64,000 bases of DNA from Cenococcum geophilum 1.58. Its lineage: Eukaryota; Ascomycota; Dothideomycetes; Gloniales; Gloniaceae. Under the pieces are notes generated by a model. The model made no database searches. It saw only the letters and a program-made list of their open reading frames with translations, and was not told the DNA's origin. The position numbers and the translations under genes are program-made. Below are positions 1-64,000 of this stretch, one piece after another. Numbering within the stretch: position 1 is the stretch's first letter; every line of letters starts with the position of its first letter. The stretch covers positions 682,001 to 746,000 of the forward strand of contig KV748230.1 in assembly GCA_001692895.1 (NCBI GenBank). The letters run 5' to 3'.

Positions 1-3000
1 TCTTAAAATAGGACCTATTTAATTAACCATTAAAGGGAGATAAATTAAGATGTTTTTTAATATCCTACTATTAGGATAGGATAAGGCAGTACTAAAAATG
101 CCTTAGTTATAGGAATATAATCTAAAGATTAATTAGATTATAGGTCAGGTCAATATTAGGAATACTTAACGCCGTAAGATGCGATAATAAGCCAAGTTAG
201 TATAGTACTAAGTAGGGGCGACCTATAAAGAAATAGAGAAAGGACTAAGCTATATACTAAAGAGATACTATAAGTATGGTAAGAAACTATAGTCACTAGA
301 AAGTACGAAGCTATTAAAGTACGTAGTATAGGATTATAAGATAGAATTAGAACTAGAAATAAGTTTAAGGTTTTTTCTAATCTATAAGCTTACTAAAAAG
401 AAGGTAAAGCACTAAAAGAGTTTGTCTAGGAAAACCTATAAAAGGGATATATTAGACCATTGCAGTTATTAGCGGGTTATCTAGTACTATTTATACTAAA
501 GAAGAATGGTAAACTAAGGCTGTGTATTAACTATAGATAGTTAAATAGTATTACTAGAAAGGATAGGTATCCTTTACCCTTAATTAGCGAAATCTAAAAT
601 AGGATAAGTAATGCGTAAATCTTTACAAAGATAAATCTAAGATAGGCGTACTATTAGATTAGGATTAAGGAAGGCAATAAATAGAAGGCAGCCTTTAGGT
701 TAAAGGAAGGACTATATAAGCTATTAGTTATGCAATTTAGGCTTATAAACGCACTAGCAACGTTTTAGAAGCGTATTAATAATATATTAGGAGAGTACTT
801 AGATAAGTTTATTATAGTATACCTTAATAATATTATTATCTACTTAATAAGTAAGGAAGAATATGAGGAATACGTTAAATGGGTCTTAAAGAGACTATAG
901 GAAGAATAGATGCTAGTAGCAATTAAGAAATACGAGTTCTTTACTAGGAAGACCGATTTTATTAGATTTATTATTAAACTAGGCTAACTTAGTATAGATC
1001 TAAAGAAGATTAAGGTTATAGTAAATTGGCAAGAACTAGAGAACGTTACGCAGTTAAAATTATTTCTAGGGTTTTATAATTACTGCAGAAGGTTTATAGC
1101 ATAATAGTTAAAGGATATTAAGCTATTTACGCGATTAATAAAGAAAGAAGAACTATAGGTATAGGGAAGAGAATAGTAAAAGCTATTTAAGAGAGTTAAA
1201 GAGTTATTTACCTAGAAGCCAGTTCTTAAAATCTATTAACCAGGACTAAAGACAGTTGTAGAAATGGATGTATTAGACTATATACTAGGGGTATGCTTTA
1301 TATAAAGATATTAAGATAGATAGCACCTAGTGGTATACTATAGTTAAAAGATAACACCACTAGAGTTAAACTATGACATCTATAATAAGGAGTTATTAGG
1401 TATAGTTACAGCACTAAAAAAATAGAGAGCATTTTTATAAGGTATAGAAAAACCTTTTATAGTTAAGACGGATTATAAGAACCTAATGGGGTTCCTAATA
1501 ATAAAAGAACTTAACTAGAGATAGGTTAGATGGGCAGAGATACTTATAGAATACTATTTTAAGATTTAGTATATTAAGGGTACAAATAATACGCAAGCAG
1601 ATGCTTTAAGTCATAAAGCTAAACTATAAAACAATAAAAAGCCATTAGGGGCTTTACTGCGAAAAGACATAGACGGATTAATTAAGTATAATTATTTAGA
1701 GATTATAGTAACTTAAGAAGAACTAAATAGAACTTATAAGTTACTAGAAAGCTTTTAGGTATAAAGAATTCTAAAAGTATAACTAAAAGATCTATAGATA
1801 GATATATACAAAAATTATAAAGTAAAGTATATCCTAAGAAGCATAGCAGAGTAATTTATAAAAGACTTTTATAAGGGATTAACTTAAGGATATAATAGAG
1901 CTACAGGCTTAGTGTTAAGACTTTAGGAGGAGTACATTATTAATAGAATCTGGGGCTTAGCGTGAAAAATTATAAAGGAATGTTTAGATTGCTAAAGGAA
2001 TAAACTAATAAGGTATAAGCTATATAGAGGGCTATAACCTATTAAAACACCAGAGAGATTATAGGAGGTTATATTATAGGACTTTATTATTAAGTTACTA
2101 AAATTAAGAGATCCTATTACTGGATAAGATTATAACGTAATTTTAGTAATAGTAGATAAGCTTATAAAGTAGGGATACTTTATAGCGTGCATAGAAGAAA
2201 TATTAGTAGAAGATGTCGCTAAAATCTATATTAAAGAAGTGTTTGTAAGACACGGAGTACTAAGTAAAATTATATTAGATAGAGATCTAAGATTTATAGC
2301 AGCATTCTAGGAGGTATTTTTAGTGGAATAAGGAGTTAGAGCAGCAACTTCTACTGCATATTATCTATAGATAGACGGTTAAACGGAAAGATTAAATTAG
2401 ACACTAGAGCAGTATCTAAAGTACTATATTAATTACGTATAGAACAATTGGGTATCGCTATTACTAGTTATATAGTTTGTATATAATGCAATACCTTAAA
2501 AGGGAATAGGCATATTACTATTTAAGGTAAATTATAGATATAAGCTAAGAATATTATTGTTACTATAGCAAGTAAAAAAACGAGTAGTATAGCTAAAGAA
2601 AGAATAAAGACGTTAATAAATCTTTATATAGACCTTATGGAATTAGCAAAGAAAGTATAAAAAATAATAAAAAAGTACTATAATGCTAGGAGATCTAAGG
2701 GACCAGATCTTAAGGAGGGAGATAAAGTGTAGCTACTACACAAAAATTTTAAGAGTTAATAACTAAGTAAGAAGTTGGACTATATTAGACTAGGACCTTT
2801 TAAAATTATATAGAGGATTTTACCAGTTACGTATAAATTAAACCTACTAGCCAGAATAAAGATTTACCCTATATAGTATATTATAATGCTAGAGCTAGTA
2901 TATAGGAATATTAAGCTATTAGTCTACGAAGCAGATACGTATAGAGGATAGGAAGAAGATAAATAGTAAGTTTTAAAGATCATTAGTTATAAGGATATTA

Positions 3001-3130
3001 ATAATAAAATATAGTATAAGGTTAAGTGGATAGGCTATACTAAGACTACCTAAAAGCTACTAGAAAATCTAAAGAATGCTATAGGAAAGGTACAGGAGTA
3101 TTGGAAGAAATTAGGTTAGGTAGTATTAGT
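1..3130 (+). mobile_element. Decayed Ty3/gypsy chromovirus (Gypsy-1), 5' end outside window
   Basis: RIP-degraded pol of a chromodomain-containing Ty3/gypsy retrotransposon. In one mostly conserved reading, ignoring stops, the order is reverse transcriptase (about 470-900; KNGKLRLCINYRQL and RKDRYPLP readable), RNase H (about 1260-1620; YDIYNKELLGIV, then an ADAL-type end), a zinc-binding CxxC part of the integrase (about 1980-2010), integrase core (about 2080-2440) and a chromodomain (about 2960-3090; YKVKWIGYT). The RT catalytic YxDD reads YLNN near 818-830, as G-to-A changes would produce. Nearly every Gln/Trp position is TAG or TAA, and CpA/TpG are scarce. The 5' LTR and gag lie left of the window. 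It cannot make protein. The assignment to gypsy rests on domain order and motifs; the exact lineage is not resolved. Confidence 0.9.
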
Positions 3131-3499
3131 AAAAAAGGATTGCTAAAGAATAAGTTACCTAAGGGGGACCTAAGAAGAGCAGTTACCGAACTACTTAGAT
3201 TTGTTTTCTTCTCTATTAGGGAAGAATTTGTTTTTTTATTACTAAGTTTCTATAGACCCTATTTTATAAGTTTCTATTTCTTAAAACGGACCTTCTTACG
3301 GCAGCGTGGTTTTCAATAAGCGAAAATCCAGCCAATAAAATATTGGCATTTGTCAATATTTACAGCGTCAATATTGAAATATTGACAATAATTTAGATAA
3401 AATTATTATAATAGAAATATACTTATTAAAAATAAATATTATACGAATTATTAGTATAGATTGACAGCTTTATAATATAATTAAGCTTGTAGGGGTAAG

Positions 3500-4812
3500 C
3501 TGTGTACGGAGCTGTGCACGAAGCTTTGCGCGGAGCTCTACAAAAGCTCTGCACGAAGCTCTGCACGAAGCTCTACTCGAAGCTCTACTTGGAGCTCTAC
3601 TCGAAGCTCTACTCGAAGCTCTGCACGAGCAGGGTGGTTTTAGATAATGCGAATAAGCAAGCATAAAATATCCTTTCTAAAAAATCTCTGCTTTTACAGC
3701 TCTGTGCACCAAAGCTCTGCACAAAGCTCTGCACGAAGCTCTGCACGAAGCTCTGCACGAAGCTCTGCACGAAGCTCTGCACGAAGCTCTGCACGAAGCT
3801 CTGCGCGAAGCTCTGCACGAAGCTCTGCACAAAGCTCTGCACGAAGCTCTGCGGAGGCTCTGCACGAAGCTCTGCGGAGGCTCTGCACGAAGCTCTGCGG
3901 AAGCTCTGCACGAAGCTCTACGGAGGCTCTGCACGAAGCTCTGCGGAGGCTCTGCACGAAGCTTTGCGGAAGCTCTGCACGAAGCCCTGCGGAAGCTCTA
4001 CACGAAGCTCTGCGGAAGCTCTGCACGAAGCTCTGCGTACGGAGGCTCCGCACGAGGCTCTACACGAAGTTCTGCACAAAGCTTTTATATAGAGCCTCCG
4101 TAGTAGAGCCGTCGTACGCAGAACCGTTGTACGCAGAACCGTTGTACGCAGAACCGTTGTACGCAGAACCGTCGTACGCAGAGCCGTCGTGCAGAGCCGT
4201 CGTGCAGAGCCTCCGTACGCAGAGCTTCGTGTAGAGCTTCGTGCAGAGCTTCGTGCAGAGCCTCCGCAGAGCTTCGCATTAAGCCTCCGTACGCAGAGCT
4301 TCGCATAGAGCTTCGTGCAGGGCTTCGCGCAGAGCCTCCGCAGAGCTTCGCGTAGAGCCTCCGTACACAGAGCTTCGTGCAGAGCTTCTACAGAGCTTCG
4401 TGCAGAGCTTCCGCAGAGCTCCGCACAGAGCCTCCGTACGCAGAGCTTCGTGCAGAGCTTCATGCAGCGCCTCCGTACGCAGAGCTTCGCGCAGAGCCTC
4501 CGTAAGGTATTAATAGCGTTAAGAGGTTCTAATTCTAGCTCTAAAGCCATATTTTATTTAATAATAAAGAAGAAAAAGGCAACTAAAAAATTATTTAGGG
4601 TATACTAAGACTTATTGCGATAAGATTTATCCAAAACCACCCTATACACGAGGCTCTACTTAAAGCCCTATTATGGCTCCACTTAAAGCTCTGCTCGAAG
4701 CTCTGCTTAAACTCTATTAAGGCTCTACACGGAGCTCTACTTAAGCTCTACTTAAAAGCTCTACGTAAGGCTCTGCTCGAAGCTCTACACGACACTCCAC
4801 TCTAAGCTCTAC
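3500..4812. repeat. 12-bp minisatellite (GAAGCTCTGCAC family), direct then inverted
   Basis: Tandem variants of GAAGCTCTGCAC, with CTACTC, CTGCGG and TGTGCA versions. Units read in one direction up to about 4090, pass through a GTACGCAGAACCGTT-type transition (about 4098-4190), then run as the reverse complement to about 4510, with degenerate units continuing to about 4812. Because the unit is a multiple of three it opens long spurious reading frames rich in Ala-Arg-Ser on both strands; these are not genes. The array is shared by the outer and inner TIR elements and reappears at 58.5-59.2 kb. Confidence 0.95.
3630..4644. mobile_element. Second TIR element nested in the first, same minisatellite
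   Basis: The left end is CAGGGTGGTTTTAGATAA and the right end is its near-complement (TTATCCAAAACCACCCT, then A). The flanks TGCACGAG (3622-3629) and TACACGAG (4645-4652) are an 8-bp target duplication differing by one G-to-A change. The TIR differs from the outer element (GGGTGG against GCGTGG), so this is a sister family rather than a copy. It landed inside the minisatellite of the outer element and itself carries the same 12-bp repeat, first as GAAGCTCTGCAC units (about 3713-4090), then as complementary units (about 4190-4510). No transposase is visible. Confidence 0.75.
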
Positions 4813-5083
4813 TAACACGCAACACTAGTATACTAGGAAGACTCTATAATCGTCTATACAAACGACTCTATAATTAATCGATTTATTAATTAATTGCCTA
4901 TACAAACGCCTATACAAACGTCTATATAAACGCCCGTACGATATTTAAGTTAATTTTTTGAAGGGGCGCCAAGAGGATCTGCAAATATTATAAATATCGC
5001 CAATACTCGCCAATATTGACTAGTGTCAATATTGATCAATCTGATTGGCCAATATTGAAAATGAAAACCACGCTGTTCTTACG

Positions 5084-5621
5084 AACCTTCTTAAGATAGA
5101 GTAAATAAGTAGATACCGCGATGCGAGTATCTAAGGCCTTCTATTCCGTATCTTAAGAACGTTTTAACTTAGTAAGGGCTTAAGACAGTTTACTATTTAG
5201 CTATATAGTAGTAGATTAAATATAAGACCCTAAGATAAATTAATTAAGGAACTAGATAACTATTAAGAGTAATAGGTCGCGTATACTTAGTATTAGAGGT
5301 AAAGCAAATATTACAGGACGAATAAATATTCGCTTTAATGCACTCTAAGTAAGAAGACAGTTGTCACGAAGATGGGTTCGCTAATATAATATAAACTAAC
5401 CCCTCTTTTAAGCAGCGAGAATATAGAGACAGTATAATCTTACTAAAAGATAATATTGCAGCAATAGTACGAGTATGACGTTAGGTATATAAAGAAGAAA
5501 TTACTTTAGGTATAATAAGTAATAATATTAACTAAATTAATTAGACGGATATTATACCTCTAGTAAATAACTTAGAGATATTTAGGATCCTTAAGGACAA
5601 AGATAGAGAGGAGGGAGATAG
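5084..5621 (+). other. AT-rich 3' region of Gypsy-1, ending in a polypurine tract
   Basis: RIPed sequence between the nested TIR element and a likely LTR, with no domain I recognise. It ends in the purine run AGAGAGGAGGGAGATAG (about 5605-5621), directly in front of a TGTTATGG sequence. That is how a polypurine tract primes plus-strand synthesis next to a 3' LTR. It is probably the post-pol non-coding tail of Gypsy-1. Confidence 0.5.
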
Positions 5622-6066
5622 TGTTATGGACGCTTTAAGTACAATGCTACGACTACTAGGAGAGGAGTTAGAGGAAGCTAGTTAGTTAATTTAGGCACGG
5701 TTTAGAATGGAGCCGGTAGAACTATATAACGAGAAATAGTAACCGAGGTTATATAATATGCTATGTATTAAATAAGAGGGACGGAAGAAACTTACGTACC
5801 TTATATATAAGACGTATATTATATATAAGAAGGATTTTATAGAAGTACGGTCGTGTATTTAAAGGACTATAGTTCCTTCCTTGTAGTAATTCTTAGAATA
5901 TAATTAAAGTTAATCTATTAGGTAACCACTCCACCAGTTGTTATTTATTGTTGACTTTAATTTGCATTACCTATACACCTAGCCCATTAATAAGCCCATC
6001 GTAGTTCCTGCTATAAGGTTCCGTTACACCGAGCCCCTAACTAGGGTTTGTAATAGTGCCGTAACA
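5622..6066 (+). repeat. Probable 3' LTR of Gypsy-1
   Basis: A 445-bp segment that starts TGTTATGG and ends CCGTAACA. The ends are inverted repeats apart from one C-to-T change, have the TG...CA form of LTRs, and follow a polypurine tract. The 5' partner would lie outside the window, so this cannot be confirmed as a direct repeat here. It could also be the LTR of another plus-strand retroelement. Confidence 0.5.
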
Positions 6067-6384
6067 TTAATTACGTTAAGGCTATAACTAGGTAATATAT
6101 TTTATAAATAAACCGCCTATTTAAGTAAACTACCTACTTTATTCTTATTAAAATTATAAAGTAGTATTTTAATAATAAACTCTAAAATTTTATAATTTAG
6201 TTTTTATATACTATTATATTACCCTATAGAAATTTAAAAGTAATATATATTATAGTTTTAAAGATATTATATTTTAGTTTAACTTTAATAATTATTCATT
6301 GCTTAACGTCCAATTTAGATATCTATTGGCCCTACGCGGACTACTCCTTATTTACATATAGGGAGAAAACTCTACTTAAGAAAA
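6067..6384. other. AT-rich RIPed stretch, no gene seen
   Basis: Dominated by A/T runs and TATA-type words. I see no domain and no repeat ends. It is the left flank of the Gypsy-2 insertion site; its last 5 bases before the LTR (CTCCG, 6385-6389) are the target duplication. Confidence 0.7.
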
Positions 6385-6389
6385 CTCCG

Positions 6390-6582
6390 TGTCACGGAAC
6401 GGGGGCAACGGCTATAAAGCGTATGTATTCAAGGAGTCTACAAGACGTTGCGCGATCGATCGTAAGGGTCGAGGGCGTAAGGAGGTGATATACCCTCGCG
6501 TAGCTGACATAAGCTATACGCGAGGTGTATGCGAGAGCACGGGGTTCTCCTATGGAGGCCCCTGCGGTCGGGTTCCGTGACA
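6390..6582 (-). repeat. LTR of Gypsy-2 (3' LTR in element orientation)
   Basis: Begins TGTCACGGAAC and ends with its complement GTTCCGTGACA, an 11-bp terminal inversion. It contains a hairpin built on CCTCGCGTAGCT. It differs from the right LTR at two places only, both of the CA-to-TA or TG-to-TA type expected from RIP, with the mutated state in this copy. The short open frame through it is not a gene. Confidence 0.95.
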
Positions 6583-7039
6583 CTACCCCCCCTCCTATTG
6601 AGGCGGAGCTCCGGCGACGCTGTGGTTGCTATATACATGTAGGGGGAAATGCTTGGGGTATCTAGAAGAAGAAATATCGTTATAGGTGTGACGGGCTTGT
6701 ATAGGTGCTTCTGACTTGAAGCTTGTGGGTTGCTACTATGCGAAGGTACTGGGCTATAGTGGGGAAGGAGGCTGTTGGGGACTTGGTGAGGTGCAAGGGT
6801 GTCGCCGAGGCGCTAGTAGCAAGCGAGCCAACCTGATTGGCTGGCTTCTCCTTAGCGTCTAGAATCTGACTAATTAGACAACTTTAACCGGCGGTTGAAG
6901 TTCCTTAACATCTCATTGGAGTAGTCACGTGACGGTAATATACAACGATTTAGTTGTGACGGCTTCTATAGGGGATTAGGTACGAAATCTCTGCTTAGGC
7001 CTGGTTTCTGTGGGTTTGCGTGGTGGAAATCGCTGATTA

Positions 7040-10000
7040 GGTCTTTTGCGTTTTTAAAATCTTCCTATAGTTGCCATTCCGGCTGATCTATGTCGAATCC
7101 TGTATAGGTAGCTTTATAGTAGAGCCGCCGTCCTCTGCCTTTGCCAAAGTATTTGGAGTTGATGATTCGTTTAATGGTCCACTCCTTATGGTTCTTGTCT
7201 TCGTTCTTATCTTGGATTAGTACCGGTGGGGGTTTAGGCTATGTTTATCCTGGTAGAGGGTTAGGCTAGTAAAGGTGTAGTAGCTATAGGTAAAATACGG
7301 GCCATATCCCGCGGGTGGCTAATGTAGGCGGGAGCTCTAGTTTGTATGCAGCTCCTCTGTCAATAACTTGTTTAATCTAGTAGGGGCCAAGGTTCTTGTG
7401 ATCAAGTGACTTTATAGGTCTCTGTGTGGAGATATTGCGTGCATCTAACTATACCCAGTCGCTAACACGCATCTTAGGTGGCGGTATTCTGTGACGGTCG
7501 GTAAAGTAAGCCTATTTCGCTTAGGCCCAGGCCATCTCTCCTTTATAGTAGTCGAGTAGGTCTTTTATACGGTCTATATATTAATCGGCAAGTAGCATCT
7601 TAAGGCGTTTTCTATATGGCAGTTTCTTATCAATAGGCTCTGGTGGCTCTATACCGGATCGTAGGTAATATCCTTTATTCGCGAAGAACGGGGTAAGTCC
7701 TATAGTGGCTAAGACGTGGTTGTTTACTGCGAATTTACCTAGCGGAAGGTGGTCTACCTAGTCGTCCTGACTATAGGCGACTACCTGTCGTAAGTACGCC
7801 TTTATACTAGCGTTAGCGTTTTCCGGTTATCCCGCAGTTTCGTGGTAAAAGGATATAGATATCTTAACGGAGATACTAAGGCGTTAGTAGATCCGCCTCT
7901 ATACATTAGAGTTAAATTATGTGCCTTGGTTAAACGTGATAGAGTCGGGTAACCTATATAGTCGGTAGACTTCGCGGAGGAAGGCGTCGGCAACGTCGCT
8001 TACAGCTACGCCTTTAGTTAGGACGTAGTGGCGTTCTTTTATAAGTCGGCATATTATTATAAGGATATTCTTATAGGTTCGGCCATATCGTTTGCAAGGC
8101 GGTAGGTCAATAACAAAATCTATAGCGATATCTGCCCATCGTCGTATAGGTACTGGTAGAGGGTATAGCAGTCCTTAGTACTTTATATGAAATGCTTTAG
8201 CACGTTTACAGCCATAGTAGGCGCTTATAAAGCGTTCAACTAAGTCTATCATTTTGGGCTAGAAGTAGTATCGGCTGAGGAGCTTATAGGTTCCTCCTTT
8301 GCCTGGGTGGCCGCTTAATTGGAGGTCGTAGGCCATTTAGATTAGTTGCCGTTATAGGTCTTCTAAGTTGGGGATAAATAAACAGCCTTTATAATAGAGC
8401 CTATTCTCTTTTACTTTTAAGGCTGCTATATCGATCTAGCCTAAGCTTTAGAGGTTAATAGGCAGTATATGGGTGCCGGCGATCTTTGCGGCAATCAGTT
8501 AATAAAATAATGGGTCGACAGAGGTGTTATATACTACGGTAATGAGTTCGTTGATTTTAGGGGGTAACTTTAGTTCTGTAGTATAAAGCTAATAGGGGGT
8601 TAGTTCTATCTTAGGTAGTATATCTAGGGCTAAGTTTCGTGCTTTTAGAATTGTTTGTTACTGGAATTAATTATAAGGGTTATCTTCTAACTAAGGAAGG
8701 TCTTGCGAACGGCGTATTAGGCTATTAGGCTTAGTACCTTATACTCCTAGCCTATATACGATTTTAAAGTTAAAACCAGAGAGGAACTCGTTCCAACGTG
8801 CTTAGCGTTAGTTTAGTTATTTCGTAGTTATAAAGTACTTAAGGTTGCGATAATCCGTAAGGACTTTAGTTGGCTAGTTAGGTTCTGTTAAGGAGAGTTC
8901 CGGTTAGAATTCCTTAAACGCTTATATAATTGCGAGGAGTTCCTTATTATAGATTTCGTAGTTATATTCTTATAATATAAGCTTAGACGAGTAGAATGCG
9001 ACTAGGTAGAGAAGACCGTCGTTACCCATCTAGAAGAGGACGCCCGCGTTAACGTAGTCTGAGGAGTCAGTCTTAAGATAGAGTTGTTGTCCTGGTATGA
9101 AGTAAGCTAGGATAGATGCTTTAGTAAACATATCTTTTAAGTCTTAGAACGCCTTTTCGCATTTAAGCGTCCAGATAAAACATAGATATGTTTTTCTTTC
9201 TTTTACAGAAAGGCCCTTTATTCGCATTATTGCTGTAAGTGGTGCTATAACACCTAAGAAGTTATATATAAATTTCCAGTAAAAGTTGGTAAAACTGAGG
9301 AAGGCTTATACGTCCTTAATATAAGTAGGGGTTTGCTATCCGGTAATTATATATACTTTTTCGGGGTCCATACGGACACCCTTAGTAGTAATAATTAGTC
9401 TAAGGTATTTTACTTCTATAACTAAGAATTTATACTTCTTTAAATTAATATAAAGTCCTACGTCTCTAAGGCGCTATAGGACCTTTTAAACGTGCTCGGT
9501 ATGCTTAGAAGGGTTATTACTATAAATAAGAATATCGTCTAGGTACGCAGAGCAGAAGTCGTCAAGGTAGTCCTATAAGGCGTTATTAATGTAGCTTTAG
9601 AAGCTGCCTGGGCCGTTACATACGCCGAAAGGCATAACGGTGTATTCGAATTGGCCGAAGCGCAATATAAATGCGGTTTTCCATTTATCACCTTCCCGTA
9701 TTCTAAGGCGGTTAAAGGCGGCGATGATATCAAGCTTAGTATAGATTTTGGCTTAGCTAAGCCGTTTAAGGGTCTCGCGTATAAGCGGTACAGGATATCG
9801 GTTCTTAATTATAATAGCGTTAAGTCCTCTGTAGTCAACGCAGAATTAAATACCTCCTTTTAGCTTTTTAGCAAGAAGGATAGGGGCGGCTGCTAGGGAT
9901 ATACTAGGGCGAATAAACCCTTTATTAAGGTGCTCGTTGATATACTTTTTAATAACTAGGAGTTTGTTTTTTAATATTAAGTAGGGTCTCTTATAGGGCG

Positions 10001-12440
10001 GCGTTTTTCCTTATTTAATATTAATGGTATAATTATTAGGTCGATGTGGGGGGAGTATATCTATACTCTTTTATAAGCATACGTTAATAAAGTCGTAGTA
10101 TCTCTTAGGGAGGAGCTTGCGGAGTTCCTTATTGGTAAGTCCTTTTTTAAGGTTTATAAACTTCTTAAAGTCTAAGGGTGAAAGTCCGTAGAGTTCTACA
10201 GGGGCATTATTTTCTAGGAAGTTGACTATATCTATCCTGTTACTATAGAGGACGTAGTCCTAATCTTTATTAAGCTTATATAGTCGTAATTAAGAGGCTA
10301 CGGCAACGGTCTAGCCTTTCCTACGTGCTATGCGGTAGAAGGCCGCGGCGCTTACATAGTGGCAGTTAGTCATAGGTGGGGTAATAAGGGTTTCCTTGGG
10401 TTAATATCCTAGGGAGTAGATAGAGGTAGCTAGGCTATACCTTAGGCAAGTCTCTCTACAGTATTTAAAGTTAAAGGTTACTTCTCTCTTTTGCCAGTTA
10501 ATAGTGGGGTTATATTATTTAAGCTAGTTCATTCTAAGGATAATAGAGTAGTTCGTAAGTGGTATAATATAGGCCCAAAGCTCCTCCTGGTGTCCGTTTA
10601 TGTTTAGGTAAAGTTATGCTATATAGGTAATCTTTTATATAGTACAACTACCATCAGCGAGTTATAGGGCGCGGGCTTTAGCAAGGGGTAGGGTAGGTAG
10701 GTTATAAGTACGCACGAATTAAGTATCTATAAATTTATTAGTAGCTCCGCAGTTAATTATAGAATGGGTTTTGTATTGTTTCTTAGCGGTAGTTCCTTCT
10801 ATAGGTAAGACTATTTGCTTCCATCCTTCCATTTTTACTAAGCTATCTATTAAGCAAGCCAATATATAAATCCCTCTATCGTCGAAGTGTCCCAACCTAT
10901 GACTTAGGGCTAAAACTTTACGTTTTCCGCTTCCGCGTCTAATTCTACTACCATTACTATATCTTCGTCTTATGCGGTAGCGGCGTGTAGTAACGTATTT
11001 AGTGTCTAGGGTATAGGGTTAGGTGTTTAACGGCGGTTGCTAAACCTAGCTATTAGGCAGTTTGGGCTATAGCTATAATAGCCTTCTTAACGGCATCTAT
11101 AGCAACGCCTTAGCTTCTGGAGTAGCTCGCGCTCTCCGTTTAGTAACTTCTTTAGGAAAGCTAGTATAGAGAGGTCGATATTAGGACCAGTGGTGTTACT
11201 TAGGGTAGTAGGCGTCGGTAGTTTGGTAGGTCCGGAGGGCTTCTATAGGGAGGTCTTCGGGCGGGGGTTTGCGGTAGTAATTTGGTTCAGCCGTCATTTA
11301 ATCTTCTATAGGGCTGCTACCATATCGTGAACGTCATTATAGTTATGGCTGGCGGCTGCGTGACTAAGGCGATAAGTGACTTTTTTAAGAAGATCTTCCT
11401 AGTCTTTAGCGTTATCTCGGGCGAGAACTCTAGTGTATTCCTGGAATTTAACATAGAACTCGTTAAATAATTTAGTAGGATTTATCTTTAGGGCGCGTAG
11501 TTTAGCTTAACTAGTGGCCACTAGGTCATGGTCGCGGTACATTTAGTCGAGGTCGTTAAGGACTTCCTAGTGGGACTACCATTTCCGGGGACTGCTAGTC
11601 TCCTATTAGGCGAAAAGCCTATTAAACAGGATGCCCTTCGTTCGTCCGATAATGTAGCTAATCTTGGTATCTTCTGTAGGGAAAAGGCAGGCGCTCTGGG
11701 TCAGTTTCTCGCGGATTTGTATCTTCCAGTGGCTGTATTCCTTGCGGTTACCCTTAAAGATTAGGGGATCGGGGTAGCGTATATTAGACCCTATGGTAGT
11801 AGTTTGGGTTCGATTGTTGTGGCTTTCGTCGTTGCCGCTACTGTAGTAGGGGTTCCTGTTAGGTGAAGCTGCTTAGCGCTGACCTTCCGTCGAGCGTTAA
11901 GTAGGTAAGGTTGCCGGGGGCATAGAGGCTTGGGTGGCGTTGTATGCAGTAGAGAGGTATCTAGTATCGTTACGAATGTGCTCGTTAAGCTAAGATTATA
12001 GGTATTTGATTATACCCTCTCTTTTAGTAACCGTAGCAATAAGTATAATCTTGGCCTTCTTTAATCGTTGGACGTCGCGTTTAGACGCGCGGAGGTCATC
12101 TTTAATCTCTTGGTATGTGTTGTCAGCGAGCGCCTTATAAGCTTATAGGTCTTAGATGATATCGTAATCTTGGGCAGTACGCATCTTAGCTCGTATAAGC
12201 TTTAGATGGTAGTTCTATAGAAGGCGGTAGTATTTGTCGGGTTCTCGTACTACCATTTTTGCAAACATCTCGGCGTCTCGTATCTTGATCTCAATGGGTG
12301 GTAGCCCTTCGGCTTATTTATCCGTGGTTGTGTAGTTAATAAAGGATGAGATATTGTTAATGTCCCTCTCGTGGTCGTCATAATCTTTTAAGCCACTAGG
12401 CTTCCCTTTAGGGGTTAAGGCTAGGGCTGATGAATCAAAT
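7040..12440 (-). pseudogene. gag-pol remains of Gypsy-2
   Basis: Reading the minus strand: gag-like sequence (about 12440-11000), an aspartic protease (active-site region INCGAT near 10744-10761, where DCGAT or DTGAT is usual), reverse transcriptase (about 9870-9500; [29 protein letters not shown] and an intact YLDD near 9534-9545), RNase H (about 9150-8850), integrase core (ADIAIDFVIDLP near 8115-8150) and a chromodomain-like end (about 7200-7060; EWTIKRIINSKYFG). Dozens of stops interrupt it, mostly where Gln or Trp is expected. Composition is less AT-rich than Gypsy-1, suggesting later or lighter RIP. Confidence 0.9.
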
Positions 12441-12652
12441 CCTCCTGGGACTGATTGGTGTTGTGGTTTCGATATAGGTATTAAGTTTGATATGGTGGCT
12501 AGTAAGGAATTTCGTCTTACTATCGTTAATTCTTTGGGAGTACGAAGTGAGGTAACTCATAGACACGCTGCTTCTGGCAGCGTCTGCGGTGTCGTGGAGA
12601 CGTAGAATTGGTCGTAGGCTGAGCGTCGGTGAAGAAAAAAGGCGCAACGTAA

Positions 12653-12845
12653 TGTCACGGAACGGGGGCAACGGCTACAAAGCGTATGTATTCAAGGAGT
12701 CTACAAGACGTTGCGCGATCGATCGTAAGGGTCGAGGGCGTAAGGAGGTGATATACCCTCGCGTAGCTGACATAAGCTGTACGCGAGGTGTATGCGAGAG
12801 CACGGGGTTCTCCTATGGAGGCCCCTGCGGTCGGGTTCCGTGACA
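12653..12845 (-). repeat. LTR of Gypsy-2 (5' LTR in element orientation)
   Basis: Same 193-bp sequence as at 6390-6582 and the less mutated of the two. The element interior begins to its left; on the minus strand the first bases after the LTR are TTACGTTGCGCC, the place of the primer-binding site. I do not recognise which tRNA it would match. Confidence 0.95.
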
Positions 12846-12850
12846 CTCCG

Positions 12851-14242
12851 TAATCCATCTCCCCGCCTTTTGGGACTCGCCTACTATAAAGTAATATAAT
12901 AGTATAGGAAAACCTAATTATAAAATTTAAAGTTTATTTTTAAGCGGCTATTAAAATATTACCTTATAGTTTTAGTTTTTAAAAAAATAGAGTATAGCGC
13001 CATGTCGGGTCTTCTATTTTGTAGTATAACAGAGCTACCTTATGTTTAACCATTCCGCAAAACAAAGGAATACAGAGAAATTCCTTCGAACAAGACGGAA
13101 CGCTTTTCGCACGATTGACGAGCTGTGAACACGGCATTTGCTCTTTGAAATACAATCTTTTCAAAGTCCTAATGATGTCCAGTGTCTGGTATCTTTACCT
13201 GTCGGAGTAGTGACCCGACTTATATTAAGAAGCTAAGACGAGCTCCAGCGAACGATACCACGAGCGTTCGTTCAATAGGGGGGGAGAGAGGAAGGCAGTC
13301 TCGTCCGCCGATTGAATTAAACCAGACGCGTACTCAGGTCTATGCAAACACGACTCAAACCTCGATCTAAATACCTCGATCTAAATACCTCGATCCTTAA
13401 CGCTTAAGAATACCACTCTTAATAACTTAATATTGTTTATACACCTCAATTGCAGGTACTGTTCACGATAAAGAGAAGCCGTGTCTGGTGTTAGACACCA
13501 CGACTTCGGCGGCGTTAAGCTGCTTACCCACAGCCCCAACCCCTCGTAGATTCGCCATTCCTTCTCTATTAATAGACGCCACGACGGACAGGAGGTGGAG
13601 ACCTCAAAATTACTACCAGGTGGAATACCAGGGTGGAGCCTGCAGATTGTAGATGGTACTTGTTGCATAGGATTCAATATATGGAAGAACTCCCGGGTTG
13701 TATACAGAGAGACGGCCTGTCGGGGCTTGGCTTTCGCCGGTCAGATCACGTAATTTTGAGAAAACACCGATCGCCGGCCACAGCCCACTTAGTTCCCATA
13801 AATAACTGTCCTATCACCTTTCCCTCACTCACTTTTTGCGAATGCCGAAGATATACGCCATTCCTTACAACCAGAATTGCCCCTATGCAAGAGGCTAGGT
13901 TCCTCAGCTTCGAGGCTTTACTCAGCCGAAAGTGCCTTTCTGACCATTATGTGCATTTAAGAACCGGAACACGGCTGACGGTCCTGCCCTGAAGAAAACC
14001 TAAATGAAATACTCTTGACATATAAGTATTATCATAGTATACATTAGAGCACTCTCCCCTCCTAAACCGCCACTTCCAACTTCATTGCAAAACTCGTTCT
14101 TATTTGTCATATCGCCTAACAGCAACGGCAGGTTGGCTCCTAATCTTGTCTAACTATTCGTTGCTATTCTCTTCCATTTTGTTCTCAGTAGCGCTGAAGG
14201 TTTATTTGTCTTAAAACCCTATTCTCATCGAAGGCCCTCGAC
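12851..14242. other. Boundary from RIPed DNA to gene island; no gene recognised
   Basis: AT-rich until about 13000, then normal composition with CpA/TpG restored. Several short open frames exist (for example 13633-13992 plus, 119 codons), but none shows a recognisable domain and they overlap on both strands. A short tandem of CCTCGATCTAAATA (two full units plus a partial third) lies at 13361-13396. The 14000-14240 part probably holds the promoter of the next gene: TATAAGTA near 14020 and a CT-rich run near 14050. Confidence 0.6.
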
Positions 14243-15721
14243 ATGGTCGGCCTCGGCACACACCCAATCCGGAAGCTGAAAGAGAAACCGAGCCTTAGCC
14301 GAGACAACCGTACATCGTTTGCGAATGAATATTGGAAGGGCATTCGTGTGAAGTTCGCCATTCAAGCAGCAGCTGGAGGCCTCGCTTTCATGCTACTCTT
14401 CCTCGCATGCCTATCATACCTCTACGGATCACTTTACAAATCACACGACAAATACCATAACCTACATGTCCTCGCAGTCGACTACGATAGTGGTGTCATA
14501 GGTCAGGCTTTGTCTATAGCATACGAGCAACTAAAAGGGCCTGGATTCCCCACACTTTACTTTCATCTGCCAGAGGACTTTCCAACACAGTCTGACGTTT
14601 ATCGCAGCGTACGCGACGGACATTATTGGGGCGCAATTTATTCAACCAAGGGTGCTTCCGCACGCCTAACGGCCGCTATACAAGATGGCCAGACGGCTAA
14701 CATGTACGATGCTAGCAACGCATTGCACTGGGTATGGAACCAGCAATATTACTCGACATTTGCACAGGGTGCCATTCAAGCCAATATGCAACAGCTCGTA
14801 GGAGCTGTTCGAGTAGCCTATACAAAATTAAACGGGACAGGTGCTTTTCCGTATGTTGCCCAATCAAGTCCTGCAGCTGTTCAAGCATTCCTCAACCCAA
14901 TTGCAGCCACTGTCCAGAATGTTAAGGCAAATCCACAAGGATCGATCGTCTTCTTCGGTACTGTCTCAATGGCTATGCCTGTTCTGCAGCAGTTTTTCTT
15001 CCTCCTTGCTCTCAACGGTGTCTGTCGTCAACATCAAATCTACAGCAAGATGACCATTCTCTCTAGCATAATGGTCCGTAGAATGTGTGGTCTCCTCTAC
15101 TCTTTGGGTGCCGCTTTGGTGCAGACAGTGTACTACTGGGCCTTTGGTGATGGTTGGGATGTCAATGCCACCCAATTCGTCCTGACATGGATGGCCCTTT
15201 GGTTACTTATGAATATCCACTTTCTCTTTCTGGATGCTATATCTGCAATCTCCCCTTTACCGGCCATGCCATTCGTAGTTCTCATTTGGGTGTTCCTGAA
15301 TATTTCAACCACCATCGGGCCGCTTGAGGTACAACCGGGCTTCTACCGCTGGGGTATTTGTTTGCCCGCTCATAACGCTTATTCTGTCCTTGTTACGATT
15401 TGGTCTGGCGGCGGAGATAATAGACTTTACCGTGCCCTACCTATCATGTTTTCTTGGTGGATTGTGGGAAATATGATCTCGATAGCTGCGCATTTACGTG
15501 CTTGTCACTTGGCCTTCAAATTTGATGACAACGAAGAGACGAAGAAGCATGACGAGTACTCAGTTACGTCATCTCAAGAAGACTTTAACAAAGAAAAGCA
15601 GAAACCTTCCGTCGGCGATGGTACCGCCGATTATGGGCTGACACGAGGGAAGAGCATAAAAGAAAGGGCTTTACAGCAAAGGCAGATTTACGGACCTTCC
15701 GTACCGCCACCTTTCGCGTAG
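14243..15721 (+). CDS. SNG1/DUF3533-like multispanning membrane protein
   Basis: Single-exon gene of 492 codons. The layout is typical of the fungal SNG1 (nitrosoguanidine-resistance) / DUF3533 family: a basic cytosolic N-terminus, one membrane helix (about residues 40-65), a large non-cytosolic domain (about 66-235, with LHVLAVDYDSG and WGAIYSTKGAS), then five helices packed between about 240 and 415, and a charged, Lys-rich cytosolic tail (about 420-492). In yeast this family is linked to drug tolerance and membrane-lipid asymmetry; the exact role here is unknown. The start is supported by an upstream CT-rich promoter and the family-typical basic N-terminus. The gene stands alone, intact and free of RIP, upstream of a decayed CoA ligase. 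Confidence 0.85.
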   Translation: MVGLGTHPIRKLKEKPSLSRDNRTSFANEYWKGIRVKFAIQAAAGGLAFMLLFLACLSYLYGSLYKSHDKYHNLHVLAVDYDSGVIGQALSIAYEQLKGPGFPTLYFHLPEDFPTQSDVYRSVRDGHYWGAIYSTKGASARLTAAIQDGQTANMYDASNALHWVWNQQYYSTFAQGAIQANMQQLVGAVRVAYTKLNGTGAFPYVAQSSPAAVQAFLNPIAATVQNVKANPQGSIVFFGTVSMAMPVLQQFFFLLALNGVCRQHQIYSKMTILSSIMVRRMCGLLYSLGAALVQTVYYWAFGDGWDVNATQFVLTWMALWLLMNIHFLFLDAISAISPLPAMPFVVLIWVFLNISTTIGPLEVQPGFYRWGICLPAHNAYSVLVTIWSGGGDNRLYRALPIMFSWWIVGNMISIAAHLRACHLAFKFDDNEETKKHDEYSVTSSQEDFNKEKQKPSVGDGTADYGLTRGKSIKERALQQRQIYGPSVPPPFA

Positions 15722-16064
15722 CGATTACGATCTTATCATATGCGATTGTTAGATATCCGACAACGCCAAATCTCTAACCTGTAAAATAATATATATGTTA
15801 GCATCTACATATTCCCTCTCTTGTTTAGATTTTTTGACTGGCGCGTTTATGATTTTCGCAATAACCCCGCCACCCATGCCCCACGCTCAATCTTTCCACT
15901 GTTCCCCTCAGTGTGTAGTACTGTAAGCATTCTGACAACCAAATGTCGACTGGATCTAAGGTTACACGCGCAATGTTGTTTTATTCTCACCATTCATACT
16001 CTCTGCTGCAGTTCTGACTACGCATTCGACTACGAATTGTTGTTCATTAAAGCATTGCCCCATC
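15722..16064 (+). other. Intergenic: 3' end of SNG1-like gene and promoter of ligase relic
   Basis: Contains an AATAATATATAT stretch near 15785 that could serve as poly(A) signal for the SNG1-like gene. The rest shows nothing recognisable; open frames here lack domains. Confidence 0.5.
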
Positions 16065-17952
16065 ATGTCGAGAATATATCGTCACCCAATGAAGGTTGAT
16101 GTCTCCTAATATAGACCTTCTCACCTTACTTTTCAGTACGTCAGGCTCCTCAGTCAACTACTCCAGCCCCTCTATTAACCAAGCCACATCAGACTCCGAA
16201 CACTGCACAGCGCAAGAAGACACGCTTCTCCACCTCGAAGCCGCCAACTCGTCAAACGTAGTTACGAAATCCACCCTCCGGGCCCTTGCCGAGCACATCA
16301 CCCATGCTTTGCGCAGCCGCTTTGGCATCGGCCCCTCCGGCCCCAACAAGGATGTCGTGGTTGTCATGACGGGCGGGCAGCCGCTTTCTACGGTATCATT
16401 GCCGCAGATGGTGTTTTCTTCGCTGCGAGTCCTTCGTAGACGGCTGCAGAACTGGCGAAGTAGATCAGACAGGGGAAGAGTAAGCTGGTTATTTGCAGCC
16501 CGGATTTGCAACAGGTTGTCGTTGAGGCGGCACGGATGTGTGGAATAGGGCCCGACAGGGTCTTAGTGCTGCAGTTAAGTCTAAAGTGGGGCTGAATAGC
16601 GTGCAAGGTGGATTTGGAGCTCATTGTACACAAGGGGAGGAGCTGGCATGGGGAAGGATCACGGATCCGGAGGAATTGAAAACGAGCTTGATCGTGTTGC
16701 TTTATAGTTCCGGGACAACAGGTGTGCCAAAAGGTATAGGATTTCTCTAGCGGTTCGATTCATTTCCCACGAAGCAGGACGTGAAGCTAACATTAGCGCT
16801 AAGGCGTGATGCTCTCCCTAGTCTGCGAGTTATACATTCCGTCCGTACAAGGTCGCGAATGGGCTGCCCGTGAAATAGCGGCCGGCGGAACCTTGATCGA
16901 ATATCGAACTCTCGCCCATTTATCCGTCGCCCATATTGCTGGCGTATTTGCCTACCTCATTGCGCCCTTCTACTCCGCGGGCGCTGTCTACTGTATGCGC
17001 AAATTTGAGTGGAAATCCTTTCAACGCCACATGAAAGAGCTCGAAATAACAGCTTTATATACAGTCCCTTCGATATACCTCCGTATTGCAAAGCCACCTG
17101 ATGTCACTGGGCAGTTCGAGACCCTGGAGGTAGCGGTGACAGGCGCGGCACCCATGGATGCGGAACTGCAGATGGCAGTAAATGCGAAGCTGGGCAAGGG
17201 CAGAACGTATATTAGTCAGACATGGGGTTTGAGTGAGACGACAGGGGCAGTTACTGCAATGCTTCGAGGTGAAAGTAATGTTACCGGAAGCGTTAGCCTA
17301 ATTCTGCCGAATATGGATTTGAGAATTGTATTGGAACGTATGTGCTCTACGCTAACACTCGATAGTCTGCTATGCTGTTTTCTTATTTCAGCTAACGGCG
17401 TTTAGTGTGTCGAGCCTGGTGAGCCTGGTGAAGTTCTTGTTCGTGGACCGCTTGTTACCCAAGGCTATTATGACAATCCAACGGCGACGAAAGAATCATT
17501 CCACGACGATTGGTTTTGCACTGGAGACAGAGCTGTTGACCGAGGTGGAAAATTCTATATTGTGGACCGTAAGAATGTGAGGTTTTGGAGACCACGTTGA
17601 TGCAGTAGCTGTGGCTGACAGAATGCATTCAGGAACTCATTAAATATAAAGGTCTACAGACCGTACCTGCAAATCTTGAGAATACGAGTATACGCTTATT
17701 ACGCACCCCAAAATTCAAGAGGCTGCTGTTGTTGGAGTGCCAATACCTGGAGGTTCTGAGGTTCCTTGTGCATATATTGTAGCAGATCTGGCACATGTTA
17801 CCAAAGAAGAAATTCACGAGTATATTAGTAAAAGAATGGCACCTTACAAGCAGTTAAGAGGAGAGATTGTGTCCGAAGACGAGTTGCCAAAAAATGCAGT
17901 CGGCAAACTTTTGAGAAGAGAGTTAGGAGAACGCGCTAAAAAGGAATTGTAG
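16065..17952 (+). pseudogene. AMP-dependent CoA ligase (4-coumarate-CoA ligase-like) pseudogene
   Basis: All parts of an ANL-superfamily acyl/aryl-CoA ligase are present but broken. From a start near 16065 (MSRIYRHPM), one reads the N-terminal domain, the ATP-binding P-loop LLYSSGTTGVPKG (about 16690-16733), TGAAPMDAEL, a QTWGLSETTGA adenylation motif (about 17210-17250), FCTGD with VDRK (about 17515-17575) and the C-terminal LPKNAVGKLLRREL (about 17885-17925). Family-typical introns remain: 16734-16803 with branch GCTAAC, about 17340-17391, and about 17577-17628. Lesions are frameshifts near 16100, 16380, 16580 and 17690 plus a stop at about 17403. These are indels, not RIP, so the gene was lost by drift. 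It would have activated a carboxylic acid as its CoA thioester. Confidence 0.9.
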
Positions 17953-18164
17953 CAGGTGTCTGCGGAATTATGATTGAGGGATCTCGGTTGCTTTATGGAA
18001 CCAGACATTATAGCTAATAAGGTAATTATAGATCTTCAGCGTGGAAATTTCTTAGGCCTCAGGATGCATTACCAGCCGGATATATAATGAAGAGTCTCAT
18101 TTAGCAATTTCATTATTTATAATATAACTCCTAGAGTAATGAGCTTTGATCCAATGGCTACATT
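17953..18164. other. Short intergenic gap
   Basis: Convergent 3' ends of the ligase relic and the minus-strand SDR, AT-rich with TATAATATAA near 18118. No gene. Confidence 0.6.
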
Positions 18165-19130
18165 CTAGCTTTGAGTGACCATCCAAGCCTTAGCATACAC
18201 GTCCATCCGCGCCACCATGCCAATTCTCTTAGGCTCCCATCCCAAAAGAGTTTTCGCCCTTCCCGAGCTCGAGTTAATGGAGCAGTTCATCGCAATGGCG
18301 AATAGATCGTCTTTGGATCCCTTCAGCTCCACTTTGCCCTTGCAACCCATGGCCTTCGCCGCAGACTCCAAGATAATCTTCATGCTTTCCGTACTCGAGA
18401 CTAGATCAAAAACGGGATAGATCCCTGTGCCTGATATGAGGGGTAGCTTCTCAACAGCTGCGTGTAGGCCGGTGGCAACGTCTTCAACGTGGATAAGGCC
18501 AGGCATGCTATCCTCGTCTGCTGCAACGCCCACGACTTCTGCTCCGCTCTTCGCAGCTCGCAATAAAGGTGTGAACAGGGCTGTCCAGATCGCTCCTGCA
18601 CCTCCGTAAACTAGACCCGGCCTGACAACGACCGTATCCAGCACATCCGACGCCCCAAGGACTGCCTGCTCCAGCGCAGGCCTCCAAGCAACCAGCTGTG
18701 GTGGCTGTGTCGGTGAATGTTCAACGCCCACAGGCTGCAGATCCGACACCTCTCTGTGCGATGAGCCATGCACCCAAACACCGCTCGTGTAAACAAAACC
18801 CAGTTTAGGGGTTCTGATGCCGGCCTTCTTCGCTACTTCCAACCTCTCCTGCCCAACCTTCTTGAGGTCCTCCAGGATCTTGTAGCTCTCTGCATAAGCA
18901 CCAGCGGCATCTATAACCACGTCGATGTGCTCGGATGAGATAAGGGAGAGGTATTCGGCAGAGTTTGAAACATCTCCAACCACAGGAACGATCTCGAGCG
19001 AGGTGAGGAGGGCGGCCTTTTCAGAGTTGCGCGCAAGGCCATAGACGATGTAGCGGCCACTACGGAGAAGGGAGAGCGCAAGTGCACGGCCGATATAGCC
19101 AGTAGCACCAATAACTAGGACTTTAGACAT
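18165..19130 (-). CDS. NAD(P)-dependent epimerase/dehydratase-like protein (atypical extended SDR)
   Basis: Intact single-exon gene of 321 codons. The N-terminal Rossmann signature GATGYIG (residues 8-14) binds NAD(P). VYTSGVWVHG and VVRPGLVYGG are the usual beta-strand motifs of NAD-dependent epimerases and NmrA-like proteins. The classical catalytic YxxxK is not visible: where it would fall the protein reads AWRPALEQ, so either catalysis is altered or the protein acts as a redox sensor or scaffold. The start has an A at -3. The substrate is unknown. It faces the CoA-ligase relic, with 212 bp between stop codons. No RIP and no frameshift; likely functional. Confidence 0.85.
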   Translation of the reverse strand: MSKVLVIGATGYIGRALALSLLRSGRYIVYGLARNSEKAALLTSLEIVPVVGDVSNSAEYLSLISSEHIDVVIDAAGAYAESYKILEDLKKVGQERLEVAKKAGIRTPKLGFVYTSGVWVHGSSHREVSDLQPVGVEHSPTQPPQLVAWRPALEQAVLGASDVLDTVVVRPGLVYGGAGAIWTALFTPLLRAAKSGAEVVGVAADEDSMPGLIHVEDVATGLHAAVEKLPLISGTGIYPVFDLVSSTESMKIILESAAKAMGCKGKVELKGSKDDLFAIAMNCSINSSSGRAKTLLGWEPKRIGMVARMDVYAKAWMVTQS

Positions 19131-20000
19131 TGTAAATTGGTGTTGGGTGTTGGGTGGTTGCTTTGTTTGAAAGCGGTTCTGCTGACTATAAAGGAAGACT
19201 CTGGGTTATTCGAGGCGGCAGCGGGGTGTTTAATTAGTATTCGTACGGTTTGCAGGCCGTAAAGGTGGGAAATGTTGATGTACTGTAGTTTAATCAATGA
19301 TAATATCTTCTGGAAGTGTCAAAGTAGCTTTGAATGTTAGCTGTTGAAGTGCTTGGATGCATCTACCATGGACGCTGGCGCCATGTCTTTATATACTGTA
19401 GGGTCAGCCTCCATATCACCGTTATGGCCGGGGTAGCAGAGCGGGTAAAATGATGTAAAGAATGCAGAGATAGAGGTTGAGTAGACAGATTCGGGGTTTA
19501 GGTGTTGCAGTACGGAGGCAAGGCAGGGCCGACCGGATCTAACCACTAACATCCTTTTTAAGGCCGAAGTCAGCAAAGCCCCGAAACTCTCAACACCACC
19601 AAGATGCTGATTGGTCCGCTCGATGAAGATTGGGTCAAGACTAGATCAAGGCTTGATCATTTCCGTCGACTAAATCTACATCCTCGTCGCCAGAGTCACC
19701 ACGCTAGCTGCTTTGGCCCAATTTGGAAGTCAACACCATACGGAACATCGTCACTTCTGCAGTCGCTCTTGCATCGAAAGCCCTTAAGTCCGCTAAAATA
19801 CGGGCGCGTGCCACTCCTCTCTATCTTAACCAATCTCGGTCTTCCTATGCTATCCTCCAGTCATTGCCCCCACTCGTCTTTCCCGTCTGTCTCGATACTG
19901 GTCCTTGTGAGCTGCTTACGAAGTATGGACTGATGATGTGTTCATGACAAATCTTATTAAAGTAATCTACCATTTATGTGGCTTTCTATCATACCTATCG
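19131..20000. other. Upstream region with unassigned short frames
   Basis: Holds the promoter of the minus-strand SDR, a minus-strand open frame at 19337-19576 (79 codons, ending TVYKDMAPASMVDASKHFNS, no family recognised) and overlapping short plus-strand frames at 19604-19950. The 79-codon frame could be a 3' exon or a relic. I cannot support a gene. Confidence 0.4.
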
Positions 20001-20600
20001 TTACGCAACGCATACAACCGCGCCAATTCCAACAGCAATCAAGACCAACCTTCCCCGCCCCCAGGTTCTCCCCGCCGTGCTGGTAAGTCTTGACGTAGGA
20101 ATAGCATTGACAATTCCGGAGGAGACAGAACTCATTCACGCGACTGTCGTGGTAACTGCCGAGCTTGGAAGCGCAGTGCTCGTGCTCGTGCTGGCGGTGC
20201 TTGTTACCGTGCTCGACTTCTTTGTTCCCGACTGTGCGGCGCCTGGATTTGTTGAAGTCGGATTCGGCGTTAACACTGCATTCGAACCTAGTAACCAGCC
20301 AATGTTCGCTATAGCCGCCCGGCTGTCTCATACGGTCACGGAAACCCTGCCATTCGATCCGATTGGGATGGCGGTGATGGTGGAGTTGACGGTTTCTGGT
20401 GTGCCGTCGTTGCTCGATTCGTAGCTGATGCCATTCCAGGTTGTGCCGCTCAGCAAATCAGCGCCGTCAGCAGTAAGATAGGATAGGTGGAGATTCTGGT
20501 TAGAATAGTCCGGAAGAGATAGAGAGAATGTGAGACTGCCTTTCCCGGTGTCGGACGCGTTCGCTGGGAGCGCATAGGCGGCGTATGCTCGGAACCGTCA
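20001..20600 (-). pseudogene. Relic of a secreted or membrane-anchored Ser/Thr-rich protein
   Basis: One minus-strand frame reads from about 20600 to a TAA at 20001-20003, interrupted only by two TGA codons (near 20326 and 20144). The part before the first stop looks like an extracellular domain (YAALPANASDTGKGSL, LSYLTADGADLLSGTTWNG). The middle is a Ser/Thr/Ala-rich stalk, and the end is a single hydrophobic segment (LVLIAVGIGAVVCVA). That order resembles fungal type I surface proteins. Both stops are explicable as CGA-to-TGA changes. Upstream the frame breaks at another TGA near 20613, so the N-terminus is lost or lies in an upstream exon. I do not recognise the family. Confidence 0.5.
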
Positions 20601-20613
20601 GACCGCGGAACCT

Positions 20614-21142
20614 GCTCAGCGGACGCCATCCCCGGGCTACAGCACGTTCTGACATGGTCGCCTCGCAGTACGGAGGACGGCGCAAAATTGAATTTCCCCT
20701 TCAAATCCAGAACGGCCAACGACTGAGTAACCCGACACCAAACTACTTCAAAGACCTGTGATTGTGCTAAGTATGGCTCAAGAGGTATTTGATTCGAAGG
20801 TTTTGAGTGGGGCCATTCGCTTTCCTCTTGACCTTTCGACCAAATTTTCAACGCTAAAAGACATACTGACTGCAGAAACCTTGTCCTGTAAGCTGTGCTG
20901 GCAGCAAACCGCTTAAGGATTTGAGTTTAGGTTGAGCAGAGTGCTGTCAGATTGAGTTTGTCATTGGTGGTCTTATGCTGCGGCATGATGACATGATATT
21001 AGTCATTTTCTTCTCCTCTAAAGCGTCGACTGTGAGCCTGATGCTGTCAAAGCATTCAAAAGACCTCTTTTTTGGTCAATTTTGCTCAGACACTAGCAAT
21101 CATCAAAAGTGCCAGCATCGAGATCTGCAAATCTCTAACAGA
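20614..21142. other. No clear gene
   Basis: May contain the lost 5' part of the minus-strand relic (frames at 20450-20851 without a domain) and the promoter of the O-methyltransferase relic. Nothing else recognisable. Confidence 0.4.
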
Positions 21143-21925
21143 ATGAGTGACATTGTTGCAACAATAAAGCGCATCAATGCCAACTCCTTCACGAGCGAGG
21201 AGAGGAAGGAGTCAGCCATCGAGGCACGAGTTCTTCTATCCCGCATTGAATCACAATGGGATACTGCCTCACGCCTAATCTTGACCACTCCGACGCTGAT
21301 GGCATCTGAAGGTTGCAACTGACATAGGGCTCTTTCGGAAGTGGTTGCAGAAGAACGATGGCTGCGAAAGCTCTACGGGTGAGCTATCTGGCCTCGTCGA
21401 GTGTGATCCTGTGCTTTTCAAGCGTCTGATTTGGCACCTGGGAACTACCAACATATTGAGGGTCGACAAGAATGGTCTATACCAGATGGCGCCATTCACA
21501 ACCGGCCTCGTCAAGGAGGATCTCTCATCGATGGTCGACTACTTCATCCAGGTGGGCATACCGACATCTCTCCACCTATCAAAATTTCTCAAGGATATAA
21601 AGTACCAAAACCCGCCTGGAAATGAGAACGACTGCTTTAAGCACTACAGCAGTGGTCAGAGCATTTGGGAGTACCTCGCGGCAATCCAGCGGTTGCCGAG
21701 AACCTTGGTCGGTATACAAAGGCAACCGGGTGCAAGTGAGGAAACTTCTCTGAGATCTACCCCTGCAAAAGTCTCAGTTGTGGAAAAGATGAACCCTTGG
21801 TTGTTGATGTCGGCCGAAGTATTGGACACGACGTTCAAGCGTTCAAGGCCAGGTATCCAAGCACAACGGGACGACTGGTGCTTCAAGAAATCTGGTCATT
21901 CTTCTCGGCTATCATCTGGGGCTAA
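21143..21925 (+). pseudogene. Truncated fungal O-methyltransferase pseudogene
   Basis: N-terminal two thirds of a fungal SAM-dependent O-methyltransferase of the polyketide-tailoring type. From ATG 21143 one reads MSDIVATIKRINA, then a winged-helix region (DIGLFRKWLQ, VECDPVLFKRLI, LGTTNILRVD), FKHYSSGQSIWEYLAA and SAM motif I as DVGRSIGHD, where DVGG is usual. Lesions: a one-base shift at about 21313, another near 21680, a TGA near 21745, the Gly-to-Arg change in motif I, and loss of the C-terminal catalytic part at a TAA at 21923-21925. There is no RIP signature. Such enzymes methylate phenolic hydroxyls in secondary metabolism. The neighbouring GFA gene starts 72 bp further on. Confidence 0.85.
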
Positions 21926-21996
21926 GGCTCTAGGCAACCACGTGCTGGCTCCACATTCTTCACTTGCAAACTTTCATCCCTAAGTTATCCCTCACA

Positions 21997-22452
21997 ATGT
22001 CAGCACCCACTCCAGACAAAAAGACCTTTACAGGGTCGTGCCACTGCGGCTTTATCAAATACAAAGCAGCCCTTCCAGCCACCGACACACCTGCCGCCAC
22101 CCGCTGCAATTGCACTGTCTGCCTGAAGCAAGGTTTCACCGCACTACGACTCACGCCAGACGATTTCACGTTGATTTCACCCGCTTCTCTATCCGAGGTC
22201 AAGGACTATCAAATGAGATCCAAGGACGTCCATAAGTACTTCTGCGACAAGTGCGGGATCCACGTTATTGGGGCCGGGAAATACGAGTACGAGGGCGCTG
22301 TGCATGAGTTCTTCTCCTTGAATATTTTGACGCTCAATCAACCGCAGGAGGGGTTGGATTTGAGTAATTTCAAGATACAGTACTGGGACGGAAGGAACGA
22401 CAATTGGCGGGGCGGGATGAAGGATGTTCCATGGCCCGGTGGGTGTATTTGA
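21997..22452 (+). CDS. GFA-fold (CENP-V/GFA) zinc-binding protein
   Basis: Intact single-exon gene of 151 codons starting at the second in-frame ATG (context CACAATGTC). It has the full zinc signature of the glutathione-dependent formaldehyde-activating enzyme fold: CHCG at residues 15-18 followed by Y22, CNCTVC at 37-42, and FCDKCGIH at 82-89. The family binds structural and catalytic zinc ions. Only some members act on S-hydroxymethyl-glutathione, and most fungal paralogues, often near metabolite clusters, are uncharacterised. An 11-codon upstream extension is open but lies in the tail of the methyltransferase relic, so the shorter start is preferred. Confidence 0.9.
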   Translation: MSAPTPDKKTFTGSCHCGFIKYKAALPATDTPAATRCNCTVCLKQGFTALRLTPDDFTLISPASLSEVKDYQMRSKDVHKYFCDKCGIHVIGAGKYEYEGAVHEFFSLNILTLNQPQEGLDLSNFKIQYWDGRNDNWRGGMKDVPWPGGCI

Positions 22453-23214
22453 GTTGGATATATGAACAATGATCTGGTCTCTGGGCTGTGTCTGTTGCCA
22501 GAGGCGAGGCTCACTCGATACTTCCCAGAGATCATTAAGGCGTTCTTATATTGGACTACTTACTTCGAGTCCTCTCTCGCTTCCTCCCTTCTGCCGAAAC
22601 GGCAGTTAGTGACGTCATGTGAGGTTCTTTCCCCAGCCTTCGCCGTCTGACCTTTCTCATCAAGATATAATTATCCTCCTCCTCTTTACACACTCCACAT
22701 TCTCTAGATTTTGGTTCCTTAATTAATGTGGAATTCTACCCGTAATAGTGAAACGCTGGTGGTCCGTGTTTCCCTTTAAATTAACTAAAGATTGGCTCCT
22801 ATAATAAATCGAAATTCGCCAACCACGGCATTAGAATGTGAGATATAACTACTGTTTATAGGATTGCTTGGTATAATGGCTGAACCAAAAGGTAAGTATG
22901 GTGAGTAGGGCGGCACTTGCTCACACAATATCACGATAATTGGATACTTTGACTACGACGCTTATAGACCTGTTGTTTCTCTTTGTGGCAGCCTTCCCTG
23001 CTATCTTACTTGCTTAGGATCTAGGTAGGCCTTACCCTCTTCTAGATCCACTCCTGTCCTCTATATCAATCCTTAACCACTTATCTTACATTAAGGGTTT
23101 TAATGAGCCATAATGGTGCCTTAACAATATCCTCTTTGTTGACTTTTCAGATACCACTATATAAGAAATCTACTATTGTGCATCCGTCCTAAAAACGCAC
23201 CTAGTCTATGCTCA
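22453..23214. other. Intergenic, no gene seen
   Basis: CT-rich around 22660-22710 and AT-rich from 22720 to 22870. No domain, repeat or RNA gene recognised. Confidence 0.6.
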
Positions 23215-24835
23215 CGAGGGCCACGGCCGGGTATTTACAGAATTTATTTAACCAGTTCCGCGGGCCAGCAAATTCCATTCTATACCGGATTCCGCGCCTT
23301 ATCAGATTTTAGAAGCAAGATGGTTGCGATATCCGAGGTTTATTAACGACGTCACCCAGCTATACGCCGGGGGTGGTCTAGAAACGCTTGCCGGTGTTAC
23401 CTACACTTATTACCTTCAAGACTCTTTCCTGGAGGCAACCCAGGTAACCAGAGATCTAGCTTTTCTAGAATCTTAATTTGATAGAATGATTAATATGTAC
23501 TATCTTTGGGACAGCACCCACGATTATACTACCAATCTTTATTATCGCACTCCCTTGCTAGATGCTTAAGAATTCTGCCTTCCAGGATGTCACCGGAGGA
23601 CCCGACGGTGGTGCCGTGGAAATTTGGAACGGCTTCCAGAATTTTTCCAAGATTTTTTCATGGCTTATACACGAACACGCTACGATCACCGCCAACTAGC
23701 CATTTTTGAACCCCATTATCCTTCAATGGCCGCTTGGAGTGGTTATACTTCCGACTATAGCGAACACTGTCTCCACTTAATATACGTCGATAACATGGTT
23801 ACTAATTTACTTGGGATTATCCCTTTATTGTCTAATACATTCGAAATACGACCTCTTGTGCTATTTAACTGGAGCTACTTCGCAGTGGAATATCTGCGAT
23901 ACTATGGCACCCTCTTGTCCGTCCTATGGGATGCTAATGGTTTAGCCTACTCCAACTTCGCTTATTCTGCCGGCCTTTTAATCTATGCTAATAGAACATT
24001 AATACATAATTAATAGCCCCTATTGCCCCTTTTAATCGCCCTCCCAGACTCCACCAACTTATTAATTATCTAACTTTCCTCCATGGTTAGATACGTTAAT
24101 ATCCTCTCTAACTCTCCCCTCCTGATCCTCTATGAAAACGCCATAGATATATTCTTTGTCCTAGCAACAATCTTACCCATGCCGACTCTGCATATAAAAC
24201 CGATGATGACCTTGTCTTCTATGGCAACCCGCCCGACAACTTATACTTTAATAATTAAACCTATAACCTTGCCAGCTGGCTAAACTTCACTCTCCCGCTG
24301 GCAAGGAATTTCTCCTCTATTACGATTGCGGTGTACCACCGTACCACGATGGTCGGCGGAACGGTATGCTGGCCTGTCCAGATAGCTTGTACTTTATGTT
24401 TCCAACGGTACGGCCAGTACTGGACTGAACATGAGTATGAATATCTCCAACGATGACAGTCTAGTCGTGTAACGTACGCTATGGACAACATGCCAGCTGA
24501 ATGCGCGGAACACGCTCTCTTTTAATGAATCTGTTACAGCAGATGCTCTGTCTCTCTATCTAGTGAACACCATTTACTACGCAGTTGGGATTGTTGAAGT
24601 TGAAATCTGGATCCCAGCCAATCCTGGCTCGAGATATGAGGCTGAGGACGGCCTGATTGGCTTTAGCAGCCGGGGCGGGAGTATTGGGATATGGAGGCGA
24701 TATCACGGTGGGAGTCTACTAGGTGCAACCTTTTTTAAAACTCCAGCCACCGCATCAACTATCGGGATCACCATTGAAATAAAGGATTTGGTTCAGGATA
24801 GCTTGATAGCAACCACAAAACGGCTTTGAGTATAT
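23215..24835 (+). pseudogene. MGH1-like glycosidase with C-terminal carbohydrate-binding modules, pseudogene
   Basis: Relic of a large fungal secreted glycosidase with an (alpha/alpha)6-type (MGH1-like) domain. About 23330-23560 reads INDVTQLYAGGGLETLAGV and INMYYLWDSTHD with stops. A large in-gene deletion then joins NDFF-like sequence directly to the domain end (about 23640-24010; PHYPSMAAWSG, YVDNMVTNLLGIIPLL, IRPLVLFNWSYFAVEY). Next come a discoidin-like module (about 24210-24340; FYGNPPDNLY, ARNFSSITIAVYH) and a CBM35/CBM6-like start (RYEAEDGLIG, about 24635). Several shifts and stops, none of RIP type. Family naming rests on motif recognition without a search. Confidence 0.65.
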
Positions 24836-25328
24836 TAGTGCCTGGAATCAGCATGATTGTTTCTATTTTATTGGAGTTTCAACAGTCTCCATCACTTTGG
24901 ATGATCTTGTAGACTTAGACAACACCAACTTGGAATTTAAGTATTGGGAAAGTCGGGTGGCGGATGGACTAGCTGCGGGCTTACCTTACGTGTCGCGGGA
25001 GATGTGTAGCGTTGACCCAATTTGCATCCATGGCATTACAGTTGCGATAATTTTGGAGCATCGCTATGGACCCTCAACTTCTTCATGTACACGGCTTCCC
25101 TGAATATTTCGTCAGTGCAAATGCATATTACAGATGATTCCAACGCAAGTGCTTGGCAGCCCATCGATGTATGGTAACGGCCCTTTTGTCAAACCCATGT
25201 ATTATGCCCATGCTGCTGTCGCGCAACTGATCGGAAATGGAAACGGGACCACCCAGATAGGAGTTCTCAACACCAACAGTGTTCCATCAGCCTATGCCGG
25301 ACGAATTGGGGGGTCGTTATTTAAATAG
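24836..25328 (+). pseudogene. GH79-like glycosidase C-terminal fragment, pseudogene
   Basis: Starts abruptly (EYISAWNQHDCFYFIGVS, about 24830) and continues through NLEFKYWESRVADGLAAGLP and a shifted REMxSVxPIxIHG segment. From about 25078 it has NLFMYTASLNISSVQMH, SNASAWQPIDVYGNGPF and KPMYYAHAAVAQLIGNGNG, all resembling fungal GH79 (beta-glucuronidase-type) enzymes. At least two frameshifts. The N-terminal half is missing, and the fragment abuts the CBM relic of the preceding pseudogene, so a deletion has probably fused two neighbouring secreted glycosidase genes. Confidence 0.6.
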
Positions 25329-25813
25329 GCATTGGTCCGCCCCGTCGTTCGATGCGCGTGTCTGCGGCTTTAGGAGTCCTGGCTACATTAATCATGACAG
25401 AAATACTTAGCAGTGCGTCATCATCACACAGGAGACAAAGATTCGAGACGTTTGGACATGTTCGGCGAAAGAATTCCGTAAATTCGTCCGCAACGGCTTT
25501 CTGGACCCTCAGCCACGGGCGAATTCGGCAAACTCCGAGGGGAGGGGGCGGGTTACCTCATCTAGACGGGACGAAAGCCCCCTCTCAATACCATATATAG
25601 ACTTCTTTAATCCCTGCGTGGAATAGAGCTCATATTCATCCTACTTCAGCTGTAAACTCGGCGCCCAGACTATTTTCACCATTCATCAATTTACTTCGTT
25701 GTATTGTGTACTTTCACTTAGCAGATTTCATCTCACTTCTACGCTTGTTGCATCAATCGCATATATCGCCTCCATCTAATCCGATTGCTCTGATCCATCG
25801 CTTTATCAACATC
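25329..25813 (+). promoter_or_regulatory. Promoter region of the four-exon SDR gene
   Basis: About 485 bp of unmutated DNA. A TATATA lies near 25592 and pyrimidine-rich stretches at 25690-25790 precede the ATG (context ATCATGG). No coding signal. Confidence 0.4.
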
Positions 25814-27005
25814 ATGGGCACCATCTGGAGTCAATCCTTCTTCCTACCTGAACCCGCCCTCACAGAAAAGAACCTTCCTGACCAGACCGGCAAGGTTCGC
25901 ACTCCGCACTCCCCAGCCACACCCTAGCACTCGCCACACTCCCTTTTCCAACCCATGCTCACTTCAATCTTGCAGGTCCACATCGTAACTGGTGGCTACA
26001 CCGGCATCGGCTTTGAGCTCGCCCAGATCCTCTATGCCAAGAACAGCACCGTATACATCGCCGGCCGCTCTTCATCCAAAGGAACCGCCGCCATTTCCGC
26101 CCTCAAAGCAGCCTGCCCTCACTCGCAAGGCCGGCTCGAGTTCCTCTCTCTCGACCTAGCGGACCTCCCCACCATCTCCAAATCCGCCGCCGAATTCACG
26201 TCGAAAGAGACGCGTCTGGACGTGTTGACGAACAACGCGGGCGTGATGGTCCCGCCCGCGGGCAGCACGACGGCCCAGGGCTTTGAGTTGCAAATGGGGA
26301 CGAACTGCCTTGGCCCCTTTCTATTCACGCTGTGTTTGCTTCCTATTCTGAAGAAGACGGCCCGGACGGCAGCGCCGGGGAGCGTGAGAGTGACGTGGGC
26401 GGGGTCTTTAGGCGTTGAGGTGTTTGCCCCGAAAGGCGGCGTAGAATTTGACGAGAAGAGCGGCGCGCCTAAGGTGCTGGGATCGAGGCTGGATTATGGA
26501 CAGAGCAAGGTTGGGAATGTGTTGATCGCGTCCGAGTTCGCGAAGAGGTTCAGCGGGGATGGAATTATCACTGTGGTGTGTACATCTTCGCCAACGGAAG
26601 CACTTCAATGTGTGCTTGGGCCGATAAGCTGACAGGATTATCTCCTCCACAGTGCTTCAATCCTGGCAACTTGAAGTCTGAGCTCCAGAGACATGGGAGT
26701 CGAGCACAGATATTCTTCGGAGTAAGCATCATCTGTCTTTCCTCGCCTAACGACACTCAGCTGATCCGCTATTACAGAATTTTTTGCTTTATCCCCCCAT
26801 TTATGGTGGTTATACTGAATTGTATTCTGGTTGGTCGCCCGATATCACCGCGGCTCAGAATGGAAGCTACATCTGGCCTTGGGGTCGCCCTGGAACTTTG
26901 AGAGAAGAATTGGTCAATGCGATGAAAAGCAAATCCGAGGGAGGCAATGGGAAGGCGGAGCAGTTCTGGCTTTGGTGCGAGAAGGAGACGAAACCTTATA
27001 TATGA
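25814..27005 (+). CDS. Short-chain dehydrogenase/reductase, four exons
   Basis: Exons 25814-25894, 25976-26575, 26653-26721 and 26778-27005 give an uninterrupted protein of 325 residues. Introns are 81, 77 and 56 bp with GT-AG ends; the second contains GCTGAC as branch site. All key residues of a classical SDR are present: TGGYTGIG (32-39) for NADP(H), NNAG (113-116), Ser171, and Y201/K205 in YGQSK. The C-terminal part (CFNPGNLKSELQRH, WPWGRPGTLRE, GKAEQFWLWCE) matches the fungal retinol-dehydrogenase/WWOX-like subgroup. It likely reduces or oxidises a small hydrophobic alcohol or ketone; the substrate is unknown. The gene looks functional, unlike its upstream neighbours. Confidence 0.85.
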
Positions 27006-27464
27006 CCAAGGTCAAGGATCCGAAAGGCGTTCACGGGGATTTGGGGCTGTAAGTTTAATGTACAGCCTCAGCAACAGTAGTATTTCTAGGTTCGAGTTTT
27101 CTGGAGGCTTTTCCAACTTCTTTATTAAGCAGGACCCGGTCGCTCCCCTTGGTTCGAAGTAATTAAATCTTTCTACTAGACTGGAAGCTCTTAAAAAAAT
27201 AAGCGTCTTTAAACCAGGCGTATATGAAACCAGTACAGCCCGGGCCCGAATGGGGAATAGAGGCACAAATAGTAGCTGGCAGACGTAGAGTTCATCGATT
27301 GGGCAAGTCCGAAGACTTTCGGTATGCTCATTCCATCTTCCATTCGGGACCGAGCCACACAAGTTTCTTTCTTTTGCCACTCCGTGTCTTGATTAGCTCG
27401 AGTCCACTCTAAAATTCTCTAGAAGTTCCTCTTCGTATCCGTCATGAGCCTTGGTTGAATGGAA
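27006..27464. other. Convergent intergenic region
   Basis: Lies between the 3' ends of the SDR and the minus-strand F-box-like gene. Open frames on the minus strand (27012-27380) have no recognisable domain. Confidence 0.5.
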
Positions 27465-28325
27465 TCAACATTTTCTTAGAAAAATTTTGGTAACATCCTC
27501 GTCGTCTTCTGAGAAGGCTATCATGCAGTCAAGCCGCGCCTTAGGGAATTTCCGGTCACAAATAATCCTGTCGGACCACTTCCTCATTTTCGGGGCCCAG
27601 AGTGACTGCATAAATGTGTGAGATTTGTGGAATCGTTTCCTCAGTTGTTCTTCCACGGCGGGTTCATTCGTGCGGTTTGTGAGGGTGACATGGGTGTCGA
27701 AAACTACTCGTGTCAGGTGGATGTGGTATCTTGCGGCCGGCCATATCAGCCCCTGGGGGTAATTCTCAGAAAAGTTTCGAGGTGAGATGCGGTCGGAACT
27801 ATCAAAGAAGATAACTCTCTGGCAGTAGAAGTAGAACGAGTTTGCCGCATAGAAAATAGAAGATGCCTCTTCGTGGATCTGTTTGCAAGTTTGAAAGAGC
27901 CGGGTAGCAGGTATATTTGACTCCGGCCTAACGTATCCTTCAAAGATGAGAACTCGACAGTATATGTTGTTGCGAATCTCTGGCGGCAGGTCCAAAAAGC
28001 TGACTGCACTATCATTTGCACGGGGGCTTACGGGCATGGTCCTTTCAACTTTGGGAGCTTCCGGTATGCATGATCCTGAATTACCCATATCTGCAGTTTG
28101 GACAAGCTTTCGTCTTGAAGGGAAACACGGAACTGTTGGACATGATCCTGAATTACCCATATCTGCAGTTTGGACAAGCTTTCGTCTTGAAGGGAAACAC
28201 GGAACTGTTGGAGAGACGTGAGGACACGAACAGGCAGCAGAATTATCGTCTGATTTGGCCTTGGAGGCCAAAACAGGTAGACAGAACAGCCACCGCAGAA
28301 TAACCGGCGTCGAGGTAATTGCCAT
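27465..28325 (-). CDS. F-box-like fungal protein with duplicated N-terminal segment
   Basis: Minus-strand frame of 286 codons, intact. The recognisable part is FLDLPPEIRNNIYCRVL (about residues 109-125), the opening helix of the F-box-like proteins common in filamentous fungi, followed by LFQTCKQIHEEASSIFY and the long variable region those proteins have. The N-terminus is uncertain. The first Met opens a hydrophobic stretch (LRWLFCLPVLA) that may be untranslated. Two later ATGs, both MGNSGSC, lie in the two copies of an exact 72-bp duplication, and MPVSPRAND just before the domain is another candidate. If a functional F-box, it would recruit targets to an SCF ubiquitin ligase; its partner is unknown. 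Confidence 0.65.
   Translation of the reverse strand: MAITSTPVILRWLFCLPVLASKAKSDDNSAACSCPHVSPTVPCFPSRRKLVQTADMGNSGSCPTVPCFPSRRKLVQTADMGNSGSCIPEAPKVERTMPVSPRANDSAVSFLDLPPEIRNNIYCRVLIFEGYVRPESNIPATRLFQTCKQIHEEASSIFYAANSFYFYCQRVIFFDSSDRISPRNFSENYPQGLIWPAARYHIHLTRVVFDTHVTLTNRTNEPAVEEQLRKRFHKSHTFMQSLWAPKMRKWSDRIICDRKFPKARLDCMIAFSEDDEDVTKIFLRKC
28069..28212. repeat. Perfect 72-bp tandem duplication
   Basis: 28069-28140 and 28141-28212 are identical, starting CATGATCCTGAATTACCC. Seventy-two bases is 24 codons, so the reading frame of the F-box-like gene is kept. The identity points to a very recent event, or to a collapsed or duplicated assembly segment. Confidence 0.95.
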
Positions 28326-28414
28326 TTTTATGATTGTATGGAAGATAAAGCGGCTGGTCTGGACAATGTTGCAGAGCTATGCTGGAGGTGTAGAGGTGCT
28401 GCCTGTAGGTGGTA

Positions 28415-28885
28415 GTCGTTCGGTTGCAAAAGCGTCAGATTGAATCTGAACTGAAAGTCCGGCAGAAAGAACGCGTCTGTGGCTCTACGGGTTGCACGGA
28501 CGTGTGTAATCTAAAGCCTTTAGATTCAAATGAGCGGCTCCGAGCTCCTGATTCAAGACCTCAGTTCAGATTCTATCCCTTAACCCGCTGGCGTCCACGG
28601 AGTAAGTGGTCCGTGCAGAACACCAAATCCAAACAAACGCGTACAGTCGATTGCGTTAATCTAATTGGCTGATTCTTATCGATAATGCGTGGACGAATTT
28701 CAGCGGGTTAAGGGATATATGGCAAAGTGCGCCTGATTTAAGCGTGTTTTTTAGGCGGTCAGAGGAACATCAAAATTTTGTGGCTGAAGTTAAGCTGAAC
28801 TGGAATTCAACCGAACAGCCGCCTCAGAATTAGATTGGAGCTCCAGATCAACTCTATTCTCTAATCTAAACTTGCAACCGAACGA
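28415..28885. mobile_element. Non-autonomous TIR element (MITE-like), not RIPed
   Basis: The ends are inverted copies of GTCGTTCGGTTGCAA (about 28415-28429 and 28871-28885). Inside, a second inverted pair, ATCCCTTAACCCGCTG (about 28574-28589, complement about 28704-28719), could form a stem with a loop of about 115 bases. Subterminal ATCTAA/TTAGAT words are frequent. No open frame suggests a transposase. No target duplication could be found, so the exact ends may be a few bases off. It lies immediately upstream of the F-box-like gene. Confidence 0.6.
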
Positions 28886-30348
28886 CCCCTTAGATTTTCG
28901 GCAATTTTCCAAGGCTGCACCTCATGTGTATCCAATTTCACCACCTGAATATGGTGTATGCCGTGGGCATATCACGAAATAAGTGTCTTGATTGATGAAT
29001 CCAAAAGGGTAGCTCCCTGGGCGTTCAATAGCTAACTACAACTCCGGCAAAAGAAAGCGAAGGGGTCGAGCCATTCAAAGGGCAGCATAAAACTCTCACT
29101 AGCCAGCAGTCGCTAACTCGAATTCCATCTTCCATTCGAGGTTATTATCCTCAAATTCGTGTTGGTACCAGGCGATATCTGTCTCTCCCATAGCTTCCAG
29201 TTTCAGCGCCTCACCCAGCACATGGAAAAAGCTTGAGAGGACGCCTCGAATTTCCGAGTCGATATCCGCGTAATAGATATTACCTCGGCGGCCTGCGCAA
29301 ATTCGCTTTCGTGCCGCGACAATGAATGCCTCCAATGTCTTACCACTAGCGCAAGTACCCCTCTCGGAGGAGCAGAAGTGCGCTTGGAAAGGCGAGAGAC
29401 GTCAATTATATCTCCGAAGGATTGCCCATTATTGACTCAAACGTTGAATGAGGCTGAGTCACGGCAATCTCACTGGAGCTTTGATTATCGGAAGCACAAA
29501 GGCGCGAGATGGGCCAGCCATGAAACGAGACCAATGTCCAACCATGATGAGGCGGAAGACGATATAAGTAGCTTTGATGGGCTTCTTTGATGGTTGCCTT
29601 GACTATTGCCTTCGGTGTTTTGAGCTGTCTGCCAGACAAATACCAGGCGGGCAGGCTGCCAGCCACACACCGCGCCTCGCTTACAATATTAATTATGCCT
29701 AACGCAGGAAAGTTCGAAATGGGATCTCATAATAGATCCGGGTGAGAAGCACTTGGAATTCGCCTAATGGTAAAATAGCTAGTCAGATATATAAACAACT
29801 CCAAAACCGACATTCACATCTACTCTTAATTAACTACCCCATAGGTGCCGTATGGTCGTAGCAAATTACCCGGCGATTCCAGTCCTTTCATCAATGTAAT
29901 TGACGCGAACTACAGCACAGCCGACTCTGATTACGACGAATTTTCTAGCTATAAAGGTTATGTTAAAGTTTTGCGTGGCGTGCTTTGGGGCAGGCTGTGC
30001 GCTTCGCTGTTTGACTTTGTCTATCTTTGGATGAGATTTGGCTCTTGGCAATGTGCATCCATTGGAGTTATATGTTGGGCTAATTATTGCCACGACAGAT
30101 AGCTAAGTTGAGGAACATGGTCAAATCTTACCCAAGCGTGATTGCTTGAATTTTCCTGAAGAGGGGCTAGAACGCTGGAGAATGTGGCTGAAGCCTCAGT
30201 ACCGTACTATATCAAGGTCACCGAGGATGTTCATTGAGTACGTTGCTAAGAGAATGAAGTTTTGAAGCTGATAGAACTGCTCTAATCTGAGTATAACGTC
30301 ATCATAAAAATAATTTCTCCCCTTACAAGGGCTTAAAGTGGTTCAGTC
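28886..30348. other. Gene-poor stretch with unassigned frames
   Basis: Normal composition, no RIP. A minus-strand frame at 29099-29335 (78 codons; NIYYADIDSEIRGVLSSFFH, AWYQHEFEDNNLEWK) has gene-like amino-acid use and could be a last exon, but no domain is recognised. A plus-strand frame 29845-30102, with shifted sequence after it (EEGLERWRMWLKPQYR, about 30160-30200), looks like the relic of another protein. I cannot name either. Confidence 0.35.
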
Positions 30349-32247
30349 TTAGGCGATCTTCAATTTACTTCCACCAAGGCCAAAGTATGCTTCATCCCTC
30401 TTAATCGGCACAATGGTCGGCGCAAAACCCACGTGTCTCAAATTCTCCGCATCCACCCCAAACATGACCTCAGCCGTACCCATCCTCCTCAACCTCGCAT
30501 CCCTCAACACACATCCACCATGTAATTCTTGGTCCCACCACGGTCCCCTGACCGCATTGGCTATGGTTAAGAACGTCGTACGTCGAAACGGCAAATGGTA
30601 CACAAGACAGTACACAATATCCGCGACGCTGAACGCAATCACTGCCACCAGGATTAACAGCACGATCCACATAATATACACACGCGCGATATAGACTTCC
30701 TTCGGCGCCTCACCCACCGTTGGAACGACGGCTGTACCATAGTAACCTGCGGAGGCGATAGCGGCAATGCTTTGCGCAACGGCGCCTAGAATGTTCTCGT
30801 ACTGGGTTACCGACAGCGCATTGTAGAGCGCAACGAGGGGCTCGGCGATGGCAAGGTCGTACGAGTTCCAGAAGAACCACGGGACGGCGGTCATGTAGCT
30901 GTTTAGTGCGTCGAGACCGATGAGGTCGAGTGAGGTGGTGTTAGCGTTTGGTGTCGAGATGCAGTTCTGCATTGCGCTGCCGTTGAAGATGCAGGTACTT
31001 ATTTGCCAGTCTAAGGAAGGAGTGCATTTGATGCGGGATATCCATTCTCCGTCGATGAAGTCAAGGCCATTGTCTGCCGTCGCGGTCACCGGGATTGCGT
31101 TATTTGCTTGCTTGTCAGAATTGAGGGCGAAGAAGGTAGTCCCACCCATAGGAATGCCTGATACAGCCCCATTGGTTGCATTGCTCCAGAAAAAGATGTT
31201 AAGGCCGAAGACTTCGCTATTTCCAAGGGTATCATCGGGCTGTACACTACCGTCAGGGAAAGTAAAGAGGACTGTAGAATTGTCCGGAAGTTTAGTGTAG
31301 GAAATATCACCACGGGCAGGTTCACAATTTGCAGCCCATTGATATGTGATGAGACCTTCATAACGTACTCCAGTTTCAAAGGAGATGTTCGCCGTTGAGA
31401 TTGGTCCTAAGGTGCCAGAGCTTGGATTGAAGGTTCCGCTTTGACTGATTAGGCTTCCCTTGAACGCGCTGCCTACCAACGTGAGAAAAGTATCTGAACC
31501 GTCGTATTTCAGAATGAATGTCTCGTTACCAGAGTAAGCCATGGAGCTGGATAGCACATTGACACCTCCTGCCATTGTCGGCAAGCCCACCACAGAACTA
31601 CCGGGTGTCTGCGGTGCATACGATCCCGTTGTGAGCATCAGCGTCCCAATAGGCACTAGCATCCATCCAGCACACATCAAAACGGTCTGCATAATACCAT
31701 TCCACGCTGAATACTTCGTAAGCGCTGCAACAACAAAGGGGCCTCCTTGCGCATCCATCATTCGATCCAGGTCGCCAATCCTGACTGGCCTTCGGGCAGC
31801 AATAGCAAACGGGTGCAGCGACATGAAGTCATTGCTCAGCTTCCGAAGCAGCATGGCGGCTGGAGCAAGCAGCGCAGAGAGAGCTGTACCTGAATAGAAC
31901 TGGTCGACCCTCAAATTCCCGGTTCGGAAAACTCTTTTATAACCAGGCAGAGTGGGGCCTCTGCAAGACCAAACGATGGCTATAAAAGTCGCATTGGTGT
32001 AGACTAAGACAGCGAGAATCGACCATACTAGACAACCACTAAAGCGATATAACTCCCTGCCTTTTCCAGCTGCTCTTGAAGGATAGTCTAAGGAAGGTGA
32101 TGTGGATGTTTTGTGGATGGTAACGTTACTGGAACATCCAGATATCTCCGTTGCCGTGATAATTGGCCTTTCGGCCTGATACTGTTTGACGTTCATAATG
32201 AAAATGAGTATATGCAAGACTAGGCATTTGAAGAAAAGACCCTTCAT
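30349..32247 (-). CDS. Large fungal membrane protein of unknown function
   Basis: Intact single-exon frame of 632 codons. Hydrophobic segments lie at about residues 3-18, 70-95, 115-135, 190-212 and 553-580. Between the fourth and fifth is a non-cytosolic region of about 340 residues rich in Ser, Thr and N-glycosylation sequons (for example NATN, NSTV, NGSA, NTTS). The C-terminal tail ends GFAPTIVPIKRDEAYFG. This layout is shared by many uncharacterised integral membrane proteins of filamentous ascomycetes. I do not recognise a functional domain. The second in-frame Met (residue 18, MNVKQYQAE) is an alternative start that would remove the first hydrophobic stretch; the first ATG has A at -3. 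Confidence 0.75.
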   Translation of the reverse strand: MKGLFFKCLVLHILIFIMNVKQYQAERPIITATEISGCSSNVTIHKTSTSPSLDYPSRAAGKGRELYRFSGCLVWSILAVLVYTNATFIAIVWSCRGPTLPGYKRVFRTGNLRVDQFYSGTALSALLAPAAMLLRKLSNDFMSLHPFAIAARRPVRIGDLDRMMDAQGGPFVVAALTKYSAWNGIMQTVLMCAGWMLVPIGTLMLTTGSYAPQTPGSSVVGLPTMAGGVNVLSSSMAYSGNETFILKYDGSDTFLTLVGSAFKGSLISQSGTFNPSSGTLGPISTANISFETGVRYEGLITYQWAANCEPARGDISYTKLPDNSTVLFTFPDGSVQPDDTLGNSEVFGLNIFFWSNATNGAVSGIPMGGTTFFALNSDKQANNAIPVTATADNGLDFIDGEWISRIKCTPSLDWQISTCIFNGSAMQNCISTPNANTTSLDLIGLDALNSYMTAVPWFFWNSYDLAIAEPLVALYNALSVTQYENILGAVAQSIAAIASAGYYGTAVVPTVGEAPKEVYIARVYIMWIVLLILVAVIAFSVADIVYCLVYHLPFRRTTFLTIANAVRGPWWDQELHGGCVLRDARLRRMGTAEVMFGVDAENLRHVGFAPTIVPIKRDEAYFGLGGSKLKIA

Positions 32248-33218
32248 CCTACCAATTCTTCTCTAGGCAATATATTAGTAGTGGAGACACCTGCCACAAC
32301 CATCAACAAGGCAAATACTAATCAGGTATCACAGCAGTATTGCTGCGCTTCACTCTTCTAATTACGCTGGGTAATCATTGGTGTCGGGTCCAATCAGCAT
32401 CACAGTCCTAGCCCAGACTGAATAGATTAATTGCAATCGGCACTCCTGGTGATTCTTTGGAAAATTAGAGATGGTCAAGCGGCCCCAAGCGAATTTTGAG
32501 ATCCTTGACAGCATTCCACCCGGCGCAAAACCGGTAATCGTCCTAGTATAAGTGGATCCTCGACACGGCTAAAGTTATTGCGAGAAGAAATGATGGATGG
32601 GGAACCCGACCCACCAAGAACAAAATTCCCAGGATGTTTCATCGACTCCGAGGGAATCATACTACGGTTCTATAATATAAGGGTTTTAATAGAGGGCAGA
32701 GGTAGATCTTACGGCAGAGTTCTTGACTCGTAAGGCGACATAGCTCTCCCTAATTACCCTAATTTGGCTTAGCTCAGGGGTGCCTCACGATTGATCAAAA
32801 TTGGCCACGATTAGGGACGGTTTGCAGCATATTGACGCTGGAGGTTGAGCCACACAACCGTGCACAAGGGTTACTCGGCAATATCTACCCCCATCAAAAT
32901 GAGAGATTCTATATATTTTGTATAGGTAATGCGCATAGTAGAGGTAGATCTACTGCCTTGTAAAGCTGGTAATAGAGAGGGAGAAATAGAATGCAGCTTT
33001 TGATCGTGAATGGATAAAATGCGACTAGTATAACTTAAAATAGCCACGCCTGTACCAATTATTATTAGAATTTTATAATTTCTAGACCATTAGATTCGCC
33101 TTATTAAGTTCTATATTTCTATTATATAAAAAATTTCCATAACAGTTATAAATTAAGAGTTATGGGGAGAAATACACCTTAGTATAGCATTACCCATAAA
33201 AAAAAAGGGGAGCACGTA
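32248..33218. other. Right edge of gene island, passing into AT-rich DNA
   Basis: The promoter side of the membrane-protein gene, then no supported gene. From about 32900 composition drifts to A/T. A run of ten A's followed by GGGG lies just before the giant element. The last nine bases before it (CCACGTACG, 33219-33227) form its target duplication. Confidence 0.6.
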
Positions 33219-33227
33219 CCACGTACG

Positions 33228-33360
33228 TTACCTCAGCGAGCTCAGACGCGATTTTTTAGCTAGCATCGGAATAACCTACGCCGTCTTCCGAATTGCAAAA
33301 TCACGTCTAAGAGGGTTTGGCGAGATTTGTTAAAATCCTAAGCAAAATCCGTAAAACGGA
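33228..33360 (+). repeat. Left terminal inverted repeat of the giant element
   Basis: Matches the complement of 50240-50374 in three blocks: the terminal 20 bases, a GGAATA...CCGTC block (about 33268-33290) and TCTAAGAGGG...GCGAGATTT (about 33306-33332). The first exact GCGGATAT follows at 33365-33372. Confidence 0.75.
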
Positions 33361-33959
33361 GATTGCGGATATCTAATTTATTTATTCACATAACGCGTTA
33401 TTATTAAACCCCATAGTTACTTTTTTTTTAAGACTTAGGNCTTCTAAATGGTATAAATTTTATTATATGGCTACCACTTAGTCCTAATATTAATTTTATT
33501 AAAGTTAAAAAACGCGTTATTAAAAGCCTAAGTACGTATTATATCTTATTAAATAGTTTACTAATATAGATAAAACTATACAGATATATAGATATCTACT
33601 ACTTAAAGCTATTATAACACCTAGTAGGTGCTATAGTTAGGTCCTTCCTTAAAAATATCCTCCCTTAGCCTAAAGTGCCTTTACTACTACTAGACGCTAT
33701 ATCCGTATAGAAAACCACTATAGCTTAAAAGAAAAACACTAGTCGTTAGGGTTAGAAGACTATAGTTAAATAGGAATGCTAGTAGGTCTCGCGGAGCTTA
33801 TAGGAGCTAGATAATCGTATATAGGAAGATCTTACGTCCCTAGTAGAGAGGCAGTTATAGGATGTATAAGATAAGCTTCTGGCCTTATAGGAGGCAAGTA
33901 AGGACGAATAGTTAAGCGTGATAGATAGAGCTATTAAGCTTCTATATCCGTATAGCGGA

Positions 33960-35764
33960 TAACCTAGTTAAATTAAGGTATTAAGATAGGTAATATATAG
34001 GCGGAGGGACTTATTCCTGGCGGCGAAGATATTATAGGGTAAGAGTATAATAATGTAGGTAATTCTATTACTAATTCAAGCTTCTATTACTATTATTATA
34101 TTACCTTTAAACGTAATTAAAGAGGAGTAGCTGTTAAAGATATGGGCTATTCTAGGAGCAAATCCTGTATTTATATATGCGGAGGTAATAAAAGCGTATG
34201 TGGATATCCTAAAACATATTAAGGCGGGTTAGTTTATATATATTTTAGTATTACTAGAGTTACTATTAAGTAAATAGTTCCACTATATCCTTACTTAGCC
34301 TACTTTTTACTTATATATTTCTTTAGTTATAATTAATAAGTGTTATCTAGTTACTAATTGGGGTAAGAGCTTCCGGCCCTATTATGTATAGCTCTTTAAG
34401 GTCTGATTACTGCTTAGTTTAATAGTATTATAGTTTATATATACTATAATACTTAATAAGAAAACATATATAAAGGTAATAAAGCTAGCGGGGTTTTATT
34501 AGAGTATAATGGATCTTAAATAAATAAATATTAATTAGCCTAACCTATTTATTATTAGGGGCTATATTAAGAGGAGGGATAAGAATAATTATAAGGCACT
34601 ATTCTTTATTATTAAAGAGGCATTTAAGGAGGCGGTAGTAGAGGAGGATTATACACCTGTGACCCTTAGCTAGATATCTATAGGGTCTAGTAAAATATCC
34701 GTATTATTTAGCTAAACGCCTATAGCGTCTAGTAGGATATTTGTATCTTCTAGTTAAATATCCGCTACCTCTATTTATTAACCAGTTGGGCGGATCTAAA
34801 ATCTAGTAGGAGGTACTATATAGCCAAAGGGATAAAAGGTTCTAAGTCCCGAATTAATTTCTAAGATAATTATCTTTCTTTATACTAAAAATTATATCCG
34901 TAGGTATATAAATATAATCCATTCATAGCTTATAACTAAGGGCTATACTATAAAGCAGGTTAAAATAGCAGTATGGAGTTATTATATGATATTATCTAAA
35001 TATAATAAGAGTAGGGAGTATTAAAATTTCTGCACAAAAGACTTACCTACCCGCATTCTTATTACGTCGGACGCCCTAGCCTATAGTGCGGATATTCCAG
35101 ATATTATCCGTTCTATTATATACAGTTATTATCCTAATAAAAGCCTAAATATAATATTACAGCGATTTAGACGGGCTGCCTAACGCGATAGTATTACTAA
35201 ATATATAATTATCCTTATTAAAGACTAGTATAAGGGCGCTTTTATAGATATTATACCGCTAAAGCAAAAGTCTTAAAAACCTATAGCCCCTCTATCTACC
35301 CAACTTGGCTATAACTTTATTACTGTTAAGATGGCGATATAGGAGGATAGGGTAGCGGATTTCGCCAGCGATTTGGCTTTATTTATTATAATTAACAGTA
35401 ATATTATCTCGTAGGTATTTACCTAGGAGAAAGAGGATTAAATACTTAATAAGAATATAATATTATTAGCCCTGCCAATTAAGTATATAGAAAAATAGAA
35501 GAGGGTAAAGACTAATATAGAGAAATGGGCGGTACTTCTAGATATATTATACGAGCTTGCGAATAAAGCTACTAGATATTTATATAATATTCTACTTAAG
35601 CCATATAAGGAGATAAGTCCGTTATCTAGAGGTCTACGCTATTACTCTAATTATGATAATTTGTTATAGGCTTATAAGGAGTATAATATTATCGCACTAT
35701 ATACTAGGAATATTACGAAAAGTAAGTATTTAAAGGATCTATTTATAAGTGTTAAGAAGTAGAT
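33960..35764 (+). pseudogene. RecQ-like superfamily 2 helicase relic inside the giant element
   Basis: Ignoring stops, one plus-strand frame shows SF2 helicase motifs in order. SIIMQVIPLLIQ resembles the segment after motif I (about 34030-34090), followed by IIILPLNVI (motif Ia). Motif II reads VIINKCYLV at about 34326-34352, which is VIDECHLV with G-to-A and C-to-T changes. Then come a C-terminal RILITSDALAYSADIPDI (motifs IV-V, about 35050-35103) and LQRFRRAA (motif VI, QRxGR-like, about 35155-35180). It is truncated by the copia insertion at 35769; the 3' part may continue at 41862-42230. A helicase inside a DNA transposon suggests a cargo or a mobility function; both are inference. Confidence 0.7.
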
Positions 35765-35769
35765 TAAAG

Positions 35770-35942
35770 TGTTAGGAATGAGGCAAGCGGTCGTTACGTA
35801 TTATCACGTATCGCCACGGCACTAGCGTAGTGAGGAACCTTAGGTTCCTTACCTACCCCCTAATTCTAAATAATAAGCTTTATAACTAACATTCACTATG
35901 TCTATTTAAGTAGCATTAGTGAGTTACCCTGTGACACTAATA
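35770..35942 (+). repeat. 5' LTR of the copia element
   Basis: Starts TGTTAGGAAT and ends CACTAATA. The ends are inverted copies of a likely original TGTTGG...CCAACA, of which the final CA has become TA. It contains the palindrome AACCTAAGGTTCC-like segment near 35838-35852. Confidence 0.9.
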
Positions 35943-38900
35943 CTGATTAGTGGTTGAATATACAGTTAACCATAGAATAGTAAGGTTTTTAATAAAAGAG
36001 ATAGTCTCGTGTAGGGGTGCCATATACGCTTATATGGAATGGATCCCGGCGATACTGTGCTACCTTAGACTTGCGGAAAACTAGTAATAGAAGTGTTACT
36101 GAGTACTAGGAGATACTAAGTTGCGTTTATTACGCAGAACAACCACGTTTACGAAGATTTGGTCAAGTACTTTAGGTTAGAAATATTACTAAACCTAAGG
36201 TCCTAAGTTAACGTCCGAAACGCGTTAAAAATAATACTCTTAATACTTTGCCACGTTCCTAGCGGCCCTGCCACGTTGAAATTACGTTAATAACGCGCTC
36301 TCTGGCCCTTATACTCCTCTATTAGTATTTAAGGCAGTACTAGCGCGCCCTTACCTTATGACAATTTCAGCTTTGCTAGACTATTAAAGTTCTACTAGTA
36401 CGCTATCCCTATATTTTTAATACTCTCTATACGTCGAATAACTGTTATTATGGCGTTGACCTATCTAAAGAAGTATGAGAAAGATATTAACCTGGAGATA
36501 TGGGATAGACCTATAACCGACTTTATAACTACTAAGTAAAAGGAGCTAAATGGATTCTTATTATACTGTATGGTATACTATAAAGACAGCGAATACGATG
36601 ACACTATGCTATGGTATTATATAAAGGAGGACTTTGTTAGATGGATAAAGGAAACATAGGTTCCTATATATAAGGATCTTATATAGGACTTCTATAACTT
36701 TCTTTGGGAGTATAGAGTATTTGTCCCTATAGATAGGGGAGGTATTAGAGATAATATTTAGGAGTATGTTATTAAAGTAAAAGAAGAATATAAATGGACT
36801 CTATAAGAGATTAAGCACCAACTACGCACTATAAAGAAGCTTAACTTACGATGGAATTTAAGTAATACGCTACTAGAGACGTGCTCTAGTTCCATTACTC
36901 TAAAACCCCCTACTTTACAACTTAATAACCTTTAAACTCTCCTATAGTAAGATTAAGTACTATACTCTATTCTATTAAGCTCTACGTCCCCACTGCAGCC
37001 TATAATATAATCCCTACCTCCTTAATCTCTAATACAATCTTAACCTAACCTAGCGCCACTCGGAGGTATCTTAAAGTTGCTTACGGATCTTACGAAGCTC
37101 TATTTGGACTAGGAAAAGAAGTTTAGTAGGGAGCTGTATAATATCCTTAATTTAAAGCTACGTATCTTCTATAACTGTTACTAGAAGGTAGGACTAGAAC
37201 CTAACTAATATTATAACGCCTATTCCATTATACTTAAAGGCCGCGCTAGTACCTTTTACTATAATCGTTTGGTAGGAAAAGGGTACGATTTTAACCGTAT
37301 AATATATAAGTTAAGATGCTACTTTGAAATAGAAGAGAATAAGCAATAGTATATGTTGGAATGGAGAGAGACTACCTTCTTAAGGATTATTGCTATAAAC
37401 CTAGGTGTTTCTCGGCTTAATTGTCTTTAAAAGCTCTTTAATTAACTTTAGACGATTTAGTGTAGTTTATCCGAATTATATTAAGAGGACTTCAGCCTAC
37501 GCGATTAAGTTATTAGCGTATGCTGAGGTGTTAAAGAATGCAACCTTGCTCTCTTTAATCCTGCAAATACTTACGAAGGAGTATGTACTTAATTAAGATC
37601 CTCTATTAGCACCGCTCTACGTTCTTAAGAAATGTAGCAATTTAACGCCTAACCCTAACCTACTTTAATTAACCTAGACGATTAACACGACTATAACTGG
37701 ACTAATTAAACATATCGTGGTAGGGGATACGGTAAAGGGTATAATTAACGTCGACTATAAAGTAATCGTGGAGGTCCTTATGGAGGTTCATTTTGCAACA
37801 ATTGGCAGAAGAAATGCTACGTTTATGAGAAGCTAAATTGCTAGTTAACTAGATACCCCCTTAATAGACGAAAGGAGGCATATAATAAGTTTCGCCAGAG
37901 CGTATAAAACGTTAGAAACTAAGAAGTTACTACAGCCTACTTCTAAAGCTTCCTGGTTTAATATAAAGGCGAAGAAGATCTTAAGGGTAAGATTAACGAG
38001 GCTAAACAGCTCCTTATAGATATGGAAATTGAGGACTACTCTCCCGACTAATACTTTACTGAGTATGGTAAGGTAAATAGCGCACAAACCGTTGCTGTCC
38101 TTAATGACCAATCTACGCTCTATTCTGTTACAAGATACTCGGCGAACGTCTTCTATAGTATTATGCCAGATACTAGAGCCGCAGGAGTATCTATAGTAGG
38201 AGAACCTTAAGTATAAGCTCTTTAGCAGCTTAATAGCTCTGTTTAGATTAATTAATTAACGGCAGGCCAATATACAATTCGCTTTAGTAAGGGTACTATA
38301 ATCTCTTTTAGCATAATTAAGGTCCAAACCCCGTTAGGATATATCATTTTCTATATTATTCCCATGAACACCCCGTTTTTATTCTACATCTAAGATATAG
38401 ATAAATTAGGCGTTAAGCTCGATAACCTTAAGAATATACTTATTTAGGGAGATAATCGGGTGCCCGTTATACGCAAGTAGGGTCACCCTTAGTTGCTCCT
38501 TTAACAGCCAGAAAGGAGTATTGCTTAAAGCCACTTAACTAAGTTAGAGCTACGTTAACTACACCGTTGTTTTAGCCACCTATCTGTTTACTAACTACTT
38601 AGGGTTCTTTAGCGAGCAGGTTATAAAGTTGAGGTTAAGATAATTAAGCATCTTACAAAGTACTGCTATTACTACTAAATAAACCAGAAGTCCCCTAGCC
38701 GATTTAAGTTCACCCTTAAAGATAACTACAACTTTAACTTCTATATTATTATTGATATTATATATCTTAGCGGCAAACCAGTACTCTAAGTTATTAACTT
38801 CTTAACATCCTTCTAAGCCGCACGCTTCCTAAAGGATATATCAGCTAGGAACGCATAGGATACTCTCTAATTATACTGGATTAATATCTACCTAGAACCC

Positions 38901-41683
38901 CCTAATCGAATTATTTACGACATAAAAAGGAACTTCTTATCTGTAGAGTTTCGGTAATAGGTAAAGGCAATAGAAATTAAGGTTAAGGAAGTCCCTATTA
39001 AGGCATATAATAGCGTTAAAAAAGTAGAATAATACCACACACTATTACGCCGAGCATATGAGATTATTTCTTTAGAACTAGAGGACGCTAGCGAAGAGCT
39101 TATCTTATAGATGGCTGTTAAGGCTATTAACGATTCCGCTAGTCCAGATAGGCTCGTACCCACGTTATTAGTCTTTAGCGCCTACCCTTAAATAACTAAC
39201 AATTCTCTATTATCTCCCTCTATTATATAATAAGCTAAGGCTATCCGCAAAGCAACGAAGGAGGTATGACGTCTCTACGCTACGCGCTAGGTTAACGACG
39301 TACTAGAAATAAGAAATGGCCTAAACACCTTAACTATGCTTAATCTGCCGCTCCAATCTAAGGTACGCGTATAGCGTAAAAAGGGAGGATAGTTAGGCCC
39401 ATATAAATTTATTGCAATTAATAGTTAAACCTATACTCTCTAGATGCCCTATAGACCTACTTAATTCCGCTTAACCGTTATTAAGCCCTACTATAAGAAT
39501 AACAGCTCCGAGCCTTTATAGGATGCCCTAGAGGATACCCCAAAGGAGAACCACGATTAACGTACTCTAGAAGGCGACAACGATTCTAATATAATTATAG
39601 TAGACGTGCCGCAACCATAACGCGGTAGAGGTCGCCCGAAGGGATTACGGAATCGCCAATATCTTATAAATTTTAAAGAGTAATTTATTACCGCTATTAA
39701 GAGTAGAGACAAGTTATTAATGGCTTTTATAACAGCTAAAGAGAAGGATAACTTTAAGCTCGCAAAACAGCTCTAAAAAGAAGGCCGTATTATAACTCTA
39801 GGAGCTTCTTTTTAAGCATCTAATAAATAGGAGATCGACGGTCTTATTATAAGAGGAGTCTTTAAATTTAAGAAATATAACCCTATTAAGTTTAATGGAG
39901 TTCGCATCTTTAAGTTAAGAATGGTTAATAAGATTAAGGGTAAAGCTACTAACGCCCTATTTAAGAAATTAAGGCTTATTATCTAAGGTTATAACGATAA
40001 TAGTAAGGAGGTAATCCTTACGTAATCTTTTATAATTTAACGAGCTAGTTAGCAAGTTATTATTACGCTAGCTCCCTCCTTAATAAAGAGTGGAATAGTA
40101 GTTTATTTATAAGATATTACTTAAGCCTACACCTAATTAGAGACGCACCTTTAGCGCTTAATATTGGCATATCTTCTAGAGCAAATTTGCTACTAATATC
40201 CTAAAGATACAATTATGGTTGTCCTTAAGCTATTATACGGAATCATAGAGGCAGGAACCTATTAGTGGGCTACTTACAGCAAGCACTATAAAGAGAAGCT
40301 TTTAATAACTACTTCTATATTTAATCCCTACTTCCTTATTACAGCCACGGGAACTCTATTTGGAATTGTTGGCATATAAACAGACAATATAATTATCTTA
40401 GGAGACGACCAATTCTTAGCTCTTAAAGAAGATATGCTAGTAAAGGTAAACCTTATAGCAAAGCTAAAGGAAAGACTTGATTTAATAATACTATTACTCT
40501 TTAATAGATGCATTATTTCCCTAAATAAGGATTCTATTGCCCTACGCCAGAAAGGTTAAGGTAAGAAGATTAATATTATTAACGTTAATTCTCTAAAGTA
40601 AGGATATGTGGAGTAACGCGCTTATAGAGCTTATATGGCTTTTATCTATTAACCCAAAGCTTCCTTTAATCTCTCTATTACCGCCTAACACCAGGAACTA
40701 ACTAAGGATAATATTTTTAACCTAAATAAGCGTCTTTCCTGGTAAATAAACCATCTCGATTAGGGACTACTCTACGTGCCTATTAATCTTCCTACCGCTA
40801 AGCTATTTGTATTTGTTAATAGATCGTTCGCAAATAATAAAGATTTTAGCTCCTAGCTAGAATATAAGATTATTATAGCAAACGAATCTACTAGAGAGAA
40901 TAACTTTATAATCTACGGTAATCTTATTTATTAGAGCTTAACTAAGAGCAAATGTGTTACTTAAAGCGTTCTAGCGTTAGAGATATATAGAATAGTTAGT
41001 GGAGTTAATATGGCAATTGCAATTAGAACTACCCTTAAGATAATTATAGATTAACTTAAACTTCCTATTATCCCTATAATTGTGTACACTAACTTATATT
41101 CCCTCTATAAGTGTTTAGTTAAGCTTAGTACTATAAAGGAGAAGCGCCTTATAATTAATATTATGGCACTTTGGCAGTCCTATAAGTATTAAGAACTCTT
41201 TAAGATCCGATAGATTAATGGCTAAGATAACCTAGTAGATATAATGACAAAGGCAAACCCAAATAAGGCACTAGAGACGTTCGTTAATATAAATACTCTA
41301 TATATGCGAGTTAAAGGTTGGGTTAAGAGGGAAATTTAGAGAAGTTAAGATCTTATAAAACTTTAACCACCGGTTAAAGTTGTCTAATTAGTTAGATTCT
41401 TGCTAAGAGCGCCGCGCCTAATTAATTTAGGTGGCGGTGTAGAGTTCTACTAACGCTATTTATTAAGCTGGCTAATTAGGATTTTCTATCCCTAGGATAG
41501 AAAATTGCCATTAGCTTGGCTAAGAGTGGTAAGCGGAACTAACATCTTTATATAAACCCGTATATCTACCTACGCTACCTCTTTCCCTTTATTTCTTCTT
41601 CTTCTTTTCCTTAGCTTTATATCTTTATATAGTAGCAATCTATAAGTGTATATAGATGGCAACTATAAAAGAAGAGTTGCTAG

Positions 41684-41856
41684 TGTCGGGAATAAGGCAA
41701 GCGGTTGTCACGTATCGTCACGTATTGCCGCGGCACTAGCGTAGTAAGGAACCTTAGGTTCCTTACCCACCCCCTAATTCTAAACAATAAGCTTTATAAC
41801 TAACATTTACTATATCTACTTAAGTAGCATTGGTGAGTTACCCTATGACACCAATA
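41684..41856 (+). repeat. 3' LTR of the copia element
   Basis: Same length as the 5' LTR with scattered transition differences. Starts TGTCGGGAAT and ends CACCAATA, followed directly by the TAAAG target duplication. Confidence 0.9.
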
Positions 41857-41861
41857 TAAAG

Positions 41862-42439
41862 GATAGCTTAATATAATATACTAGGATATAGTTTAAAGTC
41901 TAATTTCTAGTTATATTATATCTAATAATTAAATCCGTATACTTTATATCTAACCTTTACTAACTTATAAGGGCCTTAAGTGAATATTACCTAAATGGGA
42001 TTACAGCTTTTTAGGAGATAAAGTAAACACACTTATCCGCTTTATTTATAAGGAAGAAACGTAATACTTTAGTACTAGTATCTTATAGGCTGCGTTATAA
42101 TCTAGTAGATATATTGCCGTATCTAAAAGCTCATTATAAACGCCTCTGCCATTAGTGGGTTAAAGGGGACCCGTTAGTATATTAACTATAAAGAGTACTA
42201 GTCTTAATTAACCGTTATAAACCAAAGTATTACTACCCTTATAGCTATTATTAGCATCTAGCTTATAAATGGATATTACTAAGTCTTAAATATCTTAGCT
42301 TATATTAACCTAAGACTTATAGGCGAACTAGTCCCAAACTATATATACCGCTTTATTATAGTCATCTTAATAGCTATATATTTAGCCCTTAGAGCAATCC
42401 AGATATTAAAGCCTATAATATAGTATTAAATCTAAATCC
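41862..42439 (+). other. RIPed sequence right of the copia insertion
   Basis: Continues the giant element after the copia target site. Short readable runs such as DKVNTLIRFIYKEE (about 42017-42058) suggest leftover coding sequence, possibly the helicase C-terminus, but no domain can be named. Confidence 0.35.
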
Positions 42440-42905
42440 TTAGGGTAGTCTAAGTATTAGAGCTTATAGTATAACACTAAGTCTTAACTTTTAGATAAGC
42501 CTAAGGTTTAATATTTGTAATACAGCACTAGATCTCTAATTATAAAAAATCCTAAGGTTTAAGATCTGTAGCGTAGCACCAGTTTTTAGGTAGTAGGAAA
42601 TCTAAAAATTTAGAATTTGTAACGTAGTATTAGATCTCCGCTCCTAAAAAATCCTAAGGCTTAGGATTTAAGTTATAATACTAAATCTCCGCTCCTAGGA
42701 AACTCTAAGGCCTAGGGTTTATAGGCTAATACTTAATCTCCACCCTCTAAACTGGGCGCAGTTTAGAATTCGCGTACTAATACTTAATCCCCGCCTTCTA
42801 AATTAGGTGCAGCTTAGAGTTTATAGCCTAATATTTAATCTCCGCTCTTTAAGCTACGCGTAGCTTAGAACCTATAGCCTAGTACTTAATCTCCGCCCTT
42901 GGTTT
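42440..42905. repeat. Degenerate tandem repeat, unit about 60 bp
   Basis: Seven or so imperfect units built on AATACTAAATCTCCGCTCCT and CTAAGGCCTAGGGTTTATAG segments. In the last four copies the unit ends in CCGCCCTCTAAA-like sequence with a GCGCAGTTTAGA stretch. Unit lengths vary. Confidence 0.6.
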
Positions 42906-43160
42906 TAGATATAACGCAGCTATTAGGTCCACCTCGCAGCAAAAGAAAACAAAAGGATGTGTTTGCGCACTTTAAAAGTGAGAAATCCGCTTACTAAGTA
43001 AACTTAATATCCGCTTATAACCCTTCTCTAGCACCTTAGCTAAGCAGTAATTTTATATTAATATTACTTTATAAGTTAACTAGACGGCGCCTACTTAGTT
43101 TAATTAGTAGCAACTTAATAGTAAAGGATTTGCGTATTACAAATAAGTGTATATAAGGTG

Positions 43161-46100
43161 GTTAATATTTACTAAGGTAAGTTATAGCGGTAATTATTTA
43201 TTAGCGAGCTAATTTAATAAAATTGGCAGTGTGGATATTCACCTTTAATTAACCTCCGTACCTCTTCTTCTACTAACCTTCTATCTTATAGCACCGCACC
43301 GTAAACTTTACCGTTATTGTTTTATCTACTATCTATTAGCATACCACTATCTATAGTGCCTTTATTTATACTTCTAAATACGTCTAATAGCTATTTAGTT
43401 AAGGAACTTAATATACGCAATATTAATAATAAAATAATTAAGGACGCTTTTAAAGACGCTCTTTCTTTTACTAATCCTTTAGGGTCTCTACCTAAAGGGT
43501 AAGCTTTTTAATACTAAATTATGCCTATAGCTAATATAATTTTAGGAAATATATACTAAAGCACTCTTTATTAGATATAGCAGAGCACCATAATAATGCT
43601 ATTACAAAATCCGCTAGAAATCCGCTTACTTCTTTACTGCCTGCCTTTTTACTACCTACCTCTTTACCGCGTACCTTTAAGCCACTTATTTCTCCGCCTA
43701 CTACCTCTAAAAAGTTTAATTATTATTATACTTCTACTTCTCTTAAGAGGCAGGCTAATAGAATTACTGCGCAAAATATTAAGTATAAGATAGCCTTTAA
43801 ATCGTAAGTGTTAGCTATACTATTTTAGTGTCTTATCTATTAATTTACCTCTTATAGTAACCTAATAGAAATGTTAGAGATTTTAAATAACAATAAAAGG
43901 AGTAATCTTAATAACGCCGACTCTCTTAAAAGCTCTCCTCTATCCTTTTATAATTTCTGTAGCCCTTATAAGCTCTATATAACCTAAGCTATAACGTTAA
44001 ATATTAACATAAATGAGCGCCTTTCTATTTAAGTGCTGTTAGTAAATAAATAGTACACCCTAAAAGCTGGTGCTTAGGAAAATATAAAAGAAGCTTATTA
44101 GCGGATATATACCCACGTCTAGAATATTAAGGGTAACTCTAGTATGCTATGCAATCCGCTATACGCTTTATGCGTTAAGTAAGACTATAAATGTCGCGTT
44201 TATAAGCAGAACTCTAGGCCTTATTTTAGAGGTGTATACTTAAGATATCGCTTAAGTAGTAGGTCGTGCGAAAAGGTACGTACTAATAGTATACTACTAT
44301 CCTATTAGCTAACACGTATATAGGATAGTTTGCTGATATTAGAGCTAGTTATACCTTAGTATAAAAAATATACACAATTAGCTTCTACTAGTAGTCTAGC
44401 TAAAACGCCTACTAAAAAGGTATAATATCCGCATTTTAACAATATAGATATTGCTAATATCCGCATAGCTTTATACCCGCACTATCCCCCCTTTAGAGAC
44501 CTCCCCTCCCCCTAAAACTCCTACTTATAGCGATATATATAGCTATAAAGGCACCCGCTTTATCGCTATTCCTTCTACTCTTTTACTAATTCCTAGTATA
44601 CCTAGTGCTACTTCTAGTACTATTACTCCTACTAGTATAGAAAATATTAGGGTGTATTTAGCAATTACTATTTCCGTACGCGTTAATATAATTTATAAAC
44701 GGGTAACTAAGGTAGTAAAAGATGTTCGGGCTATAGACCACCGGTTAAGTAAGCTTAAAGGTTCTCTAAGTGAGATAAAGGATAAGCTTGCGTTTATAAG
44801 GCGTGGTATTACTACACTTATATATAACGCTGGGTCACCAAATATAGAACTTAAGTAGATATAGGTTAGCTGTTGCTACGGGTTAACTGTTATTATAGGT
44901 TTAGAGTAATAAAATAGTAACTCTTACTTTTTTACTGCTATGTATATAGGAATTAAGTCTCTACCTTATATTTAATAGATATCCTTAATTAATATTATAA
45001 TATCTATATAAGCTGAGATAACGATATCCACATAAGCTAAGATAAAGATATTTATATCCGCGCACCGTTAATGTTTACTAAGGTAAGTTACTATAGCAGC
45101 AATTATTTATTAGTGAGCTAATTTAATAAAATCAGTAGCGTAGATATTTACCTTAATTAACCTCCGTACTTCTTCTTCCTCTACTAACCTTCTACCTTAT
45201 AGCACCGCACCGCAAACTTTATTATTATTGTTTTATATACTATCCCTTAGAATACTATAATCTATAATGCCTTCATTTACACCTCTAAACGATATTAATA
45301 TAAATAATAGCAACTAGGCGGTTAAGGAACTTAATATACGCGGCGTTAATAATAAGGAGTTCAATACTGTTAAGCACGCTATAGCTGCTTTTACTAAGCC
45401 TTTAGGCTCTATTCCTAAAGAGTAAGCTTTCTAATACTAAATTGTGCCTATAGCTAATATGATTTTAGGAAATATATACTAAGGCGCTCTTTATAGGATT
45501 TAGTAGATAATGACAATAAGGATAGAGTAAAATCCGCTAAAAACCTGCTTACCTTTTTACTAGATACCTTTCCGCTACCTACATCTTTACTATAGGCTAC
45601 TTTACTATCCACTACTTTACTATCCGCCTCTCCACTACCGCCGCCTAATACTTCTAAAAAGAGGCTTAACAAGGCTTATTTGTCTTCTTTTCTTAGAAAG
45701 TGGGCTAAAAAGGCTACTAATACGAATATAAAGCTTAAGATAGCTATTAAATTGTATATGTTAGTTATACTGTTTTAGTATCTTATCTACTAATTTACCT
45801 CTTATAGTGACCCAAACACTATATATAAGGTTTCTTTAGATAGCAAATCTTTAGACAGCGATAAAGATAAAGACCTTAATAACGCTGACTCTTGTAATCT
45901 CCGCAGCCCTTATAATCTCCGCAGCCCTTAAAATCTCAGCAGCCCTTATAATCTCCGTAGTACTCCTAATATAAATAAGCGCCTTCCTATCTAAGTACTG
46001 TTAGTAAATAAATAGTATACTCCAAAAGCTGGTGTTTGGGATAATATAAAGGAAAGTCGCTAGCGGATATTAACACACGTCTAGAATATTAAGGGTAGCT

Positions 46101-47040
46101 TTAGTGAGCTGCGTAATCTGCTATATGCTCTATATGAGAAATATAGCTACAAATATCGCGTTTATAAGAAGGGCTCTAGGCCACATTTTAGGGGCGCGTA
46201 CTTAAGATATTATATAGGTAATAGGCCGTGCGGAAAGGTACGTGCTAATAGTATACTATTATTCTATTAGCTAATACGCGTATAGGAAAGTTTACTAAAT
46301 CCGGAGCTAGTTATACCTTAGGGCAGAAAACATGCGCAATTAGCTTCTACTAGTAGTCCGGCTGGAATACCTACTAAGAAGGTATACTATCCGCATCTTA
46401 ATAATACGGATATTACTAATATCCGCATAGCTTTATTCTCGCACCATCCCCGCCCGCGCTACTACGCCTCCCCCTACTAAGACCTCCCCTCCTATTAAGA
46501 CTCCCACTTACAGCAGTACGCACGGCCGTAGGGGCACCTGCTCTATTACCGCTCCTCTAACCCTTTTAGCAATTACTAGCACGCCGGGTGCTGCTATTGC
46601 TGCTACTACTTCCGCTAGCGCTAGGTCTATTAGGGTATATTTAGCAATCGCTATTTCTACGCGCGTTAATATAGTTCGTGAATAGGTAACTAATATAGCG
46701 AAAGATATTTAAGCTATAGATCGCCGGTTTAATAAGTTTAAAGATTCTCTAAGTAAGATAAAGGATAAGCTTACGTTCCTAAGGCGTGGTATTATTATAC
46801 TTATACGCAATACTGGGCTACTGGATATTAAATATGGGTAGATATAAGTTAGCTATTACTGCGGGTTAGCCGTTATTACCAGTTTACGATAATAAAATAG
46901 TAGCTTATACCTTTTTACTACTATATTTATAGGAATTAAGTCTCTACCTTACATTTAATAGATATACTTAATTAATATTATAATATCCGCATAAGCTAAG
47001 ATAACAATATCCGTATAAGCTAAGATAAAGATATTTATAT
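43161..47040 (+). repeat. Tandem duplication of a 1.9-kb unit (two copies), product unknown
   Basis: 43161-45066 and 45067-47040 are direct copies, offset by 1906 bp, that have diverged mostly by transitions and small indels. Each copy carries a degenerate plus-strand frame: a start region with VKELNIRNINNKIIKDAFKDAL, a middle with YTPKAGAWENIKEAY-like sequence, a Pro/Ser/Thr-rich linker, and a coiled-coil-like end (44652-44858; LSKLKGSLSEIKDKLAFIRRGI). I do not recognise the protein. The copies share internal ATATCCGC words. Duplication preceded most of the mutation, because the stops differ between copies. Confidence 0.75.
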
Positions 47041-47099
47041 ATCTATACTACAAAACAGCCTACTGCTATATTATATACTACGCACTAAGAAGATTATAT

Positions 47100-50000
47100 G
47101 CCAGCTAGAGTTAATATTAATAAAAAGAACTCGATTAATATATTAAGATAGAAACGTACCATAAGCCCAAGTATTTAAAAGTCCTCTAGTATATTATCTA
47201 TAGCCTTATCAAATCCGTCCTTATAAGGGTTATATAGTAAACCGCTAATATAAGACATCCGCATATTAAAATTAGTAATGCCGCCCTATAAGAGCCGCTT
47301 TAATCTAAGTTAAAGAATAGTAGGTACCTTAAACCTAACGTCCTATATACACTAACGCATAATAGAAGTATATCCGTAATTAAAACAATAAATTACTATT
47401 ACTCTTAGCATTTATTAAGCAATTTATATACTAACTATTATACACATTAGCAGAGGTATAGGTGTAATATTAGAATAACAAACTATGTAAATATATTTAG
47501 CAGCTTCTCCTAGTACCTCTATATTCTTATTAATATTACTAAAGCTGTATATAAGGGGATTAAATGGCAAACTGGCTACAGTTAATAGGAAGGCGTTAAA
47601 TATATTTACGCCGTCCTTTATAAGTTTCTTATATCCACGCTATAGAATTAAAGGAGCCTTAAAATCCGCTAAGCGCCGCCTATATTACACGATTAAATCC
47701 TTCCTAATCTAATCTGCAAGATAGCGGATATCCAGCGCTAGAGACTTAGTCGTATATTTGCTATTTATATATTTACTAAATATACGCTTAAAAATATCGC
47801 GGAGCGTGCTAGTGTAACTTATTATAAGAACACTCTATTTAAATAGCTCGTCTATACTAAACGTTGAATTCCCACGCGTCTAGAGCAACTCCTTAAGTTA
47901 AAGATTTAGCAGTTTATTAAGGCGATCCGTCTTAAAAAAGCTATCTAGCCGCCCTTAAAGGTTAACTAAACTATTAGTAAGGATAGCCCGTTAAAGCACT
48001 AGATTACAAGCGCTTATTCTAACTAGTCGCTATAGAATTAGTATATTATATATATAGTTCTTTAATAAGCTTCCAGCGAAGTATAAGCAAAGGCAGGAGA
48101 TTATATGCCTTAGTAGTCCGATATCCGCATACTTAATAGCGTATTTTAAAAGCTTATAAGTATTAATAACCTATAGGAACCGGATATAATTAAAGAACTC
48201 TATATTATAGTTATTAGCGATGGAGCTTAATATACCTATAGAGGACGACGTCGCTGCTAGCTAACGTACGTTAGTAGGTAGCTCTAAATAATCAGACGTG
48301 CGCTAATTTACATCGCGGCATACATCTCTTAAAAAAGCCGCTATGCGGATATCCTTAATATGCTCTAGAAATTGCTGCGGAGATAGGTTTTATATATATC
48401 GCTCGGCCTCACTATCTGCCTTAATATTATACTTGTTATAGATATAGAGCAGGAATAACGCAACAATATAAGCGTTAAAGCTTTAGAGGATTAGCTCTTC
48501 CATATAATAAAATAAGGCCTTTTCCCTAGGAATATTACGCCGACCTAGGTAATTTATATAGGTATAGAGCGCTAAAAACTGCTACGCGGCTTACTTACCC
48601 CTATAAAACGTACGCATAACCATATATAGGAAGTTTAATCACATATGCTATAGCCCTAGAATAGGCAACACCTACTTATAGCTATTATACGCACCTTCCG
48701 CCTTAACCCGCTCCTCTTTATATAATTAGATAAGCTTTATAGTCTTCTAATCTCTATATACTAGGAATAGCTAGTTATTAAAAGCGGTTTCGCGATTATA
48801 CTACAGTTAGTCTAGAAAGATATTCTCTATTATATAATAATTGCCGTTAATAAAAGCCTCGCTGTCTAGAATAGGTCCTAGAGTTATATACTCTGTCCTT
48901 CCATAAGGGAGAACATTAACTGCTAGTATACGCGGATATTTAATATCCGCGTTAGAGTTAAATATACCATTAACCGCAGTAGGATACGCGTATTAGATAG
49001 CGTCCGTAATAAAACTTATAAATATCCGCTTCTAGAGGTTATTAAACTTATTCCTAGCTATATTAATAACCTTATCTAGCTTAAGTTAACGGGTATTATT
49101 TAACATTAACTGCTTAAGGCCCCCTTTAGGCATATATACTCCGCGTAAGATCTTTTCTATAGTGTGTAAATTAAACTCGCTAATCTCGCCAATAACCTAA
49201 TATTAAGTCTTTTAGCAATAGTTAAAGTTATTATAGATAATATAGATATTATTATAAATAGACAGAGACTTAATTAGTTTCTTAAAGGTTATTAGCGCTA
49301 GAAGTACTAGTAGAATTAATAGGACCTTTCTTAAAACATTTAGCTAGCCTAAGCTTTTTAGCGTTAAGAGTTATATAACTATTAATTAGACTAAGGCTAT
49401 ATAGAAAAGATAGCACATAGTGCTTTATACTAAGCGCCTAAAGATATAGACTAAGTAGACGGGCAAAACCATTTATAAAGTTCCGGGCGAACCCTAGGAG
49501 AAATATAAAAGCAACTATAACTATATATCCGCCATATAGATCTTAACTATATTCCTCTCTATTTAGTGCGGATATCCCCTTAATAAGCTGGAACAGTAGC
49601 GGACCGTACTGCTAAATAAACTTAGCTACATTCTTAAGGTTAATATCCTAAAACTCTATATCTGGAGTCTATATATTAAAGGGGCCGCGTTATAATTATA
49701 GTTAGTAAAGCTCTTTCCGGATATAGCGGATAGTACAGGTTACCAGCGTTGTATAAATATTAGCCCTATTAACAAGTTCTTCTTATATTTCCCTATCCTC
49801 TAGTAAAGTAATAAGCAGGTCCCCTACTTTCTTCTTCTTCCTATTACCTCTATACCCGTTCTCGCTTTCTAAGAACTTAAAAACTAGCCTATAAAAAGAC
49901 CAGCCCTATTAATATAAAAGGTCCCTAACAATATTAACCTTCTTTTTCTTTAATATCTTTATCTAACTAGTAGGTGGAATATCCACTAGTTACGGAGAGG

Positions 50001-50100
50001 GCTGGCGGCGTAGGCGTTTAGCGTTAGTGTTTACTACGTGGCTCGGTAGTATAGAGGTGGAATTAGAGCCTCTGCGGTAATAAATTCCTCTTAACGTCGC
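47100..50100 (-). pseudogene. Degenerate large protein resembling fungal DUF6589
   Basis: Minus-strand reading with many stops but long coherent runs: RILAVNVLPYGRTEYITLGP (around 48960-48890), DSEAFINGNYYIIENIFLD, VLPILGL (about 48670), FNAYIVALFLLYIYNKYNI (about 48480-48430), SPQQFLEHIKDIRIAAFLRD (about 48390-48330), FFNYIRFL (about 48200) and FAGS (about 48080). The central FGDQKT-like and PILGLWH-like features recall the DUF6589 family of fungal repeat-associated proteins. That assignment is from memory and needs a profile search. It lies next to the right TIR, transcribed inward, the usual place for a transposase gene, so it is the best transposase candidate. Confidence 0.45.
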
Positions 50101-50239
50101 GCGTATATAAGGAGCTAAAGATCTCATAGCTTTATAGAGTAGGCTTTTCTCTATAATTTAGCGTAATTTTTATATCAATAGGTATTATAGGAGGGTAGAT
50201 CAATTTCGTCAAAGTTAATAAGGTCTTCTCATATAAACG

Positions 50240-50374
50240 GTGTTTAGGTTTTCCTATAAATCTCGCTAAAGTCCCTCAGACTAAGAAAACGATTACCGTC
50301 CTAAATTAGCTTAGCGGACGGTGCGGATATTCCAATATCCGCAATCGATTTCTTGGTCTGAGCTTCTGAGGTAA
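50240..50374 (-). repeat. Right terminal inverted repeat of the giant element, with hairpin
   Basis: Complementary to the left end as described there. It also contains its own inverted repeat: CTCAGACTAAGAAAACGATT (about 50276-50295) pairs with AATCGATTTCTTGGTCTGAG (about 50343-50362), and a smaller palindrome GCGGATATTCCAATATCCGC (50323-50342) lies between. Two ATATCCGC words in opposite orientation form that palindrome. Confidence 0.8.
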
Positions 50375-50739
50375 CCACGTACGTTTAAATATCGTACTTA
50401 CACTCGTTTCAAAAAGATCGGTAAAAATTGCCAAGCCGCAGCAGCGCGCATCATCCCTATCCTGAGGCGCAACGCCAAGCCGGCCCGCGCATGAACACCG
50501 GTATTAGATATATAGTTCTTATTACAAAGGTTTGAATAAGGGCCTCCTATTAGCTAATCCTTATCGATATCGTTGCGCCGGGTTAAGAGATAGCCCCACT
50601 AATATCGCTCTATATTTTATAAATAGAGGTATATTTTATAGCTCTATTCTAGAGCTATAAAATGGGCCTTTATATGTAAATTGGACCAATATTGGTGGAA
50701 TTATATAGGGTGCTTGCAACGGCTGGAAAACTTAAACTA

Positions 50740-51164
50740 ACGTGTTTGACCACTCCCCGGGCCGCACCACTCCCTAGGCCACCCCAAAAACACACCAAAA
50801 ATGGGGAAAAACGCACTTTGGTATCTTAACAACGGTTTAATAATAAATTACGAATTTTTATAATTAGCTTTTTATATATATTTTAAAACTCCTATTAAAT
50901 TTTAAAAGTAATCTATTAAGTAATTTTAAAGATATAGTAATTTAGCTTAAAATTGGGGGCTAAAACCCGATATCTTAATAACGGCTAGACTTATTACTTT
51001 AAAAATTTATTAAGAGTCTTAAAGTAGGCACAAAAGGCTAATTATAAATTTTGAAATTTATTATTAAACCGTTGTCGAGATACCAAAGTGCGTTTTTTCC
51101 TATTTTTGGTGTGTTTTTGGGGTGGCCTAGGGAGTGGTGCGGCCCGGGGAGTGGTTAAACACGT
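50740..51164. mobile_element. Tc1/mariner-type MITE with about 110-bp TIRs
   Basis: A 425-bp element beginning ACGTGTTTGACCACTCCCCG and ending in its complement. The two arms match for about 110 bases, including CCACCCCAAAAACACACC and ACGCACTTTGGTATCT. TA flanks both ends (50738-50739 and 51165-51166), as expected for Tc1/mariner/Fot1-type insertion. There is no coding capacity. Arms are GC-rich at the tips and far less mutated than the surrounding DNA. Confidence 0.88.
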
Positions 51165-51260
51165 TAAGGCTCTATGCTAACTAATCTAACCCTAAAAACA
51201 AACACCCCTATAACTCTACTAAAATAGCTCTAAATTATATAAATAAGGGCTTGTTTTATG

Positions 51261-54200
51261 GATATGTCTATATAGCTAAGTAAGCACTATAGCAGCACCC
51301 CTACATCTTAGCAACACTAATATTATCAACATTCATAAAATTAAGCCTTGCTTACTTACTTTTTATATTAGTTTTATTTAAGAGCTAATGCCTTATTTAC
51401 TCAATTTCTAATAATTAATTGTTGCTGTTAATGACTTAACGACCTATACGCTCGTCTAAACCTTTATAAATCGTTTATAAAAACCTTAAAAACTTAACTA
51501 ATAATAATATACTCGACGAGCTAAACTCCTTAGAGGTTACCTACTAGTCTCCCTTACCTTCCCTTATACCTTTAGGCGATACGCCGGCGTTATAGTCTCT
51601 ATCCTCTATAATAGCGCCTCTCTCTATAGCTTAACGTAAGACTTTAGCCGCTAAAAAAGCTAAAAAATGGCTTTAGTAACTATATAAGGAGGACCTAAGG
51701 ATTAAAAGAGCTTAGGTAAAGGAGGTTAAGGACTAGGTAACTAACCGGAAAATAAGACTTCTTTAGGAATAGGAGGACCGTACCAAAATGCTACGCGTCT
51801 AAAAAGAATAGGAAGATTAGGCGACTAAACTCTATATATTAAGCCTCGCTATAGTAACAGCGAGATTAGCTATAGTAGTGTTATTCTTAACCCCAATTAA
51901 TAAACTAGGTAAGTTGCTCTTATTTATAGCCAATATCCTAAATACCCTCCTCCCTGGCGTCCTAAATAAAGAGATACTTAAGGTATTTTGGGGTACTTTC
52001 TTACCTAATAACCTCTCTTGCCTCTGGATATACTAGCTCTGGTTTAAGCCTTAGAATAATATCCTTATTATTAATATCGTCCTTTTTATAAGACTAAAAG
52101 AAGGGATAATAAAGAACTACCCGTCTGTTAAAGTGTGGGTAGAGGGCTTCCTTAACTATATAATAATTTTAATCGTTATATATAAGAATCTTTCGGTAGA
52201 TCTTATTCCCTAAATACTTACCTTTTATAATTAAGTTATCTGGCTATCTACTACCTACTAAATTGCTCCCTTAATAACTATGGCCTTAGAGTACCACTCT
52301 ATAGTTATTTAAAAGAACTAGTTAGAGCTAGCTAATTAGAAGATCTCTAGTAACTTCCTAAATATCTATTACAATCCTAGTACTTATAAATCCGTATTTA
52401 TCTTAAAACGCGCGTAAATAAGTACTAATATCTTAAGGACCTGTTATAGCTTTAATAGAGGGAAGTATAACCTAGGTAAGGATTACAAGTTCCTATATAC
52501 CTATAGTAAGTGCAGTGGCCCGTATACTACGAGGAATTATAAGTAGTAATTACTAGAGGAAAGTGTTAATAAGGAAAAGAAAGAGGAGGAAGAGGATTTT
52601 ATTAAGCTATACCTACACTCTACCAAAACCGTGCTCTACCCTTATAGTACGGGTAGGCTAAATACTATACTATTATTTCTAGTCTTCCTACCCTCCTTTC
52701 CTTTATAGGACTCTCCCTCCCCCTTAATTATTTAAGCGTGGGGGCATTATTTATCCCTATACCCCAGCGACCTCTAATATAATATTATTGGTATCTTAAA
52801 GTTCGGATGCCAGATTAGGGTAGACCTAGAAATTAAGCTCCTTTCCTAAAAGAATTAAGCCTTAATAGCCGTAAATACGGTCCTAATCTTAGAGAAGATT
52901 AGCGCCGATCTAGATATAGGTAGGATTGTAATAGTAACGTCTCCCGTTATATTTTTACTGTTAGGTTTGGTACCTAAAGTAGATAAGGGATAGCGCCGTA
53001 TTTATAACTTATCCTTACTATCTAGCCGATCTGTTAACAACTTAATCCCTATAGTATTCGCCATACTATAATATTTAATAGTTGATTAGGTTCTCTAATA
53101 CGTTATATATATAGGCTATAATTATATAATTATTAAGAGGGATATTAAGGACGCCTTTTAGAATATCCTACTTTCTATTAAAGCTTAACGCCTTATGGGG
53201 TTCTCCTAGAAGGGTATAGTATATTTTAAACGTTGCCTCTTATTCGGCCTTCAAACTGCACCCTTTTTATTTAATTTTTTTGCGGAGGGATTTTACTAGA
53301 TACTTATCTAACATATCCTAAACGCCGCCTTAGAGCACTATCTAGACAACTTTATCTTTATACTCTTTAATGTTTCTATCCTCTCTTAATTACTTAGTAT
53401 ATATAACCAATTAAGCGATAAATTAGGCATCCTATAAAACGAATTAAAGAATATTAAAGGTACTATGGCTAAAGTCCTAGGTTATATTATAGATACTCTA
53501 AAGTCTAAGCTGTGTCTTTCTCTTTTAAAATAGGCCACTATGATTAAGGAGATTAATAAAGCGTTAAGTGGTAGATCCCTAATGCTGGTTTAGAGTTAAA
53601 AACTAGCTAGTAGACTCGCTTAGAGCGCCTAGGTAATTAGGCTTAGGCATTTATATAACCGCTCTATTTAGGAGTTTATCTCCACTTTTATAAAGGTAGG
53701 TAGTTATCCTCGCCGATAGCTAATAGCTAAACTTCGCTAAGACTTGTTATGGTAGAGGGATACTCTTACCCTTTTGAATAGTATCCTTTTCTTTGACGAT
53801 ATGGATTAAAAATAATTCTATCTCTTCTTAGACGTATTTGGGATTCTTAGTTATAGGGCCTTCTTTTTCCTTAAGGATTCTTAAGGGATAATATGGCCGC
53901 CCTATTTGGTATCTCTACCCTAAGACAATTTTTTAAGCTGCTACCTTAATGTAGAACACCGCCTTGCCCTAATTAATAAGCGGGAGGTCTAAGTGATTAT
54001 AACCTTATTCTAGCTCTGGGTAACGCGGTAGGAGTATAGCTTAGTCTATATCTATATGGATAATATAGTAGCATTCTTAGGATTTTAGAATATGGTGGTA
54101 AAAGGACTAGGTAATTACCCGCTCCGTAAGATCCTTTAACTAGCCGCAGCTTATAATATTACGCTCTATACGGAGTAGGTTTCCTCTATAGAAAATAGGC

Positions 54201-56000
54201 TAGCTAATGCTCTATCTTGTTTTAATTGCGATAGGGTATTATTACTATACCCGCATTAGGATACTTCTGATTTACTATTACTATACGCTTCTTTATTATA
54301 TTTAATCTAACGCTAAAATAGGAGACCTAGTTTTTTTTAAAGACCCCCTACCTAATTTCTAGATTAAGGTAAAAGCCCCCTTAGAATGCTTTGGCTAACT
54401 ATTATAGTACGGCCTCTCTAATAGAATAAGAGATTTATACTATCCCGTAATTAAGAGTTGGGAGGGCTACTATGACCTTTATGGAGTAGTAAAGTACCTA
54501 GCGCCCCTCTACTACCTAGGAGAATAGATTACCTAATAGATCTTCGGTAATACTAGTCTAGAAATAAGCCGTATTAAGCCTACTATAGTTAGAGCCTACG
54601 TCTCCGCAATTTAATCCTACTATATTAACGCTAATTATAACACCTCCGTCTTTAATAATCCTATTATTAAGAGGATCCTAAACGGTGCAATATCTATAAA
54701 TCCCTTTACTACGGCTGAAAGATTGCTAATTACTAAAGATATCCTTACCTAATTGGTTACCCTAAATGCCCAATCCGTTAAGGATCTTAACTTTAACGCC
54801 GCTGTTACCACGGCCTTTGTAAGATTCCTTTATCTAGGCAAGATTACCTATACTAAGGCTTAGAAAAATAGCTATGCCTTCTCTGCTATAAAATATACTA
54901 AAAATGACATAACGCTAGCAGAGGACTATATAATATTATATCTAAAGCGTAGTAAAACGGACGTTAATTACCAAAAAGTCTTAATTATAATTACCGCTTT
55001 AGGGCAACCTAAATGCGTAGTTTAAGCTATAAAATACCTATTTAAAAATAACCCCTAACCCAGAAACGCCCCTTTCTTTTACTTTAAGAGATTGGCCTTT
55101 ATAAGCTACGCGGTTAGGAATAAGCTAAAGTATAGAGTTACTGCTCTTAGCCTTTACTCTAAGCTCTATAACGGACACTTATTTTAGAAAGGTGCTGCTT
55201 AATACGCTTAAGATAACGGTTTTATAGACGGCTAAATATAGTAACTAGGCCGGTGGTCCTTATAAGCGTTCTAGCTTTACTGTTTATTATCCCTAAAAGA
55301 CCTATTTTGGCTAAGTGTAAACTTCTAATATAGAATACTAATACCGTTCTTATTGTTACTCGCCCTAGATGTAATAGGCGAAGGTATTTAGGCATAATGG
55401 CGTATAGGAGTGCCTATTTTAGCACTTTAATATATTAACTTAAATCTCTCCTTTCCTCCCCTTTTTTATTTTTATTTTTTCTTCCCCCTACTTTACCTTA
55501 TGTGGTATAGGCGCTACGCTTCTAGGTCTATAGGCATTACGTTTAGTTAAGGCAGGATAATCCCCTGTAAATGGCCTTGCGAATATACCTATTTTTAATT
55601 AATGCCTTTAAGCCTATACCCACTAATTAGATTAATTAATCCTCTTCTCTGTAAGCGTGTAAATAATAGATAGATATGTCTATATAGCTAAGCGAGCACT
55701 ATAGTAGCACCCCTGTATTTTAGTAACACTAACATTATTAACATTTACAAAATTGAGCCTTGCTTGCTTGCTTTCCCTCCTACCTATACCTTTTTCTTTG
55801 GTTGCATATTTTGGGCTTTATAAATAGATACTGCAGCGATATGCTTGCGCACGGGTCTATGGGCATCACGTTTAGTTAAGGCAGGGCAATCCCCTGCAAA
55901 TGGCCTTGCGAATATACCCATTCTTAATTGATGCCTTTGAGCCCGTACCCACCAATCAGATTAATTAATCCTCTTCTCCGCAAGCGTGTGAATAATAGAT
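51261..56000 (+). mobile_element. DIRS/Ngaro-type tyrosine-recombinase retrotransposon
   Basis: Shows the split direct repeats of this order: A1 (51261-51360, GATATGTCTATATAGCTAAG), coding region, B1 (about 55511-55671), A2 (55673-55775, copy of A1), B2 (about 55836-56000, copy of B1). There is no target duplication, as expected for recombinase-mediated integration. GAT occurs at the A1 start, at the B1/A2 junction and at the B2 end. Coding capacity is plus strand, RIPed. It split the TIR element at 50402-56091. Confidence 0.85.
52900..55260 (+). pseudogene. RT-RNase H and tyrosine recombinase remains of the DIRS element
   Basis: Reverse transcriptase: RxIYNLSLLSSRSVNNLIP (about 52990-53045) and HYLDNFIFILF (about 53335-53370, with YLDN where YLDD is usual). 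RNase H: YMDNIVAFLGF (about 54050-54090) and NRLANALS (about 54195). Recombinase: a domain from about 54650 with the signature GHLFxKGAA, where the Arg codon is now TAG, followed by GRW and a Tyr 7 codons on (about 55170-55265). These H-xx-R and Y positions are the catalytic set of tyrosine recombinases. Many stops; inactive. A gag-like region lies upstream (about 51500-52700). Confidence 0.8.
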
Positions 56001-56091
56001 GGCCTTAGAGTAGAGCTATACTAGTAAGGCTATTAGGGGTGATACGCGCTGCTGCGGCTTGGCGATTTTTACCGATCTTTTTAAAATGAGT

Positions 56092-57844
56092 AACCAAATA
56101 CGTCGTCAAACCCCATAGTGAACTCGTTAATATCGAGGATGACGATCCTCGGAGCTGACCCCTTGATTAAGACTAGTATGTGGCTATGCACGCCAAAATA
56201 GCGTCAATATTTAGGCTTCAATCTCGTGCAAACCGTCCCTATTATTAACCTCAATTTGACGTACGTGGAAATTCTAATTACTATATACACTATCGCGGAT
56301 ATTAGAGCCCTTTTATATAAGATCTTTTCCGGAATAAGGCAATTAATTCAGAATCAAGCCGATCAAAGCAATACACGACTCATTCTGGAACAAGGACGAC
56401 TCGTTCCGGAATGAGGCAGAAATGTATCGGAATATCGTGTACCACCTCCTTTCTTTTGTATTGCAACCTCGGAACACACGAACCATCGCCTCTCGCCACC
56501 ACCTCCTATCACCGTACTTTCAGCCAACAATTCATTTCTGTCGATTGGTAGTCCGTGCACCGATTGTAAGAAAAATGAGGACTCGTGTAAAGATTGATCT
56601 ATGAAGAAAAAGAGGCTATATATACATGAGGTGGGGGGTACAGGCAACAGAGACAGGTACTAGGCAACTGAGACATTCTGTCTCAGCTCGACAATTTCAC
56701 CTTCCATCAGGATGAGCTACTCAACTTCAATGTCTAATGAACGAGCATTCTATCCTAGCACTCAACTTTACACCCAGAAGAAACTTGCCTCGGAACAGGT
56801 CCAAGCCTTACCAATGCACCAATACTGCTAGCTCTGTTATCGAAAGTTATCTCGAGCCATCAGGCACACGTCACGCACGAAGTTTCGCTGCTTTTGTGCA
56901 AATATTGTAGATGATTACAGCTACTTACCCCATTTTCCTGCCTGCATAGTCATTTTCATTTCCATGTGTTTAACAATGCGTGAGAAGTCGCGGCTGAGTC
57001 TCGGTGAAAGCACACTTGCCGTTTTGAACGACGTCAAGTATTGGTGCATAACCTTGAATCGTTAGGGAAGAACATGGAGAAGTGGCGTTGCTTTGGTTTT
57101 AACTTTCGCACCGCGGCCGAATTCACCTCGATGACAGACAAGTTCACCTATGGCGCGAGCAACTATACATGGAACTTAAAAGACCACATCCGCATACTAT
57201 CTTGAGGGTGCCGCGATAGCCTTTCAAGAATTGGTTTTTAGTAGACGGAGAACAACACTGCAAACAAATGCTAGCGAAGCATAAAGACTAGAGACATTGG
57301 CACATGAAGATATTCACTCACTGCATGTCCGTGGCGATTTGCTGGAAGGAATATTCGAAAAAGGTTGACAGAATACGACCCCCCTCGCTCTGGACATGTG
57401 GAAAGGCTGCAATGAGCTCATATGAGAGTGGTTTTTAGTAATAATTCCTGAAACGTGGCCTCTAATGAATTCCACACACCGTTCTGCCTTTCCGGCGGCT
57501 TTAGTGACGTTCAGACCATAGTCAAGAGCTGCACTTAAGGGTTTACCTAACACGTACAACTAAGACAGACTTGGGAGGATATGCTTCTAGTTAGCTTAAT
57601 AATGGGGATGGGAATACTTCGAGCAACTACTCCTATGCGGGTTGGTATTTTGTTATTTACAGTTAGTCCACTTTAAGTCTAAAATCTACGAGAATTATCG
57701 TGGGCGCACTTACTCCATTGCAGAAGGTTCAATTGAATGGTATAGCTATGCTGGTACTCTCGAACATGAATGCATTAGTTGCAGATTTTCTCCAGTAATA
57801 CTAGCATTGGGTGATGGAGAGTCAGGCACAGACAGACAAATAAG
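56092..57844. other. Unmutated stretch without recognisable gene
   Basis: Composition returns to normal. Several open frames of 60-95 codons occur on both strands (for example 56363-56647 minus, 57314-57559 minus, 57642-57890 plus), but none has a domain. A cluster of TTCCGGAA-like words with AAGGC tails lies at 56327-56415. It may be a relic of former gene space between transposons. Confidence 0.5.
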
Positions 57845-58003
57845 TTATCTCGGTCCCAGACGATCAGCCAATCATAAGCTGCTTACATAACAGATTAATC
57901 ATCTTATGTTGTTGTCGTCTGGTTTTATCTCGGTCCCAGACGATCAACCAATCATAAGCTGCTTACATAACAGATTAATCATCTTATGTTGTTGTCGTCT
58001 GGT
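57845..58003. repeat. 80-bp direct duplication with palindromic ends
   Basis: 57845-57923 and 57925-58003 are near-identical (one difference, CAGCC against CAACC). Within each unit a 67-bp core starts CCAGACGA and ends TCGTCTGG, and CATAAG...CTTATG inside can pair, so each core resembles a tiny hairpin element. Confidence 0.85.
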
Positions 58004-58087
58004 ACACGGTTCGGAAATTTGTTAGTCCCTCGCGCCGATTTATATGTAATTCTTATATAAACTCACGCGCCATACTAAATATTTTAG

Positions 58088-58400
58088 CTATTAATTAATA
58101 ATGAACTAACGCCTTTATAAATAATCGGCCAACGTTATGTTCTAGAACTTTATAGGGCGATTCTAATGCTGCCAAAATTATTGCGAATGGCCTGGTGGTT
58201 ACTACTACATTTCGCCTTAAATAAGCGAATCTCCCCTTTAAAGCTCTGCTTAAAACTTTATTACTATTAATTAATAATAAACCAACGCCTTTATAGATAA
58301 TCGGCCAATGTTATATTCTAGACCTTTATAAGGCAATTCTAATGCTACCAAAATTATTATAAACGGCGTTATGGTTACTGCTACATTTTGCTTTAAATAT
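58088..58400. repeat. Pair of 136-bp direct repeats
   Basis: 58088-58223 and 58264-58400, offset 176 bp, share the order CTATTAATTAATAAT, ATCGGCCAA, TTCTAATGCT and TTTAAATA, with transition-type differences. The spacer contains an AAGCTCTGCTT word like the nearby minisatellite. Confidence 0.75.
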
Positions 58401-58539
58401 TACCGCTAAAATAGTAAATATTTAGCTAGAGCCATTAACCATCACCAATCCTTAATATTTAACCTCCTATATTAATATTTATAGTAGATAAATACCTAAA
58501 TAGCTAATGTATTGTATCTAGACTAACTCTGGGCCTTAT

Positions 58540-59215
58540 TACCTGCATAAACGCCTGCACGAAAGCCTGCACGAAGCCTGCACGAAGCCTGCACGACGTC
58601 TGCACGAACGCCTGCACGAATACAAACTCTATATAAAGCTCCGGTCGAAGCTCTGGTCGAAGCTCTGGTCGAAGCTCTGGTCGAAGCTCTGGTCGAAGCT
58701 CTGGTCGAAGCTCTGGTCGAAGCTCTGGTCGAAGCTCTGGTCGAAGCTCTGGCCGCGAAGCCTCTGCTTGAGGCTCTGGTCGAGCTCTTGGTCAAGGCTC
58801 CGCTCGAAGCTCTGGTCGAAGCCGTGGTCGGAAGCTCTGGCGAAGCTCTGCTTGAGGCTCTGGTCGAGGCTCTGGTCAAGGCTCTGGTCAAGGCTCTGGT
58901 CGAGGCTCCGCTCGAAGCTCTGTCGAAGCCGTGGTCGAAGCTCTGGTTGAAGCTCTGGTTGGAGGCTCTGGTTGAGGCTCTGGTTTGAAGCTCTGCTCGA
59001 AGCTCTGCACGAAGCTCTGCACGAAGCTCTGCTCGAAGCTCTGCATGAAGCTCTGCACGAAGCTCTGCTCGGAGCTCTGCACGAAGCTCTGCTCGAAGCT
59101 CTGCTCGAAGCTCTGCTCGAAGCTCTGCTCGAAGCTCTGCTCAAAGCTCTATACGAGGCCTCTGCTCAAAGCTCCTGCACAAGGCGGCTCTGCTCGAAGC
59201 TCTACTAACACACAG
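58540..59215. repeat. Second 12-bp minisatellite array (GAAGCTCTGGTC / GAAGCTCTGCTC)
   Basis: Begins with GCCTGCACGAA units, passes into GAAGCTCTGGTC units (about 58645-58990) and then GAAGCTCTGCTC/CAC units to about 59200. All run in one direction, unlike the first array. It ends in CTCTACTAACACACAGCACT, matching the 3' edge of the first array (about 4803-4824). Long reading frames through it are artefacts of the multiple-of-three unit. Confidence 0.95.
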
Positions 59216-59435
59216 CACTAATATACTACGAAGGTTCTATAATTAGCTATATAACCACCTATATAATTATTATTATTAATTCTATTTATTGCCCAATTTG
59301 GTCCCTTTTTAGGTCTATATAGGAAAAAGCCCTATAAGGGGAAAACTCTAAGTATTTCCTTTTAGCTAGTNNTATTTGTTCNNCCTTTNCCTAGCTAGTA
59401 TATCTTTATATCTTCTAGTCTACCTTATATACTAT

Positions 59436-59570
59436 ACTTCCTAGGTATATTAGAAAATCTAAAAGGAGAAGTAAAAGGGTTTAGAAATTCGCTAGTAAGC
59501 CGCCTATAGCTAGGCGGGAGTATTTAGTCCTTAAGGGGCTAGAATAGGGCGTATTATTTAGTGTCCTCCT
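59436..59570 (+). repeat. Direct repeat also found at the right window edge (63880-64000)
   Basis: Both copies start AGGTATATTAGAA and share TATAGCTAGGC, GTATTTAGTC and AAGGGGCTA-type segments. They may be LTRs or ends of one element or two solo copies; the second is cut by the window end. Ambiguous bases occur just upstream (59371-59389). Confidence 0.45.
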
Positions 59571-59599
59571 ATTAGATCTTATATGCTATTTAAAACTAC

Positions 59600-61080
59600 T
59601 AAAGAATTCCTTAGCCTATAAGCTATTTTACTACTATTTATAAGCCCCTACTTATAAAGAGTATCTAAGTAATATTATTTATGCCTACGCTAGCGAGTAG
59701 CTAGTCCCTTACTAAGTAGTAGCTATAAAATAGTAGTATATAATATATTAAGGTAACTAAGAAGTAGTCCGTATAGGCCTAATAGGGATCTAAATTAAAC
59801 ATTAAGTAATAAATTATTATTATTATATATTAAGGTAAGATATTTAAAATATAGATATTAGCTATATATTTAGACCTAGGACCTTTATCTATAGTAGAAA
59901 AACAGCTATAGATTTTACTCTCATTAGTCCTTTATATAAGAGAAGAGCTAGTATTAACTATAGGGTATTCTATATAGCTGAGACTACAATTACGACATTA
60001 CGTGATATTAGCCTTAGGTCATGTGTTCCGACAAAAAGGTATAAAAAAAGATAGTTATAAAACGTATATAAGAAGCGGCAGAAGTATAAAAGCTACTACC
60101 GTAGATATAAGTAGGCGTAAGAAAGAAAAGATTAACCCTTTTAGCTCTCTTCCTAATTATCTCTAATATCTAAGCGGTATAGTAAGCTTACCTAGAATAT
60201 ATTATATCTATACTAAGCCTAGACCTAAGCAGAATATTTAATAATATATTATATAAGAGACTTCTATAAATCCTAAGAAATAAAGGCCTACTAAATTAGA
60301 TAATTAAGTTTATCTAAGCCTTTCTAATAGGGCGTACTATAAAAATTATAATTAAGGGCTATAAAAGCGAATTAATACTAATACCTATAGGTATTATATA
60401 GGGATTACCCCTATTTCTATTTTTAATTATTTTCTTTATATCTAAACTACTAAAGATATATAATAATAGCTAGGATAATAGCTATATAAAATTATAGGGG
60501 CCTATAAAAGGACACTATATACCGTAATAGAACGTAAAGTAGTAATACTGTTACTAGACGTATATATAGAAGCAACTGCTATATAGAGGGCATCTATAGT
60601 ATAAGGCCACCTAGTAGAAAAGGAGATACGCTAAATAGTAGAGCGTATATAAGGAGCAAGGGCCCTATAAAGAAGCATTACGCCTAAGCTTATAAGTTAA
60701 AAAGCCCTCTATCTATAAGTAGTAGGGGGGATGGGAAATATAAGAGCTACTATAACACTTAGCGCTATGCTAGTAGAGCACTATAATAATAGAGGATATG
60801 AGGCCACTAGTATAAGTGGAGATCTACTATATACATCGCAAGATAGGTAGATATTAAGTAGAAATAATGCTAAAAGAAGGCGGTAAAAGCGTAGAGAGGA
60901 ACTACGTGGAGCACCCTATAAATAATATTAACTTTCTCCCTATATAAAGGATAGATAAAGGTAGAATTTAAAGTCGCCTTTCTACTATAGATAGAGGTCT
61001 TAGAACTAAACGTATATCTAGCAAGCATTTATATCCTAAATACTATACTATACTATACGTATAAATAGCGGAAGATAAAT
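59600..61080 (+). pseudogene. LINE (non-LTR retrotransposon) reverse-transcriptase relic
   Basis: The clearest part is about 60235-60460. Ignoring stops it reads IFNNILYKRLL, NxIIKFIxAFLIGRTIKIII, KGYKSELILIPIGII, then the GLPLFLFLIIFFISKLLK block. These are the RT fingers/palm motifs of Tad1-like LINEs (PQGSPLSPIL in intact members). The remainder, with RIP stops throughout, cannot be assigned to endonuclease or RNase H with confidence. No poly-A tail seen. Confidence 0.65.
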
Positions 61081-61084
61081 ATCT

Positions 61085-61516
61085 TTTTAGGGATTATTCC
61101 TTTTTGGATCCATATAAGAAATCGATAGAATGTGTGATATGAGTGCTTGATCGGATTTCTAGAATATTATTGGATATTCTATAATATGCAAATCTATCGG
61201 GATCCGCTATTTATCCTAAATCCCATTATCATTCATGCGGATGTTCGGCGGAAATCGATTTATCCGATCAGAATCAGTGTGGGATTTTTTCCCCGATTTT
61301 TCCCCGCATAGGGGATACAGGAGGATAATCTAGAATATGTGAGAGCTCTTGATGATTTCCTGAAGAATTGGATATTTGATATATGACAAAATATATCCGG
61401 GGATGAATATTTATCATAAATCCTATTATAATAAATTACGGATGATATCGTTTATCGATCAGAAAATGATATATCATCAATATCTTCTCATAATATATCG
61501 CATGACTGATATATTC
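61085..61516. repeat. Compositionally distinct, non-RIPed block with two diverged copies
   Basis: Contains CpA and TpG at normal frequency, unlike its flanks, and is full of GAT/ATC words. Two related stretches (about 61132-61265 and 61330-61465) share AGAATRTGTGA, TTGGATATT, ATATTTATCMTAAATCC and CGATCAGAA, giving a diverged tandem of about 195-bp period. It ends at the assembly gap. No open frame of note. Origin unknown. Confidence 0.5.
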
Positions 61517-61541
61517 NNNNNNNNNNNNNNNNNNNNNNNNN
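61517..61541. other. Assembly gap (25 N)
   Basis: Run of undetermined bases. The sequences on its two sides differ in composition, so continuity across it should not be assumed. Isolated N also at 33440 and 59371-59389. Confidence 0.99.
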
Positions 61542-63820
61542 TCTTATAGTTCAGTTGTTATAAGTATAAGAACGTATCTTATTTAAATAATAAAGCAGAC
61601 GCCCCTAGTACTGTAGATCTCTAAAGCCTTATAGACCTACTAAAAATGACCAAGCCTTCCCTTTTTCACAGCCCTAGCTAACCTATTGTACTCTACTACA
61701 ATATGACATATGACTAGGACGTACGGATATAATAATAAGCATTAAAAAAGTCCGGTTAAGCTCGCGTAGTTACGCCGCCCCTACTATCTAACGGACAGTA
61801 GACTACCCTTTAAAAATTAGAGGATTTAAGTATACAGGAGAAGCTCCGCGTTAATTATATATTTCTTTTTAAGAAGCTAAATACTCTACTCCTTAGTCGA
61901 ACTCATTAGGACGCCGTAACGGCACCTTTAAGCTCAGTGTTAAGGACGGTCTCTATTTTACATTTTGATATCTACTTATAAGGTCATACGGCACTAGTAG
62001 CTAAATTTATAATTCAACTCCTAAAAGTAACCAGCCCCCCTGATAGGCCGATACTAGTATGGAACTAATAATTGGCCTATAATAAACCGAACTAACCTTT
62101 AACTAAATTCTAGACTTAATTCCTATACCCACCTTCACTAGGGAGAAGGCTAGGTTCCCTAGAACTACCGATTAAACTATATACATACAGCTAAATTTAG
62201 CTTATAAGAGACAGGCTGCTATACACCTTAAATACAACTTACTACCCGTATAATAGGACTGTACTAACTTATTACTTATTATTAAATTTATAGAAAAAGC
62301 AAATTAACGCTACCTAATTAGTAGAAGCAACCTATAGCGATTAAAGTTTAGGTGAGCCTATACGTATCAGGACTAAAGTAGAAGATACAGCCATACAGAC
62401 CGCTTTATACACTAAAAGCGGGGAACCTACTATAAATAGGAGCGGAGCTTACTAACACGCTTAAGTAATAAAAAACAAAGCACGCTATTAATAATACTTA
62501 ATCATAATACTCTAATTAACCGCTGCTTAGCTACGTGCTATACACTAATATATTAGAAACATAGGGCAAATCACCAGATACTACTTAAGTTAGAATACAC
62601 GTGATGGAACACAAGGTCTAGATTGATTCTAACGATAAGAGGGAGGGGCGTGAAGGACAATTTAAGCTTTTAATATAGTACGCTCTATGATATCGGTGTA
62701 GTAAGGCTATAATGGCTAGGTACGGTTCTAAATCTGGGCTTAGCTAGGACGGTAGCGTACTAGTAAACGAAGTCCTTAAGGCTATCTGCTAAGCTACTAG
62801 AACATAGTACCTATATACGAGATATGGGGTTATAGCCAGAATACTAAGCGCTATACTGAAAACGCCGAACCGTAGGTACGTTCTACTACTAGACTTATAT
62901 AGTAACGTTACTATATACCTAGAGTGTTAATAGTTACAGTACTTAATAGAAGATGGATATATAGTATAAGCCGGACGAGTATCACTTATATGAAGAAGCG
63001 GATAGCCCTTTAACAGCAGGCGTAATATGCTAATAATGCTAGGGCGCCTGACTCCTATATAGAGGTAGAAGTAAGCAGAGGAAAAACGGAAATACTAGAA
63101 AACTATTAGCTTACTAGCGCACAGAAGACTAGACGCTTACATAGACTAGGGAGTGCTATAAGTATCAGAGGTAAAGGTTACTAATGACTAGATGACAAAT
63201 ATCCTACCGTATACGCACACTAATTATACGCATGGCGGGATTTAAACTAGAAGCGACTAATAGAGGAGGTAGTCGAAAAATATACAGACAGCAGCTAACG
63301 AGAAACCCTATCGTTAATCTAAAAGGTAAAAATCTATAGGCGTTTCTACTATAGAATAGACGGTTTGTTAGGGCTAACTGTAGCTACGTACACTCATCCT
63401 AATATATTAAAATACCGTTACCTTATATATATACGGGTGCCTATTTTAGTTAGTACGCTGATATACCTTACTCAGTATAGTCTTACGGTTAGTAACCGGC
63501 TAGTATTTACTGTATAGTAGTATAAATAACCTATTAACTTAATATTCTCTATAATAGACGGCCTACTATGATCGGCTAACAAGGTAATAAGATAGCTTAT
63601 AGGTTTAAGTTCTTTATGATTCTAAGCATACTTTAATAGACCGTGAAAGAGGATTAAGATCTAATAGGAGGATATTAACAGGGTACTCCCTTTCTAGCCC
63701 CTTAAAGATTAAATATCCCTACCTAGTTAGGATAGGTAGTACGCTACGCGAATTACTAGATCTTCTACTACTCTTCCCTTAATCTTTTAAATATACCTAA
63801 AAAGTATAGTATCATAGTAG
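61542..63820. other. RIPed, unassigned sequence
   Basis: A plus-strand reading at about 61640-62400 has long runs broken mainly by TAG/TAA (LSIQEKLRVNYIFLFKKLNT, RTVSILHFDIYL), so it was once coding, but I do not recognise the protein. Nothing can be assigned from 62400 to 63800. Confidence 0.4.
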
Positions 63821-63883
63821 ACCTAAAGATATAAAGATATATTTATGTTGGTAAAGGTAGAATATATCTTTATATCTTTAGGT
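63821..63883. repeat. Hairpin-forming inverted repeat
   Basis: ACCTAAAGATATAAAGATAT and its complement, separated by about 20 bases, form a 20- to 22-bp stem. It sits just before the second copy of the 59436 repeat. Confidence 0.8.
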
Positions 63884-64000
63884 ATATTAGAAGATTTAGG
63901 GGGGGTAGTAGGAGTATTAGTAATTTATTAGCGTACTATATCTATAGCTAGGCAAGCGGTATTTAGTCTCTAAGGGCTAAAAGGGGTATATCCTTTAGTG
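63880..64000 (+). repeat. Second copy of the 59436-59570 repeat, cut by the window edge
   Basis: Starts AGGTATATTAGAA as the first copy does and diverges by transitions and small indels. It continues beyond the window. Confidence 0.45.

Follow-up and report, generated by a model that had tools for sequence, protein, structure and literature searches.

The window, a stretch of 64,000 nucleotides of Cenococcum geophilum 1.58 DNA, holds a real, degraded transposon of an 11-kb class with terminal inverted repeats (TIRs). It is probably a dead member of the AcademH type of DNA transposons, with a DUF6589 protein, whose catalytic role is putative, as the transposase. DUF6589, a Pfam family of unknown function, would thereby gain a role as candidate transposase of helicase-encoding fungal transposons. 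The element belongs to a family designated A. Two further diverged families, B and C, are also present in the genome searched (177.2 Mb in 162 contigs).

The transposon copy extends from 33228 to 50374 and is bordered by exact 9-bp duplications, CCACGTACG (Table 1). Across the whole window, this 9-mer occurs on the plus strand only at 33219 and 50375; its complement is found once, at 56260, outside the element. Without a nested long terminal repeat (LTR) element, the copy measures 11,053 bp (about 11.05 kb). Two uninterrupted copies are found in the same genome: one at C96 (11,055 bp, about 91% identical to the window copy) and one at C4 (11,091 bp, 86-88% identical). The window copy is colinear with both from end to end, with the LTR insertion as the sole exception. 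A preliminary description of this DNA had proposed a single insertion bordered by an exact 9-bp duplication, with a size of about 11 kb before the later insertion; both proposals are borne out by the two copies of the 9-mer and by the uninterrupted relatives. It had also proposed inverted ends of about 130 bp. The ends are inverted beyond chance: over the first 30 bp the arms reach a similarity score of 15, which is attained in none of 2000 shuffles (largest score 12), and 21 of 27 columns are identical across the first 25 bp. The length does not hold. Because only 88 of 156 alignment columns agree across 130 bp, the inverted repeat proper is about 20 bp long.

Table 1. Features of the transposon copy in the window
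Feature	Position	Strand	Basis
Left 9-bp target-site duplication, CCACGTACG	33219..33227	+	sequence match
Left terminal inverted repeat core, TTACCTCAGCGAGCTCAGAC	33228..33247	+	end comparison; genome matches
RecQ-like SF2 helicase gene, first part; RIP-like degraded, split by LTR insertion	33807..35756	+	tblastn P0016 (34.8%), P0002
TAAAG, left duplication of nested LTR element	35765..35769	+	
Nested LTR retrotransposon; LTRs about 173 bp, 90% alike	35770..41856	.	
TAAAG, right duplication of nested LTR element	41857..41861	+	
Helicase gene, C-terminal low-complexity part	42386..43162	+	tblastn P0005 residues 639-897, 64%
Doubled unit, first copy; Zn-cluster-like accessory frame 43844-44320	43161..45057	+	
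Doubled unit, second copy; accessory frame 45794-46282	45067..47040	+	
DUF6589 gene, inward from right end; degraded, candidate transposase	47136..49887	-	tblastn + Pfam
Right terminal inverted repeat core, TTACCTCAGAAGCTCAGAC	50356..50374	- (reads inward)	end comparison; genome matches
Right 9-bp target-site duplication, CCACGTACG	50375..50383	+	sequence match

The LTR element arrived later than the transposon copy in which it is nested. GC content is 33% in the window copy, 36% in the C96 copy and 42.5% in the C4 copy, and RIP indices shift in step; A copies are RIP-like mutated, to a degree which varies by copy. After its insertion, the window copy would have been struck by the younger LTR element and by RIP-like mutation.

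A 23-bp pattern for the left end of the element has 481 matches in the genome with up to 3 mismatches, although this pattern fits family B ends as well. A 29-bp right-end pattern has 222 matches at the same tolerance, and the reversed control of each pattern has none. Among the listed ends (100 of the 481 left, 100 of the 222 right), 38 left ends can be paired with a right end in element orientation no more than 30 kb away, versus 3 end pairs in other orientations. One of the 38 pairs, with ends 29 kb apart, probably spans two elements. Eighteen A places were retrieved, 2 full-length and 16 short. One of the short places (L035) consists of two left ends head to head and is not an element; the other 17 copies were picked since both ends stood among the best matches. 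The 9-bp duplication is perfect in 12 of these 17, agrees at 8 of 9 positions in 3 and at 7 of 9 in 2. Given the two uninterrupted copies, the 481 and 222 end matches and the duplications around 17 further copies, the element is a member of a multi-copy transposon family. Further copies and co-occurrence of the two ends, both of which were expected from the earlier reading, are thus present in this genome.

Fifteen short elements of 1.3-2.5 kb retain the ends alone: at the left about 440-470 bp, or 391 bp in a single case, and at the right about 370-380 bp. The middles of all 15 form a single cross-matching group, and that of L031 (the one run through a tandem repeat finder) is a 12-bp minisatellite, AGAGCTTCGTGC. 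Plain internal deletion is rejected as the origin of these 15 short copies. Such derivatives would be moved in trans.

Families B and C are readable as they stand, and in both the DUF6589 gene lies opposite a helicase gene on the other strand. The B element at C75 is 10,887 bp long with a GC content of 47% (across locus L057). Family C is 6,443 bp long, reckoned from matching positions of the copies at C88 and C43, and has a GC content of 48%; its DUF6589 frame (957 aa) and helicase frame (883 aa) together take up about 5.5 of 6.4 kb. The B element has TTACCTCAGCAAGCTCAGAC at both ends and a perfect 9-bp duplication, CAAGAAACA. The ends of C are TTGTCTCAGCATGCTCAGAC and TTGACTCAGCATGCTCAGAC; around nine degraded C copies, five duplications are perfect, three agree at 8 of 9 positions and one at 7 of 9. 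The left ends of A and B are more similar than in any of 2000 shuffles, and the score of A against C is reached in 1 of 2000. Across the families, termini read 5'-TTACC, 5'-TTGTC or 5'-TTGAC.

Eight stop-free copies of the C helicase are 100% identical (rounded), each within 4.6 kb of a contig end; three are on C41, C43 and C88, and the remaining five are close to base 1 of the respective contig. Family C appears to have been active recently, and stop-free families stand beside RIP-degraded ones in one genome. A subtelomeric origin of the contig-end copies was considered and rejected, there being no TTAGGG array at the loci examined. The simpler reading is that the assembly breaks at recent identical copies.

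The helicase gene of the window has stop-free relatives which match the Pfam DEAD and Helicase_C models above cut-off; a RecQ zinc-binding match is sub-threshold. Motifs include DEVH and QRxGRxxR. PDB sequence matches at E <= 1e-5 carry RecQ-family names in 34 of 37 cases (RecQ, WRN, BLM, Q1, Q4, Q5), and the remaining 3 are labelled only as ATP-dependent DNA helicase. The domains and the PDB names agree with the RecQ-like SF2 helicase previously called on the plus strand. In each of families A, B and C a helicase gene faces a DUF6589 gene in convergent orientation, and the duplications are 9 bp long in all three. Because of this pairing the helicase is a core part of the element rather than chance cargo. 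The pairing speaks against the optional cargo role that had been considered for the helicase, and it places the two genes in one element, as had been supposed, rather than in unrelated ones.

Genome-wide counts also link the two genes. At least 59 helicase matches were counted, from a search in which 58 of 412 first-look candidates were scored; the query was a C-type helicase, so family A helicases are under-represented in this number. A convergent DUF6589 place lies within 3 kb of 38 of the 59 helicase matches listed and within 12 kb of 42; the chance expectation for any DUF6589 place at 3 kb or less is about 0.4 matches. The count used 142 DUF6589 places: 127 from the protein search and 15 added by hand from the Pfam-model list. 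Fifteen of the 59 listed matches have no DUF6589 place within 12 kb; some of these may be truncated copies, or may have partners outside the listed matches. For 2 of the 59, the nearest DUF6589 is in another orientation; one of these is the B element, which has its own partner about 6 kb away.

The terminal, inward-transcribed gene, thought from the outset to recall DUF6589, does encode a DUF6589 protein. The curated cut-off of the Pfam model (PF20231) is exceeded by the window copy at E 9.1e-36, with 22 stops (C55:729778-731025, which is window 47778-49025), and by a piece of the best-preserved A copy at E 1.4e-36. In tblastn searches of the window, P0009, a stop-free relative of family A that is 84% identical to the C4 copy, matches at 69.7% across 47427-49133; P0001 matches 49321-49887 and P0003 matches 47136-47366. 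With the Pfam model, at least 102 DUF6589 places are found in the genome, every one above cut-off and 8 of them stop-free; protein search gives at least 127 matches. Identity to the A piece is 58% for B and 49-50% for C; B and C are 52% identical to each other. A 600-aa DUF6589 protein identical to that of C is present on 39 public contigs. Because this gene, together with the helicase, is present in all three families, DUF6589 is the best transposase candidate, as the preliminary description had suggested, and we infer that it is catalytic.

Invariant acidic residues in an 11-row alignment (P0001 numbering) include D369 and D384 (each covered by 8 of the 11 rows), D432, E492, D529, E613 and E614; further ones are D708, E710, D735, D801, E805, E847, E852 and D866. 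D369 is found in a hydrophobic strand, VVYDNF, and D529 in YGDQKT. As candidate catalytic residues, D369, D529 and either E614 or E805 are favoured. Two AlphaFold models of DUF6589 (9-row alignments A2 and A4) have mean pLDDT values of 57.0 and 59.7, and the stretches containing D369 and D529 are below 50. Foldseek returned no PDB match for the first model at E <= 0.001. With VIA-align, the best match of the second is to acyl-CoA oxidase (Z 3.1); nothing is credible and no fold is claimed. The sole return of a profile search with the DUF6589 alignment is a protein identical to its first row. In a scan of viral contigs, 15 stretches fit the pattern and none was confirmed as a relative.

The tandemly doubled unit between the two genes, noted previously, is upheld by two comparisons: each window unit matches the other unit of two full-length copies at 72-75%, and ungapped pieces of the two units agree at 73-90% within the window. 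Each half encodes about 160 aa in one frame, with two CxxCx5C-like clusters, and the Zn_clus match of this frame is sub-threshold (E 0.015). Genome-wide, the accessory frame has at least 150 matches, from 201 candidates of which 150 were scored. Among the 150 listed, 110 have a DUF6589 place no more than 10 kb away, in every case convergent with it as in the window, and the other 40 have none at that distance; 2.4 would be expected near DUF6589 by chance. Tandem pairs 1.5-2.5 kb apart account for 112 of the 150. None of the C copies at contig ends is among the accessory matches listed. Family B has both copies of the unit, so the duplication would predate the split of A and B and have been kept since. 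The doubled unit is a putative accessory gene of the long families, and its product is perhaps DNA-binding.

The ends of relatives recur as insertion sites. Two copies, A at C4 and B at C75, are each inserted in the right end of a C element. When the element and one 9-mer are removed and the joined flanks are aligned with the uninterrupted C end of C43, the alignment is gap-free in both cases, with 2 mismatches for A (one within the 9-mer) and 3 for B (none within the 9-mer). The uninterrupted target is in each case a different copy of the target repeat and not an allele. When the flanks of the window copy are joined and compared with its own assembly, no sequence matches across the junction; the matches are to the two halves and to several repeats, including one at C40 that covers the left flank only. 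Empty sites with a single 9-mer, raised as a check in the preliminary description, are thus represented by uninterrupted target repeats for two relatives and by none for the window copy itself.

A related terminal motif is found within 60 bp of 6 of the 32 insertions examined (18 A, 1 B and 13 C; 4 of the last group have a single flank), and in all 6 it is within 25 bp. The end-nested cases are A at C4, L022, L025 and L027, B at C75, and C at C43b; at L022 and L025 the first base of the neighbour is the last base of the 9-mer. As a control, the part of the window outside the element was scanned in 770 overlapping pieces of 120 bp; 2 have the motif, both from one site. A second control, 8,371 bp of more distant flank, has no matches. 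Fisher's test gives p = 6.6e-8, with the overlapping pieces treated as independent and with a motif that was defined after some of the end-nested cases had been seen. A target preference for the ends of relatives is a lead, and the end-nested insertions suggest a target rule which is countable and testable. A bolder claim would be that RecQ-dependent transposons with DUF6589 as catalytic protein form a kind of their own, which prefers the termini of relatives as targets, with elements stacking on each other's ends; this is unlikely.

A working mechanism can be proposed for the AcademH-type reading. The DUF6589 protein would bind the TIRs, excise the element and join it to the target with a 9-bp stagger, and for this it would use acidic residues of an RNase-H-like core (in P0001, the D369, D529 and E614 or E805 named above). 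The RecQ-like helicase would unwind or process the ends, or help to repair the gap left at the donor site or the 9-nt gaps at the target. The long lineage would have gained the Zn-cluster-like accessory gene, which would have been duplicated before families A and B parted. Retention of the helicase in A, B and C raises the question of why a cut-and-paste element has a helicase of its own.

Assignment to a known group depends on the helicase and on the duplication length. In the available excerpts, AcademH elements have duplications of 9 or 10 bp and AcademX elements of 3 or 4 bp, a difference related to helicase versus nuclease (PMC10045372); AcademH is described as low-copy in Basidiomycota, Ascomycota and Mucoromycota, with DEAD and Helicase_C domains (PMC10799480). 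The 'new element family' of the preliminary description stands at family level. A new superfamily is not the first choice, because a helicase with 9-10-bp duplications already describes AcademH. It is unlikely that the DUF6589 elements are a superfamily of their own, with a transposase unrelated to Academ, an independently acquired RecQ-like helicase and a convergent 9-bp duplication. This reading would fit the hmmscan of the stop-free B and C DUF6589 frames, in which DUF6589 itself is listed but no known transposase family appears at E <= 1, and the PDB search, which gives no relative of DUF6589 by sequence at E <= 1. Likewise, neither the name DUF6589 nor a published equation of it with the transposase of such elements was found in the literature searched, a set which lies outside the primary AcademH paper; papers containing the string 'PF20231' are unrelated by title. 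Against it stands the combination already published for AcademH, in the excerpts of PMC10045372, and the missing link may mean no more than that Pfam has no separate name for Academ transposases.

MULEs commonly produce 9-bp duplications, and DUF6589 and the helicase could be passengers in an ordinary element of the MULE or KDZ type whose own transposase has gone unrecognised. This is very improbable: no such transposase is listed at E <= 1 when five frames of B and C (two for DUF6589, two helicase pieces and one accessory) are run through hmmscan, the two frames of C leave little of its length free, and both genes are retained in all three families. KolobokH, a Kolobok lineage of fungi, likewise has a RecQ helicase in a DNA transposon; in the excerpts available it is found only in fungi, and one rhodophyte Kolobok has its RecQ helicase on the opposite strand (PMC9587614). 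In the same source Kolobok duplications are TTAA and termini are 5'-RR...YY-3', whereas the elements here have 9-bp duplications of varied sequence and 5'-TT...AA-3' termini. These contradict KolobokH, which is extremely improbable. The preferred reading is still an AcademH-type element.

Other systems resemble the window element in part. Helitrons are also DNA transposons with a helicase, which is of Pif1 type and fused to a Rep nuclease. They are described as having neither TIRs nor target-site duplications (TSDs) in the excerpts of PMC4522978, and differ in this from the window element with its TIRs and 9-bp TSDs. The telomere-linked RecQ helicase genes of fungi are likewise RecQ-like, low in GC and present in several copies (same excerpts, PMC4522978); the genes described here differ in that they are inside TIR elements with TSDs, and no array of three or more TTAGGG is found at the loci examined. 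AcademH is closest. As far as the excerpted descriptions go (PMC10045372, PMC10799480), it likewise has an SF2 helicase beside a transposase candidate, a TSD of 9 or 10 bp (9 bp here) and occurrence in Ascomycota. The window family differs from the low-copy description (PMC10799480, in part) in its high copy number, with hundreds of ends in this genome. The 11-kb families also have the duplicated Zn-cluster-like accessory gene, which is absent from the excerpted AcademH descriptions (PMC10045372, PMC10799480). The best reading is a three-gene variant of the AcademH type, a fit which is judged by description on helicase and TSD length and is not filed as proven AcademH.

Just outside the family A copy in the window lies a large imperfect inverted repeat; its outer arms (121 nt, 93% complementary) enclose inner arms of 90 nt which are 73% complementary. 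The window also contains two 12-bp minisatellite arrays, of the same repeat kind as the middle of L031, a short derivative which retains the A ends. Unlike the array in L031, neither has A ends nearby.

Locations of repeats, insertions and helicase copies
Feature	Location	Remarks
12-bp minisatellite array	window 3497-4505	unit AAGCTCTGCACG and similar
12-bp minisatellite array	window 58542-59202	unit AAGCTCTGCACG and similar
Imperfect inverted repeat	window 50738-51166
Insertions near a related end motif	L022, L025, L027, C4:3986509-3997599, C75:754919-765805, L073 (C43)
C-family helicase, stop-free copies	contigs C9, C41, C42, C43, C70, C74, C88, C149	n=8

The full-length A copy at C96:79700-91150 (loci L017 and L018) and the short derivative L021 (contig C12) are identical in their 9-bp duplication and alike in their flanks; they therefore either occupy the same position in a repeat or have a single duplicated insertion as common ancestor. 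Near-identical duplications (GTCTCTTT followed by A or G) flank two C copies, L068/L069 on contig C28 and L080/L081 on C50, which is a further sign of a shared target repeat. In the examined set, the end motif of a related element was found within 25 bp of 6 of the 32 insertions; in two of these six, the final base of the 9-bp duplication is also the first base of the neighbour's motif.

The stop-free copies of the C-family helicase match at 100% identity (rounded), and all eight are located near contig ends. This suggests a recent burst, by which the assembly would have been broken.
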